This document shows positions 1-64,000 of a DNA stretch of 64,000 nt, piece by piece. Source of the stretch: Microbacterium sp. CGR2 (GTDB lineage Bacteria > Actinomycetota > Actinomycetes > Actinomycetales > Microbacteriaceae); assembly GCF_003626735.1 (NCBI RefSeq), contig NZ_RBHX01000001.1:2976001-3040000 (forward strand), written 5' to 3'. The stretch's first letter is position 1, and each line of letters opens with the position of its first letter. Made by a program: the position numbers and the translations under genes. The notes under the pieces were generated by a model. The model made no database searches and was not told the origin of the DNA. It saw only the letters and a program-made list of their open reading frames with translations.

Positions 1-144
1 GTCGCCCTCGAGCGCACCGCATCGAGTGTGTACGACCTGCTGAAGGCGACCCTCGACTCCGGTGAACGAGAACTGCAGCTCATCGAGGCACAGGAGTTCT
101 ACGCGAGTCCGCGGATGCAGTTCTCCGCACGCCAGGTGCGCTGA
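1..144 (+). CDS. C-terminal end of an unidentified protein (partial)
   Basis: The window opens inside a reading frame (frame 1) that runs 47 codons to a TGA at 142-144. The visible tail is helical in character (a stretch around SSVYDLLKATL and GERELQLIEAQ) and ends in SARQVR. No family can be named from this fragment. It converges on the HIT gene, with 50 bp between the two stop codons. Codon use is typical of the neighbours, so it is probably a real gene end. Confidence 0.6.
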   Translation, partial: VALERTASSVYDLLKATLDSGERELQLIEAQEFYASPRMQFSARQVR

Positions 145-194
145 GTCCGCACTGCGGGGCAGACGTCTCGTCTCGTGTTCGCTACGCTGCTCGC

Positions 195-761
195 TCAGCG
201 ACCAGGAACGGGCCATGCGTCGGCGACGGCTTCGCGGACCTCACCGAGCAGCTGGGGCAGCGCCTTCGTCTTCGCGATGATCGGGAAGAAGTTCGCGTCC
301 GACTTCCATCGCGGCACCACATGCTGATGCAGATGCGCGTCGACGCCGGCCCCGGCGACCGCTCCCTGGTTCATCCCGAGGTTGAAGCCGTCGCAGCGCG
401 ACACCTCCCGCAGCACCCGCATGGCCGTCTGCGTGAGGTCGCCGATCTCGGCGACCTCCTCCGGCGTCGCCTGATCGTATGTCGCGATGTGGCGATACGG
501 GCAGACGAGCAGGTGCCCGGAGTTGTACGGGAACAGGTTGAGCAGAACGTACGCGGTCTTCCCGCGTGCGACCACGAGCCGCTCGGCATCCGGAAACTTC
601 GGGGCCTCGCAGAACGGGCACTCGTCGCGCAGCACCTCGGGGCCCGCCTGGATGTAGGCCATCCGGTGAGGGGTCCACAATCGCTGGAACTCGTCTGGCA
701 CACCGGCCAGAAGCGTACCGTCTTCGGCGTGCTCTGTCGTGGCGTTCTCCGGCTCAGCCAC
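195..761 (-). CDS. HIT-family hydrolase / Ap4A phosphorylase-like protein
   Basis: This 188-residue protein carries the histidine-triad active-site signature HLHQHVV at residues 143-149. It also has a CPFC pair at 48-51 with a downstream His near 91, the zinc-binding layout of actinobacterial HIT proteins. The M. tuberculosis relative Rv2613c is an Ap4A phosphorylase, so cleavage or phosphorolysis of diadenosine polyphosphates or other nucleotide conjugates in the cytoplasm is the likely reaction. The ATG lies 30 bp after the thrS stop on the same strand, so the two are probably co-transcribed. That fits a role in clearing Ap4A-type by-products of aminoacyl-tRNA synthetases. The family is certain; the exact substrate is inferred. 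Confidence 0.9.
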   Translation of the reverse strand: MAEPENATTEHAEDGTLLAGVPDEFQRLWTPHRMAYIQAGPEVLRDECPFCEAPKFPDAERLVVARGKTAYVLLNLFPYNSGHLLVCPYRHIATYDQATPEEVAEIGDLTQTAMRVLREVSRCDGFNLGMNQGAVAGAGVDAHLHQHVVPRWKSDANFFPIIAKTKALPQLLGEVREAVADAWPVPGR

Positions 762-791
762 GAGTGGCGCTCCCTCGAACCGATGGGCGCG

Positions 792-2783
792 TCACACCAG
801 GTCTCCGGCGGTCTGGACCAGCGCGTGCGAGTCGATCGCCGCGTGGATGCGAGCGATCGCGTCGGCGATCGGCACGCCGTTCTCCTGCGTGCCATCGCGG
901 TATCGGAACGAGACGGTGCCGGCAGCCCGGTCCTGCTCGCCGGCGATCAGCAGCAGCGGGACCTTCCCGGTGGTGTGCGTGCGGATCTTCTTCTGCATCC
1001 GGTCGTCGGAGGAGTCGAGTTCGGCGCGCACACCGGAATCGCGAAGGGAGCGGATCACGTCGCCGAGGTAGTCTGCGAACTCGTCGGCGACCGGGATCCC
1101 CACCACCTGCAGCGGGGAGAGCCAAACGGGGAAGTCGCCCGCGTAGTGCTCGAGCAGGATGGCGAAGAACCGTTCGATCGAGCCGAACAGCGCACGATGG
1201 ATCATGATGGGGCGCTTCTTCTGCCCGTCCTTGTCCATGAATTCCAGCTCGAACCGCTCCGGCAGGTTGGGGTCGACCTGCACGGTCGACAGCTGCCAGG
1301 TGCGGCCGATCGCGTCACGCGTCTTCAGGTCGATCTTGGGACCGTAGAAGGCGGCCTCTCCCGGGACCTCGGTGAGCTTGAGGCCGGACGCCACGGCGAC
1401 GCGGCGCAGCGCATCGGTCGAGCTCTCCCAGAACTCGTCCGATCCGATCCACTTGGACTTCTCGTCATCCTTCATCGAGAGTTCGAGCTCGAAGTCGGTG
1501 AGACCGAAGTCGCGGAGCATCGACAGGATGAAGTCGAGGACCTTGGAGACCTCTTCCTCCAGCTGCTCAGGAGTGACGAAGAGGTGCGAGTCGTCCTGGG
1601 TGAATCCGCGCACGCGCGTGAGCCCGTGCAGCGCACCGGAGAGCTCGTTGCGATAGACCGTGCCGTTCTCTGCGAAGCGCAGCGGCAGGTCGCGGTAGCT
1701 GCGCGCCCGCTCCTTGTAGATGAGGATGTGCATCGGGCAGTTCATGGGCTTCAGGTAGTAGTCCTGGCCCTGCTTGGTGATCTCGCCGTTCTCGTCGCGC
1801 TCCTCGTCCATCACGATGGGCGGGAACATGCCCTCCTTGTAGGTGACGAGGTGATTCGAGGTGAGGAAGAGGTCTTCCTTCGAGATGTGCGGGGTATAGA
1901 CGTAGGTGTAGCCGCCCTCGATGTGACGCTTGCGGGCGTGCTGTTCCATCTCACCACGGATCATGCCGCCGCGCGGGTGCCAGACGCTGAGTCCTGATCC
2001 GATCTCCTCCGGAAAAGAGAACAGGTCAAGGTCCTTGCCGAGACGGCGGTGGTCGCGCTTCGCTGCCTCTTCGAGACGGTGCTGGTAGGCGCGGAGTTCA
2101 TCCTTCGAGGGCCACGCCGTGCCGTAGATGCGCTGCAGCTGTGGGTTCTTCTCGCTGCCACGCCAGTAGGCGGCAGCGATGCGGGTGAGGTCCCAGCCGT
2201 TGCCGATCATGCGGGTGTTCGGCAGGTGAGGGCCGCGGCAGAGGTCCTTCCAGACGACCTCGCCGTCGCGAGTGGTGTTGTCGTAGATGGTGAGTTCACC
2301 CTCGCCGACTTCGACCGACGCACCTTCCGCGGCTTCCTTGCCTGGCCCCTTGAGGTCGATCAGCTCGAGCTTGAACGGCTCGTTCGCGAGTTCGGCGCGC
2401 GCCTCGTCCTCGGTGACGACGCGGCGGACGAACCGCTGCCCCTCCCGGACGATGCGCTGCATCTCTTTGGTGACGGCTTTGATGTCTTCGGGAGTGAACG
2501 GGGTGTCCACGCCGAAGTCGTAGTAGAACCCGTCGGTGATGGGCGGACCGATGCCGAGGTTCGCCTGCGGGTTGATACGCTGCACCGCCTGCGCGAGCAC
2601 GTGCGCGGCGGAGTGACGGAGGATGTTGAGGCCGTCGGCGCTGTCGATCGTGACCGGTTCGACCGTGTCAGTGTCGCTCAGGGGGGTGGCGAGATCCTTG
2701 AGGTCGCCGTTGACGCGCATCGCGACGACGTTTCGATCGGTGAACAGGGCGAAGCCGTCATTCGGCCGGGCATTTTCAGGCAC
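792..2783 (-). CDS. thrS: threonyl-tRNA synthetase
   Basis: The 663-residue enzyme charges tRNA-Thr in the cytoplasm. An N-terminal TGS domain (about 1-60) is followed by an editing domain with the HSAAH metal motif and the CRGPH motif, then a class II catalytic core with MNCPMH (motif 2 region) and a C-terminal anticodon-binding domain ending near [12 protein letters not shown]. Length matches bacterial ThrRS. The start is a GTG at 2781-2783 (protein begins [10 protein letters not shown]), preceded by GGAG about 8 nt upstream; no T-box leader fits in the 93-bp divergent intergenic region. It leads an operon with the HIT gene. Confidence 0.96.
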
Positions 2784-2851
2784 AGAAACTCTCCATCTGG
2801 TCGGTACCCACGTTACTCGAACCTGCATCGCTCCGACCGCCGCGGAAAGCG

Positions 2852-2862
2852 CCCCCCCCCCC
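2852..2862. repeat. homopolymeric tract of 11 C
   Basis: An uninterrupted run of 11 C lies in the thrS/DoxX divergent intergenic region. It sits between the place where a -35 would fall (about 2841-2847) and a TAGCGT -10-like hexamer at 2865-2870, so slippage in the run would change promoter spacing. Runs this long are rare elsewhere in the window. Confidence 0.9.
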
Positions 2863-2864
2863 TG

Positions 2865-2870
2865 TAGCGT
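2865..2870 (+). promoter_or_regulatory. candidate -10 (TAGCGT), leaderless, for the DoxX-like gene
   Basis: TAGCGT matches the actinobacterial TANNNT -10 and ends 6 nt before the ATG at 2877, which would place the transcription start at the start codon. A GAGG at 2871-2874 is too close to the ATG for normal ribosome binding, which favours the leaderless reading. Confidence 0.45.
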
Positions 2871-2876
2871 GAGGCC

Positions 2877-3269
2877 ATGAGAGCACTCGCCCGCTGGACC
2901 CTCGCGATCGCCCTCGGCGCGATCGGCGTCATGCACTTCACAGCGACGCGGGGGTTCCGGGTCGTCGTCCCCGATTGGGCCGTGCGGGTCAGCAGGCTCG
3001 ACAAGAACGCGATCGTTCGTGCGTCGGGTGCCGCGGAGGTCACGCTCGCCGCAGGGCTGATCGCTCTCCCTCGCCTGCGACGACAGTTCGGATGGGCGAC
3101 GGCGGCCTTCTTCGTCGCCGTGCTGCCGGGGAACATCCATCAGTGGCGCACAGGACGATCGACACCGGGCCTGGACACGGATGCTCGACGATTCGGACGG
3201 CTCTTCCTGCAGCCACTGCTGGTGATGTGGGCGCTCTGGGCCACCAACGAGCCTCGCCGCCGGCGCTGA
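2877..3269 (+). CDS. DoxX-like small membrane protein
   Basis: The product is a 130-residue protein with about four predicted membrane segments (around 5-22, 45-65, 72-90 and 105-122) separated by basic loops, the organisation of DoxX/MauE-like quinone-oxidoreductase-type membrane proteins. The HFTATRGF segment after the first helix is typical of the DoxX-like family. It is divergent from thrS and 44 bp upstream of the photolyase gene, with which it may be transcribed. Function is unknown beyond membrane location. The C-tract immediately upstream is the odd feature. Confidence 0.75.
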
Positions 3270-3313
3270 AGTACGCGCCGTACCTGCGTCGGCGGGTGAG
3301 GAAGAATGGGCCC

Positions 3314-4660
3314 ATGGCCTCCTCACTCGTCTGGTTCCGTGACGATCTGCGGCTCGCGGACAACCCCGCGCTGCACGCCGCCGTCGAGCGAGGCGAACCG
3401 GTGATCGCCGTGTTCATCCTCGATGAAGAGTCAACCGGGATCCGGCCTCTCGGCGGTGCATCTCGCTGGTGGCTGCACCACTCGCTCGCGTCGTTGAGTG
3501 AGAGGCTGAACGAACGGGGCGTCACACTCGTCCTGCGCCGCGGCGCCGCGGACCGGGTGATACGAGAGCTCGTGGACGACACCGGAGCAGACGCCGTGTT
3601 CTGGAATCGGCGATACGGCGGCCCGGAGCGGGACGTCGACGCCGGCATCAAGAGTGCGCTTCGCGACGACGGCGTCACTGTCGCCTCCTTCGCCGCATCG
3701 CTGCTGCACGAGCCGTGGACGATCACGACCGGCAGCGGCTCGCACTACTCGGTCTTCACGCCGTTCTGGCGCGCCTGCGTTGCCCTTCCGGCGCCCCGCT
3801 CTCCCCTTCCGGAGCCTGCAGAGATGCCGGCGGACGATCGTGCCCCGGCATCCGACGCTCTCGACGAATGGGCGCTGCTTCCCACCGCCCCCGACTGGGC
3901 AGGTGGACTGCGCGAGACGTGGGAGCCCGGCGAGCTCGCCGCACGACGCCGTCTGACGGAGTTCCTGGAGAACGACCTCCCCACCTATGACCGGGCACGC
4001 GACGAACCGTCAGCCGGCGCCACATCTCGACTCTCTCCGCACCTCCGCTGGGGTGAGGTGAGCCCCTTCACTGTCTGGCACGAGGCCGTCGGCGTAGAGG
4101 GCGCTGGAGGGTTCCTGTCCGAACTCGGATGGCGCGAATTCGCCTGGCACACGCTGTACCACTTCCCCGATCTCGCCACCAAGAACCTGCGACCGGAGTT
4201 CGACGCCTTCCCCTGGCCGCCGCTGGACCCCCCACAACTCGACGCGTGGGAACACGGCGAGACCGGCGTACCGCTGGTGGATGCCGGAATGCGCGAACTC
4301 TGGCACACGGGCTACATGCACAACCGGGTCCGGATGGTGACGGCCTCGTTCCTGGTGAAGAACCTGCTCATCGACTGGCGGCTCGGCGAGGAGTGGTTCT
4401 GGGACACTCTCGTCGACGCGGACGGTGCGAGCAATGCCTTCAACTGGCAGTGGGTCGCCGGATCAGGCGCCGATGCAGCGCCATACTTCCGTGTCTTCAA
4501 CCCGGAGCTGCAGGCCAAGAAGTTCGACCCGCACAGGCTCTACATCTCTCGCTGGGCGTCGGATGCGCCGGCGGAGCCGATCGTCGACCTCGGCGAAACG
4601 CGTAAGGCCGCGCTCGCGGCGTATGACGAGGTGAAGCGGGCGCCGCGCCAGCGAGGCTGA
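3314..4660 (+). CDS. phr: deoxyribodipyrimidine photolyase (class I CPD type)
   Basis: The 448-residue flavoprotein splits UV-induced cyclobutane pyrimidine dimers using light. The N-terminal alpha/beta antenna domain begins [18 protein letters not shown]. The FAD-binding helical domain shows [36 protein letters not shown] and the [12 protein letters not shown] segment with [11 protein letters not shown], all hallmarks of class I photolyases. ATG at 3314 is chosen because GAGGAAG precedes it by about 9 nt and the protein starts directly with the family motif. Length is normal. It may be co-transcribed with the DoxX-like gene. Confidence 0.95.
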
Positions 4661-4734
4661 GCATCTCTGACGTGGGGCGAGGAGACTCTGAACTCTGCGA
4701 CCCCGCTGGTCTCAATGGTCGTGAGGCTCCGGGA

Positions 4735-5562
4735 CTAGGAGTTCTCGAGGTAGCGCGCCTTCCATGAGTTGAATGACGTCGGAGTCAGATACGCCGCATT
4801 GCCGTGTTGCACGGCAAGAGCGTTGGCGAGATTCTGGTCTTGGGTGTCCAACCATGCGGCACTTCCGGTTCCGTCACCGGCCAGCGCGAAGTGGTGGGTG
4901 CCGTTGATCGTGGTGTAGTAAAGCGAGCTCATGCTGTTGTTCCTTTTGTAGATGGCGGAGGACGAGGGGGCTGGGGGTGGAGTTGTGTTCGAGCCGACGT
5001 AGTTTTCAAAATCCGCGGTGCTTGTGAAGCCGCGCCGCCATGGCGTGCCGTCGATCCAGAGCGACACGTGCACGTGCGCACCGTAGCCGTACTCCTGGCC
5101 GAAGCCTGATGCCCCGGATACGGCGATGAGATCACCGCGATTCACCCGCTGCCCGACCGCCGCAGAGATGCTCTTCAAGTGGAGGTAGCGGATGTAGTTG
5201 CCGTCATCGGCCTGCAACGCGAGGAACCGCCCGGTAGCGCCCGATGTTGAGGTCTGGCGAGCGGCGATGACACCGCTCGTTGCTGCGTACACAGCTGTGC
5301 CGTATGCGACGCTGTAATCCGTGCCTGGCTCGCCAGAAGCGGGCGTGCGATTCCGGTGACTTTGCCAGGACGAGGAAATCGTGACATTTCCGCACGGGCG
5401 CAGATACGTGCCCGCCGCAGTGGCCGACGGGGGTCGTGTGAAGTTCGCAGCAAAAGACGCACCAAGGGCTGCTGCGCCGGTGAGCAGAAACAGATTCCGC
5501 CTGGTCAGGTTTGGTTTAGTGATCGCTGCATCGGTAGGCGTCCCTGCATCGAGTCCGCACAT
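4735..5562 (-). CDS. Tat-exported M23 (LytM-type) peptidase with C-terminal extra domain
   Basis: This 275-residue protein has a twin-arginine motif (TRRNLF at 20-25) before a hydrophobic stretch, so it is probably exported by Tat. The M23 core (about 55-170) has the GTDYSVAYG segment, LHL at 127-129 and the AHVHV zinc/catalytic motif at 162-166. The usual HxxxD metal motif reads EPGTD (78-82), with Glu in place of His; His69 in SSWQSH lies just upstream. Residues about 200-275 form a separate domain with Tyr/Asn/Thr-rich beta character, possibly cell-wall binding. Its ATG overlaps the lipoprotein stop (TAATG), implying coupling. Likely a peptidoglycan endopeptidase; the target bond is unknown. 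Confidence 0.82.
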   Translation of the reverse strand: MCGLDAGTPTDAAITKPNLTRRNLFLLTGAAALGASFAANFTRPPSATAAGTYLRPCGNVTISSSWQSHRNRTPASGEPGTDYSVAYGTAVYAATSGVIAARQTSTSGATGRFLALQADDGNYIRYLHLKSISAAVGQRVNRGDLIAVSGASGFGQEYGYGAHVHVSLWIDGTPWRRGFTSTADFENYVGSNTTPPPAPSSSAIYKRNNSMSSLYYTTINGTHHFALAGDGTGSAAWLDTQDQNLANALAVQHGNAAYLTPTSFNSWKARYLENS

Positions 5563-6014
5563 TACTGTGTGCCCCCCTCGTTCTTGCCTGCGATCAGATT
5601 CTGAATCTGCTCCTCAGGCAGTGGTTCGATCGATGCCGAAGACAGTCCGATGACCGGCGCCGATGGCGACCCGCCGATGGTGCACTGAGCCTCGCCGTCG
5701 AAGCCCTCGGCGGCGGCGGGTACAAGCACGAGCCAATCCGGATCAGCCGTTCTCTGCTCGATTCGGGCGCCGTCGACGTCGAAGTCAACCGTCGCGCCGA
5801 AGGCGCCGGTCGTCACGTCGATGCACGCCTGTACGAGTTGGGCGTCAGAGAACGTCTCGCTCGACACGGGGCTGGAGGATCGCGTCGGGCTTGACGTCGA
5901 GGTCGGGATGGGGCTGACAGCGCCGGGCAAGGTCCCACAGCCGGGGAGCAGCAGGCCAGTTGCCAATAGCGCTGCGGCGACGACCGTCACTCGTGTTTTG
6001 TTTGGTGGACTCAT
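5562..6014 (-). CDS. small secreted lipoprotein of unknown function
   Basis: This 150-residue protein has a signal peptide (KTR followed by a hydrophobic run) ending in the lipobox LLPGC with Cys26 as lipidation site. A Ser/Thr/Pro-rich linker follows (about 33-55), then a roughly 95-residue globular part starting SDAQLVQACIDVT that contains two Cys. No family recognised. It precedes the M23 peptidase with a one-base stop/start overlap, so the two are made together. It could anchor or modulate the peptidase, or act as an immunity-type partner; this is inference from linkage only. Confidence 0.75.
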   Translation of the reverse strand: MSPPNKTRVTVVAAALLATGLLLPGCGTLPGAVSPIPTSTSSPTRSSSPVSSETFSDAQLVQACIDVTTGAFGATVDFDVDGARIEQRTADPDWLVLVPAAAEGFDGEAQCTIGGSPSAPVIGLSSASIEPLPEEQIQNLIAGKNEGGTQ

Positions 6015-6336
6015 GGCAAAACCGTATGAGCCCCAAAGGATTTGAGGAGAAGGCCCTCTAGCGATGGCAACGGGAATGCCAGATCAAACTCCAGTTCGCA
6101 CCGCAATTTGGTGTATTCTGCCGCGCGCGCTCGCGACCGCGCTACCAGCTGACTCACAGGTTCCCGCCTCCGTCGAGGGCGCGAATGACCGGCCGCTTCA
6201 ATCACAGGGCAGTGCTCAAGTCTTCGTCTGGACCCGTATTCACGGACGCTGACGTGGCGCACGATTCGGAGGGGTGGCCCCGACAGGTCTGGGGAACCTT
6301 CGGGACCACCTGCCGGTGTTGCTGGGGACTTCACCG

Positions 6337-6377
6337 GCCCGAAGACCGCCACTTGCTGCGATCCAGGCTCAACCTAC
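6337..6377 (+). repeat. diverged repeat, copy A
   Basis: A 41-nt block beginning GCCCGAAGACCGCCA aligns without gaps to 6588-6628, with roughly 30 of 41 positions identical by eye. A second matching element containing CTGGGGAC follows at 6461 (copy A) and 6680 (copy B). Translated in different frames, the copies read RPEDRHLLRSRLNL and KPGDRHILGPGLNL, so similarity exists at protein level. This suggests a broken gene for an internally repeated protein. Confidence 0.45.
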
Positions 6378-6587
6378 CCGCGAGAGCGGGCCCTCTGTCA
6401 ATCCCCTATCCATGTCGGTGCTGGCCGTTATCGTTACGGGTTGCAGCAGCCGGCGGCTTTCTGGGGACTGACGCGGCAACGCTGCATTTCGGCGGCCTGC
6501 TGGCGCATGAAGAGGATGCGGCGGCAGGCCGCTCGCGGGGCGCAAGAGCGCGTAGGGCCCAAGGCCGCGCGGCGGTCGCCGGATGAA

Positions 6588-6628
6588 GCCCGGAGACCGC
6601 CATATTCTTGGACCCGGTCTCAATCTAG
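6588..6628 (+). repeat. diverged repeat, copy B
   Basis: Partner of the block at 6337-6377. In frame 1 it encodes KPGDRHILGPGLNLDGRDL, followed by an AAGAAVLLTGDDRTVL segment that mirrors AAAGGFLGTDAATLH after copy A. The distance to the shared CTGGGGAC element is about 30 bp shorter than in copy A, so the copies differ by an indel. Confidence 0.45.
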
Positions 6629-6985
6629 ACGGCCGAGATTTAACGGCGTACTCTGCTGCCGGAGCGGCGGTGCTGCTGACTGGGGACGATCGCACCGTGC
6701 TCTGTGCCTTCCACCGAGCCGAGCCTGGGGACTCCTCGGTGGAAGGCACGAACACGCCCGTGCTAGGCGCCGGGAGCGCGCAACACGTTGGTGAATGCGA
6801 CTGCCTCTTCCACGACCCGGCGACCGAGAAACCGAGAGGTCGAGAACGCGGCCCGTCCACGCCTTCTGTGATGCACGAAGATCGTCGAGTCGTCTACGCT
6901 GACGAGCATCTCGTACTGGCTGCGATCGTCAGCCTCTTGCTCGCGTACCTTGTGATCCGGATAGGCGTCTACGCCCCCGGACACG

Positions 6986-7012
6986 AAAAAACCCCCGGAG
7001 AACCGGGGGTTT
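6986..7012 (-). terminator. rho-independent terminator of the tRNA Gly-Cys-Val operon
   Basis: On the minus strand a CCCCCGG / CCGGGGG stem with a short TTCT loop is followed by six T. It starts 6 nt after the tRNA-Val(GAC) 3' end. Confidence 0.85.
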
Positions 7013-7017
7013 CAGTG

Positions 7018-7089
7018 TGCGCGATACTGGGATCGAACCAGTGACCTCTTCCGTGTCAGGGAAGCGCGCTACCGCTGCGCCAATCGCGC
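7018..7089 (-). tRNA. tRNA-Val (GAC)
   Basis: Minus-strand cloverleaf with acceptor stem GCGCGAT/ATCGCGC and discriminator A. The D arm starts TGGCGCAGCGG, the anticodon arm is CTTCC-CTGACAC-GGAAG giving anticodon GAC, and the T arm contains GGTTCGATCC. CCA is not encoded. It is the last gene of a three-tRNA operon and lies next to the accessory segment. Confidence 0.96.
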
Positions 7090-7117
7090 CCGTCAGGGCT
7101 TTTCAATTTTACAAGCG

Positions 7118-7188
7118 AGGTGGCGACGGGATTCGAACCCGTGTAAACGGCTTTGCAGGCCGGTGCCTAGCCGCTCGGCCACGCCACC
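7118..7188 (-). tRNA. tRNA-Cys (GCA)
   Basis: Minus-strand cloverleaf with acceptor GGTGGCG/CGCCACC and discriminator T (U), as usual for tRNA-Cys. The anticodon loop CTGCAAA gives anticodon GCA and the T loop contains GGTTCGAATCC. It is the middle gene of the Gly-Cys-Val operon. Confidence 0.96.
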
Positions 7189-7242
7189 GTGTGGATTGAC
7201 CCCACGTGCGGTGGATCCTCCGAGGAGAATCCCCTGCACTCG

Positions 7243-7315
7243 AGCGGATGACGAGACTCGAACTCGCGACCCCAACCTTGGCAAGGTTGTGCGCTACCAA
7301 CTGCGCTACATCCGC
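7243..7315 (-). tRNA. tRNA-Gly (GCC)
   Basis: Minus-strand cloverleaf with acceptor GCGGATG/CATCCGC and discriminator T. The anticodon arm CAACC-TTGCCAA-GGTTG gives anticodon GCC and the T arm contains GAGTTCGAGTCTC. It is the first gene of the three-tRNA operon. Confidence 0.96.
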
Positions 7316-7466
7316 ATTTCGTTCCCGGTCGTCCCGGGCACTCATGAAACATTAGCCGATGTTTCGTCGCCGTCCAAACCGGAATCGAATCTCGCGCGTG
7401 TCCTCCGGAGTGGTCAACCTGGCGGCCGGGGGTCGGGTAGTATCTGTTGACGTACCCCACGGGTAT

Positions 7467-7539
7467 GGGCGATTGGCGCAGTTGGTAGCGCGCTTCCTTC
7501 ACACGGAAGAGGTCATCGGTTCGAGTCCGGTATCGCCCA
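7467..7539 (+). tRNA. tRNA-Val (CAC)
   Basis: Plus-strand cloverleaf with acceptor GGGCGAT/ATCGCCC and discriminator A. The anticodon arm CTTCC-TTCACAC-GGAAG gives anticodon CAC and the T loop contains GGTTCGAGTCC. It is transcribed away from the Gly-Cys-Val operon and is close in body sequence to tRNA-Val(GAC). Confidence 0.96.
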
Positions 7540-7547
7540 CCGACAGA

Positions 7548-7577
7548 AGCCCCGCAAGACCACGGTCCTGCGGGGCT
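7548..7577. terminator. terminator between tRNA-Val(CAC) and the GH13 gene
   Basis: A 9-bp AGCCCCGCA/TGCGGGGCT stem with a 12-nt loop is followed by TTTC. It lies 8 nt after tRNA-Val(CAC) and 20 nt past the stop of the convergent GH13 gene, so it can serve both. Confidence 0.75.
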
Positions 7578-7596
7578 TTCGCCATCCGACCGACGC

Positions 7597-9261
7597 TCAG
7601 GTCACGCGCCCGTCCCCCGGGCGGGAGACCCGAAGCCACCGGTAGCCGAAGGCGGGGATCTCCATCTCGACTTCCCCGTTCGGCCCGAGGCCCATCCGTG
7701 TGGGTTCGAGAAGATCGACGAGCGAGGTTCCCTCTGGTTCACCGTCGAGCAGGAACCGTGTCTCCACCGGCACCTCGGCGAAGTTGTGCAGGGCGATGAC
7801 TCGTCCCACATCCGCGGTCAGCGAATGCACCAGCAGCGAGGTCGCCGGCTGCTCGATGACTTCGAACGTTCCCCAGCCGAGCTCAGGCGAGATTCGGTAG
7901 CGCGAGGCGAGGTCGCGGATGAAATGGAGCATCGAGCTTTGATCCTCGAGCTGCGATGCGACGTTGACGTGCTGCGGCGCGTAGCCGTCGGTGGGCAGGG
8001 GCGCCACCAGCTTCGAGGGCGCAGCATCCGAGAAGCCGCCGTTGCGCTCGTCCGACCACTGCATCGGCGTGCGCACGGCCTTGCGACCGGGGATGTCGAT
8101 GTTCTCCCCCATGCCGATCTCTTCCCCGTAGAACAGCACAGGTGTGCCGGGAAGCGTGAACAGCAGGCTGTACGCCATCCGGATCCTCCGGGGATCTCCT
8201 TCGAGCATCGGCGGGAGCCGGCGGACGATCCCCCGTCCGAACACTCGCTGCCGCTCGTCCGGCGCGAACGCCTCGAACACCTCCTGTCGCTCGCTGTCGC
8301 TGAGCTTGTCGAGCGTGAGCTCGTCGTGGTTTCGGAGGAAGTTCGCCCATTGCACCTCCGTGCCCAACGACGGTCGCGAGATGAGCGCATCGACCAGCGG
8401 CGCCGGATCTCTTCGCACCAGCGAGAGATACATCGCCTGCATCCCCACGAAGTCGAATTGCATCGTGAGTTCGTCACCGCCGTCGCCACCGAAGTAGTCG
8501 ACCTGCTCGGCGTACGGCAGATTCACCTCACCGAGCAGGATCGCTTCACTCGACCGCCGTTGCAGGAATCGCCGGATGTCGAGCAGCAGGTCATGCGGAT
8601 CCGGGATCTCTGCCCCGTTCGGCACCTCCAGAAGGAAGGGCACCGCGTCGACCCGGAAGCCGGAGATCCCCATCTGCAACCAGAATCCGATCACCTTCGC
8701 GATCTCATCGCGCACATGCGGGTTCGCGATGTTCAGATCGGGCTGGTGCTCGTAGAAGCTGTGCTGATACCACTGCCCCGACTTCTCGTCCTTGGTCCAG
8801 ATCCCGTTCGCCTGCCCGGGGAACACGGCGTTCTTCTGCCCTTTCGGAGGCGCATCGTCGCGCCAGACGTAGTAGTCCCGGTACGGCGAGTTCACGCTGC
8901 GTTTCGCGGCGAGGAACCACGGGTGACGATCGGATGTGTGGTTGATCACGAGATCGACGATGACGCGCATCCCGCGGTCTCGCGCTGTGCGGATTACCTC
9001 CACCAGATCGCCGTGTGTTCCGAGGCGCGGGTCCACCCCGTAGAAGTCGGCGACGTCGTAGCCGTCATCGCGGCCCGGTGTCGGATAGAACGGCATCAGC
9101 CAGAGGCACGTGACGCCCAGCTGCGACAGGTAGTCGATGCGCTGTGCTAGCCCCTGCAGGTCACCGACGCCATCGCCGTTCGAGTCGCGGAACGTCTCCA
9201 CATCGAGGCAGTAGACGACCGCCGTCTTCCACCACAGGTCGCTCGTGTCGGTGATCTTCAC
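7597..9261 (-). CDS. GH13 alpha-glucan enzyme, trehalose synthase (TreS)-like
   Basis: This 554-residue GH13 enzyme opens VKITDTSDLWWKTAVVY. The nucleophile Asp is in GFRVDAVPF, the acid/base Glu in LLGEVNLP and the third carboxylate in LRNHDELTLDKL. MPFYPTPGRDDGYDVADF and the long conserved B-domain match trehalose synthase/maltosyl-type GH13 members, which interconvert maltose and trehalose. Slightly shorter than classical TreS (about 570-600) and without a fused maltokinase. The GTG start has AAGGAG 6 nt upstream and overlaps the oxidoreductase stop by GTGA. True activity could be another alpha-1,4-glucan transferase or hydrolase. Confidence 0.88.
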   Translation of the reverse strand: MKITDTSDLWWKTAVVYCLDVETFRDSNGDGVGDLQGLAQRIDYLSQLGVTCLWLMPFYPTPGRDDGYDVADFYGVDPRLGTHGDLVEVIRTARDRGMRVIVDLVINHTSDRHPWFLAAKRSVNSPYRDYYVWRDDAPPKGQKNAVFPGQANGIWTKDEKSGQWYQHSFYEHQPDLNIANPHVRDEIAKVIGFWLQMGISGFRVDAVPFLLEVPNGAEIPDPHDLLLDIRRFLQRRSSEAILLGEVNLPYAEQVDYFGGDGGDELTMQFDFVGMQAMYLSLVRRDPAPLVDALISRPSLGTEVQWANFLRNHDELTLDKLSDSERQEVFEAFAPDERQRVFGRGIVRRLPPMLEGDPRRIRMAYSLLFTLPGTPVLFYGEEIGMGENIDIPGRKAVRTPMQWSDERNGGFSDAAPSKLVAPLPTDGYAPQHVNVASQLEDQSSMLHFIRDLASRYRISPELGWGTFEVIEQPATSLLVHSLTADVGRVIALHNFAEVPVETRFLLDGEPEGTSLVDLLEPTRMGLGPNGEVEMEIPAFGYRWLRVSRPGDGRVT

Positions 9262-10223
9262 AGCTTCTCCTTCAATGCGGGAATCAGGTCGGATGCCGCG
9301 ACATCCAGAAATTCGGACTGCTCGGTGCCGACGTGGTGGAGGTAGACGCGATCGAAGCCGATCTGCACCAGCTCGGCGATGCGTTCCGCCAAGGACGACG
9401 CATCGTGATCGATGAGGACCGCGCTTCGAAGTTCGCTCTCGTCTTTGCCCTTCACGGCGTTCTCGAAGTCTTCCGGCTGCTCGAGATCCCAGGTGACCGG
9501 CGGGGCGAGAAGCCCGTTGCGCCACTGGTCGCGCGCGATGGCGAATGCTGCGGCATCGGTATCCGCCCAGCTGAGATGCACCTGGAGGATGCACGGGCCA
9601 TCACCGCCGGCGGACCGGTACGCGTCCACCACGCTCCGCAGGGCTTTCGGCTCCTGCGCCACCGTCGCCAAGCCGTCGGCCCAGGATGCGGCCCATCCCG
9701 CGGTCTCTGCACTCACCGCGGTCGCGAACAGCGGCGGGGGCTGAGCGGGCCGGCTCCACACCCGCGCCCTGTGAACCCGCACGAGGCCGTCATGGTCCAC
9801 CTCTTCACCCGCCATCAGTCGGCGAATGACGTCGACGCTCTCGCGCAGCCGCTCGTTGCGCTGGGCTTTGGGCGGCCAGGGATCCCCCGTGATGTGCTCA
9901 TTGACCGCTTCCCCGCTTCCCATCGCCGCCCAGAACCGCCCGGGGAACATCTCCTCCAGCGTCGCGAAGGCCTGCGCGATCAGCACCGGGTGATAGCGCT
10001 GCCCGGGCGCGTTGACCATCCCGATCGGAAACTCCGTCCGCGCCAACGCGGCCGCGATCCAGCTCAGCGCGAAGCCCGACTCGCCCTGACTCGGGGTCCA
10101 CGGCGCGAGATGATCGGAACTCATCGCGCCGTCGAACCCGGCTCGTTCCGCTCCGATGACGGCCTTCAGAAGGGCGCTCGGTGGGATCTGTTCGTGAGAA
10201 GCGTGGAATCCGATGAATGCCAT
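9258..10223 (-). CDS. LLM-class flavin-dependent oxidoreductase (TIGR03885-like)
   Basis: This 321-residue luciferase-like monooxygenase fold protein shows IGFHASHEQIPPS at the N-terminus, SDHLAPW, the RFWAAMGSGEAVNE active-site segment and a C-terminal HHVGTEQ. These match the group I know as the probable FMN-using offshoot of F420-dependent enzymes. Cofactor (FMN versus F420) and substrate cannot be read directly. It is the first gene of a two-gene unit: its TGA overlaps the GTG of the GH13 enzyme, so the two are translated in step and probably act on linked sugar chemistry. Confidence 0.85.
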   Translation of the reverse strand: MAFIGFHASHEQIPPSALLKAVIGAERAGFDGAMSSDHLAPWTPSQGESGFALSWIAAALARTEFPIGMVNAPGQRYHPVLIAQAFATLEEMFPGRFWAAMGSGEAVNEHITGDPWPPKAQRNERLRESVDVIRRLMAGEEVDHDGLVRVHRARVWSRPAQPPPLFATAVSAETAGWAASWADGLATVAQEPKALRSVVDAYRSAGGDGPCILQVHLSWADTDAAAFAIARDQWRNGLLAPPVTWDLEQPEDFENAVKGKDESELRSAVLIDHDASSLAERIAELVQIGFDRVYLHHVGTEQSEFLDVAASDLIPALKEKL

Positions 10224-10334
10224 GGTCCCGAGTCTGCCAACGATGGCGCCGTTACGGCAGTGCTGGACGTGCGAGGGGTCGAACCTCTACCCTTGCCACC
10301 CCGAGCCGGCTCGCGCGGTGTCCCCGGCCCGGCG

Positions 10335-10340
10335 TATCGT
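10335..10340 (+). promoter_or_regulatory. -10 (TATCGT) for a leaderless transcript of the GIY-YIG-like gene
   Basis: TATCGT fits TANNNT and ends 7 nt before the GTG at 10348. No purine-rich ribosome site precedes that GTG, which supports a leaderless start. Confidence 0.5.
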
Positions 10341-10347
10341 CCGACGC

Positions 10348-10782
10348 GTGAGATCGAAGCTGCTGCCGGGCCCCTGCACCCTGTGCGGGCATCTCTCCGG
10401 CACCCGTGTCGGGGAGGCGTGGCTGTGCGATGCCTGCGGGTGGCGCTACGGTGACGTGCCCGACACCGATCTGCCTCTCCCCCAGGTCGAGGTCGTCTAC
10501 TACCTGCGATTCGACACACGCGTGAAGATCGGCACGAGCAGGCGCCCGCGGCAGCGGATCGCCAGCATCCGGCATCAGGAGCTCCTCGCCTTCGAACGCG
10601 GGGGCAGAAGCGTCGAGCAGCAGCGGCACCGAGAGTTCGCCTCGGCGCGCGAGGGCGGCGAGTGGTTCACGCTGAACGACGAAGTTCGGGCGCACGTCGG
10701 CCGTGTCCGCGCGGTGGGCGAACCCTGGCAGCTCTATGCACGATGGCTGAGCGAGGCGCTTCGCGGCGCCGCCTCCCCCTGA
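10348..10782 (+). CDS. GIY-YIG nuclease-like (T5orf172/Mug113-type) protein with zinc ribbon
   Basis: From GTG 10348 the product is 144 residues. The first 40 carry two Cys pairs (CTLCG and CDACG) that look like a zinc ribbon. The rest shows VVYYLRFDTRVKIGTSRRPRQRI and EWFTLNDEV, matching the short GIY-YIG-related T5orf172/Mug113 fold found in phage and chromosomal proteins. The upstream codons to 10213 are arginine/proline-rich and unlike coding sequence, so the GTG with the TATCGT box is preferred. Divergent from the oxidoreductase. Nucleic-acid binding or nicking is likely; the target is unknown. Confidence 0.75.
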   Translation: MRSKLLPGPCTLCGHLSGTRVGEAWLCDACGWRYGDVPDTDLPLPQVEVVYYLRFDTRVKIGTSRRPRQRIASIRHQELLAFERGGRSVEQQRHREFASAREGGEWFTLNDEVRAHVGRVRAVGEPWQLYARWLSEALRGAASP

Positions 10783-10898
10783 GCACTGCCGCCCTAGCAC
10801 CGGCGGTCGGCACACACCAGCCCCTGCCTCACGAGGCGACGACCGAGACACACTCGTACGAAGAAGGATGCCGCGCGGCATTCACGAGAGGAGACGCC

Positions 10899-11075
10899 AT
10901 GTCCGGCACCGACGATGAACAGAACCCGAGCGCAGACCCGGCGATCCAGGGCGACGGCAGCGGCGACCCCAACCAAGATCGTGAGTTCCTTCAGGATCTG
11001 CCACCGGCGCAGGTGGATGAGGACGCCGTGCACAAGGCTCAAGAAGCTGAGTCAGGCGATACAGCCGACGACTAG
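10899..11075 (+). CDS. small acidic protein of unknown function
   Basis: This is a 58-residue, strongly acidic, Asp/Glu/Gln-rich protein starting MSGTDDEQNPS with no hydrophobic core. It is likely disordered. ATG 10899 has GAGAGGAG 8 nt upstream, and a strong hairpin terminator follows, so it is a real transcription unit. Proteins of this type are common near stress genes in Microbacteriaceae, but I recognise no named family. Confidence 0.7.
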   Translation: MSGTDDEQNPSADPAIQGDGSGDPNQDREFLQDLPPAQVDEDAVHKAQEAESGDTADD

Positions 11076-11086
11076 ACGTCGCATGT

Positions 11087-11125
11087 GAGAAGAGGCGCGC
11101 TCCGTTCCGGAGGGCGCCTCTTCTC
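11087..11125. terminator. bidirectional terminator
   Basis: A 12-bp stem GAGAAGAGGCGC/GCGCCTCTTCTC lies between the convergent small acidic gene and the SPW gene. The A/T-rich stem base gives weak T tracts on both sides. Confidence 0.75.
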
Positions 11126-11135
11126 GCGTTGCGGG

Positions 11136-11522
11136 TCAGGCGGTGACTGCACGCCCCCGCGTCGTCGCAGGCTGCGACTGGGAGAACAGCACCACGACGA
11201 TGACAGCAGCGCCGACCACGACGTGCGGGAGCCAGACGTTCAACGCCTCGTCCGCGAAGCCGAACAACCACGGGGAGAGCGCGAGGAAGAGGCTTGCGAC
11301 GATGTCGAAGACGAGGTGCACAGGCATCGGGATGAGCCCGAAAGGGCCCCACTCATACTTCGTGAACAGGCTGTAGACGATCAGTCCGACGCCGAGCACG
11401 ACGGGAATCACGACGGCGGCCCCGCCGACGCCGGCGAATCCGAACAGCCAGGGGGCGACGATGAGCGCGACACCGACGATGTAGTCGAGAATGCCGTGGA
11501 CCTTGGTGGGAATGAAACGCAT
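11136..11522 (-). CDS. SPW-repeat membrane protein
   Basis: This 128-residue protein has four membrane segments arranged as two copies of a helix pair. Each copy contains the (A/S)PWLFGF signature (residues about 23-29 and 82-88) that defines SPW-repeat proteins. It opens MRFIPTKVHGILDYIVG, a common start in the family. ATG 11522 has AAGGAGGAA 5 nt upstream. The product sits in the cytoplasmic membrane; biochemical role is unknown. A terminator follows the stop, and it is divergent from the DUF1611 gene. Confidence 0.88.
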   Translation of the reverse strand: MRFIPTKVHGILDYIVGVALIVAPWLFGFAGVGGAAVVIPVVLGVGLIVYSLFTKYEWGPFGLIPMPVHLVFDIVASLFLALSPWLFGFADEALNVWLPHVVVGAAVIVVVLFSQSQPATTRGRAVTA

Positions 11523-11711
11523 GATTCCTCCTTGTGCTTCGCCGCGGTCGCGGCTCATGACTGGTTCGGCACGCCCCGCGATTCGGATTGTCCCGGCTCG
11601 CAGCCCAGGCTCAGACCACGCTGCTACTGTGAGGGAAGCTGGCATCTCGCCGGCGTCAGGGAAGTCTTCTCGTCGACCAACGGGCCGTTTCGGCACTTCG
11701 TTCTCCGTCGC

Positions 11712-11734
11712 CTCCTCTGGGTTACTCCGAGGAG
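11712..11734 (+). promoter_or_regulatory. possible ribosome-site-sequestering hairpin upstream of the DUF1611 gene
   Basis: CTCCTC (11712-11717) is complementary to GAGGAG (11729-11734), the Shine-Dalgarno site 4 nt before the ATG at 11739, with an 11-nt loop. Pairing would hide the ribosome site. A TACTGT -10-like hexamer about 100 nt upstream gives room for a leader. Confidence 0.3.
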
Positions 11735-11738
11735 CGCC

Positions 11739-12902
11739 ATGTCCATCCCGTCCCTTCCTTCTGATTCGACTCGCCCGTCCACCCGCAATTGGGCGGAGCC
11801 GATCTCGCTCCCCGAGGGCGCGACCGCGGTGATCTACTGCGAGGGCCAGTTCGGCGAGCAGGACGGCAAGACCGCCAACGGCCTGATCCGCCATTCGGAG
11901 AAGTACGAGATCCTCAGCGTGATCGACAGCACACGGGCAGGTGCCGACGCCGGTGCGCTGCTCGACGGCACTGCCAACGGCATTCCCATCGTCGACGGCC
12001 TGACCGCAGCCTTCGTGCACGCCGGCCGTGTTCCGGACTACCTCATCTGCGGGGTCGCCCCCGCGGACGGGCTGCTCTCCCCTGAACAGCGCACGGCGCT
12101 GCTCGACGGCATCGCTCGCGGCATGCACATCATCAACGGCCTCCACGAGTTCCTGACGGACGACGCGGAGTTCGTCGCCGCGACGGCACTCGCCGGTGTC
12201 ACCATCACCGACGTCCGCCGCCCCAAGGACAAGAAGGACCTCCACCTCTTCTCCGGCCGCATCTTCGACGTCACCTGCCCCCGTATCGCGATCCTCGGCA
12301 CGGACGGCGCCATCGGCAAGCGCACGACAGCGACCCTGCTGGTGCGCGCACTCAATGAGCACGGCATCCGCGCGGTCATGGTCGGCACAGGCCAGACGAC
12401 CATCATCCAGGGCGGCCGCTACGGCGTCGCACTCGATGCTCTGGTCCCCCAGTTCTGTTCGGGCGAGGTCGAGAATCAGGTCGTCGCCGCATTCGAGGGC
12501 GAGGATCCTGACGTCATCATCGTCGAAGGTCAAGGCGCACTCAGTCACCCCGCCTATCTCACCTCGGCGCATATCCTCCGCGGCAGCCGCCCTGCCGGCG
12601 TCATCGTCCAGCACGCCCCTGGGCGCAAGACGCTGGGAGATTTCCCGATGGTCGGCATGCCCACGGTCGAAAGCGAAGTGGCACTGATCGAAGCGTTCGC
12701 CGACACCCGCGTCATCGGTGTCACCGTGAACCACGAGAATCTCTCGGACCGCGAGCTCAGCGCCGCGATCGACGACATCGAGCTCAGCCTCGCGCTTCCC
12801 GCGACCGACCCTCTGACTCGTCCGTTGAAGGATCTCGTCGAGATGGTGCTGCGGGCGTTCCCGTCTCTCAGCCCGCTGGAGACCAGCCGTACCGACGCGT
12901 GA
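11739..12902 (+). CDS. DUF1611 P-loop protein (DgcN-like)
   Basis: The 387-residue protein has a P-loop GTDGAIGKRTTA near residue 190, followed by MVGTGQTTIIQGG and VIIVEGQGALSHPAY, the hallmarks of DUF1611. A member of this family, DgcN, has been described as an acyltransferase in D-glutamate use together with the DgcA epimerase/dehydrogenase. No DgcA-type gene is beside it here, so substrate is open. GAGGAG precedes the ATG at a normal distance. Its last 35 bp overlap tail-to-tail with the PemK-like gene. Confidence 0.82.
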   Translation: MSIPSLPSDSTRPSTRNWAEPISLPEGATAVIYCEGQFGEQDGKTANGLIRHSEKYEILSVIDSTRAGADAGALLDGTANGIPIVDGLTAAFVHAGRVPDYLICGVAPADGLLSPEQRTALLDGIARGMHIINGLHEFLTDDAEFVAATALAGVTITDVRRPKDKKDLHLFSGRIFDVTCPRIAILGTDGAIGKRTTATLLVRALNEHGIRAVMVGTGQTTIIQGGRYGVALDALVPQFCSGEVENQVVAAFEGEDPDVIIVEGQGALSHPAYLTSAHILRGSRPAGVIVQHAPGRKTLGDFPMVGMPTVESEVALIEAFADTRVIGVTVNHENLSDRELSAAIDDIELSLALPATDPLTRPLKDLVEMVLRAFPSLSPLETSRTDA

Positions 12903-13455
12903 GCGCGTTCGCCACCGCGTCGTAGCGCCAGCGGTCGAGAACGGCGGCTTCACGGCGGAGGCCCCTGTCGTGAACGCTGTACAGCTGCTCGATGTCGACC
13001 CAGGACTCGCGACCCTGCGAGTCCCAGGATCCTGCACCGATCGAGTGGAAGTCGCGTTCGCCGTCGTGTGGTCTGCTGGTCATCCGCACCGCGTATACCC
13101 GGTCTCGTGAAGCGCGACCGATGACGAGCACAGGCCGGTCCTTGCCGCGTCCGTCGTTTTCCTCGTACGGCACCCAGGTCCACACGATCTCACCGGCGTC
13201 CGGAGCGCCGTCTCGCTCAGGCGAGTAACCGACTCGAACGTCCTTGACCCGGTCAGGGTCGATGCGAAGCGTCTCCGTCCCGGCAGAATGCCCCGGCTCC
13301 GGCCGAAGTTCGGCGGGAGTCGGGGCCTCGGGCGAAGGCCGCAGGTACGCATCCGGGCGTCTCGGACGGATCGGTGTCCGAGACGCCCGGTCTGATCCCA
13401 GCGTCTTCTGCAGGAGCTTCGCGAGTGTTGCCAGGATGCCGTCGGTGTTGCTCAC
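12868..13455 (-). CDS. PemK/MazF-like protein, orphan
   Basis: This is a 195-residue protein. Residues about 1-75 form a charged, proline-rich leader. The rest resembles the PemK/MazF barrel: GEIVWTWVPYEENDGRGKDRPVLVIGR corresponds to the family's first strands and the RP.LVI segment. No small antitoxin gene lies on either side. Upstream is amt (20 bp), downstream it runs into the DUF1611 gene. The GTG start has TAGGGT 6 nt upstream, so it may have its own leaderless promoter. Toxin activity is unproven; many PemK-like chromosomal proteins are solitary. Confidence 0.7.
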   Translation of the reverse strand: MSNTDGILATLAKLLQKTLGSDRASRTPIRPRRPDAYLRPSPEAPTPAELRPEPGHSAGTETLRIDPDRVKDVRVGYSPERDGAPDAGEIVWTWVPYEENDGRGKDRPVLVIGRASRDRVYAVRMTSRPHDGERDFHSIGAGSWDSQGRESWVDIEQLYSVHDRGLRREAAVLDRWRYDAVANALTRRYGWSPAG

Positions 13456-13461
13456 ACGGTC

Positions 13462-13467
13462 ACCCTA
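13462..13467 (-). promoter_or_regulatory. -10 (TAGGGT) for a leaderless transcript of the PemK-like gene
   Basis: On the minus strand TAGGGT ends 6 nt before the GTG at 13455, inside the 20-bp gap after amt. This would let the PemK-like gene be expressed independently of amt. Confidence 0.45.
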
Positions 13468-13474
13468 ACGGCTG

Positions 13475-14713
13475 TCACGCGTCGGCGAGTGCGTATCCCT
13501 CTTCGCCGTGGACGACCAGGTCGACACCGGCGATCTCGTCCTCGTTCGTGACGCGGAACCCGATCGTCTTCTCGATCGCGAAGCCGATGATGAAGGCGAC
13601 GACGAACGAGTAGATCAGCACACCCAGGGCGGCGATGACCTGAACGGCCAGCTGGCGGGCGTCGCCGCCGACGAACAGGCCGGTCTCGGTGGCGAAGAAC
13701 CCGAGGTAGACCGTTCCGAGAAGACCGCCGACGAGGTGGATGCCGACGACATCGAGCGAGTCGTCGAAGCCGAGACGGAACTTCAACTCGACCGCGAGGG
13801 CGCAGACGACACCGGCGAGAGCACCGAGCAGGAGCGACCAGCCGGGGGTCAGGTTGGCGCAGGCCGGAGTGATCGCGACCAGACCGGCCACAGCACCCGA
13901 CGCCGCACCGACGGACGTGGGCTTGCCGTCCTTGATCTTCTCGATGAGGATCCAGCCGAGGATGGCCGCCGCGGTGGCACCGAGCGTGTTCAGACCGATG
14001 AGTCCGACACCGCCCATGTCTTCGGCGAGCCACTCCGCGCCGGCGTTGAAGCCGAACCAGCCGAACCACAGCAGCGCGGCGCCGAGCAGCGTCAGCGGCA
14101 CGTTGTGCGGCTTGAGGATGCCCTTCTGGAAACCGATGCGCTTGCCGAGGACGAGAGCCAGCGCAAGCGCCGCGGCACCGGCGTTGATGTGCACGGCCGT
14201 GCCGCCGGCGTAGTCGATGACGCCGATCCCGCTGTCCTCACCGAAGAGAGTGGTGCCGAGGTTCATGATCCAGCCGCCGCCCCAGACCCACGCCGCAACG
14301 GGGAAGTACCCCACGGTCGCGAAGATCCCCGCGAAGATCAGCCAGCTGCCGAACTTCGCGCGGTCGGCGATCGCGCCGGAGATCAGCGCGATGGTGATGA
14401 TCGCGAAGGTGGCTCCGTAGGCGACACCGAGGAGCGCGACGTTCGAGCCCTCGCCCGACGCCAGGCTCGACAGACCGATGTCGGCGAACGGGTTGCCGGC
14501 GAACGCGGTCGGACTGTCGACGGCGCTCATCGAGAAGCCGAAGAGAATCCACAGCACGGCGACAAGTCCGATCGAGCCGAAGCTCATCATCATCATGCTG
14601 ACGACGCTCTTCGCCTTGACGAGACCACCGTAGAAGAACGCGACGCCTGGCGTCATGAGCAGAACCAGCGCAGTGGCCGTGATCGCCCACGAGATGTTGC
14701 CGGGAGCATCCAT
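13475..14713 (-). CDS. amt: ammonium transporter
   Basis: The 412-residue Amt/Rh channel has about 11 membrane helices and imports ammonium. The conserved pore twin histidines are in GGTAVHINAG (His175) and VVGIHLVGG. ADRAKFGSW carries the periplasmic recruitment-site Trp, and the C-terminal tail EIAGVDLVVHGEEGYAL is the normal PII-interacting tail. There is no adjacent glnK/glnD, unlike the common actinobacterial amt-glnK-glnD order. A four-site GlnR box lies upstream at 14765-14802, so induction under nitrogen limitation is expected. Confidence 0.96.
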   Translation of the reverse strand: MDAPGNISWAITATALVLLMTPGVAFFYGGLVKAKSVVSMMMMSFGSIGLVAVLWILFGFSMSAVDSPTAFAGNPFADIGLSSLASGEGSNVALLGVAYGATFAIITIALISGAIADRAKFGSWLIFAGIFATVGYFPVAAWVWGGGWIMNLGTTLFGEDSGIGVIDYAGGTAVHINAGAAALALALVLGKRIGFQKGILKPHNVPLTLLGAALLWFGWFGFNAGAEWLAEDMGGVGLIGLNTLGATAAAILGWILIEKIKDGKPTSVGAASGAVAGLVAITPACANLTPGWSLLLGALAGVVCALAVELKFRLGFDDSLDVVGIHLVGGLLGTVYLGFFATETGLFVGGDARQLAVQVIAALGVLIYSFVVAFIIGFAIEKTIGFRVTNEDEIAGVDLVVHGEEGYALADA

Positions 14714-14748
14714 AGGAAAACCTCACATCCGAAGTAATTGAGAGCTTC

Positions 14749-14754
14749 AGTGTG
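14749..14754 (-). promoter_or_regulatory. candidate -10 (CACACT) of amt
   Basis: This hexamer lies exactly 10 nt downstream of the GlnR box, the same distance as TACTGT from the glnA1 box. It is a weak match to TANNNT, as expected for an activator-dependent promoter. Confidence 0.4.
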
Positions 14755-14764
14755 GCGACACGCC

Positions 14765-14802
14765 GTTTCGCGCATGCGTGAAGTTTGTTTCCCCGCTGTT
14801 AC
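14765..14802 (-). promoter_or_regulatory. GlnR-type four-site nitrogen box upstream of amt
   Basis: On the minus strand the order is GTAAC-N6-GAAAC-N6-CACGC-N6-GAAAC, matching the actinobacterial GlnR arrangement of alternating GTNAC-like and GAAAC-like sites spaced by 6 nt. Three of four sites are exact. It lies 52 bp before the amt ATG. Confidence 0.8.
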
Positions 14803-14847
14803 AGCCGGGCGTTCCGTGTGAACATCGCGTTACGCGGCTCTGCGGGC

Positions 14848-15885
14848 TCACGCAGAATGCGTCAGTGCGTTCAATCGGGAGATGGCGCGAAGGTACTTCT
14901 TGCGGTATCCGCCGGCGAGCATCTCGTCCGAGAAGACGGCGTCCAGACCGACGCCGGTCGCGACGACGGGAATCTGGGCGTCGTACACACGATCGACGAA
15001 TGCCACGAATCGAAGCGCCTCCGACTGGTCCGTGAGTTGGCGGACTCCGCGAAGTCCCACCTGGACCACGCCGTCGATGAGTCGGATGTAGCGCGACGGA
15101 TGCACCCGTGCCAGATGCCGGATCAGGTCATCGAACTGATCGTCGGATGCCGCGCCCGAGTCGCCTGCTTCGTTGACGGCCGCATCGTAGGCGTCGTCGT
15201 CGAGGGTGATCGAGTGGCCGTCGAGCGCGCGCTGGCGGAAGTCGACGCCGTCGATGCGCAGCGTCTGGAAGCTGTCGGACATGGCGTGGATCTCGCGGAG
15301 GAAGTCCTGTGCGGCGAAGCGCCCCTCGCCGAGAGCGTTCGGCGGAGTGTTGGAGGTGGCGGCCAGTCGCGTCCCCGTGGGGACGAGCTCGCCCAGCAGA
15401 CGCGTCATGACCATCGTGTCGCCGGGATCGTCGAGTTCGAACTCGTCGATGCAGAGGAGATCGGCGCCTTTGAGGAGGTCGACGGTGTTCTTGTAGCCGA
15501 GCGCGCCGACCAGCGCGGTGTATTCGATGAACGAGCCGAAGTACTTCCGACGGGCGGGCATCGCGTGATAGATCGAGGCCAGCAGGTGCGTCTTGCCCAC
15601 ACCGAAGCCGCCGTCGAGGTACACCCCTGGCTTCACTTCGGGTTCCTTCTTGGCACGGCTGAAGAATCCGCCACGCTTCGCCGGAGCACCGCGACCGGAG
15701 AACCGGAGGAGCGTGTCCTTGGCCTCGTCCTGCGACGGGTACGCGGGATCAGCGCGATAGCTGTCGAAGGTCGCGGAGTCGAACTGCGGCGGCGGCACCA
15801 GGCTCGCGAGCATCTCCGGCCCGCTGATCGTGGGCTGTCGCTCGGCGAGGTGCACGATACCCGTGCGGCTGGTCGTGTCGGTCAT
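14848..15885 (-). CDS. zapE: AFG1/ZapE-type ATPase
   Basis: The 345-residue P-loop ATPase has a Walker A motif GGFGVGKTH, a Walker B motif LLCIDEFEL, a sensor-like [17 protein letters not shown] and the C-terminal [13 protein letters not shown] segment. These define the AFG1/ZapE family, linked to cell division in proteobacteria and to protein quality control in mitochondria. ATG 15885 is chosen; a GTG immediately before it is possible. It is a single-gene unit divergent from the sulfurtransferase, and its stop is 46 bp from the GlnR box of amt. Confidence 0.88.
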
Positions 15886-16030
15886 CACGGTCCTGAATCG
15901 GGTGCTTGGCTGTGTCGAAGTCTTACGAATCGGGTGCAGGGGGCACCGGGGGCATCTATCGTCGAAGGGACGGCTCCACACTACGCCGTCAGCACCCGCA
16001 CCTTCGCCCGCTCAATGCTTCGGAGACCCC

Positions 16031-16924
16031 ATGGCCATCGAGTTCGATTCCTCCTCCCCCAAGTTCGCCGAGTACGCCGAGCCAGGACGGCTGGTGACCA
16101 CCGAATGGCTCGCGTCGCGGCTGGGCGAGCCGGGTCTCGTCGTCGTCGAATCCGATGAGGACGTGCTCCTCTACGAGACGGGCCACATTCCCGGGGCCGT
16201 CAAGGTCGACTGGCACACCGAGCTCAACGACCCGGTCGTTCGTGACTATGTCGACGGAGAGGGCTTCGCTGCGCTGCTGAGCCGCAAGGGGATCTCTCGA
16301 GACGACACCGTCGTGATCTATGGCGACAAGAACAACTGGTGGGCCGCGTACGCTCTCTGGGTCTTCTCTCTCTTCGGCCACGAAGACGTGCGGCTCCTCG
16401 ACGGCGGTCGCGACCGCTGGATCTCGGAAGGCCGGGAGCTCACCCGCGAGGCGACCGTGCGCCCCGCGACCGAGTACCCCGTCGTCGAGCGCGACGACTC
16501 CGGCATCCGCGCCTACAAGGAGGACGTCCTCGCACACCTCGGAAACCCGCTGATCGACGTCCGCTCACCGGAGGAATACAGCGGCGAGCGGACGACCGCT
16601 CCGGCGTATCCGGACGAAGGAGCCCTGCGTGCCGGGCACATTCCCACGGCGCAGAGTGTCCCGTGGGGCAAGGCCGTGGCCGAGGACGGCGGGTTCAAGA
16701 GCCGGTCCGAACTCGAGGCGATCTATCGGGACGGCGCCGGCCTCGCCGACGGCGACGACGTCGTCGCGTACTGCCGGATCGGGGAGCGCTCGAGCCACAC
16801 GTGGTTCGTCCTCAAGCATCTGCTCGGCTTCCAGAACGTGCGCAACTACGACGGGTCATGGACGGAATGGGGCAGCGCGGTCCGCGTGCCGATCGTCACC
16901 GGCACCGAGCCCGGCACGCTCTGA
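16031..16924 (+). CDS. tandem-rhodanese sulfurtransferase
   Basis: This 297-residue protein has two rhodanese domains (about 20-140 and 165-290). The C-terminal active-site loop CRIGERSSH carries the catalytic Cys, while the first domain has YGDKNNWWA with Asp at that place, so only the second domain is catalytic, as usual for SseA/CysA-type thiosulfate sulfurtransferases. GGAG precedes ATG 16031. The SufE gene starts 10 bp downstream, suggesting the pair handles persulfide sulfur for Fe-S cluster assembly or related sulfur transfer. Confidence 0.92.
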
Positions 16925-16934
16925 ACATGTGACA

Positions 16935-17375
16935 ATGGCAGGGATGAGCGCACCTGAAGTCCCTGACATCCTGGCGGAGATCCGCGACGGCTTCCTGGAG
17001 ACCCCGGAAGCCGACCGTCTGCTGCTCCTGCTGGAGTACTCCGACGAGCTTCCTCCGGTTTCCGGAGAGGTCGCAGAACACCCGGAGATGTGCGAGCGCG
17101 TCGCAGAGTGTCAGTCGCCCGTGTACATCTACGTCGAGGTGCGCGACGGCATCGTGACGATGCATGCGACCGCTCCGGAAGAAGCCCCCACGACGCGCGG
17201 CTTCGCCAGCATCCTCGTCCAGGGCATCACGGGTCTCACCCCCGACGAGGTCTTGGCGATTCCCGACGACTACCCGCAGTCGATCGGTCTGACCAAGGCA
17301 GTTTCGCCCCTCCGCATCGGCGGGATGACGGGCATGCTGATGCGCGCGAAGAAGCAGGTCATGCAGAAGCGCTGA
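16935..17375 (+). CDS. SufE-family sulfur acceptor
   Basis: The 146-residue protein (143 if the second ATG at 16944 is used) matches SufE. LEYSDELPP is followed by ERVAECQSPVYIYVEV, where the Cys accepts persulfide sulfur, and GLTPDEVLAIPDDYPQSIGL is the conserved helical part. SufE normally passes sulfur from SufS to SufB. Here it follows a sulfurtransferase, an arrangement seen in actinobacteria. Its 3' end overlaps the convergent hydrolase gene by 17 bp. Confidence 0.9.
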   Translation: MAGMSAPEVPDILAEIRDGFLETPEADRLLLLLEYSDELPPVSGEVAEHPEMCERVAECQSPVYIYVEVRDGIVTMHATAPEEAPTTRGFASILVQGITGLTPDEVLAIPDDYPQSIGLTKAVSPLRIGGMTGMLMRAKKQVMQKR

Positions 17376-18513
17376 AGCCCTGAGCGCGGAGCCAGTCGGT
17401 GATCGCCGAGCTCCACCCGGTCTGGTCGTAGTTCCACAGCTTCGTGTGACGTGCTCCGCTGAACGTCGGCATGGTGACCAGATCGGGGCGAGCCCGCTCG
17501 AGCGCGTGCGAGGCATCCGCCGGAACGAAGCCGTCGTCTTCGCTGTGCAGGATGAGGATCGGCGCGGTCAGCTCGTCCGCCCGCGCGACCATGTCGAGTT
17601 GGTCGAACGGGATCGCGTCCTCCGCTCCGCTGAGTCGCGCGGTGAGCGGAAGGGAGAGCGCACTCATGGCGAGGTCGGGAAGAGGCGCGTGCATCCCGGC
17701 GGCCTTGGCCTGGTACCGCAGCACGGTCCGCCAGTCGACGACGGGCGACTCGAGGATCAGGCCGGCGATGCTGTCGCGGTTGGCCGAGCCCAAGGCGGCC
17801 TGGAATGCCACCGCTCCGCCCATCGACCAGCCCATGAGGATCACTCGCTCGGCGCCGTGCCGCAGCGCATAGGAGATGGCCGCGTCGACATCCCGCCACT
17901 CCGAGGCACCGAGCGCATAGGCTCCACCGCGGCTGCGCGGGGCTTCGCCGTCGTTGCGGTACGAGACGACGAGGTTCGGCAGTCCCGCCGAGTGCAGCAC
18001 CGGAACGGCGCGCAGGCACTCGGCCCGCATCGTCCCCCGTCCGTGCACCTGGATCACCCATGTCGACGAGTCACCGGGGAAATACCAGGCTGGGCAGGGA
18101 CCCGCGGACGACCGGATCAGCACGTTCTCCCAGCGGAGATGCAACTCACCGGGCGCTGCGTAGTACCAGCCACTGAACCCCGCCTCCCGGTCGACGCGTG
18201 CACCGGGCTCGATCTGGGTGAGCAGCTTTCGGCGAACGCTCGTCGCGTCGGCGCTCAGGACAGCGCCGAGCTTGACGTAGCCGTAGGTCCCCGTGGTGAA
18301 CAGCCCGTAGCGCCCGGGGAGCTCCGTGTCGAGCGTGCGCGTCAACTCGATGGTCTGCGCGCCGGTGTCGACGGCCAGGATGGTCGTGTCCGCGGGGCGG
18401 CGCGTCGGCGTCACCACACGTCTGGCCACTCCGAACACGATCAACGCCAGCCCCGTCCCGAGAGCGAGCAATGCGGGGACAAGGAGCGCAACGGCGTGCC
18501 TGAGACTCTTCAT
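17359..18513 (-). CDS. membrane-anchored alpha/beta hydrolase
   Basis: The 384-residue protein begins with one hydrophobic segment (about 8-30), an uncleaved anchor or signal peptide. A beta-rich region precedes the hydrolase core. The nucleophile elbow is GWSMGG, the acid probably in ILHSEDDGFVP and the histidine in GARHTKLWN, forming a full Ser-Asp-His triad. GAYALGASEWRDV is typical of this actinobacterial group. Substrate unknown (ester, lipid or peptide). Divergent from the DUF3000 gene. Confidence 0.85.
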   Translation of the reverse strand: MKSLRHAVALLVPALLALGTGLALIVFGVARRVVTPTRRPADTTILAVDTGAQTIELTRTLDTELPGRYGLFTTGTYGYVKLGAVLSADATSVRRKLLTQIEPGARVDREAGFSGWYYAAPGELHLRWENVLIRSSAGPCPAWYFPGDSSTWVIQVHGRGTMRAECLRAVPVLHSAGLPNLVVSYRNDGEAPRSRGGAYALGASEWRDVDAAISYALRHGAERVILMGWSMGGAVAFQAALGSANRDSIAGLILESPVVDWRTVLRYQAKAAGMHAPLPDLAMSALSLPLTARLSGAEDAIPFDQLDMVARADELTAPILILHSEDDGFVPADASHALERARPDLVTMPTFSGARHTKLWNYDQTGWSSAITDWLRAQGFSASA

Positions 18514-18526
18514 CGCCTCCTGACTC

Positions 18527-18532
18527 TAGCCT
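18527..18532 (+). promoter_or_regulatory. -10 (TAGCCT) for the leaderless DUF3000-rnd operon
   Basis: TAGCCT fits TANNNT and ends 6 nt before the GTG at 18539, with no ribosome site between. It lies in the 25-bp divergent gap with the hydrolase. Confidence 0.55.
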
Positions 18533-18538
18533 GTTGCC

Positions 18539-19120
18539 GTGACCGCTCACCCCGACGCCGGGACCCTCTTCGACAGCGCGACGGCAGAACTACGCGAGAC
18601 CGCGTTCCGCGACGACATCACGGTGCACGAGATCCCCACTCCACAGGGCCTCGCTCCGTTCGCGATCGCCCTCGCCGCCGATGTCCGTCCTGGCAGCGAC
18701 GGTGAGTCGATCTACGGCACCGGAAGGTTCGTCCTGCTGCACGATCCCGACGAGCCGGGCGCCTGGGGCGGAGCCTGGCGCATCGTCACCTTCGCCCAGG
18801 CTCCCCTCGAGAGCGAGATCGGCACGGACCCTCTCCTGGCCGACGTCACCTGGTCGTGGCTTGTCGACGCCCTCGACTCACGCGACGCCGTCTATCACTC
18901 GGCCTCGGGCACCTCGACGAAGACGCTGTCCAAGGGATTCGGTGGCCTCGCCGACGAAGGCGACGGCGCACAGATAGAATTGCGGGCGTCCTGGACACCG
19001 GATGGCCCCTTCCGACCGCACGTCGAAGCATGGGCCGAGCTGGTCGGAATGCTGGCGGGACTTCCGCCCGGTTCCGAGGGCATCGCCGTGATCGGCGCGC
19101 GAAAGGCTGTACGTGACTGA
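18539..19120 (+). CDS. DUF3000 family protein
   Basis: This 193-residue protein matches the actinobacterial DUF3000 family: LYDxA-like opening, PFAIALAADV, GRFVLLHDPDEPGAWGGAWRIVTF and a conserved ELRASWTP segment. It has no signal peptide or membrane helix and no catalytic motif I recognise. The GTG start with a -10 only 6 nt away suggests leaderless translation. Its stop overlaps the RNase D start by 8 bp (GTGACTGA), a conserved pairing in actinobacteria that implies a joint role, perhaps in RNA metabolism; the role itself is unknown. Confidence 0.85.
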   Translation: MTAHPDAGTLFDSATAELRETAFRDDITVHEIPTPQGLAPFAIALAADVRPGSDGESIYGTGRFVLLHDPDEPGAWGGAWRIVTFAQAPLESEIGTDPLLADVTWSWLVDALDSRDAVYHSASGTSTKTLSKGFGGLADEGDGAQIELRASWTPDGPFRPHVEAWAELVGMLAGLPPGSEGIAVIGARKAVRD

Positions 19121-20306
19121 ATACTCCGTGATCTCGGATTCTGAGGAGTTCCGCGAAGCCTGCGGCGCACTCGCGGCGGGCACCGGCCCCGTTGCCGTCG
19201 ATGTGGAACGCGCATCCGGTTTCCGCTACTCGCAGCGCGCCTACCTGGTGCAGGTCTTCCGACGGGAAGCCGGCGTCTTCCTGTTCGACCCGCCGGAGAT
19301 CGGCGACTTCTCTCCTCTGCAGGAGGCGATCGGCGACAGCGAGTGGGTACTCCACGCCGCCAGCCAAGACCTGCCCTCTCTCCGCGAGCTGCACCTGGAG
19401 CCGCCGTCGATCTTCGACACCGAACTGGCTTCGCGCTTGCTCGGGCACGATCGCGTCGGCCTGGGCGCCGTGGTCGAAGACACCCTCGGCATCACGCTCA
19501 AGAAGGAGCACTCGGCGTCGGATTGGTCGACGCGGCCGCTTCCCTCGGCGTGGCTCGAGTATGCCGCCCTCGACGTCGTGCACCTGATCGACGTCCGCGA
19601 CGCCCTGGTGGCGGAACTCGCGGAGCAGGACAAGACCGAGATCGCCGCTGAAGAGTTCGCAGCGACGCTCTCGCGCGCGCCGAAACCCCCGCGCGAAGAT
19701 CCGTGGAGGCGGCTCAGCGGTCTGCATCAGGTCCGTGGCGCCCGCAACCTCGCCGTCGCCCGCTCGCTGTGGCAGGCGCGCGAGAAGTTCGCGCAGGATC
19801 AGGATGTGTCGCCCGGTCGCCTCGTGCCGGACCGGTCGCTGGTCGCCGCCGTGATGGCGAACCCCCAGTCGAAGCAGGCGCTCGCCGGCATCAAGGAGTT
19901 CCAGGGCCGCGCGAGCCGCTCGCAGCTGGACCGATGGTGGCAGGCGATCGTCGACGGACGTGCGACCGAGGAGCTGCCCCGCGAGCGGGTGCCGAGCGAC
20001 GCCCTGCCGCCTCCCCGAGCATGGGCCGACCGCAACCCTGAGGCCGATGCCCGGCTGAAGGCCGCACGCCCTGTGGTCGAGGCCGTCGCCGAAGAACTCG
20101 GGATGCCCACCGAGAACCTGCTCACCCCGGAATTCCTGCGCCGCATCGCCTGGGATGTGCCCGGGGAGACGGCCGAGGACATCGGAGGCGCCCTCGACGC
20201 GCTCGGTGCCCGACCGTGGCAGATTGCACGGACTGCACAGAAGATCGCGGCTGCCTTTGTAGATGCGGCGCAAGAGCCTGACACCACCCCCGCACCCGCT
20301 TCGTAG
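19113..20306 (+). CDS. rnd: RNase D-like 3'-5' exoribonuclease with HRDC domain
   Basis: The 397-residue protein has a DEDDy exonuclease domain (about 15-200): VDVERASGF supplies the first Asp/Glu, DTELASRLLG the second Asp, and WLEYAALDVVHL the Tyr and last Asp. An HRDC RNA-binding domain follows (about 215-295), then a second HRDC-like part. It probably trims 3' ends of tRNA or other stable RNA. GTG 19113 overlaps the DUF3000 stop, so translation is coupled. Confidence 0.92.
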   Translation: MTEYSVISDSEEFREACGALAAGTGPVAVDVERASGFRYSQRAYLVQVFRREAGVFLFDPPEIGDFSPLQEAIGDSEWVLHAASQDLPSLRELHLEPPSIFDTELASRLLGHDRVGLGAVVEDTLGITLKKEHSASDWSTRPLPSAWLEYAALDVVHLIDVRDALVAELAEQDKTEIAAEEFAATLSRAPKPPREDPWRRLSGLHQVRGARNLAVARSLWQAREKFAQDQDVSPGRLVPDRSLVAAVMANPQSKQALAGIKEFQGRASRSQLDRWWQAIVDGRATEELPRERVPSDALPPPRAWADRNPEADARLKAARPVVEAVAEELGMPTENLLTPEFLRRIAWDVPGETAEDIGGALDALGARPWQIARTAQKIAAAFVDAAQEPDTTPAPAS

Positions 20307-20378
20307 GTTCGATCCAACCGATTCCTCCCGGTTTCCGCGCGTTCATAGACTGAGGACACGCACAAACTTGGAGGCAGA

Positions 20379-21584
20379 GTGGCCGAGATCTCGGACGTCT
20401 TCTTCGTCGATGGAGTACGCACCCCTTTCGGGCGCGCCGGCGAAAAAGGCATGTACTGGAACACCCGCGCGGATGACCTCGCCGTCAAGGCGACCATCGG
20501 CCTGATGGAGCGGAACGCCGCCGTCCCGGCCGACCGCATCGACGACGTCGCGATCGCCGCGACGAGCCAGACAGGCGACCAGGGTCTCACCCTCGGCCGT
20601 TCCGTGGCGATCCTCGCGGGACTCCCGCAGACTGTCCCCGGTCTCGCCGTCGAGCGCATGTGCGCCGGCGCGATGACCAGCGTCACCACCATGGGCGCGT
20701 CGATCGGGGTGGGCATGTACGACCTCGCCCTCGCCGGCGGCGTCGAGCACATGGGGCACCACCCCATCGGCGGCAACGCCGACCCGAACCCGCGCTTCGT
20801 GTCGGAGAAGATGGTCGACCCGGGCGCTCTCAACATGGGAGTCACGGCCGAGCGGATCTTCGACCGGTTCCCGCACCTCACCAAGGAGCGCTCGGACCGC
20901 TACGGGATGCTCAGCCAGCACAAGGTGCAGGCAGCGTACGACGCGGGCAAGATCCAGCCCGACCTCGTGCCTGTGGCCATCAAGGGCGCTGACGGTGCGT
21001 GGGGCCTCGCCAGCGAAGACGAGGGTCGTCGCCCGCAGACGACGATGGAGGACCTCGCCGCTCTGAAGACGCCGTTCCGTCCGCACGGGCGCGTCACAGC
21101 CGGCACCTCCTCGCCGCTCACTGACGGCGCGACCATGTCGCTGCTCGCCGGCGGCGGCGCGGTCAAGGAACTGGGTCTCGCCCCGAAGATGCGGATGGTG
21201 TCCTTCGCCTTCGCCGGAGTGCAGCCCGAGATCATGGGCATCGGCCCGATCCCTTCGACCGAGAAGGCGCTTCGCAAAGCGGGCCTGTCGATCGACGACA
21301 TCGGTCTGTTCGAACTCAACGAGGCCTTCGCCATCCAGGTCATCTCGCTGCTCGATCACTTCGGCGTCGCCGATGACGACCCCCGGGTGAATCAGTGGGG
21401 CGGCGCCATCGCGGTCGGGCATCCGCTCGCGGCATCCGGTGTGCGACTCATGATCCAGCTCGCCGCACAGTTCGCCGAGCGTCCCGACGTCCGCTACGGG
21501 CTCACCGCCATGTGCGTGGGTCTCGGCCAGGGCGGTTCGGTCATCTGGGAGAACCCGCACTACAACGGCAAGAAGCGGAAGTGA
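20379..21584 (+). CDS. fadA: acetyl-CoA C-acyltransferase (thiolase)
   Basis: The 401-residue thiolase performs the last step of fatty-acid beta-oxidation. The acyl-accepting Cys95 is in ERMCAGAMTS, the catalytic His in GHPLAASG and the second Cys in AMCVGLGQG; ELNEAFA is also present. The GTG start has TTGGAGG at a good distance. It leads a two-gene operon: its TGA overlaps the GTG of fadB, matching the usual FadA-FadB complex. Confidence 0.95.
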   Translation: MAEISDVFFVDGVRTPFGRAGEKGMYWNTRADDLAVKATIGLMERNAAVPADRIDDVAIAATSQTGDQGLTLGRSVAILAGLPQTVPGLAVERMCAGAMTSVTTMGASIGVGMYDLALAGGVEHMGHHPIGGNADPNPRFVSEKMVDPGALNMGVTAERIFDRFPHLTKERSDRYGMLSQHKVQAAYDAGKIQPDLVPVAIKGADGAWGLASEDEGRRPQTTMEDLAALKTPFRPHGRVTAGTSSPLTDGATMSLLAGGGAVKELGLAPKMRMVSFAFAGVQPEIMGIGPIPSTEKALRKAGLSIDDIGLFELNEAFAIQVISLLDHFGVADDDPRVNQWGGAIAVGHPLAASGVRLMIQLAAQFAERPDVRYGLTAMCVGLGQGGSVIWENPHYNGKKRK

Positions 21585-23740
21585 ACACGGGAATGACGAA
21601 CTACGACGACATCGACTTCTCGCCGATCCAGGCGCTCACGGAGGGTGAGGTCGTCACGCACTCCCCCGTGCGCGACATCCGCCTCGCCTCCGGCAAGGTT
21701 CTCGCCCTGATCACCCTCGACAACGGCCGCGACCACACGCGTCCGAACACGCTGGGACCCGCCACCCTCACCCTGCTCGGCGAGACTCTCGACGCCCTCG
21801 CTGCGAGGGCAGCAGCCGGTGAGATCCAGGCCGTCGGCATCACCGGCAAGCAGTACATCCTCGCCGCCGGCGCCGACCTCTCCGACATCAGCAAGGTGGG
21901 TTCGCGCGACAACGCACGACTCATCGCGCAGCTGGGGCACAAGGTGCTCGGCAAGCTGAGCGACCTCGGCGTGCCGTCGTTCGCCTTCGTGAACGGCCTG
22001 GCGCTGGGTGGTGGCCTCGAGATCGCCCTGAACTCTTCGTATCGCACGGTCGACGCGTCCGCCGCGGCGGTCGCCCTCCCCGAGGTCTTCCTCGGGATCA
22101 TCCCGGGCTGGGGTGGCGCGTACCTGCTGCCGAACCTGATCGGGATCGAGAACGCCCTCGAGGTGGTCATCTCGAACCCCCTCAAGCAGAACAGGATGCT
22201 GAAGCCGCAGCAGGCCTTCGAGCTGGGCATCTTCGACGCGATCTTCCCGGCGGCGAACTACCTCGAGAACTCGTTGGCCTGGGCCGATGCCGTGCTCGGC
22301 GGCAAGAAGGTCGAGCGCAAGAACGAGCCGGGCAAGATCGAGCGGCTGACCAAGTGGCCGATCGCGGTCAAGATGGCCCGCGGCATGCTGGAGTCGAAGA
22401 TCGGCACCGTGCCGAAGTCGCCGTATGCGGCGCTGGAACTCCTGGACAAGGCCAAGAGCGGCACCAAGGCGGAAGGGTTCGCCCGAGAAGACGAGGCGCT
22501 CGCCGATCTCGTCACCGGCGACCAGTTCGCCGCCTCGATGTATGCCTTCGACCTCGTGCAGAAGCGCGCCAAGCGCCCGGTCGGCGCGCCCGACAAGGCT
22601 CTCGCGAAGAAGGTGGCGAAGGTCGGCATCATCGGCGCCGGCCTGATGGCGAGCCAGTTCGCCCTCCTCTTCGTGCGCAAGCTTCAGGTTCCGGTGCTGA
22701 TCACGGACCTCGATCAAGCTCGTGTCGACAAGGGTGTGGCGTACATCCACGAGGAGATCGGCAAGCTCGAGAGCAAGGGCAGGCTGGACTCGGATGCCGC
22801 GAACAGACTCCGCGCACTCGTCACCGGCACCACCGACAAGAGCCTGTACGCGGATTGCGACTTCGTGATCGAGGCCGTGTTCGAAGAGGTCGGCGTCAAG
22901 CAGCAGGTGTTCGCGGAGATCGAGAAGGTCATCGCCGAAGACGCGATCCTCGCCACCAACACCTCGTCGCTCTCCGTCGAGGAGATCGGCTCGAAGCTCG
23001 CTCATCCTGAGCGCCTTGTGGGATTCCACTTCTTCAACCCGGTGGCTGTCATGCCGCTCATCGAGATCGTGAAGACCCCCGCCACGGCCGACGCCGCGCT
23101 TTCCACGGCCTTCGTCGTCGCGAAGAATCTCGGCAAGAACGCGGTGCTCACCGCGGACGCACCGGGCTTCGTGGTGAACCGCCTCCTCGCGAAGGTCATG
23201 GGCGAGGCCGCACGCGCCGTCTATGAGGGAACCCCGATCGCCGATGTCGAGAAGGCTTTCGCACCGCTGGGGCTCCCGATGGGACCGTTCCAGCTCATCG
23301 ATCTGGTCGGCTGGAAGGTCGCCGCTCACGTTCAGGACACCATGGTGCAGGCCTTCCCTGACCGGTTCTACGCGAACGACAACTTCCACGCTCTCGCGGA
23401 GCTGGATTCCGTCGTGGAGAAGGACAAGGGCGGCCGCGTGACCGGCTGGACGAAGCAGGCTGAGAAGGTGCTGAAGCCGGCGGTGGGTAAGACGCCCGCC
23501 CCCGCGGCGACGATTCTGCAGCGGGTGCAGGACGGCCTCGCCACCGAGATCAAGCTGATGCTCGATCAGGGTGTCGTCCCCGAGGTGGAGGACATCGACC
23601 TCTGCCTCATCCTGGGCGCGGGATGGCCCTTCATCGACGGTGGGGCCTCGCCCTATCTCGACCGCGAGGGGGCCTCCGAGCGGGCCTTCGGCGGGTCCTT
23701 CCACACCCCGCAGATCCGCGGCATCGAGTCCGCGAGCTGA
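21581..23740 (+). CDS. fadB: fatty-acid oxidation multifunctional protein (enoyl-CoA hydratase / 3-hydroxyacyl-CoA dehydrogenase)
   Basis: This is a 719-residue protein from GTG 21581, or 715 from ATG 21593. The N-terminal crotonase domain has AAGADLSDI and the oxyanion segment GLALGGGLEIAL. The NAD-binding domain starts VGIIGAGLMASQFALL (the usual GxGxMG reads GAGLMA), with ATNTSSLSV, GFHFFNPV and the C-terminal PGFVVNRLL. It hydrates enoyl-CoA and oxidises the hydroxyacyl product, feeding FadA. The GTGA overlap with fadA favours the GTG. A terminator follows. Confidence 0.94.
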   Translation: MNTGMTNYDDIDFSPIQALTEGEVVTHSPVRDIRLASGKVLALITLDNGRDHTRPNTLGPATLTLLGETLDALAARAAAGEIQAVGITGKQYILAAGADLSDISKVGSRDNARLIAQLGHKVLGKLSDLGVPSFAFVNGLALGGGLEIALNSSYRTVDASAAAVALPEVFLGIIPGWGGAYLLPNLIGIENALEVVISNPLKQNRMLKPQQAFELGIFDAIFPAANYLENSLAWADAVLGGKKVERKNEPGKIERLTKWPIAVKMARGMLESKIGTVPKSPYAALELLDKAKSGTKAEGFAREDEALADLVTGDQFAASMYAFDLVQKRAKRPVGAPDKALAKKVAKVGIIGAGLMASQFALLFVRKLQVPVLITDLDQARVDKGVAYIHEEIGKLESKGRLDSDAANRLRALVTGTTDKSLYADCDFVIEAVFEEVGVKQQVFAEIEKVIAEDAILATNTSSLSVEEIGSKLAHPERLVGFHFFNPVAVMPLIEIVKTPATADAALSTAFVVAKNLGKNAVLTADAPGFVVNRLLAKVMGEAARAVYEGTPIADVEKAFAPLGLPMGPFQLIDLVGWKVAAHVQDTMVQAFPDRFYANDNFHALAELDSVVEKDKGGRVTGWTKQAEKVLKPAVGKTPAPAATILQRVQDGLATEIKLMLDQGVVPEVEDIDLCLILGAGWPFIDGGASPYLDREGASERAFGGSFHTPQIRGIESAS

Positions 23741-23773
23741 GCGCAAGCGCGCACACAGCGCGCAGGTATCGAG

Positions 23774-23808
23774 AATGCCCCGTTCGACCACATGTCGAGC
23801 GGGGCATT
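23774..23808. terminator. terminator after fadAB
   Basis: AATGCCCCG pairs with CGGGGCATT across a 17-nt loop and is followed by TTCC. It lies 33 bp after the fadB stop. Confidence 0.7.
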
Positions 23809-23911
23809 TCCGCGCAGGCGACCGCCAGACGAACCAGCCGCGAAATCCCCGTGAACATCGAGTGAGACCGGGCGGTTATGGGCCGCAACGGTGCGCTGGG
23901 GCAGGCAGAGT

Positions 23912-24610
23912 ATGAGCGTGGACGCGATCTTCAGCATGTTCAGCAGCGGTGGAGCCATGGGTGGTCTGGTCAAGACGGGGACGGCGGTGTTCACTGTCCT
24001 GCTCGTCGTCCCGGCCCTGCTCAAGCTGTTCATCGTGACCGTCGATGAAGGCTGGGCCGCCATCCGGACCAGGAACGGCAAGCCGATCATCCGCCGAGCT
24101 CGTCCCGGCAAGGCCGGAACCGCCGGGGTCGGAGAGGTTGTCTTCCTCTCCCCCGGATCACACGGCGCTTTCCCTCTGTTCTACTGGTACAAGCTCATCG
24201 ACGTGCGTTGCCGCGCGACGGACCTCCCTGCGCGCCAGTTGACGGCGGCATCCGGGCACCAGCATCTCGTGCACGCCTCATTCGAATGGCGGCCGGTCGT
24301 CTCGGGACGTGACCTCCGGGTGTTCGAACTCGATGTCGTCAATGTCACCGAGCGTGCCGCCAACATCATCTCCGCAGCGCTCCGCGACGTCATCCGCACT
24401 CTCGAAGGCGCCGAGCTCCCCCACAACGACGTGCTGAGCACTCGCGTACGCGAAGCCTGCACGGAGAGCGTCCTGACCGCATGCGGCGTGGAGGTCGTCA
24501 ACGTCCTCATCACCGGGGACGCCCTCACCGACGGCTACCTGTTGTCTCAGGCCATCCGTGGCAGCGACAACGCCCCCGATGTGGTCGCCGCGCTGCATGC
24601 ACTGAACTGA
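23912..24610 (+). CDS. SPFH/band-7 domain membrane protein
   Basis: The 232-residue protein (ATG 23912; a GTG at 23891 is possible) has one N-terminal membrane helix (about 18-40) and then a band-7/SPFH-like domain with IVTVDEGWAAIRTRNG, VDVRCRATDLPARQL and a helical part AANIISAALRDVIRTLEG. SPFH proteins assemble membrane scaffolds for proteases or other partners. No NfeD partner is next to it, and it is convergent with dxs, 13 bp away. The start is uncertain because neither codon has a strong ribosome site. Confidence 0.78.
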   Translation: MSVDAIFSMFSSGGAMGGLVKTGTAVFTVLLVVPALLKLFIVTVDEGWAAIRTRNGKPIIRRARPGKAGTAGVGEVVFLSPGSHGAFPLFYWYKLIDVRCRATDLPARQLTAASGHQHLVHASFEWRPVVSGRDLRVFELDVVNVTERAANIISAALRDVIRTLEGAELPHNDVLSTRVREACTESVLTACGVEVVNVLITGDALTDGYLLSQAIRGSDNAPDVVAALHALN

Positions 24611-24623
24611 CGGCGTTCCTCGT

Positions 24624-26564
24624 TCAACGCCGTTCGTGCAGCGGCAGGTCGATCGCGCCGGTCTCGCCCGCGTGACGCGCCTTCGGGATACGGGTACCGA
24701 GGACCTGGGCGACGACGTCCTGCGCGATCTTGGATGCCGTCAGGCCCGCATCCGCGAGGATCTGGTCCCGCGAGGCGTGATCGATGAACTCGTCGGGAAG
24801 GCCGAGCTCGTCGACCGCGGTGTCGATGCCCGCCTCACGCAGAACCTGCCGGACGCGCGTCCCGATTCCGCCGACACGGATGCCGTCTTCGAGCGTGATC
24901 ACCAGGCGGTGGTGTGCCGCGAGTTCGACAACCGACGGCTGCACGGGGATAGCCCACCGAGGATCGATGACGGTGGCCCCGATTCCCTGCGCGCGGAGGC
25001 GGTCGGCGACGTCGATGGCCAGCGCTGCGAAAGGCCCGATGGCTACGATCAGCACGTCTTCCGATTCGCCTCGCGCGAGCACGTCCACGCCGTCGCCGAG
25101 TCGTTCGATGGCCGGAAGGTCGGCCGCGACCTCGCCCTTGGGGAACCGGATCACCGTCGGTGCATCTTCGACGGCGACGGCCTCCTCCAGAGCTTCCGTC
25201 ACGCGTGCTGCGTCACGCGGCGCGGCTATGCGGATGTGCGGAACGATCTGCAGCATGGCAAGGTCCCACATGCCGTGATGACTGGGGCCGTCAGGACCGG
25301 TCACCCCGGCGCGATCGAGCACGAACGTGACTCCTGCGCGGTGCAGCGCGACGTCCATCAGCACCTGGTCGAAAGCTCGGTTCATGAACGTCGCGTACAG
25401 AGCGACGACCGGATGCAGTCCGCCGAACGCCAGACCGGCCGCCGAGGCCACCGCATGCTGCTCCGCGATGCCGACATCGTAGACACGATCGGGGAATCGT
25501 TCAGCGAAAGGAGCGAGCCCGGTCGGCCGCAGCATCGCCGCCGTCATCGCGATGACATCGGTCCGGCGCTCGCCGATCGAGACGAGAGCGTCGGAGAAGA
25601 CATCCGTCCACCCTCGGCCACCGGAGGAGAGGGTCTCGCCCGTGGTCGGATCGATACGCCCGACCGCATGGAACTGATCCGCCTCATCGTCGCGTGCGGG
25701 CTGGTATCCGCGTCCCTTCTCGGTGATCGCGTGCACGATCACCGGCGCACCGTATGACTTCGCGAGCTCCAGCGTCTCGAGCAGCACGGGAAGGTCGTGT
25801 CCGTCGATGGGTCCCAGGTACTTGATGTCGAGGTTCGAGTACAACGCCTCGTTGTTCGTGAATCGGGACAGGAATCCGTGCGTCCCGCCGCGAACGCCGC
25901 GGAAGACGGCGCGTCCCACCGGCCCGAAAGCCCGGAACAGGCGGTCGGACTTGCGGTGCAGATCCTTGTACGCGGCGGCTGTGCGGACGCGGTTCAGGTA
26001 ACGCGACATCCCACCGATGGTGGGAGCGTACGAGCGACCGTTGTCGTTCACCACGATGACGAGGTTGCGGTCGTTGTCGTCGGAGATGTTGTTCAACGCC
26101 TCCCAGGTCATGCCTCCGGTCAACGCGCCGTCGCCTACGACCGCCACCACATGCCGGTCCGCCCTGCCCGTGGCGGTCATGGCGCGGGAGACGCCGTCCG
26201 CCCAGCTGAGCGAGCTCGAGGCGTGCGACGACTCGACGACATCATGAGGGCTCTCGCCGCGCTGGGGGTACCCCGCGAGGCCTCCGCGCAACCGCAGGCC
26301 GGAGAAGTCCTGGCGCCCGGTGAGGAGCTTGTGCACGTAGGACTGATGCCCCGTGTCGAAGATGAAGGGATCGTCGGGTGAGGAGAACACGCGGTGCAGG
26401 GCGATCGTGAGTTCGACCACGCCGAGGTTCGGGCCGAGGTGACCGCCCGTCTGCGACACGTTCTCCACGAGGAACTCGCGGATCTCCGCGGCCAACTCGA
26501 TCAGCTGATCGCTGGACAGGGAGTCCAGATCGCGGGGTCCTGAGATGCGGGAAAGAATGGGCAT
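24624..26564 (-). CDS. dxs: 1-deoxy-D-xylulose-5-phosphate synthase
   Basis: The 646-residue enzyme condenses pyruvate and glyceraldehyde-3-phosphate, the first step of the MEP isoprenoid pathway. TGGHLGPNLGVVELTIALH, the thiamine-diphosphate motif GDGALTGGMTWEALNN, the DRAGVTGPDGPSHHG segment and IGEQ-equivalent VGIAEQHAVASAAG are all present. ATG 26564 follows GAGGAGG at 6 nt; alternative upstream starts lack such a site. Same strand as acnA but separated from it by a terminator and 156 bp. Confidence 0.96.
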   Translation of the reverse strand: MPILSRISGPRDLDSLSSDQLIELAAEIREFLVENVSQTGGHLGPNLGVVELTIALHRVFSSPDDPFIFDTGHQSYVHKLLTGRQDFSGLRLRGGLAGYPQRGESPHDVVESSHASSSLSWADGVSRAMTATGRADRHVVAVVGDGALTGGMTWEALNNISDDNDRNLVIVVNDNGRSYAPTIGGMSRYLNRVRTAAAYKDLHRKSDRLFRAFGPVGRAVFRGVRGGTHGFLSRFTNNEALYSNLDIKYLGPIDGHDLPVLLETLELAKSYGAPVIVHAITEKGRGYQPARDDEADQFHAVGRIDPTTGETLSSGGRGWTDVFSDALVSIGERRTDVIAMTAAMLRPTGLAPFAERFPDRVYDVGIAEQHAVASAAGLAFGGLHPVVALYATFMNRAFDQVLMDVALHRAGVTFVLDRAGVTGPDGPSHHGMWDLAMLQIVPHIRIAAPRDAARVTEALEEAVAVEDAPTVIRFPKGEVAADLPAIERLGDGVDVLARGESEDVLIVAIGPFAALAIDVADRLRAQGIGATVIDPRWAIPVQPSVVELAAHHRLVITLEDGIRVGGIGTRVRQVLREAGIDTAVDELGLPDEFIDHASRDQILADAGLTASKIAQDVVAQVLGTRIPKARHAGETGAIDLPLHERR

Positions 26565-26674
26565 CTGCGCCTCCTCACAGGCTCCGAGTGACGTCAGATT
26601 CCGATCGGGCGTCCCCCCGATCGTACCGCTCCAGCCCGAGAAACCTGGGAGAGCGGGCTGACCCCTTGACATGC

Positions 26675-26710
26675 GGAAGGGGCGCGGATCCGACGATCCG
26701 CGCCCCTTCC
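26675..26710. terminator. terminator after aconitase
   Basis: A perfect 16-bp stem (GGAAGGGGCGCGGATC and its complement) with a CGAC loop lies 10 bp past the acnA stop. It lacks a T run, as often seen in high-GC actinobacteria. Confidence 0.8.
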
Positions 26711-26720
26711 TCTGGTTCGA

Positions 26721-29555
26721 TCAGACGAGCGAACGAAGCACGTACTGGAGGATTCCACCGTTGCGGTAGTAGTCCGCTTCGCCGGGAGTGTCGATGCGGA
26801 CGATCGCGTCGAACTCCACCGGCTGCTTGCCCTCGGGAGAGTGCTCGCTCGGGGTGGCCGTCACGCGGACCGTCTCCGGGGTCACGCCGTTGTTGAGTTC
26901 CTCGAGACCCGCGATCGAAACGACCTCGGTGCCATCGAGACCCAGCGACTCCCAGCTCTCGCCTGCGGGGAACTGCAGCGGCACGACACCCATGCCGATG
27001 AGGTTCGAGCGGTGGATACGCTCGAAGCTCTCGGTGATGACCGCCTTCACACCCAGCAGGCTGGTGCCCTTCGCTGCCCAGTCGCGCGAGGAACCGGAGC
27101 CGTACTCCTTGCCGCCGAAGATCACCAGCGGCGTGCCCTGCTCCTGGTAGTTCATGCTCGCGTCGTAGATGAACGACTGCGGGCCGCCCTCCTGGGTGAA
27201 GTCGCGGGTGTAGCCACCCTCGACGACCTGACCGTCGTTGACGGCCGACACCATGAGGTTCTTGAGCCGGATGTTGGCGAAGGTACCGCGGATCATCACC
27301 TCGTGGTTGCCGCGACGCGATCCGAAGGAGTTGAAGTCCTTGCGGTCGACGCCGTGCTCCATGAGGTACTGCGCGGCGGGGGTGCCGGGCTTGATGTTGC
27401 CGGCCGGTGAGATGTGGTCGGTCGTGACCGAGTCGCCGAGCGTCGCCATGACGCGCGCACCGTGGATGTCGCTGACCGGGGTGAGTTCCATGGTCATGCC
27501 GTCGAAGTACGGCGCCTTGCGCACATACGTGGAGTTCTCGTCCCACTGGAAGATCGCGTCGTCCGGAGTGGGGAGGCTGCGCCAGCGCTCGTCACCGTCG
27601 AACACGGTGGCGTACTGCTTGATGAACTGGTCGCGCGAGATCGACGAGTCGACGATCTCCTGCACCTCGTCCGGGGAAGGCCAGATGTCCTTCAGGAACA
27701 CATCGTTGCCGTCGGAGTCCTTGCCGAGCGCGTCGGTCTCGAAGTCGAAGTGCATCGACCCGGCGAGAGCGTAGGCGATGACGAGCGGCGGGCTCGCGAG
27801 GTAGTTCATCTTCACGTCGGGGCTGATGCGGCCCTCGAAGTTGCGGTTACCGGAGAGGACCGCCGTGACCGCGAGGTCATGGTCGTTGATCGCTTCGGAG
27901 ACCTCTTCGATCAGCGGGCCGGAGTTTCCGATGCAGATCGTGCATCCGTATCCGACCGTGTAGAAGCCGAGACCCTCGAGGTCTTTGTCGAGGCCGGACT
28001 TCTCGTAGTAGTCGGTGACGACCTTGGAACCGGGTCCGAGCGTGGTCTTGACCCAGGGCTTCTGCTTCAGCCCCTTCTCACGAGCCTTCCGCGCCACGAG
28101 ACCGGCCGCGATCATCACGGACGGGTTCGAGGTGTTGGTGCACGAAGTGATCGCCGCCAGCGTCACCGCTCCGTTGTCGAGGATGTACTTCTCACCGCTC
28201 GGCGTGGTGACCGGCACCGGCTTCGACGCGTTCGCGGGTGCACCGCTGTTGATGTGCACCGGTCGAGTGGTCGGCTCCTCTTCACCCGGGACCGAACCCG
28301 GGTCGGACGCCGGGAACGAGTGCTTCGACTCGAGGTCGACGATGTCGTCGGAAGTGGATGCCGACATGTAGCCGAGGATGTCCTGCTCGAACTGCGACTT
28401 CGCCTCGGAGAGGAGGATGCGGTCCTGCGGTCGCTTCGGGCCGGCGATCGACGGGACGACGGTACCGAGGTCGAGCTCCAGGTACTCGCTGAAGGTCGGC
28501 TCGACGGACGCATCGTGCCAGAGCTTCTGCTCTTTGGCGTACGCCTCGACGAGCGCGACAGCCTCGTCGCTGCGACCGGTGAGACGCAGGTAGTCGAGGG
28601 TGACGTCATCGATGGGGAAGATCGCGGCCGTCGAACCGAACTCGGGCGACATGTTGCCGATGGTGGCGCGGTTCGCCAGCGGGACCGATGCGACACCCTC
28701 GCCGTAGAACTCCACGAACTTCCCGACCACGCCGTGCTTTCGCAGCAGCTCGGTGATCGTCAGGACCACGTCCGTGGCGGTGACCCCGGCCGGGATCTCA
28801 CCGCTCAGCTTGAATCCGACCACGCGCGGGATGAGCATGGACACTGGCTGGCCGAGCATCGCTGCCTCGGCCTCGATGCCGCCGACACCCCAGCCCAGCA
28901 CGCCCAGGCCGTTGACCATGGTCGTGTGCGAGTCGGTGCCGACACATGTGTCGGGGTAGGCGCGGAGCACACCGTCGACATCGCGGTCGTAGATGACCTT
29001 CGCGAGGTGCTCGATGTTCACCTGGTGGACGATGCCGGTTCCCGGCGGGACGACCTTGAAGTCGCTGAACGCCGTCTGTCCCCAGCGGAGGAACTGGTAG
29101 CGCTCGCCGTTGCGCTCGTACTCGATCTCGACGTTGCGCTCGAGAGCGTTCTCCGAACCGAACACGTCGGCGATCACGGAGTGGTCGATGACCATCTCCG
29201 CGGGTGAGAGCGGGTTGATCTTGTTGGCATCGCCGCCGAGGGCGGTCACGGCCTCGCGCATGGTGGCGAGGTCGACGATGCAGGGCACACCGGTGAAGTC
29301 CTGCATGACCACGCGGGCGGGCGTGAACTGGATCTCGGTGTTGGGCTGGGCCGCAGCATCCCACGCGCCGAGCGCCTCGATCTGCGCCTTCGTCACGTTC
29401 GCGCCGTCTTCGGTGCGAAGGAGGTTCTCCAGGAGAACCTTCAGGCTGAACGGGAGCTTCTCGAAACCGGGCACGGTGTCGATGCGGAAGATCTCGTAGT
29501 CGGTGCTGCCGACCGTCAGGGTGCTCTTGGCACCGAAGCTGTTCACCGTAGACAC
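26721..29555 (-). CDS. acnA: aconitate hydratase
   Basis: The 944-residue AcnA-type enzyme converts citrate to isocitrate in the TCA cycle. The Fe-S cysteines are in TSCTNTSNP and [47 protein letters not shown] and the swivelling-domain [12 protein letters not shown] are canonical. Length is slightly above the usual 890-930 owing to an insert near 400-440 rich in Ser, Pro and Glu. The GTG at 29553-29555 has AAGGAGA 8 nt upstream; the longer frame to 29600 has no such site. A 24-bp palindrome lies 126 bp upstream. Confidence 0.96.
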
Positions 29556-29681
29556 GGATCCGTCTCCTTCTATTCGGATGGGAGCGACAGGCGCCTCCAT
29601 CTTGCTCGCCCACGAGCCCCTGCGGCTAGCAAGGCAGACCTAACCAGTCTGCTGCGTCAGGGGCGCCGGCGAAAGCCTGCA

Positions 29682-29705
29682 ATTTATCTTGATGTCAAGA
29701 TAAAT
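29682..29705. promoter_or_regulatory. perfect 24-bp palindromic operator upstream of acnA
   Basis: Half-site ATTTATCTTGA is followed by TG and its exact complement, giving 11-bp arms. On the minus strand the centre contains TTGACA, a consensus -35, so a bound regulator would cover the promoter. The core TCTTGA-N2-TCAAGA resembles MarR-family operators, such as the type I associate with the aconitase regulator TamR in Streptomyces. It is also 3 bp past the DUF3159 stop, in an A/T-rich island. Confidence 0.8.
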
Positions 29706-29708
29706 CTA

Positions 29709-30443
29709 TCACGCGTCCGCCTGATTCGCCTTCTGCGGCGCGCGCGCATACAGCGCCCGGACGACGAGCCAGGTGACGGCGATGAGCGGCGCGAACAGGG
29801 GAAGACCCATGACGAGCTTGAGCGTTCCGAGAGCCGTCACGTCCCCGGCGAGGTAGAGCGGCAGCTGCACAGCCAAGCGGGCGAAGAAAAGCGCTGCCCA
29901 GGCCATGCCGAGCCAGAAGAAGGCCCGGCGCTTCTTGCGGTCGGCGCGCCACGCCATTCCCTCTCCCATGAGGAACCCGGCGGCGATACCGATGAGCGAC
30001 CAGCCGATGAGGGCCGAGACCAGAAGTGCGGAGCCGTAGACCGCGTTGGTGATGAGGCCGGGGACGAAATTGTCTTCTCCGCGTCCGGTCCACAAGGCCA
30101 GGGCCGCAGCCGCGGCAGCAGCGATCAGTCCGCCCAGAGCCGCGGACGGCGGCGACTTCTGCACGAGGCGCACGAGAGTGAAGACCGCGGCCAGTCCGAC
30201 GGATACCCCGAGTGCGAGGATCAGCGGTTCCGGCCGAAGGGTGAACAGGATGACGAAGGCAAGGCTGGGCAGGACCGATTCGAGGATGCCACGCCACCCG
30301 CCCATCGCCGACCACACGACCTTCTGCGTGCTGGCGTCTTCGGCCGGATCGATCCCCGCCCTGCGTGCAGCACCGCCGAGCGCAGCGCCGAGGACGTCCG
30401 ATGCGCGCTGCTCCCGCTCGCCGTCGGCACCCGGCGCGGTCAC
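29709..30443 (-). CDS. DUF3159 membrane protein
   Basis: This 244-residue protein has a charged N-terminus followed by five or six membrane helices (from about 45 onward). GGWRGILESVLPSLAFVILF is the conserved opening of the DUF3159 family. No catalytic motif. The GTG start overlaps the DUF3710 stop by GTGA, so it is the last gene of a dut-DUF3710-DUF3159 unit, a gene order conserved in actinobacteria. Function unknown. Confidence 0.85.
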   Translation of the reverse strand: MTAPGADGEREQRASDVLGAALGGAARRAGIDPAEDASTQKVVWSAMGGWRGILESVLPSLAFVILFTLRPEPLILALGVSVGLAAVFTLVRLVQKSPPSAALGGLIAAAAAAALALWTGRGEDNFVPGLITNAVYGSALLVSALIGWSLIGIAAGFLMGEGMAWRADRKKRRAFFWLGMAWAALFFARLAVQLPLYLAGDVTALGTLKLVMGLPLFAPLIAVTWLVVRALYARAPQKANQADA

Positions 30444-31027
30444 GCCGATCCCGGGGTCGCCGGCATCTTCAGGGGAATGAGATCACGCGGCGGCATGGGA
30501 GATCCTCCGCGGACGACCACGATGGAGCGGAACAGGTCCTCGACCTTCGCTCCTGCTTCGGGGTCGGACGCGCCTGCGCCGCCGATGACTCCTCGAAGGA
30601 ACCAGCGCGGGCCATCGATGCCGATGAACCGTGCCAGCCGCAGCCCGGAGCCCTCGCTGGCAGTGGCCGGGATCTCGGCGAGCAGCTCTTTGCCCAAGGC
30701 ACCGTCGCGCTCTTCGACCCGGCCTCCCTGCGCCTTCACCTGATCGCGCAGCTGCACCCGGGTCTCATCCCACAGTCCGCCCGAGCGCGGCGCAGCGAAC
30801 GGCTGCACCTGGAGCGACGAGTCGGCGTAGTCGAGTCCGACGGCGACGATCCGCTTGGACTGCTCCTCGACCTCGAGCCGCAGGTTCAGACCTTCACGCG
30901 GGAGGATCTTGATGCCGCCGAGGTCGATGTACGGCCGAACCGGATTCGCTTCGGAGTCGTCGAAGGGTCCCTCGGTCGCGCGGTTCTGGGGTGCGGACTT
31001 GGAGGAGATCTCGTTGTTGTCAGTCAT
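30440..31027 (-). CDS. DUF3710 family protein
   Basis: This 195-residue soluble protein matches DUF3710: RPYIDLGGIKILPREGLNLRLEVEE, LQVQPFAAPRSGGLWDETR and the GPRWFLRGVIGG segment. The N-terminal 25 residues are polar and likely disordered. It lies between dut and DUF3159 with 8-bp and 4-bp overlaps, so the three are translated together. No activity is known to me; linkage to dUTPase hints at nucleotide or genome maintenance. Confidence 0.85.
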   Translation of the reverse strand: MTDNNEISSKSAPQNRATEGPFDDSEANPVRPYIDLGGIKILPREGLNLRLEVEEQSKRIVAVGLDYADSSLQVQPFAAPRSGGLWDETRVQLRDQVKAQGGRVEERDGALGKELLAEIPATASEGSGLRLARFIGIDGPRWFLRGVIGGAGASDPEAGAKVEDLFRSIVVVRGGSPMPPRDLIPLKMPATPGSA

Positions 31028-31493
31028 CAGCCTGTCCTGCTTCGTTCTTGTGGAGCCCTGCCTGGTATCCGGTGGATCCGAAGCCGCCGTCGCCCCGGAC
31101 GCTCTCCGGCAGTTCCTCGACCGGGATGAACCTCGCCCGCGTCACCGGCATGACGATCAGCTGTGCGATTCGGTCACCGACGGCCACATCGTACGCGTTG
31201 CGGATGTCGGTGTTGATCAGACTCACCTTGATCTCCCCGCGGTACCCGGCGTCGACCGTGCCCGGGGAGTTGACGATCGAGATCCCGTGCTTTGCCGCGA
31301 GACCGCTGCGCGGAACCACGAACGCGGCGTAGCCATCCGGAAGGGCGATGCGTACACCCGTGGCCACGAGTGAGCGCTCCCCCGGCTCCAGATGCACAGC
31401 CTCCGCTGCGACCAGGTCGGCACCGGCGTCGCCCGGATGCGCGTAACCGGGGACCGCGGCGGCGATAATGGGAACATCAACGGAATCGATCAC
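31020..31493 (-). CDS. dut: dUTP diphosphatase
   Basis: The 157-residue trimeric dUTPase hydrolyses dUTP to dUMP, keeping uracil out of DNA and supplying dTMP synthesis. Motifs in order: GDAGADLVA (1), PRSGLAAKHG (2), NSPGTVDAGYRGEIKV (3), RIAQLIV (4) and GGFGSTG (5, the P-loop-like tail). It starts with GTG at 31491-31493, heads the DUF3710-DUF3159 operon, and is divergent from the DUF3093 gene only 12 bp away. Confidence 0.96.
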   Translation of the reverse strand: MIDSVDVPIIAAAVPGYAHPGDAGADLVAAEAVHLEPGERSLVATGVRIALPDGYAAFVVPRSGLAAKHGISIVNSPGTVDAGYRGEIKVSLINTDIRNAYDVAVGDRIAQLIVMPVTRARFIPVEELPESVRGDGGFGSTGYQAGLHKNEAGQADD

Positions 31494-31505
31494 CCCATGA
31501 GGCTA

Positions 31506-31967
31506 ATGCAGAACCCCGTCACCGGCGCACGTCCCCACTACCGTGAACGACTCGCGCCCAGTCTGTGGCTGCTCGTCACGGTCGCGCTCGCAGGACCCAT
31601 GATGTCGCTGATCTTCGTACCCGTCGGACCCACGATCGCCCTGATCGTCGGTTTGACGGTGTCGGCGCTCATGGTGGCCGCATTCATCCTGGCCACACCG
31701 GTCGTCTCCGTCGAGGGCACGACGCTGCGCGCAGGACGTGCACACATCGATACCCGCTTCCTCGGGGAGCCCGTCGCCTTCAGCGGCTCGGAGGCGCGCG
31801 ATGCCCGCGGCCCGGGGCTGCCCGCCCGCGGCTGGCACCTCATCCGAGGCGGAATCGACGGAGTGATCGTGGTCCCGAACACCGACCCGGCTGATCCTGT
31901 CGACACCTGGACCATCTCCTCGCGTACGCCGGACCGCCTCGCCGCCGCGATCCGCGCTGCAGGCTGA
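31506..31967 (+). CDS. DUF3093 membrane protein
   Basis: The 153-residue protein has two adjacent membrane helices (about 18-65) and a soluble C-terminal domain with RGWHLIRGGIDGVIVVPNTDPADPVDTW ending in SRTPDRLAAAI, the DUF3093 pattern. An ATG at 31497 would add three residues; neither has a strong ribosome site. Divergent partner of dut, an arrangement conserved in actinobacteria. Function unknown. A hairpin terminator follows the stop. Confidence 0.83.
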   Translation: MQNPVTGARPHYRERLAPSLWLLVTVALAGPMMSLIFVPVGPTIALIVGLTVSALMVAAFILATPVVSVEGTTLRAGRAHIDTRFLGEPVAFSGSEARDARGPGLPARGWHLIRGGIDGVIVVPNTDPADPVDTWTISSRTPDRLAAAIRAAG

Positions 31968-31991
31968 GGGCGACGGGTCTCCCAACGACAG

Positions 31992-32021
31992 CGCGCCCCA
32001 GACCATACGGTCGGGGGCGCG
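31992..32021. terminator. bidirectional terminator
   Basis: CGCGCCCC and GGGGCGCG form the base of a stem continued by GACC/GGTC across one mismatch, with an ATAC loop. It lies between the convergent DUF3093 and DUF4193 genes. Confidence 0.65.
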
Positions 32022-32044
32022 TGAGACGTCGCTCAGAGGGCTGC

Positions 32045-32338
32045 TCAGGCAGCGCACTCCTTGCAGATGGGCCCGGATGCGCCCTCGTGGTCGAGTTGCG
32101 ACTGGTGCTTCACGAGGAAGCAGCTCATGCACGTGAACTCGTCCTGCTGCGCGGGCAGCACGACGACGTCCAGCTCGAGATCGGAAAGGTCGGCACCCGG
32201 CAGGTCGAAGCTCGACGGGTTGTCGGCGTCTTCGTCCCCGGTTGAGCCGGAAAGCTTGTCCGGCACACGCTCCTTGAGGGCTTCGATCGACTCGGAGTCG
32301 TCTTCACTCTTTCGGGGAGCGTCATAATCGGTTGCCAT
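32045..32338 (-). CDS. DUF4193 family small zinc-ribbon-like protein
   Basis: The 97-residue protein starts MATDYDAPRK. It has an acidic, disordered first half (ESIEALKER, GDEDADN) and a C-terminal CMSC...CKEC four-cysteine cluster that should bind zinc. This is the DUF4193 pattern, universal in actinobacteria and usually near dut and sepH, as here. ATG 32338 follows GGAG at 9 nt. Related proteins are thought to contact the transcription machinery, but that is not readable here. Confidence 0.88.
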   Translation of the reverse strand: MATDYDAPRKSEDDSESIEALKERVPDKLSGSTGDEDADNPSSFDLPGADLSDLELDVVVLPAQQDEFTCMSCFLVKHQSQLDHEGASGPICKECAA

Positions 32339-32535
32339 GCGGTAAATCTCCACTTTCATGGTGCGAGTGGGTGGTGCGCCGTCGGGTATCGGCGGCCATA
32401 GTTTGCACGACCGGGAGGCTTTTAGCAAATGCTCCTGCGTGCGACAGACCAAACTCACGGCACGCCCACGGTATTCCCGCTCCCGGCGTCGCACGCGTGA
32501 CACCATGAACGCACACCCATCAGAGGGGCATTCGC

Positions 32536-33576
32536 ATGGAAAACGTCACCATAGTCGGCACAGAAGCAGGCGTGCTCGTACTCGCCACCGAGTCGGGTGA
32601 GCGGTTCGCCCTGCCCATCGACGACATGCTGCAGCGCGAGATCCGTCGCGCCACCCGTCACGCCGAGCCCGCCGGACAACGCCTGGCAGCCAGTCCTCGC
32701 GACATCCAGGCGCAGATCCGTGCGGGACTCACGGCGAAGGAGGTCGCGGAGCTGCTCGGCATCAGCGTCGACGACGTCGCCCGCTTCGAGGGCCCGGTCC
32801 TCGCCGAGCGCGAGCACATCATCGACCAGGCACTCGCTGTCCCGGTCCTCATCGGCAGCGAGGTCGAACCCGACGCGCAACCGACCTTCGGCACCGCCGT
32901 CCGCACCAAGCTCGCCGAGGTCGCGGCCTCGTCCGAGCGCTGGGCGAGCTGGAAAGAGGAATCCGGCTGGATCATCAAACTCGAATTCACGGCGAACGAC
33001 GTCGACCACGATGCCCGCTGGAGTTTCGATCCTCGCCGCAGCGCGCTCTCGCCCCTCAATGCGGATGCCACACAACTCTCCCGCCAGGGTTCGCTTCCTG
33101 ACGGCCTGATACCGCGCCTTCGCGCTGTCGACCCCGAGCGCACAGGGTCTCCGTACAAGGACGAGAGCCGTTTCGACTCGGGCGCCTTCGGCCCCCGCCT
33201 GCTTCCCGCTGCGGATTCGGCCGCGGAAGAGGCTCCGGTGGCCGAACGATCAGACGCGGCTGCGCAAGACGCCGCCATCAATCGCGCGCCGGAGTCGCCG
33301 ACGACCAATCCGGAGACCGCCGACCTCCTCGAAGCCCTCCGCCGCCGACGCGGCCAGCGTGAGACCTCGCCGCTGATCGAAGACGACGTCGATCGGCCGG
33401 AGCAGACCCCCATCTCGCTCTTCGACGCCTTCGATCAGCCGGCCGAAGAGCCGGAAGCCCCCGAGCCCGCCCCGCAGGCCTCGACAGAAGCGGGCGACAC
33501 CGGCGGACGTCGCCGTCGTCGCAACGCGATGCCCTCGTGGGACGAGATCGTCTTCGGCGCCCGCACCGACGAGTGA
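32536..33576 (+). CDS. sepH: SepH cell-division regulator
   Basis: The 346-residue protein has an N-terminal DUF3071 domain: a short beta part (1-30), then a helix-turn-helix-like segment DIQAQIRAGLTAKEVAELLGISVDDVARFE. A long acidic, disordered middle follows, then the conserved tail RRRRNAMPSWDEIVFG. SepH in Streptomyces and Mycobacterium binds FtsZ directly and stimulates filament assembly. AGAGGGG precedes the ATG. It is convergent with the phosphodiesterase gene, 9 bp away. Confidence 0.92.
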   Translation: MENVTIVGTEAGVLVLATESGERFALPIDDMLQREIRRATRHAEPAGQRLAASPRDIQAQIRAGLTAKEVAELLGISVDDVARFEGPVLAEREHIIDQALAVPVLIGSEVEPDAQPTFGTAVRTKLAEVAASSERWASWKEESGWIIKLEFTANDVDHDARWSFDPRRSALSPLNADATQLSRQGSLPDGLIPRLRAVDPERTGSPYKDESRFDSGAFGPRLLPAADSAAEEAPVAERSDAAAQDAAINRAPESPTTNPETADLLEALRRRRGQRETSPLIEDDVDRPEQTPISLFDAFDQPAEEPEAPEPAPQASTEAGDTGGRRRRRNAMPSWDEIVFGARTDE

Positions 33577-33585
33577 CCGTCAGGC

Positions 33586-34707
33586 TCAGCGCGAGAAGGC
33601 GCCGAGCCTGATGAGCGGGACGCGCTGCTCCTCCGGAGACAGCGCGCCGTGCTGCCCGACCATGCCGCGGCCGCGCTGGTCGGCAGCCGTCCCGTCGTAG
33701 ATCGCCCAGGCGCCTCGGGCCACGGCCAGGAGATCGCCGATGCGGGACGACGCCGCATCCGTGACCGTGGGCCCGAACATGCCGAGTCGGATCGCCTCGT
33801 CGCGAATGAACACATCCGCCGCACCCTCGAGGTCAGCCCGCCATCGAGCGACGACCTCATCGGATGAAGCATCCGGTTCGAGATAGACGTGCAGCATCCG
33901 CGGCTCTCCTCCGAGGTGACGGACCCCCCGAAGGTGCTCTTCCTCCAACACGAGCTGACGGTTCACAGGGACATCGATCATGCCGTGATCCGAGGTCACG
34001 ACCACTCCGACGCCGGGCGGGACCCGTGCCGCGAGGGCCGCATCGATGTCCTCCAGCGCTGAGACCCATGCAGGTGAGTCCACACCGTGCTTGTGGCCGG
34101 CCTTGTCGACCTCCGGGAGGTAGCAGTAGACCAGTGAACCCGGATGCCGCAGCGCGAGGTCGTACGCCGTCTCCACGCGAGCAGCAGGCGTGTCGGCAGC
34201 GATGAACTCGGCCCCGCGGAGCGTCGCTCGCGTGAAACCGCTGCGAGCATACGCGGCGAGGCCCACGGCGAAACTCTCGTGACCGAGTGCGCTCGCACGC
34301 TCGAAGATGGTCGGCAACGGCTGCCACATGAGCGGATCGATGCCCTCGGTCTCCCATCCGCTCAGCTGGTTGACCAGCAGGTCGCGGGCGGGATCGAGCA
34401 CGCGATACCCGACGAGGCCGTGCTCACCCGGCCAGACTCCGGTGACGATGCTCGTGAGCGCGGCAGCGGTCGTGGTCGGGAAGACGGAATGCGCGACGTC
34501 GCGCTTCGTCATCCCGCCGGTCAGTGCTCTGGCATGCCCTGCGTGCGCACGCAGGCTGATCGCTCCGAGACCGTCGACCACGACCAGCACCACCGACCGC
34601 GCAGGCGGAAGCGCATCGGACGCGCCGCGGAGAGCTGCGAACAGGTCGCCCGCCACCCCGACGATGCTCCGGGCGCCGGGCGACTCGGACGGTAGCATGA
34701 GGGACAT
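33586..34707 (-). CDS. alkaline-phosphatase-superfamily nucleotide pyrophosphatase/phosphodiesterase
   Basis: The 373-residue protein has the metal ligands of the family in order: VVVDGLG (Asp), FPTTTAAAL with the nucleophile Thr, PEVDKAGHKHG (Asp and His), TSDHGMIDV (Asp-His) and QHGAL (His). No signal peptide is visible, so it is probably cytoplasmic. Substrate could be a nucleotide or another phosphodiester. A CAGACT hexamer ends 7 nt before the ATG and may be its -10. It is divergent from parC and the two starts are 44 bp apart. Confidence 0.87.
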   Translation of the reverse strand: MSLMLPSESPGARSIVGVAGDLFAALRGASDALPPARSVVLVVVDGLGAISLRAHAGHARALTGGMTKRDVAHSVFPTTTAAALTSIVTGVWPGEHGLVGYRVLDPARDLLVNQLSGWETEGIDPLMWQPLPTIFERASALGHESFAVGLAAYARSGFTRATLRGAEFIAADTPAARVETAYDLALRHPGSLVYCYLPEVDKAGHKHGVDSPAWVSALEDIDAALAARVPPGVGVVVTSDHGMIDVPVNRQLVLEEEHLRGVRHLGGEPRMLHVYLEPDASSDEVVARWRADLEGAADVFIRDEAIRLGMFGPTVTDAASSRIGDLLAVARGAWAIYDGTAADQRGRGMVGQHGALSPEEQRVPLIRLGAFSR

Positions 34708-34751
34708 CCGAGCCAGTCTGACACAGGCTCCCGTACGCCCTCAGGAAGTCC

Positions 34752-37193
34752 ATGCCGAAAACTCCGCCGCCCGAGCCCGTCGAGGAGCGCATCCAGGACA
34801 TCGACCTCTCCGTCGAGATGCAGGGCTCGTTCCTCGAGTACGCCTATTCGGTGATCTACTCCCGCGCCCTTCCGGACACACGTGACGGACTGAAGCCCGT
34901 CCAGCGCCGCATCCTGTATCAGATGGCGGAGATGGGCCTGCGCCCCGACCGAGGACACGTCAAGAGCGCTCGTGTCGTGGGCGAAGTCATGGGCAAGCTG
35001 CACCCGCACGGAGACTCCGCGATCTACGACGCCCTCGTGCGTCTGGCGCAGGACTTCGCTCTCCGCGTGCCGCTGATCGACGGCCACGGGAACTTCGGCT
35101 CGCTCGACGACGGACCCGCCGCGGCGCGATACACCGAAGCCCGGCTCGCCGCCGCCGCCCTCGCTCTCACCGAGAATCTCGACGAAGACGTCGTCGACTT
35201 CATCCCCAACTACGACGGTCAGTTCCAGCAGCCCGCGGTGCTGCCCGCCGCCTTCCCGAACCTCCTCGTGAACGGCGCCAGCGGCATCGCGGTCGGCATG
35301 GCGACCAATATGGCTCCGCACAACCTGATCGAGGTCGTCGCCGCGGCGACGCATCTCCTCGAGAATCCGGACGCGACGACGGAAGAACTGATGGAGTTCG
35401 TCCCGGGCCCTGACTTCCCCTCGGGCGGAATCCTGATGGGACTGGACGGTGTCAAGGACGCCTACGCCAACGGTCGCGGCGCTCTCAAAGTGCGTGGCAA
35501 GGTCACCGTCGAACCGCTGGGCCCGCGGCGCACGGGCATCATCGTCTCCGAGCTTCCTTACATGGTCGGACCCGAGCGTCTGATCGAGAAGATCCGCGAT
35601 GCCGTGCAGGCGAAGAAGCTGCAGGGGATCAGCGACGTCACCGACCTCACGGACCGAAACCACGGTCTGCGGGTGGCGATCGGGATCAAGACCGGGTTCG
35701 ACCCGAACGCCGTGCTCGAGCAGCTGTATCGACTGACCCCGCTGGAAGATTCGTTCAGCATCAACAACGTCGCGCTGGTCGACGGACAACCCCGCACGCT
35801 CGGCCTCAAGGAGATGCTGAGCGTCTACGTGGGTCACCGGCTCGAGGTCATCACCCGACGCAGCCGGTACCGCCTCGCGCGCCGAGAAGAGCGCCTGCAC
35901 CTGGTCGAGGGTCTGCTGATCGCGATCCTCGACATCGACGAGGTCATCCAGGTCATCCGCTCCTCCGACGACTCCGAACAGGCCCGCTCGCGCCTGCGGT
36001 CCGTGTTCGATCTGAGCGAGCTTCAGGCCGAGTACATCCTGGAACTGCGCCTGCGTCGCCTCACCAAGTTCTCCCGCATCGAGCTGGAGGCGGAGCGTGA
36101 CGCGCTGCTCGCGGAGATCGCCTCGCTCCGCGAGCTCCTCGGCAGCCCGGAGCTGCTCCGCGCCACGGTCGCTCGCGAGCTCGACGCTGCCGCCGACGCG
36201 TACGGCACACCTCGTCGCACGCTTCTGATGAATGCCGCAGCCCCCAAGCCCCGTGCGGCCAAGGGGGCCGTCGACCTGCAGATCGCGGATGCGCCCACCG
36301 TCCTGGTCCTGTCCACGACGGGCCGAGCGGTCCGGGTCGACCTCAGCGAGGGCCAGGAGCTGAACGTCCCGGCTCGCCGAAGCAAGCACGATGCGATCCT
36401 CACCACCGTGCAGACAACCGTCCGTGCGGAGCTCGGAGCACTCACCAGCGCCGGGCGCGTGGTGCGCTTCTCCCCCGTCGACCTCCCTTCGGTTCCGTCC
36501 TCCTCCGTGCAACTCGCTGCGGGCGCTCCACTGCGCGATTATCTCGGGATGACCACGCGCGGTGAGCGGATCATCGGCTTCGTCCGCTTCGACAGCGAGA
36601 CGCCGATCGCGCTCGGAACGGCACAGGGAACCGTGAAGCGGGTCGTACCGGCGACGCTGCCGGTACGACCGGAGATCGAGGTGATCGGCATGAAGCCCGG
36701 CGACACCGTGGTCGGCGCTGCTGAGGCTCCGGACGACGCCGAGCTCGTGTTCGTGACGACCGATGCCCAACTGCTGCGCTTTTCGGCGTCGGCGGTTCGG
36801 CCGCAGGGCGCAGCCGCGGGCGGAATGGCGGGCATGAAGCTCGGAGCCGGAGCCTCGGTGCTGTTCTTCGGGGCGGTCTCTCCCGATGCCGATGCCGTCG
36901 TCGCGACGGTTTCCGGCGGCGACAGCATCCTCCCGGGAACCGATCCCGGCCGTGCGAAGGTGACGTCCTTCGGGGAGTATCCGCCGAAGGGGCGCGCCAC
37001 CGGCGGCGTGCGGGCGCACTCGTTCCTGAAGGGCGAGGATCGCCTCACTGTCGCTTGGGTGGGGCCGAGCCCCGCGCAGGCGGTCGATCCCACCGGTGCC
37101 GTTCGAAAGCTGCCGGAGGCAGGCGCGCGCCGCGATGCGTCCGGTCAGCCCATCGACGGCGTCATCGGCAGCATCGGACGCACGATCGTCTGA
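34752..37193 (+). CDS. parC: DNA topoisomerase IV subunit A (ParC-type)
   Basis: The 813-residue type IIA topoisomerase subunit contains the active-site Tyr127 in AARYTEARL, the quinolone region [14 protein letters not shown], and a C-terminal beta-pinwheel with degenerate repeats such as [11 protein letters not shown] and [11 protein letters not shown]. It lacks the GyrA box QRRGGKG-type motif, supporting ParC over GyrA. It decatenates replicated chromosomes together with ParE, encoded convergently 44 bp downstream rather than in one operon. Confidence 0.9.
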
Positions 37194-37237
37194 CCCCGGC
37201 GTGCCAGACGGACTCGCGAGGCGCCCCGGGGCGGCGT

Positions 37238-39331
37238 TCAGGCGTCGATGGACTCCCGCGACAGGCGTCCGGAGGAATCGATGATGAATTCACGTCGCGG
37301 GGCCACTTCGTTCCCCATGAGGAGTTCAAACATGCGCCCGGCCGCCTCCGCATCCTCCATGCGCACGCGACGCAGGAGCCGCCCGGAGCGATCCATGGTC
37401 GTCGTGGCCAGCTGCTCGGCATCCATCTCGCCGAGGCCCTTGTATCGCTGAATCGGCTCGTGCCACCGCTTGCCTGCCTTGCGGAGCTTGGCGAGGAGAG
37501 TGTGCATCTCCTGCTCGCTGTACGTGTAGATCGTCTCGTTCGGCTTCGAGCCGGGGTTCATGACGATGACCCGGTGCAGCGGCGGTACGGCGGCGAAGAC
37601 GCGACCGTCTTCGATCAATGGGCGCATGTAGCGGAAGAAGAGGGTCAGGAGCAGCGTGCGGATGTGCGCGCCGTCGACGTCGGCATCGCTCATCAGGATC
37701 ACTTTGCCGTAGCGAGCCGCGCCGATGTCGAAGGTGCGGCCGGAGCCGGCCCCGATCACCTGGATGATCGATGCGCACTCCGCGTTGGAGAGCATGTCGC
37801 CGACGGAGGCCTTCTGCACGTTGAGGATCTTGCCGCGGATGGGCAGCAGCGCCTGGAACTCGCTGTTCCGCGCGTTCTTCGCCGTCCCCAGCGCCGAGTC
37901 ACCCTCGACGATGAAGAGTTCGCTGCGATCGACCTCGTTCGTGCGGCAGTCGACGAGCTTCGTCGGCAACGTGGAGGACTCCAGGGCGTTCTTGCGCCGC
38001 TGGGTCTCCTTGTGCGCGCGTGCGGACACGCGCGCCTTCATCTCGGAGACGACCTTGTCGAGCAGCTGTGTCGCCTGGCTCTTGTCGTCACGCTTCGGAG
38101 AACTGAACCGGTGAGCCAGGTCCTTCCGCAGGACCTGGGCGACCACCTGGCGCACGGCCGGAGTGCCGAGGATCTCCTTCGTCTGCCCCTCGAACTGCGG
38201 TTCGGGAACGTTCACCGTGAGCACGGCGGTGAGCCCGGCGAGGACGTCGTCCTTCTCGAGCTTGTCGTTTCCGACCTTCAGCCGGCGAGCGTTCTGCTCG
38301 ACCTGGGAGCGGAGCACCTTCAGCAGTTCCTGCTCGAATCCCTGCTGGTGGGTACCGCCCTTCGGCGTGGCGATGATGTTGACGAACGAGCGCACCTTGG
38401 TGTCGTAACCGGTGCCCCAGCGCAAGGCGATGTCGACCGCGCACACGCGCTCCACCTCGGTGGAGACCATGTGGCCGTTCGCCTGCAGTACCGGCACAGT
38501 CTCTTTGAACGTTCCCTCGCCTTGAATTCGCCAGGTGTCCGTGACCGGCGGATCGATCGCGAGGTAGTCGACGAACTCGGCGATGCCGCCTTCGTAGTGG
38601 TACGAGGTCTCGACGGCGGCGCCGTCTTCGGACGCCACGGCGCGCTCGTCGCGCACCACGATCTCGAGCCCGGGAACGAGGAAGGCCGTCTGACGGGCGC
38701 GGGTCTCGAGGTCAGGAAGCTGGAAGGCGGCATCCTTCGTGAAGATCTGACGGTCGGCCCAGTACCGGATGCGCGTTCCGGTCACCCCGCGTGGGGCTTT
38801 GCCGACCACGCGGAGCTCGCTCTTGTCCTCGAAGGGTGTGAAGGGCACGTCGGGACGCTTCTCGCCCGAATCGGCGAAGATGCCCGGCTCGCCGCGATGG
38901 AATGACATCGCGTACGTCTTGCCGCCGCGATCGACCTCGACATCGAGCCGCTCCGACAGCGCATTCACCACAGAGGCGCCGACACCGTGCAGACCACCGG
39001 ATGCCGCGTATGATCCGCCGCCGAACTTCCCGCCGGCGTGCAGTTTCGTGAAGACCACCTCGACGCCCGACAGTCCGGTGCGCGGTTCGACGTCCACGGG
39101 GATGCCGCGACCGCGGTCGTGCACCTCCACGCTGCCGTCGGCGTGCAGGATGACGTCGATCTTGTTCCCGTTGCCCGCGACGGTCTCATCGACGGCGTTG
39201 TCGATGATCTCCCAGAGGCAGTGCATCAGGCCCGGGGATCCGTTGGAACCGATGTACATACCGGGACGCTTGCGAACAGCCTCGAGCCCTTCGAGCACCT
39301 GGAGATGATGGGCGGAATACTCGGCGGTCAC
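37238..39331 (-). CDS. parE: DNA topoisomerase IV subunit B (ParE-type)
   Basis: The 697-residue ATPase subunit has the GHKL motifs EIIDNAVDE and GLHGVGASVVNALS, the transducer lysine region QTKEILG, the Toprim EGDSALGTAKNARNSEFQALLPIRGKI (shown in part) and DADVDGAHIRTLLLTLFFR. QTKEILG and the short C-terminus are ParE-like. The GTG at 39331 gives the standard opening VTAEYSAHHLQVLEGLEAVR; TAGACT 8 nt upstream suggests a leaderless transcript. Works with ParC. Confidence 0.9.
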   Translation of the reverse strand: MTAEYSAHHLQVLEGLEAVRKRPGMYIGSNGSPGLMHCLWEIIDNAVDETVAGNGNKIDVILHADGSVEVHDRGRGIPVDVEPRTGLSGVEVVFTKLHAGGKFGGGSYAASGGLHGVGASVVNALSERLDVEVDRGGKTYAMSFHRGEPGIFADSGEKRPDVPFTPFEDKSELRVVGKAPRGVTGTRIRYWADRQIFTKDAAFQLPDLETRARQTAFLVPGLEIVVRDERAVASEDGAAVETSYHYEGGIAEFVDYLAIDPPVTDTWRIQGEGTFKETVPVLQANGHMVSTEVERVCAVDIALRWGTGYDTKVRSFVNIIATPKGGTHQQGFEQELLKVLRSQVEQNARRLKVGNDKLEKDDVLAGLTAVLTVNVPEPQFEGQTKEILGTPAVRQVVAQVLRKDLAHRFSSPKRDDKSQATQLLDKVVSEMKARVSARAHKETQRRKNALESSTLPTKLVDCRTNEVDRSELFIVEGDSALGTAKNARNSEFQALLPIRGKILNVQKASVGDMLSNAECASIIQVIGAGSGRTFDIGAARYGKVILMSDADVDGAHIRTLLLTLFFRYMRPLIEDGRVFAAVPPLHRVIVMNPGSKPNETIYTYSEQEMHTLLAKLRKAGKRWHEPIQRYKGLGEMDAEQLATTTMDRSGRLLRRVRMEDAEAAGRMFELLMGNEVAPRREFIIDSSGRLSRESIDA

Positions 39332-39339
39332 AATCTCCG

Positions 39340-39345
39340 AGTCTA
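39340..39345 (-). promoter_or_regulatory. -10 (TAGACT) for parE
   Basis: On the minus strand TAGACT ends 8 nt before the GTG start of parE. A GGAG partly fills the gap but is only 3 nt from the GTG. Confidence 0.4.
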
Positions 39346-39512
39346 TTCGCGTTGCCTCTCCGCAACCGGCAGACACTCCCCGCGGATGAACAGACCGCCA
39401 CCCTCGCGTACGCGCTGAGCGAAACACGCCGCGATCCGGGCATGCCTACAGGGTGCGCGTGGTTGTATTGAGCACGTCCCACCACAATGCCGATACCCGA
39501 GGAGGCACCGAG

Positions 39513-39731
39513 ATGAATGCAACGACCGAACGTGAGGCCTCCGCCGTCGAATTCCGCCTGACCGCGCTGGATCGCTGTGATTCGTGTGGCGCTCAGGCGT
39601 ACATCGCCGCCGAGGTCAACGGCTCCGAGCTGCTGTTCTGCGCCCACCACGGCCGCAAGTACGAAGAGAAGCTCCGCAGCATCGCGACCAGCTGGCACGA
39701 CGAGAGCTCTCGCCTCATCGAAGCCGTCTGA
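39513..39731 (+). CDS. DUF7455-type small zinc-binding protein
   Basis: The 72-residue protein has CDSCGAQAY and LFCAHHGRKYEEKL, a Cys-Cys/Cys-His-His cluster that should bind one zinc. A polar N-terminus and a helical C-terminus flank it. Such proteins are conserved in actinobacteria near the primary sigma factor and topoisomerase genes. ATG 39513 follows CGAGGAGG at 8 nt. Role unknown; nucleic-acid or RNA-polymerase contact is plausible. Confidence 0.83.
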   Translation: MNATTEREASAVEFRLTALDRCDSCGAQAYIAAEVNGSELLFCAHHGRKYEEKLRSIATSWHDESSRLIEAV

Positions 39732-39787
39732 CCCGCGGCGCCGGTCTCCGGGCGCTCATTCCGTCGATCTGCGATCGGCGAGGCGAC

Positions 39788-40828
39788 TCAGTCGACGATC
39801 ACCCGGCGAACCCGTGCGGTCAGCCGGGTGAGTATCTCTTCGCCGACGGAGTCGATGCGTTCCGCGAGGCTGGTGGCGCTGATCTCGCCGCGCTCACCTC
39901 GCCCGAACACGGACACCTCGTCGCCGATGCTCGCCTGCGGCCATCCTTCGACGACAGACGTCGTCGGACCGATCTCCTTGATCGCCCTCGCGCCTGCCGG
40001 TGTTCCGACCGGTGCGCCGGTGAGCGTGGAGGGAAGCCCATCGAAGCTGCCGAGCGCGACGATGGCCTCCCCGTCGAGCACGTCGATGACGAATGCGGTC
40101 AGCTCGGCGACCGGGTCGATGCCGTCGAGCATCGGCCCCTCCGCCGAACGGATGCCGTAGCAGAACGCTCCGATACGCGACAGCGATCCCCGCAGTTCGG
40201 GTCGCCACCAGGATGCTGCCGACGCGGTCAGGTGCAGCGAGCCGGGAGTCGGTCCGGAGTCCGCCGTCGCTCGGATCGCGTCGAGGAACACCGCCTGGGC
40301 GTCGTCGTCTTCGGCATCGCTCGCCTCGGCGATGTGACTCCAGACACCGTCCAACTCCAGAACGCCTTGCGCTTCGGCCGCTCGTGCTTCGGCGACGGCA
40401 GCACGCCAGTCTTCGGGGAGGACCCCGTTGCGGTGCAACCCCGTGTCGATCTTCAGGTGCACTCGCGCCCGCTTGCCGAGAGCCGAGGCACGAGCGATGA
40501 TTCGCCGAAGATACTCCGTCGTCCCGACCCCGAGGTCGATCTCATGGCTGAGTGCCGCGTCGATCTCGGCATCCGTCGACGTCGCCCAGGCGAAGACCCG
40601 CACATCGTCGCCTGCGACACCTCGCACCTTCACGCCGCCCGCGATGTCGTAGCTGCCGTACCATTCGACTCCCGCCTGCGCCGCCGTCTCCACCGCCCAG
40701 GCCAGTCCGTGACCGTAGGCGTCGTCTTTGAGAACGAGCATCATGTCGGAGGGTGCCAAACGTGTCGCGACTTCGTCGATGTTCTGACGGAAGACGCGGC
40801 TGCTGATGCGCAGCTCAGGACGGGTCAT
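39788..40828 (-). CDS. alr: alanine racemase paralogue A: PLP barrel with Lys, catalytic Tyr hairpin missing
   Basis: This 346-residue protein keeps the full PLP-binding barrel of alanine racemase. LVLKDDAYGHG carries the Schiff-base Lys34, KIDTGLHRNG the conserved Arg region, LHLTASAAS a phosphate-binding serine, and SRIGAFCYG the pyridine-N arginine. The C-terminal domain is present (IGDEVSVFGRGERGEISATSLAE) but the GVSYG-type hairpin with the second catalytic base, Tyr265 in the Geobacillus enzyme, is absent: FVIDVLDGEAIVALGSFDG runs straight across it. Alone it should not racemise normally. ATG overlaps the stop of paralogue B (ATGA), so the two are co-translated. Family is certain; partner dependence is inferred. 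Confidence 0.85.
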   Translation of the reverse strand: MTRPELRISSRVFRQNIDEVATRLAPSDMMLVLKDDAYGHGLAWAVETAAQAGVEWYGSYDIAGGVKVRGVAGDDVRVFAWATSTDAEIDAALSHEIDLGVGTTEYLRRIIARASALGKRARVHLKIDTGLHRNGVLPEDWRAAVAEARAAEAQGVLELDGVWSHIAEASDAEDDDAQAVFLDAIRATADSGPTPGSLHLTASAASWWRPELRGSLSRIGAFCYGIRSAEGPMLDGIDPVAELTAFVIDVLDGEAIVALGSFDGLPSTLTGAPVGTPAGARAIKEIGPTTSVVEGWPQASIGDEVSVFGRGERGEISATSLAERIDSVGEEILTRLTARVRRVIVD

Positions 40829-41529
40829 GCCTCCCACCCCCGAGCGCCATGCGACCCGGCCACCGTGACGAGCTCGGGGATCGTCATCCCGGTCGCGGCG
40901 GCCCACAGTGCGAGCCCCGCCGCAGCGGTGCCTCGGCCGCCGAAGTAGGTGACATCCGCACCCAGTTCCACGTCGTCCCCCTCGAGATCGATCATGCAGA
41001 CGTCCATGGCGACGCGCCCCACGATGGGAAGGCTCCGCCCGGCGACGTCGACGTGTGCCTGGTTGCCGAGCGCACGCACGATGCCCTGCGCGTATCCCCC
41101 GGTCACCAGCGCCACCGTGGTGTCCCGCGCCGCGCGATAGGTGTAGCCGTAGGAGACCGCGTCGCCCGGTCGCAGGGGTTTGGTGGACATCACCGCGCCG
41201 GCGAATCGCATGACGGGCCGCGTCGTCAGCGCTCCGGTCTCATCCGGCAAGCCGTACAGGAGCGCCGGATCGATGTCCGGTTCTCCAGAGGTCACGGCGG
41301 CGATCCCCTCGGCGCGGAGGACTGCGACCTCCCCGTCGGAGTCGACCAGGACCCGCTCCGCTCCTGCGGCCGACACGGCGGGAGCCACAGCCAGAATGCC
41401 GTGCCCCCAGGCGTCGCGTCGCAGGTCGGCGGTCCGGCCGCCGGCCTTCACGGCCGTCTCGGCCGCAGCAGCGAGCGCGGAGCGGGATATCACGGCCCTC
41501 GGGAGGGCGCTGGAGGTCGTGTCACACAC
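40825..41529 (-). CDS. alanine racemase paralogue B: short, keeps catalytic Tyr, Lys replaced by Arg
   Basis: This 234-residue protein is clearly Alr-derived but shortened by about 130 residues. It keeps the first barrel strand, where the PLP-Lys motif reads RRDAWGHG with Arg37 at the Lys position, then jumps to DPALLYGL, the last barrel strand, which has lost its Arg. The C-terminal domain is complete: AVSYGYTYRA holds Tyr127 (Tyr265 equivalent), followed by GRVAMDVCMIDL and the family tail. It cannot bind PLP in the usual way. It is the upstream gene of the pair, starts GTG 7 nt after TAGTCT, and ends in an ATGA overlap with paralogue A. Best read as the complementing half of a heterodimer. 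Confidence 0.8.
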   Translation of the reverse strand: MCDTTSSALPRAVISRSALAAAAETAVKAGGRTADLRRDAWGHGILAVAPAVSAAGAERVLVDSDGEVAVLRAEGIAAVTSGEPDIDPALLYGLPDETGALTTRPVMRFAGAVMSTKPLRPGDAVSYGYTYRAARDTTVALVTGGYAQGIVRALGNQAHVDVAGRSLPIVGRVAMDVCMIDLEGDDVELGADVTYFGGRGTAAAGLALWAAATGMTIPELVTVAGSHGARGWEA

Positions 41530-41536
41530 GTCCTCC

Positions 41537-41542
41537 AGACTA
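41537..41542 (-). promoter_or_regulatory. -10 (TAGTCT) for the alanine racemase pair
   Basis: On the minus strand TAGTCT ends 7 nt before the GTG of paralogue B. A GGAGG also lies in the gap, so either leaderless or short-leader initiation is possible. Confidence 0.45.
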
Positions 41543-41610
41543 GCTTCCGCCTCTCCGGGTTCCCCTGTGCGCCCCCGTAGACTGGTGGGGTCCCCTACCC
41601 CCGGAGCCTC

Positions 41611-42627
41611 ATGTCCCGTCTTTCCCTCGCGCCCCGCATCCGCTATCTGCTGGGACGCGCCCGTCGTATCGATGTCGGATCGGTGGTGGAACGAGCCAAA
41701 GAAGCGTCAGCGCAGCACCACAGGGCCGTGCCGGTGATCGTCGGTGACATGCTGTGGTCCGCTGCACGTCACAACGTGGGCTTCCAGGACTACATCGATT
41801 ACGACTTCGCCATGCTCACCCGCGCCGAGCGCGAGACATTCATGACGCACCCGGTGTCGAACCAGTTGTCACAGCGCTACGACCACCCGGACTTCCGCTG
41901 GATCTTCCAGGACAAGGTCGCCTTCGACCGGCATTTCGCCGCCCACCTGCACCGCGAGTGGCTCGTCGTCGACGAGAACAACGCCGAGGCCGTCCGCGAG
42001 CTCACGCAACGACTCGGCACCATCGTGACGAAAGAGCCGGTCGGTCAGGCGGGAACCGGTGTGCACCGCTACCACGCCGCGGAGATCGAGGACTGGGACG
42101 CGTTCCACCGCGGTCTCCTCAAAAGAGGCGAGCTCCTCATCGAAGAGGTCATCCGCCAGCACGATGCGCTTGCAGCGGTCTGCCCCGGCACGGTGAACAC
42201 CACTCGAGTGACCGCGTTTTTCGACGGCGAGAAGGCTCACATCCTCGCGATGGCGCAGAAATTCGGTCGCGGCGCGGTGAGCGATCAGATGACCTTCGGC
42301 GGCTTCTACACGATGCTCGACGAGAACGGTCACGCCGTCGGCGCCGGGTACGACTCGCACGGGCATGTGCATGAGACACACCCGGACACCGGTTTCCGCA
42401 TCGCCGACTTCCAATTGCCCCACATGGAACAGGTGCGCGAGTTCATCGATCAGGTTGCCCGCGTGGTCCCGCAGGTGCAGTACGTCGGCTGGGACATCGT
42501 CGTGTCTCCCGACGGCCCGGTCCTCGTCGAAGGCAACTGGGGTGCGGGAGTCTACGAGAACAAGCCGAGTGTCACCGGCATCCGCACGGGACACAAGCCG
42601 CGCTACCGCGAAGTCATCGGGTTCTGA
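41611..42627 (+). CDS. sugar-transfer-associated ATP-grasp enzyme
   Basis: The 338-residue protein resembles the ATP-grasp family often found in polysaccharide and cell-surface clusters. KEPVGQAGTGVHRY looks like the ATP-binding loop, ELLIEEVIRQHD the hinge, TVNTTRVTAFF a conserved strand and VGWDIVVSPDGPVLVEGNWGAG the metal-binding C-terminal motif. Such enzymes join a carboxylate to an amine; here the substrates are unknown. GGAG precedes the ATG. It is divergent from the alanine racemase pair (81 bp between starts) and followed by a strong terminator. Confidence 0.78.
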   Translation: MSRLSLAPRIRYLLGRARRIDVGSVVERAKEASAQHHRAVPVIVGDMLWSAARHNVGFQDYIDYDFAMLTRAERETFMTHPVSNQLSQRYDHPDFRWIFQDKVAFDRHFAAHLHREWLVVDENNAEAVRELTQRLGTIVTKEPVGQAGTGVHRYHAAEIEDWDAFHRGLLKRGELLIEEVIRQHDALAAVCPGTVNTTRVTAFFDGEKAHILAMAQKFGRGAVSDQMTFGGFYTMLDENGHAVGAGYDSHGHVHETHPDTGFRIADFQLPHMEQVREFIDQVARVVPQVQYVGWDIVVSPDGPVLVEGNWGAGVYENKPSVTGIRTGHKPRYREVIGF

Positions 42628-42647
42628 CACGGCAAGCCCGCACGAGA

Positions 42648-42678
42648 GAAGGCCCGGATGCTGTGCATCCGGGCCTTC
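42648..42678. terminator. bidirectional terminator
   Basis: A perfect 14-bp stem (GAAGGCCCGGATGC and its complement) with a TGT loop is followed by TTCT. It separates the convergent ATP-grasp and CofE-like genes. Confidence 0.85.
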
Positions 42679-42700
42679 TTCTGTTCAGGTTCGCGAGACG

Positions 42701-43392
42701 TCAGACCGCCCGGACGATCCCGAGCGGAGTGGACTCCAAGCCCTGTCCGAGCGGATTGTCGCCGAGGATCTTGACGAGGCGGCGCTCTCCGTCTTTGTCG
42801 AGCGTCGATCCGAGGATGTTGCCGCCGAGGTCGTTGATGTCGACCACGGCCACCTCCGCGGCGCCGCCCAGCAGCGCCTTCAGGTGCGCGGCAACGCCAC
42901 GAGGGTCTTTCGGCCCGAGCACGACTGCTTCGTTGTAGGGCGGGATCGTGTGCTTCGTCGGACCGTCGATGGCACGGGCTTTGTCGCCGGCGATCCGGTA
43001 GAAGTCCCCTCGGCGTCCGAAGGCCTTCGTCACGGCGGCGACGGCCGACGCGAACAGGATGCGCGGAGTACCGCACTCACGCAACGCCATCTCCATCGTC
43101 TCGGGCATGCCGAGTCCGATGCCGTACGGCGTGCGGGTGACGTACTTCGACAGGAACAGCGCGAGCTTTCGCGGCTTGATGTCATCGAGCCGGTACGAGC
43201 GTCCCTGGGTGATCGCCACGATCTTCTCGGTGACGAACAGCAGGTCGCCCGGCTGCACGGCCGCCTTCGCGTACTCCGTGATGATCGCGTCGAGATCGTC
43301 GTCAGGCATCACCACGCGCGTCCGCAGCGGAATGCGGGCGTAGCTCTTCCCGTCGATGCTGGTCTCGAGCGCCTTGCCCTCGTTCGCCTGCA

Positions 43393-43396
<4 letters not shown>
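42701..43396 (-). CDS. CofE-like (F420-0 gamma-glutamyl ligase superfamily) protein, divergent
   Basis: The 231-residue protein belongs to the PF01996 ligase fold: [53 protein letters not shown] and [14 protein letters not shown]. Motifs typical of true CofE/FbiB, such as the NAGVD and SDTFGRPWR segments, are replaced, and the nitroreductase half of FbiB is missing. Amide or ester ligation of glutamate-like groups is likely, but F420 itself is doubtful. Its ATG overlaps the sigA stop (ATGA), an unexpected partner. A terminator follows. Confidence 0.8.
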
Positions 43397-44637
<1,241 letters not shown>

Positions 44638-44697
44638 GTTTCGCCTTTCACGGGGCAGTTGAATCGCCCCGGAACATTTCGGACACTAGTAAGACCC

Positions 44698-44733
44698 TTG
44701 TCAAGTCCAGTGCAGGAAAGCACTGATTGACAA
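44698..44733. promoter_or_regulatory. nested inverted repeat with two outward TTGACA boxes upstream of sigA
   Basis: TTGTCAA (44698-44704) and TTGACAA (44727-44733) are inverted copies enclosing CAGTGC-AGGAAA-GCACTG. The minus-strand TTGACA at 44704-44699 points to sigA. The plus-strand TTGACA at 44727 is followed after 17 nt by TATCGC and points into the PAC2 gene from its 3' side. The symmetry suggests a divergent promoter core or a regulator site. Confidence 0.5.
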
Positions 44734-44753
44734 CGGGTCAGAGTCCTAGTATC

Positions 44754-44756
44754 GCA
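44754..44756 (-). other. intergenic 44638-44805 remark
   Basis: The 168 bp between sigA and the PAC2 gene hold the nested repeat and the sigA promoter region. I see no small gene or terminator hairpin for the PAC2 transcript here. Confidence 0.3.
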
Positions 44757-44805
44757 CACGTGTGGCGATGCGGATGCATTCAGGCGATGTTGCCGCGGAT
44801 TCGCC

Positions 44806-45747
44806 TCAACCACGACCCGGTTTGTCGTCGTCACCGGACGGACGCGAAGCCAGGTAGCGCTCGAGTTCGGCCGCGAGTTCGTCAGCGCTCGGCAGGTCGC
44901 GCTCGCTGAAACCGCCCTCGTCATACGTGTCGTCATCGGGGTTGCGCCCGGCCATGTACGCGTCGTATCGCCGCTCGAGGTTGTGCACCATCTGCTGGAG
45001 CTCCTCGTTGCCGGCGACCTGCTCATCGACGCGCGTCAGGTAATCCTCGCGTCGCTCGTGCACCTCGTCCAGCATCAGCACGAGCCCGGTCGCCGCCATG
45101 AGCCGCTCGGCGGCGGCGATCACCGCATCCGGGTTCTCGGTCTCGGCGAGGTAATGCGGCACCAGAAGCACGAACCCGACAGCTCGGTCTCCGCGCTCGG
45201 CGAAGCGGAACTCGAGCAGGTGACCCGCCGTGGCGGGCACCTGCGTGCGGGGACGCCAGACCGAGTGAGCCACCGTCAGCTCGCGTCGGTTGCCGCTGAC
45301 GGTGGTGCCGATGGGGCGAGTGTGCGGCACGGGCATCGCGATCGAATGCACCCAGTTGAGTCCGGACACCTCGAACTCGGCCGCGAGCTCTGACACCGTA
45401 CGCGCGAACGCGTTCCAGGCGAAGTCGGGTTCATAACCGGCAAGGAGCAGGAACGGCTGCCCGAGTGCGTCCACCGCCAGCGAGAGTTCCAGGCGCGCGG
45501 GGCGGAACTCGGTCAGGTGGTCCTGGTCGAACGAGATCACCGGTCGTCGCGCCCGGTAGTCGAGCAGCACATCGTTGTCGAACACGACGATCGGCTGCGG
45601 CGATGCGGTCTCACGCAGGTGGTCGATCAGACCGGAGACGGCGCTGCCGGCGTCGGTGAACCCGGTGAGGAGGACAACCAGGGGCAGACCGTGCGGCACT
45701 GCCGGCGCATTCGCGACGCGTTCGTGGATCTCTCCGGAGAAGGGCAT
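44806..45747 (-). CDS. PAC2-family protein (proteasome assembly chaperone-like)
   Basis: The 313-residue protein shows the PAC2 fold of actinobacteria: LPLVVLLTGFTDAGSAVSGL, FDNDVLLDYRARRP, LLLAGYEPDFAWNAF, GLNWVHSIAMPVPHTRP and a C-terminal coiled-coil-like helix (EELQQMVHNLERRYDAYM). The last 40 residues are acidic and disordered. Archaeal and eukaryotic relatives help assemble proteasomes; the actinobacterial role is not settled. TAGCAT ends 6 nt before the ATG, indicating a leaderless transcript. Upstream of sigA and divergent from pepA. Confidence 0.87.
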   Translation of the reverse strand: MPFSGEIHERVANAPAVPHGLPLVVLLTGFTDAGSAVSGLIDHLRETASPQPIVVFDNDVLLDYRARRPVISFDQDHLTEFRPARLELSLAVDALGQPFLLLAGYEPDFAWNAFARTVSELAAEFEVSGLNWVHSIAMPVPHTRPIGTTVSGNRRELTVAHSVWRPRTQVPATAGHLLEFRFAERGDRAVGFVLLVPHYLAETENPDAVIAAAERLMAATGLVLMLDEVHERREDYLTRVDEQVAGNEELQQMVHNLERRYDAYMAGRNPDDDTYDEGGFSERDLPSADELAAELERYLASRPSGDDDKPGRG

Positions 45748-45753
45748 GACTCC

Positions 45754-45759
45754 ATGCTA
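45754..45759 (-). promoter_or_regulatory. -10 (TAGCAT) for the PAC2 gene
   Basis: On the minus strand TAGCAT fits TANNNT and ends 6 nt before the ATG at 45747. The spacer is GGAGTC, so a ribosome site is not ruled out. Confidence 0.45.
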
Positions 45760-45848
45760 CGAGCAGGTCCGGTTGCCCGGGCTGGGGCGGTCATGCTGAG
45801 AGCGAACACGCGCGCCGCCGTGGGGCCGCCCATCTGCGAGGAGGATCC

Positions 45849-45854
45849 TAGGAT
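45849..45854 (+). promoter_or_regulatory. -10 (TAGGAT) for pepA
   Basis: TAGGAT fits TANNNT and ends 6 nt before the ATG at 45861. A GAGGAGG lies further upstream, so a longer transcript with a normal ribosome site is also possible. Confidence 0.4.
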
Positions 45855-45860
45855 GGAAGC

Positions 45861-47333
45861 ATGACGCTTCCCGTGCTGTCGCACACCACCGACTCTTTCC
45901 CCGGAAGCGCTGCCGACGCCGCAGTGCTCGTCGTCCCCGATCTTTCCGAGGGGGCATCCGCGCTCGCGGCGCACTCCGGTCTCGCCGAAGCTCTGGAAGG
46001 GATCGGATTCACCGGGTCAGGATCGTCGTTCACCCGCGTCTACGCGCCGGACGTGACCTCGCTGCCCTTCGCGGTGGTCGGTGTCGGAGCCCGACCGAGT
46101 GACACCGCCGTGCGCACCGCCGTCGCGACCGCGCTGCGTTCGCTCACCGGATTCGATCACGTCGCCGTCGCGCTCGCCGACGGGCTGGAAGCGTTCTCCA
46201 CGGCCGCCGCCGAAGGCGCCGTGCTCGGCGGCTACCGTTTCGACGGGTACCGCTCGGCGAAGGGCAAGACCCGCGCCGCGGCCGTCACACTGCACGCCGA
46301 TATCGACGACCAGACGATCGCGCACGCACAGGCGGTCGGCGAGGCCGTCGCCCTCGTCAAAGACCTCGTGAACGTTCCCGCGGAGTGGCAGAGTCCCGCG
46401 CAGCTCGCCGAGACCGCCGCAGAGAGCGTCGCCGACCTCGACGTCACCGTGGAGATCCTCGACGAGGTCGCTCTCGCGGAGCAGGGCTTCGGCGGCATCC
46501 TGGGCGTCGGGCAGGGCTCCGACCGACCGCCGCGCCTGGTGCGCCTCGAGTACTCCCCCGCGGATGCGTCCCGTCACATCGCCCTGGTCGGGAAGGGCAT
46601 CACCTTCGATACCGGCGGACTCTCTCTGAAGCCCGCGGCCTCCATGGTCGGGATGAAGTTCGACATGACCGGCGCCGCGACCAGCCTCGCGGCCGTCCGC
46701 GCCATCGCGTCGCTGGCGCTGCCGGTGCGCGTGACGGCGTGGCTCTGCATCACCGACAACATGCCTTCGGGCCGCGCGATCCGCCCGGGCGACGTCGTAC
46801 GCATCCTCGACGGCACCACTGTGGAGGTACTCAACACCGACGCCGAAGGGCGGCTCGTCCTGGCCGACGGACTCGTCGCAGCGAGCCGTGAGCACCCGGA
46901 CGTCATCATCGACGTGGCGACACTCACCGGGGCGATCGTCGGCGCCCTCGGACATCGGCACACCGGCGTGTTCGGTGATGACGAAACGGTCGCTGAGCTC
47001 CTCGCGGCGGCGGAAAGCACCGACGAGCTCGCCTGGCACATGCCGCTCCCTGCCTACATGGAGGAGTCGCTCGAATCGCCGATCGCCGACCTCCAGAACG
47101 TGAACATGAGCGACCGTGTCGGTGGCGCGTCTTACGCCGCGCTCTTCCTGCGCCGCTTCGTGGGTCTGACGTCGGACGCCGAGGACGCGCCGCGCATCCC
47201 ATGGGTGCACCTCGACATCGCCGGTTCGAGCGAACACAGCGGTTCCCCCTACGGCTTCACCGAGAAGGGCCCCACGGGGGCGATGGTCCGATCGATCATC
47301 GCCTTCGCCGCAGCATCCCACAAGGAGGCATGA
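45861..47333 (+). CDS. pepA: leucyl aminopeptidase (M17)
   Basis: The 490-residue cytosolic metallopeptidase removes N-terminal residues from peptides. The C-terminal catalytic domain carries the metal and catalytic motifs GKGITFDTGGLSLK, FDMTGAA, the arginine region SGRAIRPGDV and NTDAEGRLVLADGL. The N-terminal domain (about 1-165) is the usual regulatory/hexamer part. Length is normal. It is followed after 3 bp by lpdA, so it probably heads the pepA-lpdA-sucB unit, an order common in Microbacteriaceae. Confidence 0.95.
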   Translation: MTLPVLSHTTDSFPGSAADAAVLVVPDLSEGASALAAHSGLAEALEGIGFTGSGSSFTRVYAPDVTSLPFAVVGVGARPSDTAVRTAVATALRSLTGFDHVAVALADGLEAFSTAAAEGAVLGGYRFDGYRSAKGKTRAAAVTLHADIDDQTIAHAQAVGEAVALVKDLVNVPAEWQSPAQLAETAAESVADLDVTVEILDEVALAEQGFGGILGVGQGSDRPPRLVRLEYSPADASRHIALVGKGITFDTGGLSLKPAASMVGMKFDMTGAATSLAAVRAIASLALPVRVTAWLCITDNMPSGRAIRPGDVVRILDGTTVEVLNTDAEGRLVLADGLVAASREHPDVIIDVATLTGAIVGALGHRHTGVFGDDETVAELLAAAESTDELAWHMPLPAYMEESLESPIADLQNVNMSDRVGGASYAALFLRRFVGLTSDAEDAPRIPWVHLDIAGSSEHSGSPYGFTEKGPTGAMVRSIIAFAAASHKEA

Positions 47334-47336
47334 TCC

Positions 47337-48710
47337 ATGACCACCCACACCTTCGACATCGTCGTCTTGGGCGGCGGCAGCGGTGGCTATGCCGCAGCGC
47401 TGCGCGCCAGTGAGCTCGGCAAGTCCGTCGCTCTCATCGAGAAGGACAAGGTCGGTGGCACCTGTCTGCATCGCGGCTGCATTCCGACCAAGGCGCTGCT
47501 GCATGCGGCGGAGGTAGCGGAGAACGTGCGCGACGCGGCGTCCGTGGGAGTCGCGGCCACGCTCGACGGCATCGACCCGGCCGGGGTGCGCGCGTACCGC
47601 GAGGGAATCGTCGCGAAGAAGTTCAAAGGCCTCGAAGGACTCGTCAAGGCCCGTGGCATCACGACTGTCGCCGGAACGGGCCGGCTCAACCCGGATCGCA
47701 GCGTCCAGGTCGGAGACGACGTCTATGTCGGCGCCGACGTCGTCCTCGCCACCGGGTCGTACAGCAGGTCCCTCCCCGGCCTCGAAATCGGCGGGCGCAT
47801 CCTGACCAGCGAGCAGGCGCTCGCCCTCGATGTCATCCCCGACCGTGTCCTGATTCTCGGTGGCGGCGTCATCGGCGTCGAGTTCGCGAGCGTCTGGCGC
47901 TCGTTCGGCGCCGAGGTCACGATCATCGAGGCGCTGCCGCACCTCGTTCCGAACGAGGACATCGCCCTCAGCAAGGGACTGGAAAGGGCGTTTCGTCGTC
48001 GTGGCATCCAGTACTCGCTCGGTGTGCGCTATCAGTCCGCCGCTCAGACGGAGTCCTCGGTCACAGTCACCCTCGAAGACGGTAAGGAGTTCACCGCCGA
48101 CTACCTTCTCGTGGCCGTCGGACGCGGCCCCGTCACCGCCGACCTCGGTTTCGAAGATGCGGGTGTGCGACTCGACCGCGGATTCGTCACCGTCGACCAG
48201 GATCTCCGCACCGACGCTCCCGGCGTGTGGGCCGTGGGCGACATCGTTCCGGGCCTGCAACTCGCACACCGAGGGTTCCAGCAGGGCATCGCGGTCGCCG
48301 AGCGGATCGCCGGACTTTCGCCGGCGAACGTGCCGGACGCGCAGATCCCCAAGGTCACCTATTCGAGTCCTGAGGTCGCCTCCGTCGGTGTGACCGAGGC
48401 CGCAGCCATCAGTGAGCATGGTGCCGAGGCCGTCGTCGCCTACGAATACAACCTCGCCGGCAACGGCAAGAGCGAGATCATCGGCACCAGCGGCCTCGTC
48501 AAAGTCGTTCGGCTCAAGGACGGGCCCGTCATCGGCGTGCACCTGCTGGGCGACCGCGTAGGAGAACTCATCACCGAGGGGCAACTCGCGGTCGCGTGGG
48601 AAGCGCACCCGGAGGACATCGCACCGTTGATCCACGCCCACCCCACACAGAGCGAGGCTCTCGGCGAGGCGTTCCTCGCTCTCGCCGGAAAGCCCTTGCA
48701 CGCCCTCTGA
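47337..48710 (+). CDS. lpdA: dihydrolipoyl dehydrogenase (E3)
   Basis: The 457-residue FAD enzyme reoxidises lipoyl groups of 2-oxo acid dehydrogenase complexes. The FAD motif is GGGSGGYAAALRA, the redox pair Cys43/Cys48 is in GGTCLHRGCIP, the NAD motif is LILGGGVIGVEFAS, and the C-terminal active-site segment is HAHPTQSEALGEAFLAL with the catalytic His. It lies 3 bp after pepA and 67 bp before the E2 gene. Confidence 0.96.
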   Translation: MTTHTFDIVVLGGGSGGYAAALRASELGKSVALIEKDKVGGTCLHRGCIPTKALLHAAEVAENVRDAASVGVAATLDGIDPAGVRAYREGIVAKKFKGLEGLVKARGITTVAGTGRLNPDRSVQVGDDVYVGADVVLATGSYSRSLPGLEIGGRILTSEQALALDVIPDRVLILGGGVIGVEFASVWRSFGAEVTIIEALPHLVPNEDIALSKGLERAFRRRGIQYSLGVRYQSAAQTESSVTVTLEDGKEFTADYLLVAVGRGPVTADLGFEDAGVRLDRGFVTVDQDLRTDAPGVWAVGDIVPGLQLAHRGFQQGIAVAERIAGLSPANVPDAQIPKVTYSSPEVASVGVTEAAAISEHGAEAVVAYEYNLAGNGKSEIIGTSGLVKVVRLKDGPVIGVHLLGDRVGELITEGQLAVAWEAHPEDIAPLIHAHPTQSEALGEAFLALAGKPLHAL

Positions 48711-48777
48711 GCACCAACCGGTGCCCGAGTCACTAAGCTAGACACGCGTCAAACAACTTCTTGAAGGAGACTCAGTC

Positions 48778-50592
48778 ATGAGCACATCCGTGGTCCTCCC
48801 CGCTCTCGGAGAGAGCGTCACAGAGGGTACGGTCACCCGCTGGCTCAAGCAGGTGGGCGACACCGTGCAGGCGGACGAGGGCCTGCTCGAGATCTCGACC
48901 GACAAGGTCGACACCGAGATCCCCTCCCCCGTGTCCGGTGTGATCGAAGAGATCCTCGTGGCTGAGGACGAGACTGTCGAGGTCGGCGCTCTTCTCGCGC
49001 GTATCGGCGACGGCTCCGCCTCTGCCCCGGCAGCGGATGCGGCTGCCGCGCCCGAGGCTGAGGCCGCACCGGCGCCCGCAGCCGAAGCGGCTCCCGCCGA
49101 GTCTGCGCCCGCGGAGTCTGCGCCCGCCGAGGCTGAGACCGCTGAGAACGAGCCGGAAGCGGCTCCTGCCGCCGAGGCCGCACCGGCGCCCGCAGGCGAT
49201 GCCACCGACATCGTGCTCCCCGAGCTCGGTGAAAGCGTCACCGAAGGAACGGTCACTCGCTGGCTGAAGCAGGTCGGCGACAGCATCGAGGTCGATGAAG
49301 CTCTTCTGGAGATCTCCACCGACAAGGTCGACACCGAGATCCCCTCGCCGGTCGCCGGTGTACTGCAGGAGATCGTCGCCGCTGAAGACGAGACCGTTGC
49401 CGTCGGCGCGGTGCTCGCTCGCGTCGGCTCCGGGGCAGCACCTGCAGAAGCTCCGGCCGCAGAGGCTCCGGCAGCGGAAGCACCCGCCGCGCCCGCACCC
49501 GCTGCACCGGCACCCGCCGCACCGGCACCCGCCGCACAGCCTGCCGCTCCAGCTCCTGCTGCTCAGCCCGCCGCTCCGGCTCCTGCTGCACCGGCACCTG
49601 CCGCACAGCCCGCTGCGCCGGCACCCGCCGCACCGGCACCCGCCGCACAGCCTGCTGCACCGAAGCTCACTCTGCCGACGGAGAACGACAACCTGTACGT
49701 CACGCCGCTGGTCCGACGCCTCGCGTCGCAGCAGGGTGTCGATCTGGCATCGGTCACCGGCACTGGCGTGGGCGGCCGTATCCGCAAGGAAGACGTGCTG
49801 AAGGCCGCCGAGAAGGCTGCGTCGGGTTCCGCCGCAGCCCCTGCCGCAGCAGCACCGGCGCCGCTCGAGGTGTCTCCGCTGCGCGGCACCACCCAGCCGA
49901 TGTCGCGACTGCGCAAGGTCCTCGCTGAGCGTGCTGTTGCCTCGATGCAGCAGACCGCACAGTTGACGACGGTGGTCGAGGTCGATGTCACGGAACTCGC
50001 CAACTACCGAGACAGCGTGAAGGCGTCGTTCCTGGAGAAGACGGGTGACAAGCTGTCGTTCCTGCCTTTCTTCGCCCTGGCGGCGGCAGAGGCTCTCCAG
50101 GCTTTCCCGATTGTGAACTCCACGGTCGACGGCGACAAGATCGTCTACCCGGCCAGCGAGAACCTCTCCATCGCCGTCGACACCGAGCGAGGTCTGCTCA
50201 CGCCGGTGCTTCGCGACGCCGCGTCGAAGAACATCGCGCAGATCGCGCACGAGATCGCTGATCTCGCCGCACGCACGCGCGACAACAAGCTGAAGCCCGA
50301 CGAGCTTGCCGGCGGCACCTTCACGCTGACCAACACCGGTTCGCGCGGCGCGCTGTTCGACACGCCTGTGGTCTTCCTGCCGCAGTCCGCGATCCTCGGC
50401 ACCGGAACCGTGGTCAAGCGCCCGGGTCTGGTCAAGGTCGGCGGCTCGGACGCGATCGCCGTTCGCTCGTACGTCTACCTCGCGCTGTCGTACGATCACC
50501 GGATCATCGACGGTGCCGACGCCGCACGCTTCCTCGGGGCTGTGAAGTCCCGGCTCGAGTCGGCGCAGTTCGCCGCTCAGCTCGGCGCCTGA
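48778..50592 (+). CDS. sucB: 2-oxo acid dehydrogenase E2 (dihydrolipoyl succinyltransferase-type)
   Basis: This 604-residue E2 has two almost identical N-terminal lipoyl domains (about 1-77 and 142-217), each with the [14 protein letters not shown] lipoylation site (Lys43 and Lys183). A long Ala-Pro linker (about 225-295) leads to an E3-binding domain ([19 protein letters not shown]) and a catalytic domain with [11 protein letters not shown] holding the catalytic His. It transfers acyl groups to CoA in the 2-oxoglutarate or pyruvate complex. GAAGGAG precedes the ATG. E1 is not in the window, and lipB/lipA do not follow. Confidence 0.93.
49447..49665 (+). repeat. Ala-Pro-rich coding repeats (E2 linker)
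   Basis: Imperfect 12-15 bp units built from GCACCGGCACCCGCC and CCTGCTGCTCAGCCC variants encode [15 protein letters not shown] sequence. The repeat is in frame within sucB and forms the flexible swinging linker between lipoyl and core domains. Copy number is likely to vary between strains. Confidence 0.85.
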
Positions 50593-50598
50593 CGCGAA

Positions 50599-52113
50599 TC
50601 ATCCCGGCTGGTCCGCGACGCTGTACGCGTCGCGGACCAGCCATTTTTCGTCTTGACGGACGAGCACCAGCATCTGGTCGGGTGCCGAAGGGTGGGTGTC
50701 GCCCTCGTCGACCGGACCGCCTTCCTCTCTCCTCAGCCGGACGACCGCGACGTCGCCGTACTCATCGACGAGCTCGATGATCGGAGCTCCCGTCACCGTC
50801 GGGGCAAGAGCGTCCATGACCCCTGCTGAGTCGGGTGCCACCGCCTCGGCACACACCGGGTCTTCTTGCTCGAGGCACTGCGAGACCAGCTTCAGTAGAC
50901 CGGAGACGGCCCCCTTCGGGTCAGCGCCGACATCCTCTGACGAGGCATCGTCAGAAGAAGCATCCGTTCCCTCAGTCTCGATCGTTCCTGCGTCGCGTTC
51001 ATCGCCATCGGCTGCCGTCACCTCGGGCTCGGGCGTCGACGCCACATCTTCTGTTCGCAAGGGGGCAGGAGAACGGGTGCTTTCCGTCACTGCCACGCCG
51101 TCCGCATCGCCCCCCGGCCACAGCAACCCACCCGCGAGAACGGCTGTCGCGGCCGCCCCGGCAACGATCAGCGTGCGTCGACGCCGTGGCGCGGCGCCTC
51201 GGGCGGATGAGTCGCCGTCATCTCTCGGAGGGCTTCGAACCCGAGCGCGCACTGCATCGAGGCCCCGCAGCAGATTCATTTGCGCCGCGGCGGCCGCCTC
51301 CCGCATCCGGGCACTCAAGGCCGGGCCACGCTGGAGGATCCCGGGCGCTGCTCCGAGAGCGTCGGAATCGGGTCGGCGCGTCTTCCGAGCGGCGACCGCT
51401 CCCCTGTCCGAGTCCCTGAAGGCACCCACGACCTCCCGCGCCGTCTCGGGAGCGGGAACATCCCTCTGAAGCGGACGAGGCGCCGCGATCTGCAGCAATT
51501 CGTTCTCCCACTCCGCCAACAGCCGCGCGGGCACCCTGGGCTGTGACAGTGTCTTGCCCAGCCCCTGCCGCACCGTTTCGAGTACGCGTTTCAGCGCCTT
51601 ATCGCTGCTCCCCTCACCCAGACGCTGAACGACCTTCGCCGCGCTCTCCCGTGCATCAGGGCCCTCCCCGAGGACGAGGGTGGGGCGACCGCTCTCTGTC
51701 AGCCACCACACCCCCGTCCGCACCTCGTCGGCTCCCTCTCCGAGCTCGTCGAGCCCCCGCAGCAGGCTCGCGACCAGGGTGCTGCTCTCCCCCGATGACA
51801 GGGCGGAACCCGCGGCCGTGCGACGGACGAGATACCCCAGAACCCGGTCCGTGCACCACGGCAGCAGCACATCGTGACCTGTCGAACGTCGGACGACATC
51901 GACAGGACCCACGACGTGTTCCGCCCCCGCGAAGCGCCACCCCACCCACCCCGCGAGAGCGTCGGCCTCCACCTGGACGGCGACACCGCCGCCGTCGCGG
52001 CGCGTGACGAGCACGCCGGCGAACGGGCCCTCCGCCACATCGAGAGCTCGGACCACCCGGTGCGCACCCGGCAGGAGCGCGGAGCTCCGGTCGTTGTTCT
52101 CGACGTCTGTCAT
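50599..52113 (-). CDS. membrane-anchored protein of unknown function
   Basis: The 504-residue protein has a cytoplasmic part (about 1-310), one membrane helix after an RRRR stretch (about 314-332), an acidic Ser/Thr/Glu linker (335-400) and an external domain (400-500) with two Cys (LVSQCLEQEDPVCAEA) and an SnoaL-like ending KWLVRDAYSV. The first 180 residues (HRVVRALDVAEGPFAGVLV ... TGVWWLTESGRPTLVLG) have a faint protein-kinase-like rhythm but no catalytic residues. No named family. Convergent with sucB, 6 bp apart; a sensor or scaffold role is only a guess. Confidence 0.75.
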   Translation of the reverse strand: MTDVENNDRSSALLPGAHRVVRALDVAEGPFAGVLVTRRDGGGVAVQVEADALAGWVGWRFAGAEHVVGPVDVVRRSTGHDVLLPWCTDRVLGYLVRRTAAGSALSSGESSTLVASLLRGLDELGEGADEVRTGVWWLTESGRPTLVLGEGPDARESAAKVVQRLGEGSSDKALKRVLETVRQGLGKTLSQPRVPARLLAEWENELLQIAAPRPLQRDVPAPETAREVVGAFRDSDRGAVAARKTRRPDSDALGAAPGILQRGPALSARMREAAAAAQMNLLRGLDAVRARVRSPPRDDGDSSARGAAPRRRRTLIVAGAAATAVLAGGLLWPGGDADGVAVTESTRSPAPLRTEDVASTPEPEVTAADGDERDAGTIETEGTDASSDDASSEDVGADPKGAVSGLLKLVSQCLEQEDPVCAEAVAPDSAGVMDALAPTVTGAPIIELVDEYGDVAVVRLRREEGGPVDEGDTHPSAPDQMLVLVRQDEKWLVRDAYSVADQPG

Positions 52114-52263
52114 GACCTCATCTCAACGCACGCAGCGTGAGGCGAGCGGCGAAATCGATGAATGTGGATGCATCAGCCCACCGCGCGCCGATGTGCAGTG
52201 GAACTCCTCGTGATTCGGGCTCCGCTGGGCGCGAACGGGGCATCATACGGGTGGCGGACTCGG

Positions 52264-52269
52264 TAGGCT
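52264..52269 (+). promoter_or_regulatory. -10 (TAGGCT) for the DUF4191 gene
   Basis: TAGGCT fits TANNNT and ends 7 nt before the ATG at 52277. No purine-rich ribosome site is present between them, so the transcript is probably leaderless. Confidence 0.55.
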
Positions 52270-52276
52270 TATCGTC

Positions 52277-52987
52277 ATGGCAAAGCGTGCTCCCGAACCC
52301 GAAAAGCGTCCTGGGTTCTTCTCCCAGATCAAGTCCCTCTTCAGGTTCACGCGTGAGGCCTACCCGTGGCTTCCGTGGGTTCAGGTCGCCGTCCTCATCG
52401 GGGGCGTGCTCCTCGGCCTCGTCGCCGGGTACCTCATCCCGCCGTTCCAGGTCTGGACCCTCGTGCTCTGGGGGATCACCGGTCTGATGCTGGGTGTGCT
52501 CGGCGCTCTGTTCCTGATGACGCGTCTGTCGACATCGGCCATGTACATGAAGATCGATGGCATGCCCGGCGCGACCGGCCACGTCCTCAGCACGAGCCTC
52601 GGCCGCAAGTGGCAGGCCACTGACACCCCGGTCGGTATCAACCCCAAGACGCAGGAAGCGGTTTACCGCACCATCGGGCGCGGTGGCATCGTCGTCATCG
52701 GCGAAGGTGCGCGCGGCCGTCTGACCCGTCTCGTCAACGAGGAGCGCAGCAAGGCGCAGCGCGTCGCACATGGCGTGCCGGTCACCGTGCTGTACGTCGG
52801 CCACGGCGACGACGAGGTGCCGATCGCTGAACTCTCCAAGACCATCAAGAAGCTTCCCAAGGTCATCGACAAAACCACGATGGCCGCCGTGATCCGCCGC
52901 GTCGAGTCCGTCTCCCAGTCACTGTCGTCACTGCCGATCCCGAAGGGCATCGACCCCACGAAGGTCCGCGCGCAGCGACCGCGCTGA
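52277..52987 (+). CDS. DUF4191 membrane protein
   Basis: The 236-residue protein has two membrane helices (about 32-55 and 62-82) and a soluble C-terminal domain with GMPGATGHVLSTSLGRKW and LPKVIDKTTMAAVIRRVESV. This matches the DUF4191 family, which in actinobacteria lies close to the RDD protein and glnA, as here. The N-terminal 30 residues are basic. Function unknown. It ends before a strong terminator. Confidence 0.87.
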   Translation: MAKRAPEPEKRPGFFSQIKSLFRFTREAYPWLPWVQVAVLIGGVLLGLVAGYLIPPFQVWTLVLWGITGLMLGVLGALFLMTRLSTSAMYMKIDGMPGATGHVLSTSLGRKWQATDTPVGINPKTQEAVYRTIGRGGIVVIGEGARGRLTRLVNEERSKAQRVAHGVPVTVLYVGHGDDEVPIAELSKTIKKLPKVIDKTTMAAVIRRVESVSQSLSSLPIPKGIDPTKVRAQRPR

Positions 52988-53006
52988 GCAGTCTCACCGC
53001 CCGACG

Positions 53007-53045
53007 AAAAGCGCGGCCGCCCTCCCCTGAGGCGCGGCCGCGCTT
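53007..53045. terminator. bidirectional terminator
   Basis: AAAGCGCGGCC pairs with GGCCGCGCTTT across a 17-nt loop and gives T runs on both strands. It separates the convergent DUF4191 and rimK genes. Confidence 0.85.
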
Positions 53046-53049
53046 TCGT

Positions 53050-54237
53050 TCACTCCGACAGAGGCTGCTTCGGCAGGCGGCGCACCTTGGCGCGACGCCG
53101 ACGACGCTCCGGGACCATCGACCGCATCTCATCCAATTTGCCGAAGCAGAAGAGACGGTCATCGGCTTCCAGCACGACATGCTTCCTCGGGTTGGGAATC
53201 ACACTGACCCCACGGTGGAGGGTGAGCACGGTGATGTCCCGCTCCCACAGCCCTGCCTCACCGATCGTCTTGCCGACAAGATCGACGGCGCCGTGCACCA
53301 TCAGCTCGGCGACACCGTATCCGGTCGAGACGGTCAAGCGCTGCCGCACGTCGATCTCCGGGAACGCCACCTGCCCGGCGATGTAGTCGATGATCGCGCC
53401 GGCGACATCGAGCTTGGTCGCCGTCTCGATGCCCTGAAGCCCGGGAGAGGAGTTGACCTCCATCACCAGCGGTCCGTCCTCGCCCTCGAGCATGTCGACA
53501 CCGGCGACACGCAAGCCCATGATCTGGGCGGAGCGGACAGCAGCGCGCTCGTACACCGGGTCGAGTTCGATCGCCGCGACAGACCCGCCTCTGTGCACGT
53601 TCGAGCGGAACTCATCCCCCGCTGCAGACCGTCGCATCGCTGCGACCACACGGTCGCCCACGACGAGCGCACGGATGTCGCGACCGCGGCTCTCGGAGAT
53701 GAACTTCTGGATCAGGACGTTCTGGTTCGTCGAGTGCAGCGTTTCGATGATGGCTTCGGCGACCTTCACCTGCGGGGCGAGGATGACGCCGATTCCCTGG
53801 GTTCCCTCGAGGAGCTTGATCACCACGGGCGCTCCGCCGACGCGCTCGATGGCGGGCCGCACGTCTGCCCGGTTGCGCACGAACGCTGTGGGCGGCATCG
53901 CGATGTTGTGCCGCGAGAGGATCTGATTCGCCCGGAGCTTGTCGCGCGCACTCGAGATTCCGTTGGCGGTGTTGGGCGTGTACACGTCCATCTGCTCGAA
54001 CTGTCGGACCACGGCGGTGCCGAAATAGGTGATCGAGTTGCCGATGCGCGGAAGGATCGCGTCGTAGTCGCTCAGCTGACGACCCCGGTAGTGCAGGTCG
54101 GGCTCGTCCGACGTGAGGTCGATCGCGAACCGCAGGGTGTTCAGTACCTTGACGTTGTGACCGCGCTGCAGGGCCGCCGCGCGCAGTCGTTGAGTGGAGT
54201 ACGCCTGAGGCGCACGGGACAGCACTGCGATCTTCAC
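53050..54237 (-). CDS. rimK: RimK-type ATP-grasp ligase fused to a TrkA-C (RCK_C) domain
   Basis: The 395-residue protein starts VKIAVLSRAPQAYSTQRL. Residues 1-290 are a RimK-type ATP-grasp: ARDKLRANQILSRH, PVVIKLLEGTQGIGV, IQKFISESRGRDIRALVVGD and VDMLEGEDGPLVMEVNSSPG. RimK adds glutamates to ribosomal protein S6. Residues about 305-375 (GYGVAELMVHGAVDLVGKTI, ITVLTLHRGVSVIPNP, VLEADDRLFCFG) match the TrkA-C ligand-binding domain of potassium transporters, absent from E. coli RimK (300 residues). A basic tail follows. GTG 54237 follows AGGAAATT. It is divergent from rimB, 17 bp away. Confidence 0.9.
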   Translation of the reverse strand: MKIAVLSRAPQAYSTQRLRAAALQRGHNVKVLNTLRFAIDLTSDEPDLHYRGRQLSDYDAILPRIGNSITYFGTAVVRQFEQMDVYTPNTANGISSARDKLRANQILSRHNIAMPPTAFVRNRADVRPAIERVGGAPVVIKLLEGTQGIGVILAPQVKVAEAIIETLHSTNQNVLIQKFISESRGRDIRALVVGDRVVAAMRRSAAGDEFRSNVHRGGSVAAIELDPVYERAAVRSAQIMGLRVAGVDMLEGEDGPLVMEVNSSPGLQGIETATKLDVAGAIIDYIAGQVAFPEIDVRQRLTVSTGYGVAELMVHGAVDLVGKTIGEAGLWERDITVLTLHRGVSVIPNPRKHVVLEADDRLFCFGKLDEMRSMVPERRRRRAKVRRLPKQPLSE

Positions 54238-54254
54238 GGAAATTTCCTGCCAGG

Positions 54255-54743
54255 ATGTATCAGGTGAGTAGGTCCCCCCATTCAAACACCCTTACGGGGT
54301 GGCGCGAGTGGGTGAGCCTCCCCGATCTCGGCGTGGACTGGATCAAGGCGAAGATCGACACCGGCGCGCGCACATCCTCCCTCCACGCCTTCGATATCCA
54401 CGAGTTCGACCGTGAGGGCGAAGACTGGGTCCGCTTCCGCGTCAAACCCTGGCAGGACAGTCAAGAGGATGCCGTCGTCGTCGAGACGCCCGTCCATGAC
54501 CGCCGTGCTGTGCGCAGTTCCTCCGGGCACGCCCAGGACAGACTCGTCGTCAAGCTGATGATCCGTCTCGTCGACCGCGAGGTGCTGGCCGAAGTCACTC
54601 TGAGCAATCGCGACGAGATGGGCTTCCGGATGCTCATCGGTCGCGAGGCCCTGCGTCACGGCTACACCGTGGATCCTGCTCGATCGTTCCTCGGCGGGCG
54701 CGCTCCGCGGGAAGCTCGCCGTCGCAATCGCGGTCGGGACTGA
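54255..54743 (+). CDS. RimB-type retropepsin-like protease (ATP-dependent zinc protease family)
   Basis: The 162-residue protein matches PF05618/COG4067, now known in Pseudomonas as RimB. The retropepsin-like active site is IDTGARTSSLHA, paired with MLIGREALRHGYTVDP. RimB removes glutamates that RimK adds. The gene faces rimK with 17 bp between starts, so the add/remove pair is likely co-regulated. ATG 54255 or GTG 54264 could be the start; neither has a clear ribosome site. The basic tail RREARRRNR-like end may bind RNA or ribosomes. Confidence 0.87.
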   Translation: MYQVSRSPHSNTLTGWREWVSLPDLGVDWIKAKIDTGARTSSLHAFDIHEFDREGEDWVRFRVKPWQDSQEDAVVVETPVHDRRAVRSSSGHAQDRLVVKLMIRLVDREVLAEVTLSNRDEMGFRMLIGREALRHGYTVDPARSFLGGRAPREARRRNRGRD

Positions 54744-54750
54744 CGCGCAT

Positions 54751-55179
54751 TCAGGTGCGGATCAGCACCGTCCCGATCGCCTTGTCGTGAAGGCCGCGCT
54801 GGTCAGCATCCCAGATCACTGCGGGAATCACGACCACGAGAAGCAGGGTGCGGACGATCGGGCGCCACAGCCCCACCCAGCCTCCGTCGAGGCGGACGAT
54901 CCGCATGCCGAGGATGCGGTGCCCGGGGCTTCCGCCCGCAGTCGGGATGAAGAGGATCTGCAGCACCGCGAACACGAGCATCGGCGCGAACTGCGTCAGG
55001 CCGGCCTCGGTCGGCAGGGCGAACTGATCGAACCCGAGGAATGCCGTCGCGATGATCGTTGCTGCGGTGTAGTCGATGACGAGGGCGCCGATCCGCCTGC
55101 CCGCCCGCGCGATGCTTCCCGACCCCGATTCCGGCAATCCGAGTCGTTCACCGGGGTATCTGTTCACAGCATCCGTCAC
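54751..55179 (-). CDS. RDD-family membrane protein
   Basis: The 142-residue protein has three membrane helices. [14 protein letters not shown] is the opening of the RDD domain (the RDD-like motif here reads [10 protein letters not shown]), followed by [18 protein letters not shown], the conserved loop, and a C-terminal [15 protein letters not shown]. Related proteins may act as cation antiporters. It starts with GTG at 55179 and is divergent from glnA1, the conserved actinobacterial neighbourhood. Confidence 0.88.
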
Positions 55180-55200
55180 CGCTCCAGTTTACCGAGCGCT

Positions 55201-55238
55201 GTAACATCCCTGAAACAAAGCGGACACCCCGGAGAAAT
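55201..55238 (+). promoter_or_regulatory. GlnR-type four-site nitrogen box upstream of glnA1
   Basis: The order is GTAAC-N6-GAAAC-N6-GACAC-N6-GAAAT, the full actinobacterial GlnR arrangement. It ends 10 nt before a TACTGT -10, the same geometry as the amt box. Confidence 0.85.
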
Positions 55239-55248
55239 CCTCCAGCCG

Positions 55249-55254
55249 TACTGT
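55249..55254 (+). promoter_or_regulatory. -10 (TACTGT) of glnA1
   Basis: TACTGT fits TANNNT and lies 10 nt downstream of the GlnR box, giving a leader of about 38 nt to the ATG at 55299. Confidence 0.55.
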
Positions 55255-55298
55255 GCAGAATGGCCGTAAGCCATCGATCCGCATTACAGGAGTCGTAC

Positions 55299-56723
55299 AT
55301 GTTCAAAGATTCGTCCGAGGTACTGAGCTACATCCAGGAGAACGACGTCAAATTCCTTGACATCCGTTTCACCGATCTCCCGGGTGTGCAGCAGCACTTC
55401 AACATTCCTGCATCCACGGTCGATGAGGCGTTCTTCACCGAGGGTCAGCTGTTCGACGGCTCCTCGATCCGCGGCTTCGCCAGCATCCACGAGTCCGACA
55501 TGCAGCTGATCCCTGACGTCACGACGGCGTACGTCGATCCTTTCCGCGAGGCGAGCACCCTCGTGATGATCTTCGACATCTACAACCCGCGCACCGGCGA
55601 GATCTACTCGAAGGACCCGCGTCAGGTCGCCAAGAAGGCCGAGAAGTACCTCACCTCGACGGGGATCGCCGACACCGCGTTCTTCGCCCCTGAGGCGGAG
55701 TTCTACATCTTCGACGACGTCCGCTACTCGGTCACCGCCGGCGAGAGCTTCTACAAGGTCGACTCGGAAGAGGCCGCCTGGAACACCGGCCGCGAGGAAG
55801 AAGGCGGAAACCTCGCCAACAAGACCCCGTACAAGGGCGGCTACTTCCCCGTCAGCCCGGTCGACAAGACCGCTGACCTCCGCGACGACATCACCCTCAA
55901 GCTGATCGACGCCGGGTTCATTCTCGAGCGCTCGCACCACGAGGTCGGCACCGCCGGTCAGCAGGAGATCAACTACCGCTTCGACACGATGGTGCACGCG
56001 GCCGACGACATCCTGAAGTTCAAGTACATCGTCAAGAACACCGCCGACGAGTGGGGCAAGGTCGCGACCTTCATGCCCAAGCCGCTCTACGGCGACAACG
56101 GCTCCGGCATGCACACGCATCAGTCGCTCTGGGCAGACGGCAAGCCGCTCTTCTACGATGAGGCCGGCTACGGCCAGCTCAGCGACGTCGCGCGCTGGTA
56201 CATCGGCGGCATCCTGGCGCACGCGCCGGCCCTGCTCGCCTTCACCAACCCGACGCTGAACAGCTACCACCGTCTGGTCAAGGGCTTCGAGGCTCCGGTC
56301 AACCTGGTCTACTCGGCCGGAAACCGCTCCGCCGCGATCCGCATCCCGATCACCGGTTCCAACCCGAAGGCCAAGCGCATCGAGTTCCGCGCGCCCGACG
56401 CCTCCGGCAACCCGTACCTCGCCTTCGCCGCACAGCTGATGGCGGGTCTCGACGGCATCAAGAACCGCATCGAGCCGCACGAGCCGGTCGACAAGGACCT
56501 CTACGAGCTTCCCCCCGAGGAGGCCAAGGGCATCCCGCAGGTTCCGAACTCCCTGCTGGACTCGCTCGACGCTCTCGCGGCCGACCACCAGTTCCTCCTC
56601 GAGGGTGGCGTGTTCACCAAGGAGCTCATCGAGACCTGGATCTCCTACAAGTACGAGAACGAGATCCTGCCGATGGCGCAGCGTCCGCACCCGTTCGAGT
56701 ACGAGCTCTACTTCGGGGTCTGA
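55299..56723 (+). CDS. glnA: type I glutamine synthetase, adenylylatable
   Basis: The 474-residue GSI-beta enzyme makes glutamine from glutamate and ammonia. [45 protein letters not shown] and [19 protein letters not shown] are the substrate and metal motifs. The adenylylation loop [10 protein letters not shown] has Tyr402 intact, so GlnE can switch it off. ATG 55299 follows ACAGGAG. GlnR box and -10 are upstream and a terminator follows. Likely the main biosynthetic GS. Confidence 0.97.
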
Positions 56724-56740
56724 ATCCACAGCGGCCATTG

Positions 56741-56784
56741 AACGGCCCGACTCCCTCGATCGAGAGAGTCGGGCCGTTCTTTGT
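56741..56784 (+). terminator. terminator after glnA1
   Basis: A 13-bp stem AACGGCCCGACTC/GAGTCGGGCCGTT is followed by CTTTGT. It lies 17 bp after the stop. Confidence 0.85.
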
Positions 56785-56801
56785 ATATGACGGTGCGACT
56801 G

Positions 56802-57074
56802 TCAGGACCGCCGCACCGAGAGCATCTCCCACCCCTCGGGCACTTGCGCCTCCAGGGCGACCATATCCTCCGCCTCGATCTCCTGCGGTTCGTCACGACG
56901 ACGGAACTTGCCCTCGACGATGCGGATCCCGCCGGGCTTCATCTCGACGTGCGCCGACACCATGTCCCATCCGGGAGGAGTCTCACCTTTGAGTTGCTCC
57001 CGGAGTGCGGGCAGCTCGGTTCCTTCGGCGGTGGCGGTCCGTGTTTCCGCGGGGCGAATCAGAGCGAAGAGCAT
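56802..57074 (-). CDS. small uncharacterised protein
   Basis: The 90-residue protein starts MLFALIRPAETRTATAEG and contains GWDMVSAHVEMKPGGIRIVEGKFRRRDE. The ending QVPEGWEMLSVRR echoes the earlier GW(D/E)M segment, suggesting two beta-alpha halves. No membrane helix, no known family. Codon use is normal, and it sits alone between glnA1 and the AI-2E-type transporter. No strong ribosome site is visible. Confidence 0.65.
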   Translation of the reverse strand: MLFALIRPAETRTATAEGTELPALREQLKGETPPGWDMVSAHVEMKPGGIRIVEGKFRRRDEPQEIEAEDMVALEAQVPEGWEMLSVRRS

Positions 57075-57186
57075 GCGGTCAAGCCTAGGAGTCTTTTCGC
57101 GTGTCAGCGGGCTTCCCCGTGCGGATGCGGGATGATCGACTGATGGGTCCGGCTTTCGAGGGTCGGACGTGCAACCAGGGAGAACC

Positions 57187-58335
57187 ATGCGCCGTAGACG
57201 AGTGACCGCCAACGTCGAGCTGGCCGCGCCCGCGGAACCGAGAGCGGCTCAGCCTTCGAACGCGGTGGCCGCATACGCTCGGACGAATCCCTTCAAATTC
57301 GGTCTGCTCGGAGCTCTCGGCGTGCTGGTGGCGCTGACCCTCGGCGGGATCGTCGAGCAGCTGGGCACCGTTCTCGTGTACGTCGGTGTCGCGCTTTTCC
57401 TCTCGCTCGGCCTCGACCCCGTCGTCCGATTCATCGAGAAGAAGCTGCCCCGCGCCGCCGCCGTGGCCATCGTCGTGGCCGTGGTGCTTCTCGCCTTCGC
57501 CGGCATCATCTTCGCCATCGTCCCGCTCGTCGTCGAGCAGATCAACAACCTGATCAAAGACGGACCGAAGATGGTCGACGACTTCATGAAGAGCCAGTGG
57601 TTCACCGACGTCAGCGGCCAGTTCGGCCCGACGATCGAGGAAGCTGTGCAGGGCGGCCTCAGCTTCGTCCAGAACCCCGACAACTTCGTCGACATCGGCG
57701 GTGGCGTCGTCGCTGTCGGTGCCGGAATAGCCGGGGCCATCACGGGCATCACGATCGTGCTGATCCTCACGCTGTTCTTCATGGCATCCCTGCGCAGCAT
57801 GAAGCGCACGGCGGTCCGCTTCGTCCCGGCATACCAGCGGGACACCTTCAGCGAGCTCCTCGAGGACGTCTCCGGCGCGGTCGGACGGTACGTGATCGGG
57901 CAGGCGAGCCTTGCGCTCATCAACGGCGTGCTCAGCCTCATCTTCCTCACCATCATCGGCGCACCGGTGCCGGCTCTGCTCGCCCTCATCGCCTTCATCG
58001 GATCGACGATCCCCTTGGTGGGGACACTGACCGCATCGATCATCAACTCGCTGATCTGCCTGTTCGTGTCACCCGTCACGGCCCTGATCGCGATCGGGTA
58101 CTACCTGGTCTACATGCAGATCGAGGCCTACGTGCTCTCGCCGCGCATCATGAGCAAGGCCGTAGCGGTGCCCGGAGCACTCGTCGTGATCGCCGCTGTG
58201 GCCGGTGGCGCACTGGGCGGCGTGCTCGGAGCACTCGTCGCGATCCCCGTCGCCGCGAGCATCATCATCGTCATCCAGAAGGTGACGTTCCCCGCGCAGG
58301 ACAGGAAAGTCGCCCCGCGCCAAGCAGCGGTCTGA
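57187..58335 (+). CDS. AI-2E family transporter
   Basis: The 382-residue integral membrane protein has about eight helices. Conserved parts are FLSLGLDPVVRFIEKKLPR, VPLVVEQINNLIKDGPKM, FVPAYQRDTFSELLEDVSGAVGRY and the C-terminal QIEAYVLSPRIMSKAVAVPG, which define PF01594. Members export diverse small molecules or sodium; AI-2 transport is not implied. GGGAGAA precedes the ATG. Convergent with the diacylglycerol kinase-type gene. Confidence 0.9.
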   Translation: MRRRRVTANVELAAPAEPRAAQPSNAVAAYARTNPFKFGLLGALGVLVALTLGGIVEQLGTVLVYVGVALFLSLGLDPVVRFIEKKLPRAAAVAIVVAVVLLAFAGIIFAIVPLVVEQINNLIKDGPKMVDDFMKSQWFTDVSGQFGPTIEEAVQGGLSFVQNPDNFVDIGGGVVAVGAGIAGAITGITIVLILTLFFMASLRSMKRTAVRFVPAYQRDTFSELLEDVSGAVGRYVIGQASLALINGVLSLIFLTIIGAPVPALLALIAFIGSTIPLVGTLTASIINSLICLFVSPVTALIAIGYYLVYMQIEAYVLSPRIMSKAVAVPGALVVIAAVAGGALGGVLGALVAIPVAASIIIVIQKVTFPAQDRKVAPRQAAV

Positions 58336-58361
58336 TCGACCGAGGCCACCTGCCCGCTGTG

Positions 58362-59285
58362 TCAGCGGACGAGCAGGGCTCCGGGCTGCACGCGCACGTT
58401 GAACGAGGTGACCTCGCCGATCTCCTCGCCGTCGATCTCGAACATGAGCGGCGTCGTGAGCTCGACCGCGATCTTCTCCACGGGCAGGTGCCGCGCGGAA
58501 TCCGTGCTCACGGCGTCGTCATCGGCCGTGCTGAAGAACCGGCGGATGCCGTTGTCCCAGACGAATGACCGAAGAGTGTCGAGCCATTGCAGCACGCCGT
58601 CCGCGCTGATCATGAGCACATCGAGCTTCCCGTCGTCGAGCACGGCATCGGGCAGCAGTCGGATGCCGCCCTGCAGCATCCCGCAGTTGCCGATGAGCAT
58701 GGTGTGCCCGCGCGCGGCGACGGCCTTCTCATCGTCGATGGCGACCGTGATCTCCGTCATCTCCGTTCCGGCCAGGGCACGACCCATCGCCTCGACGTAC
58801 GCCAGCCAGCCGGCTTTCGACTTCAGGTCGTCATCCGTCTCGACGAGCATCTGCGCGTCGATCCCGAATCCGACCATCACCGCGAAAGCGTGCTCGGTTC
58901 CGTCGTACGAGACCCACCCCAGATCGATACGACGCTCCTCGGCGTCGCGGATCCGCTCGAGAGCCGCAGGCACGTCATTCAACGGCACTTCGAGGTTGCG
59001 CGCGAGGAGATTGCCCGTGCCCTGCGGCACGATCCCGAGAGCCGCCTCGGATCCGGCGAGCGACTCGGCCACTGCACGGACCGTGCCGTCCCCACCGACC
59101 GCGATGACGACGCTGCGGCCGTCTTCGAGCGCCTCACGGGCCATGCCGCGCCCCGGGTCCTCAGGGGTCGTCTCCCACCATCGGATGTCCTGCTGGTCGC
59201 CGAAGACGGCGCTCACAGCAGCCTGAAGGTCGTCCCGCTCCGCCTTGGAGGGGTTCCAGATGATTGCGATCCGTGCCTGCGTCAT
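58362..59285 (-). CDS. diacylglycerol/lipid kinase family protein
   Basis: The 307-residue protein (313 if GTG 59303 is used) starts MTQARIAIIWNPSKAE. VIAVGGDGTVRAVAE is the ATP-binding motif and IVPQGTGNLLARNL the second signature. The C-terminal beta-sandwich includes LIGNCGMLQGG and FEIDGEEIGEV. These define the DAGK-catalytic family of lipid and sphingolipid kinases; the lipid substrate is unknown. It lies 48 bp after glnE on the same strand and may be co-transcribed. Confidence 0.9.
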   Translation of the reverse strand: MTQARIAIIWNPSKAERDDLQAAVSAVFGDQQDIRWWETTPEDPGRGMAREALEDGRSVVIAVGGDGTVRAVAESLAGSEAALGIVPQGTGNLLARNLEVPLNDVPAALERIRDAEERRIDLGWVSYDGTEHAFAVMVGFGIDAQMLVETDDDLKSKAGWLAYVEAMGRALAGTEMTEITVAIDDEKAVAARGHTMLIGNCGMLQGGIRLLPDAVLDDGKLDVLMISADGVLQWLDTLRSFVWDNGIRRFFSTADDDAVSTDSARHLPVEKIAVELTTPLMFEIDGEEIGEVTSFNVRVQPGALLVR

Positions 59286-59333
59286 ATCGTCAGCTTGGAA
59301 CACGACGCGCGATACTGCAAACTCAGCCGACGA

Positions 59334-62309
59334 TTATCCGTAGAACAGGTGCTCGAACGACTTTCGTGCGCGGCGCGTCACGCCGAGGTAGTCCTCTTCG
59401 AGGTCGGTCGCTGAGCGATCGGGATAGCCCAGCAGCCGCCCGATCGCGTCGAGCTGCCGCCGATCCGCCGGGAGGACGTCGCTGGTCTGGCCCGTCAGCA
59501 GAGTGATCGCCGAGCGCAGCCGGCTCGCCAGACGCCAGGCCTCCCGAAGACGTTCCGCATCGTCCTCCGGCACGAGCCCGGCGTCCACCGCAGCCTCCAG
59601 GGCGGACAATGTCGATGTGGTCTGCAGGCGCGGCTCGTGGTGGGCGTGCTGGAGTTGCAGCAGCTGCACCAGCCACTCGACGTCGCTGAGAGTCCCGGGG
59701 CCGAGCTTCAGATGCCGCCGCGGGTCGGCGCCCTGCGGCAGCCTCTCCCCCTCGACTCTCGCCTTGATCCGCTTGATCTCGCGGGTGCCCTGGAGGTCGA
59801 CATCCTCGGGGTAGCGGATCGAGTCCGCGAGCTCGGTGAACCGCGCGATCAGCCTCGCGCTCCCCGCCACACCTCGAGCACGAAGCAGCGCCTGCGCCTC
59901 CCACGACAGCGACCACCGCCGGTAGTACGCGGTGTAGGCCTCGATGGACCGCACGACCGGGCCCTGGCGCCCCTCCGGGCGGAGGTCGGCGTCGAGATCG
60001 AGCGGGACGCGGTGGTCGGTCAGATGCTCACGGAGCCCTGCGACGATCTGAGTGGCGAGAGTCTGAGCCCGCTGACCGTCGATGCCGTTGGCGTCGTAGA
60101 CGTAGAGGATGTCGGCGTCGGAGCCGAAGCCCAACTCGGCACCGCCGAACCGTCCCATCGCGATGATCGCGAAGTCCAGCGCGGCGTCTTCCGGCGGTAC
60201 GACCTCACGCACGACGGCCCTCAGCGCCGCCTGGATCGTCGCCTCGGTGATCTCGGTCAGCGCCGTGGCGACCTCCTCGATCGTGAGGACGTCGAGCACG
60301 GCGCCCATCGCGGTGCGCAGCAGCTCGCGGCGGCGGAGCGCACGAACCGCCCGCAAGGCGTCGCCGACCGTCTCATGTCGGGTCTGGATGGCGCGCGCTT
60401 CTTCGTCGAGGGCCGCCGCACCGCGAGGACGCAGCCGCTCCCGGTTGTCCAACCAGGCGACCGACTCGGGGATCCACTCCATCAATTCGCCGACATAGCG
60501 AGACGAAGACAGCAGACGCGTCAGGCTCTCGGCCGCCCCGGAGGAATCGCGCAGCACGCGGAGGAACCACGGCGTGTCGCCCAGTCGCTCGCTGATCCTG
60601 CGAAAGGCGATGAGGCCGTAGTCAGGATCGCTCCCGTCGGCGAACCAGCGCACCATGATCGGCATGAGATGCCGTTGGATCGTCGTCTTGCGGCTGAGGC
60701 CGCTCGTGAGGGCGCCGATATGGCGGAGCGCCCCCGCCGGATCACGGAACCCGATGGCCGCGAGGCGGTCGTGCGCCTGCGCGGCGGACAGCGTTCGCTC
60801 CTCTTCCGGCAGCCCCGCGACAGCGCTGAGAAGAGGTCGATAGAAGAGACGGGTGTGGATCTCGCGCACCTCCCGACGCACCTTCTCCCAGCGCGCCCAC
60901 ACGCCCTCCCCGGTCTCGGCGAGGCCCGAGCTCCGCGCAAGGACGCGTAGTCCGGCGGGCGTGCGCGGCATCAGGTGCGTGCGGCTCAGCTCTCGAAGCT
61001 GGAGCCGGTGTTCCATCAGGCGGAGGACGCGGTAGTCCTCGGCGAACGAGCCGGCATCCGCCCTTCCGATGTATCCCCCCGCGACGAGGGAGTCGAGGCT
61101 CTCCAATGTGCCGCGGGTGCGGATCGTCTCGTCGGTGAGACCGTGGACCAACTGCAGCAGTTGTACCGTGAACTCGATGTCGCGCAGGCCTCCGGCGCCG
61201 AGCTTCAGCTGGTACGGCGCGTCCTCCGCGTCGATGTGCTCCGTGACCCGCTCTCGCATGCGCTGCACGCTCTCGACGAAGTCGTCCCTGGCAGCACTCG
61301 ACCAGATCTTCGGCTGCACAGCGGCGATGTAGTCCGCGCCGAGCTGCGGATCGCCGGCAAGCGGACGTGCTTTGAGGAGCGCCTGGAACTCCCAGCTCTT
61401 CGCCCATCGTTCGTAGTACGCGAGGTGTGACGGGAGGGAGCGCACCAGCGCGCCCTGTTTCCCCTCCGGCCGCAGGTTGGCATCGACCTCCCACAGCGGC
61501 GGTTCCACCTCGATGCCGCTCAACCCGCGCATCGTCTCGCGGGCCAGGCGCGTGGCGATCTCGATGGCACGCGCCTCTCCCACGGCCTCTTCGTCGCTGC
61601 TGCCGCCGACGAAGATCACGTCCACGTCGCTGACGTAGTTGAGCTCCCGGGCGCCTGCCTTGCCCATGCCGATGACCGAGAGCCGCGTCGCCGCGATCTC
61701 ATGTTCGGGTATCGTCTCGCGCAATCGGGTTCTGGCCACGGCGAGAGAGGCTTCGAGCGCCGCCCCCGCGGCATCCGCGAGCGCTGCCGCCACATCGCCG
61801 ACGACAACCTCCGGAGAGGGATGGGTCAGGTCGTAGGCGGCGATGGCCGCGAGACTCCGCCGATACGCGACACGGATGGCGACGACGGCGTCATCGTCTC
61901 CGGCACGGGCGAAGCCGCGCTCCACGCCGACCGCAGCGAGCATCCGCTCTCGGAGCATCTGCTCGGTCGGCAACGAGGAATTCGACTCCCCCAGGACCGA
62001 CAGCTGCTCCGGATGCCGGAGGAAGAAGTCGGCCAGCCCCTCGGACGCTCCGAAGACTCGCCACACCCGACGACGGGAATCGGCATCGTCGAGGAGCGCC
62101 CGGAGCGGAACAGGGTCCCGACGCGCCACACGCACCATGCCCCGCACGGCGGCGTCAGGATCTGCAGCGCTCGCCCCGTCCAGCACGGAAGGACGCGGGC
62201 GCTCGACGAGGTTCGCCAGTTCGGCGAGGGATGCCGCCGCCTCACTCAGCTCGGCGAAGCCGAGCCTGGCCAGCGCAGACAGCGAGACGGAGTCGTCCGG
62301 ACGGGCCAT
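59334..62309 (-). CDS. glnE: bifunctional glutamine synthetase adenylyltransferase / adenylyl-removing enzyme
   Basis: The 991-residue protein has two nucleotidyltransferase domains with helical linkers. The N-terminal deadenylylase shows GMGKAGARELNYVSDVDVIFV and the C-terminal adenylylase shows AMGRFGGAELGFGSDADILYV. It sets GlnA1 activity according to nitrogen status. ATG 62309 lies 9 bp after glnA2, so glnA2 and glnE form an operon, the standard actinobacterial order. Confidence 0.96.
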   Translation of the reverse strand: MARPDDSVSLSALARLGFAELSEAAASLAELANLVERPRPSVLDGASAADPDAAVRGMVRVARRDPVPLRALLDDADSRRRVWRVFGASEGLADFFLRHPEQLSVLGESNSSLPTEQMLRERMLAAVGVERGFARAGDDDAVVAIRVAYRRSLAAIAAYDLTHPSPEVVVGDVAAALADAAGAALEASLAVARTRLRETIPEHEIAATRLSVIGMGKAGARELNYVSDVDVIFVGGSSDEEAVGEARAIEIATRLARETMRGLSGIEVEPPLWEVDANLRPEGKQGALVRSLPSHLAYYERWAKSWEFQALLKARPLAGDPQLGADYIAAVQPKIWSSAARDDFVESVQRMRERVTEHIDAEDAPYQLKLGAGGLRDIEFTVQLLQLVHGLTDETIRTRGTLESLDSLVAGGYIGRADAGSFAEDYRVLRLMEHRLQLRELSRTHLMPRTPAGLRVLARSSGLAETGEGVWARWEKVRREVREIHTRLFYRPLLSAVAGLPEEERTLSAAQAHDRLAAIGFRDPAGALRHIGALTSGLSRKTTIQRHLMPIMVRWFADGSDPDYGLIAFRRISERLGDTPWFLRVLRDSSGAAESLTRLLSSSRYVGELMEWIPESVAWLDNRERLRPRGAAALDEEARAIQTRHETVGDALRAVRALRRRELLRTAMGAVLDVLTIEEVATALTEITEATIQAALRAVVREVVPPEDAALDFAIIAMGRFGGAELGFGSDADILYVYDANGIDGQRAQTLATQIVAGLREHLTDHRVPLDLDADLRPEGRQGPVVRSIEAYTAYYRRWSLSWEAQALLRARGVAGSARLIARFTELADSIRYPEDVDLQGTREIKRIKARVEGERLPQGADPRRHLKLGPGTLSDVEWLVQLLQLQHAHHEPRLQTTSTLSALEAAVDAGLVPEDDAERLREAWRLASRLRSAITLLTGQTSDVLPADRRQLDAIGRLLGYPDRSATDLEEDYLGVTRRARKSFEHLFYG

Positions 62310-62318
62310 GCGCGCCGC

Positions 62319-63656
62319 TCAGAGGAGCTCGAGGTTGTTCTTCAGCTCCAGCGGGGTGACCTGCCCGCGGTAGGCCTCCCACTCCTTGCGCTTGTTGAGA
62401 AGCACGTAGTTGAAGACCTGTTCTCCGAGCGTCTCGGCGACGAGTTCCGACGCCTCCATGTACTCGAGGGCGTGATCCAGGCTCGCGGGCAGCGCCGCAT
62501 AGCCCAGGGCACGCCGTTCCGCGTCGCTGAGGGCCCAGACGTTGTCTTCGGCCTCCGGCGGGAGCTCATAGCCCTCTTCGATGCCCTTGAGACCGGCGGC
62601 CAGCAGCAGGGCATAGGCGAGATACGGGTTGGCGGCGGAGTCGAGTGCCCGATACTCGACACGCGACGACTGGCCCTTGTTCGGCTTGTACATCGGCACG
62701 CGCACGAGTGCGGAGCGGTTGTTGTGACCCCACGTCACGAAGCTCGGAGCCTCGTCGCCGCCCCAGAGTCGCTTGTACGAGTTGACGAACTGGTTCGTGA
62801 CCGCCGCGATCTCGTTTGCGTGCTTGAGGAGACCGGCGATGAAGTGACGGCCGGTCTTGGAGAGCTGGTACTTCGCGCCCTCCTCGTAGAAGGCGTTCTG
62901 ATCGCCTTCGAACAGCGACATGTGCGTGTGCATACCGCTGCCGGGCTGACCGCTGAGGGGCTTGGGCATGAACGTCGCGTAGACACCCTGCTCGATCGCC
63001 ACCTCTTTGATGACCGTGCGGAACGTCATGATGTTGTCGGCCGTCGTCAGTGCGTCCGCGTAGCGGAGGTCGATCTCGTTCTGCCCCGGACCGCCCTCAT
63101 GGTGGCTGAACTCGACCGAGATGCCGAGATCTTCCAGCATCCGCACGGAACGGCGACGGAAGTCGTGCGCCGTTCCGCCGGGCACGTTGTCGAAATATCC
63201 CGCGGAGTCGACGGGCACGGGCCCGTCCGGTCCGTACGACGACGACTTGAGGAGGTAGAACTCGATCTCGGGGTGCGTGTAGAACGTGAAGCCGGCATCG
63301 GCGGCCTTCGCCAGGGTGCGCTTGAGCACATGACGCGGGTCGGCGACGGCCGGCTGACCGTCGGGGGTCGTGATGTCGCAGAACATCCGCCCGGTCGGGT
63401 CGATCTCACCGCGCCACGGCAGTGTCTGGAAAGTGGTGGGGTCGGGCTGCGCGAGCAGGTCCGACTCGTATGTGCGGGTGAGCCCCTCGATCGCCGAGCC
63501 GTCGAACCCGATGCCCTCGGCGAATGCGCCCTCAACCTCGGCCGGCGCGATCGCCACCGATTTGAGCGTGCCGATGACGTCGGTGAACCACAGACGTACG
63601 AACTTGACGCCGCGCTCTTCGATGGTCCGGAGGACGAAATCTCGCTGCTTGTCCAT
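62319..63656 (-). CDS. glnA2: type I glutamine synthetase paralogue GlnA2
   Basis: The 445-residue GSI member carries GFDGSAIEGLTR, FMPKPLSGQPGSGMHTHMS, NNRSALVRVPMYKP and RVEYRALDSAANPYLAYA. At the adenylylation position it has NVWALSD, Trp (about 374) instead of Tyr, so GlnE should not modify it. ATG 63656 is preferred because GGAG lies 5 nt upstream; a GTG at 63662 overlaps the preceding stop. Operon order is small protein, glnA2, glnE. GlnA2 enzymes in Streptomyces and mycobacteria have low GS activity, and some GS-like paralogues glutamylate amines. Confidence 0.95.
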   Translation of the reverse strand: MDKQRDFVLRTIEERGVKFVRLWFTDVIGTLKSVAIAPAEVEGAFAEGIGFDGSAIEGLTRTYESDLLAQPDPTTFQTLPWRGEIDPTGRMFCDITTPDGQPAVADPRHVLKRTLAKAADAGFTFYTHPEIEFYLLKSSSYGPDGPVPVDSAGYFDNVPGGTAHDFRRRSVRMLEDLGISVEFSHHEGGPGQNEIDLRYADALTTADNIMTFRTVIKEVAIEQGVYATFMPKPLSGQPGSGMHTHMSLFEGDQNAFYEEGAKYQLSKTGRHFIAGLLKHANEIAAVTNQFVNSYKRLWGGDEAPSFVTWGHNNRSALVRVPMYKPNKGQSSRVEYRALDSAANPYLAYALLLAAGLKGIEEGYELPPEAEDNVWALSDAERRALGYAALPASLDHALEYMEASELVAETLGEQVFNYVLLNKRKEWEAYRGQVTPLELKNNLELL

Positions 63657-63658
63657 GG

Positions 63659-63886
63659 TCACTCCGCGCCCTGGCCCTTCGCCCCTTGGCCCTTGGCGTC
63701 CCAGCCCTGCTCGGCGGCTTCTTCCTCAGCCCAGGCGCGCGAGCGCTCTTTGAGGACCTCGGGTGCGCGAGCGGCTTCAGCCTGCGTGTCGAAGGGCCCG
63801 ACCCGATCGACGGACGGCGAGATCATGCCGAACTCCACCTGCCCGGTTTCGAGGTTGTACCAGTACTTGTGGTCACCGTCAGACAT
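63659..63886 (-). CDS. small SPOR-like/methionine-rich-tail protein upstream of glnA2
   Basis: The 75-residue protein starts MSDGDHKYWYNLETGQVEFG, then GMISPSVDRVGPFDTQAEAARAPEVLKERSRAW (in part), and ends in a Gly-Gln-Ala-Lys-rich tail. DRVGPFDTQAEA resembles the (V)GPF.(T)..EA core of SPOR-type and small actinobacterial proteins found beside glnA2. AAGGAGG precedes ATG 63886 at 7 nt. Its stop abuts glnA2, so they are co-translated. Function unknown. Confidence 0.75.
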   Translation of the reverse strand: MSDGDHKYWYNLETGQVEFGMISPSVDRVGPFDTQAEAARAPEVLKERSRAWAEEEAAEQGWDAKGQGAKGQGAE

Positions 63887-63941
63887 CGCTGCCCCTCCTT
63901 CACGTGATGTCATCGATCCTACTGGCGTGCGCCGTGCTCGC

Positions 63942-63947
63942 TAAGCT
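63942..63947 (+). promoter_or_regulatory. -10 (TAAGCT) for the ROK glucokinase gene
   Basis: TAAGCT fits TANNNT and ends 7 nt before the ATG at 63955. No ribosome site lies between, so a leaderless transcript is likely. Confidence 0.5.
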
Positions 63948-63954
63948 ATCGATC

Positions 63955-64000
63955 ATGGCAAAAGCGATCGGCGTCGATATCGGCGGCACGGGAATCAAAG
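63955..64000 (+). CDS. ppgK: start of a ROK-family glucokinase, probably polyphosphate glucokinase (partial)
   Basis: Only the first 15 codons are in the window: MAKAIGVDIGGTGIK. The DIGGTGIK phosphate-binding loop directly at the N-terminus is characteristic of actinobacterial polyphosphate/ATP glucokinases, which phosphorylate glucose. Identification as PpgK rather than another ROK kinase rests on this short piece. Divergent from the glnA2 operon with 68 bp between starts. Confidence 0.65.
   Translation, partial: MAKAIGVDIGGTGIK

Follow-up and report, generated by a model that had tools for sequence, protein, structure and literature searches.

A split pair of alanine racemase-like genes in Microbacterium and its relatives, proposed to encode an obligate heterodimeric racemase

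Two overlapping genes in the window (the whole 64,000-nucleotide stretch of Microbacterium sp. CGR2 DNA that was analysed) encode racemase-like proteins, designated A and B, between which the catalytic residues of alanine racemase (Alr) are divided, and the same division was found throughout the aligned relatives. It is very likely that A and B form an obligate heterodimer with one composite site. A would bind B, and the composite site would racemise an amino acid. Taken as a whole, the explanation that we consider probable is an obligate heterodimeric racemase which provides a D-diamino acid for B-type peptidoglycan.

The gene pair and the division of active-site residues

The pair comprises the following features:

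40825..41529, minus strand: gene B, 234 amino acids, GTG start; tyrosine half of the racemase
39788..40828, minus strand: gene A, 346 amino acids, ATG start; PLP-lysine half, barrel complete
40825..40828, minus strand: stop/start overlap (ATGA) of B and A

The coordinates and the ATGA overlap given in the first-pass annotation were borne out, with the amendment that both genes are read from the minus strand, B being upstream and A downstream. The same overlap was implied by match coordinates in two further genomes (G258 and G106). The description of A as retaining the PLP lysine and the barrel without the tyrosine hairpin, and of B as retaining the hairpin tyrosine with arginine at the lysine position and most of the barrel gone, was confirmed by translation and Pfam. 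Protein A contains the motif LVLKDDAYGHG, in which Lys34 corresponds to Lys39 of Geobacillus Alr, and matched the N-terminal racemase domain in full (PF01168, 7.6e-40); its match to PF00842 (31.6 bits) does not start until profile position 35, VIDVLDGE joins AIVALGSFDG directly, and the VSYG hairpin with the second catalytic base is absent. The window copy of A has Glu at the position of Tyr354. In protein B the lysine motif reads LRRDAWGHG, with Arg37 at the Lys39 position, and the TIM barrel is mostly deleted; B matched PF00842 alone (1e-28) and carries AVSYGYTYRA, in which Tyr127 corresponds to Tyr265. The Alr fold was present, and the NCBIfam equivalog cut-off of TIGR00492 (168 bits) was missed by both A (116.6) and B (93.8). 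The predicted structure model of B was confident.

A and B open reading frames were taken from 30 + 30 loci of a 299-genome Microbacteriaceae sample, 44 named Microbacterium loci and 40 longer stretches, sorted into A or B by phmmer score (not by residues), freed of duplicates and aligned with 15 complete enzymes. The roles of Lys39, Tyr265 and the PLP contacts follow the account of alanine racemase in PMC3485190 (in part). Many of the aligned rows are close relatives, so that the residue counts are not counts of independent events. All active-site positions are given in the numbering of Geobacillus Alr. Lys39 was present in 102 of 104 A rows and in none of 103 B rows, while Tyr265 was present in 0/104 A rows and 102/103 B rows; no row combined the two, and the three exceptions were two A fragments from broken genes and a B cut by a contig end. 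His166 (102/104 A, 0/103 B), Arg136 (104/104 A, 8/103 B) and Arg219 (103/104 A, 9/103 B) went with A. Arg290 (5/104 A, 103/103 B) and Met312 (103/103 B, and outside the eight commonest residues of A at that column) went with B. The partition of Asp313 was imperfect (44/104 A; 94/103 B, with 9 Asn in B), Tyr284 was still found in 17/104 A rows and Tyr43 in 36/103 B rows. A chance or local artefact was ruled out by the conservation of this complementary pattern across the family. The possibility that another tyrosine of A occupies the site, raised in the first-pass annotation, was examined in 36 rows, in which the C-terminal domain of A has no Tyr, His or Cys conserved throughout, or nearly so, that could act as a stand-in base.

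A and B would thus be subunits of a fold-type-III PLP racemase derived from a homodimeric alanine racemase. In such an ancestor each site would have drawn Lys39, Arg136, His166, Ser204 and Arg219 from one subunit and Tyr265', Arg290', Met312' and Asp313' from the other; after duplication most of the second set would have disappeared from A and the first set from B, leaving an A-B dimer with one complete and one dead site. This arrangement, which had been proposed from the window alone, is supported in silico by the conservation of the pair, the residue split, natural fusions, and the genomes of Agreia and Pseudoclavibacter described below.

Distribution, fusions and further splits

Separate A and B pairs were found in at least 29 of the 85 sampled Microbacteriaceae genera, a lower bound since only part of the sampled genomes was examined at locus level. 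Among 92 genomes classed by residues, 77 had separate A and B, 3 had them fused, 3 were cut by contig ends and 9 had complete enzymes only. Both genes were present at 43 of the 44 named Microbacterium loci, the remaining locus stopping at a contig edge. The pair is thus conserved across genera of Microbacteriaceae, with the same split of both catalytic residues; in the stretches examined, an A without an adjacent B was seen only beside a contig end or in a fusion of the two. No B was found outside Microbacteriaceae in 297 genomes of the order (genomes of the same family included) at E <= 1e-50, a threshold at which a divergent B could be missed. Matches in 30 genomes of other families started at profile position 30 or later and lay in open frames of at least 391 amino acids, as complete enzymes would. 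One stretch (L125:4646-12595) carries two A-B pairs. At two of the 44 named loci (L076:6369-7738 and L100:4542-6211) gene A, but not B, is interrupted and reads as two overlapping open reading frames, through either sequencing error or real loss.

A B-type protein was found in 10 of the 13 sampled Microbacterium genomes, and the other 3 had a complete Alr only. A search for a separate canonical alr in the window genome, as the first-pass annotation had advised, returned two complete alr-type genes: one from G000:C1:1940023 on (L001), with Lys39, Tyr265 and Tyr354, and a divergent one at G000:C1:1290864-1291904 (L002), with Lys39, Tyr265 and His at 354. A/B is therefore not the only candidate alanine racemase of this genome, and, with 3/13 genomes lacking it, the pair is not essential to the genus.

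Purifying selection was apparent on both A and B, with dN/dS of about 0.15-0.23 against six Microbacterium relatives (L070, L071, L074, L080, L085 and L096), values that are imprecise because dS was near 1. Higher ratios were obtained against the more divergent L105 and L113, the highest being that of L113 B, with dN 0.57 and dS 0.84.

B and A are fused in that order in one chain in three genomes (G234, G243 and G283), and deposited fused proteins were also found (P0006-P0009 and P0023). An AF2 model of a 663-residue fusion, run as a single chain with the B half covered by only 7 alignment rows, gave a pLDDT of 88.7 and a pTM of 0.89. VIA-align matched residues 270-663 only of this model to Alr chains, i.e. 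the A half alone.

A second, separately split racemase, the housekeeping Alr, was found in Agreia (genus g78) in all five genomes, as separate genes that run A'-B' and retain Tyr354 (L174-L177 and L225). The genes that follow are, to judge by names that we assume, tsaE, tsaB, rimI and tsaD. In whole-genome searches each of the five Agreia genomes gave four PF00842 matches and no more, two of A type and two of B type, none complete; the A-type matches start at profile position 28-33, and further proteins match PF01168 alone, without PF00842. In Pseudoclavibacter (genus g74) a fused A'-B' with Tyr354 was present in all five genomes (G234, G073, G188, G274 and G136; loci L224, L228-L230 and L240), and in G234 it precedes tsaD. 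Across all ten genomes A' holds Lys39, Tyr43, Arg136, His166, Arg219 and Tyr354, and B' holds Tyr265, Arg290, Met312 and Asp313; A' of Agreia additionally keeps Asp313 and Tyr284, and most B' of Pseudoclavibacter keep Arg at 219. Besides A'-B', G234 has the fused B-A only, and G136 has no other match to PF00842, the sole profile searched there. Each of the other three Pseudoclavibacter genomes (G073, G188 and G274) also carries a complete gene resembling a broad-specificity racemase (L250, L251 and L252; type judged by eye).

When the complete Alr of the window genome was used as a query against 74 genomes with the pair or part of it, the best matches were by far the weakest in four Pseudoclavibacter (E about 1e-66 to 1e-69), followed by the five Agreia (1e-85 to 1e-95); in the other 65, the best match covered most of the query at an E of 1e-93 or better, as judged by score and not by residues. 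No complete PF00842 enzyme was found in seven genomes (five Agreia, G234 and G136), and the split form therefore very probably works in these. D-Amino-acid transaminase matches were obtained in all six genomes searched (five Agreia and G234), and none exceeded the TIGR01121 cut-off (best score 64.4 against 277.45 bits). As peptidoglycan requires D-Ala, the seven genomes very probably depend on the split or fused enzyme as their sole alanine racemase; an unrecognised transaminase is a possible source of D-Ala in Agreia and G234.

In a tree of the C-terminal domain (133 columns, with weak resolution) A (97) and B (81) each formed one group, with A' and B' of Agreia placed elsewhere and B' among complete enzymes with an acidic residue at 354. 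The tree of the N-terminal domain set the A rows, together with nine complete enzymes of which seven were checked as Glu/Asp354, apart from the Tyr354 enzymes and Agreia A' (100/99); one member on the Tyr354 side has His. The A rows were not one clade there, complete acidic-354 enzymes falling among them, so that the window-type split may have more than one origin. At least two independent splits would have occurred, the window type having split once or more than once. In six genomes (G031, G034, G040, G087, G295 and G298; loci L137, L140, L147, L149, L150 and L178) two complete genes stand in tandem, the Tyr354 copy first and the Glu/Asp354 copy second, and three Herbiconiux proteins (P0011, P0013 and P0014) are complete with Asp354. 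Such complete Asp/Glu354 racemases possibly represent the state before the split.

Three accounts other than an obligate heterodimeric racemase were weighed against these data. The chance that A and B are remnants of a decaying tandem duplication is negligible: both genes are reduced, and A is broken at L076 and L100, but purifying selection, by which pseudogene decay was rejected, stands against it together with conservation over 29 genera, synteny and the confident model of B. Activity of A alone as a homodimer, with another second base or none and with B as a regulator or chaperone, would fit the retention of the PLP-binding side of the site in A; it is nonetheless very improbable given the lack of such a stand-in Tyr, His or Cys in the C-terminal domain of A, the conservation of Tyr265, Arg290 and Met312 of B in the manner of catalytic residues, the natural fusions, and the Agreia pairs in genomes without a complete enzyme. 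We give similarly little credence to a composite PLP site that carries out another reaction (decarboxylation, transamination or the epimerisation of a bound residue). Decarboxylases, too, belong to fold-type III, but both racemase bases are kept over the pair, and the split alanine-type pairs suggest that the architecture can replace a racemase.

Relation to known systems

The fold and both catalytic residues of alanine racemase (PF01168 + PF00842, TIGR00492; PDB 1SFT and 1XFC) are present over the pair, and the site of that enzyme is likewise built from two subunits. A and B differ from it in being two different chains with about half of the residues each, in the expectation of one site per dimer instead of two, and in the acidic residue that replaces Tyr354. 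The lysine-preferred and broad-specificity racemases Lyr (4DZA), Bar (4DYJ) and BsrV share with A/B fold type III and the loss of the Tyr354 equivalent and act on larger substrates (PMC3485190, in part). They are, however, complete homodimers whereas A is incomplete, and Lyr and Bar have Thr391 and Ala393, respectively, at the position of Glu/Asp in A (PMC3485190, in part).

Among more distant parallels, PddB is a PLP-independent diaminobutyrate (Dab) racemase which forms D-Dab in an actinobacterium; unlike A/B it is DapF-related, cofactor-free and serves a secondary metabolite (PMC8225329, in part). Our search of the open-access literature returned no earlier description of a split racemase pair, in agreement with the first-pass annotation, which knew of no such split, asymmetric enzyme; nor did the terms used there for the racemases of B-type peptidoglycan bring up a paper. 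Serine palmitoyltransferase (LCB1/LCB2) is a PLP heterodimer with the lysine in only one subunit, as in A/B, but it is of fold type I and is not a racemase. In trypanosomes, enzyme-prozyme pairs such as that of deoxyhypusine synthase depend on a dead paralogue for the activity of its partner; these are eukaryotic, and no single racemase site is divided reciprocally between the partners. Complementary loss in homomers is the presumed route to obligate heteromers. To our knowledge, so clean a split of one active site, with complete, split and fused forms in one family, is rare. The forms that can be expressed and compared include complete tandem genes, B truncated to different degrees, separate pairs and natural fusions, and the system bears on the origin of obligate protein partnerships and on the building of an unusual cell wall.

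Locus neighbourhood and likely substrate

The pair is flanked in the window by the following features:

37238..39427, minus strand: topoisomerase subunit, presumably of ParE/GyrB type from the look of its sequence; syntenic locus boundary
39453..39731, plus strand: DUF7455 protein; lies between parE and the pair and serves as a syntenic marker
41611..42627, plus strand: ATP-grasp protein (PF14397, 113.7 bits), a divergent neighbour often near the pair in relatives
42701..43396, minus strand: CofE-like protein (F420_ligase, PF01996, 46.6 bits)
43393..44637, minus strand: principal sigma factor, which we take to be of rpoD/sigA type; the other syntenic boundary

All pair-bearing stretches (44 named and 53 from genomes, up to 13 kb) contained parE, rpoD or both, and across genera the DUF7455 protein is often encoded next to parE and the pair. 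The CofE-like gene of the window sits where other genomes have MurT and GatD-like genes. MurT with a GatD-like gene was found in 8/44 named and 34/53 genome stretches, and a CofE-like gene with ATP-grasp in 33/44 and 13/53 (two of the latter with an additional EctB-like gene). CofE-like alone occurred in 1/44 and 3/53, ATP-grasp alone in 1/44 and 0/53, MurT with CofE-like in 0/44 and 1/53 (L161), and neither set in 1/44 and 2/53 (L113, L148 and L152). The two sets, CofE-like (mostly with ATP-grasp) and MurT with GatD-like, thus occupy one slot almost mutually exclusively, even within Microbacterium (L070-L173). No MurT_C match was found in the window genome, and an open reading frame near the pair in L113 (L113:3916-5124) had no Pfam match.

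Four of the MurT-like proteins were tested for Mur_ligase_M and MurT_C: those of L119, L094 and L115 were over both Pfam cut-offs, and that of L133 scored 23.4 against the MurT_C cut-off of 25. The L119 protein was far under the NCBIfam MurT cut-off (113.2 against 800). MurT-GatD normally amidates the alpha-carboxyl of D-Glu. We take the Cys of ICGGYQ in PDB 5N9M to be the GatD nucleophile, and this column, located by aligning two rows to 5N9M, held Cys in none of the 42 GatD-like neighbours (Gly 27, Ala 10, Ser 3, Thr 2; for example L119:7727-8548 and L133:5037-5921); the histidine column held His in 18/42. The missing glutaminase Cys in all 42 suggests that the MurT beside the pair may take an amine other than glutamine-derived ammonia. 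The L125 cluster includes a diaminobutyrate-oxoglutarate aminotransferase that exceeds its NCBIfam cut-off, and that of L116 (L116:3570-8466) a diaminobutyrate aminotransferase homologue. The EctB-like gene could serve another pathway.

At position 354, which is known to gate specificity, the 129 A rows had Glu (82), Asp (41), Tyr (4, the second pair of Agreia) or a gap (2), and the 15 complete enzymes had Tyr (9), Glu (3), Asp (2) or His (1). Charged residues at 354 lowered alanine racemisation in one alanine racemase from a thermophile (PMC4517790, in part), and lysine-preferring racemases lack Tyr354 (PMC3485190, in part). In Clavibacter D-Dab joins D-Glu and D-Ala (PMC9603630, in part), and the Agreia wall contains L-Dab with D-Orn (PMC5945732, in part). 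Wall types were assigned to pair carriers by species or clade name. In B-type peptidoglycan the bridge is attached at the alpha-carboxyl of D-Glu. Seven of nine named pair-carrying species (M. algeriense, M. maritypicum, M. oxydans, M. paraoxydans, M. hydrocarbonoxydans, M. galbinum and M. sufflavum), in a sample that favours close relatives of the window and also includes M. bovistercoris and M. halophytorum, belong to the D-ornithine cluster V or were examined alongside it, and D-ornithine is stated in the descriptions of M. galbinum SSW1-36 and M. sufflavum SSW1-51, both sequenced (PMC10757982, in part). Some Microbacterium clusters contain both L-lysine and D-ornithine species (PMC10757982, in part). 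Against the D-ornithine reading, L-ornithine is reported in one Microbacterium description (PMC10978784, in part).

The acidic residue at 354, the cell-wall neighbours, the diaminobutyrate aminotransferases at two loci and the D-ornithine walls of carriers together suggest a D-diamino-acid racemase. It had earlier been supposed that the substrate could be alanine or another cell-wall amino acid; on residue 354, neighbours and walls, a cell-wall diamino acid is the likelier of these. That A and B act on a diamino acid is fairly likely, and for this organism we lean, a little less firmly, towards the formation of D-ornithine, while diaminobutyrate or lysine may be the substrate in relatives; the enzyme would thus form D-ornithine, D-Dab or D-Lys for the bridge of B-type peptidoglycan, with alanine possible. 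An A-B heterodimer that racemises alanine, the pair being a second alanine racemase, agrees with the enzyme family and with the Agreia split pair with Tyr354, which very probably supplies D-Ala. We regard it as improbable, since 123/129 A rows have Glu/Asp354 while split alanine-type pairs keep Tyr, a complete Tyr354 Alr (L001) is already present in the window genome, and 3/13 Microbacterium genomes manage without the pair.

With a D-diamino acid as the preferred product, a wider and tentative reading, to which we give somewhat less than even weight, is that the locus is the missing bridge module of B-type peptidoglycan and at the same time a case of repeated conversion of a homodimer to a heterodimer. 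The split racemase would make the D-diamino acid, MurT with the dead GatD would ligate this instead of ammonia to the alpha-carboxyl of D-glutamate, and the CofE-like and ATP-grasp proteins would be a positional replacement for that ligation. The change from a two-site homodimer to a one-site heterodimer would have happened more than once and gone to completion, reaching what seems the sole alanine racemase of the cell in Agreia and a single-chain pseudo-dimer in Pseudoclavibacter. An answer on the substrate would open the genetics of B-type peptidoglycan.

The Alr of one pair-free genome (G573) was closest, among species-named proteins, to those of M. lacticum, M. flavum and M. laevaniformans (82-83%). 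The cluster II clade of Microbacterium is presumed here to have an L-lysine wall. These three species form cluster II (PMC10757982, in part).
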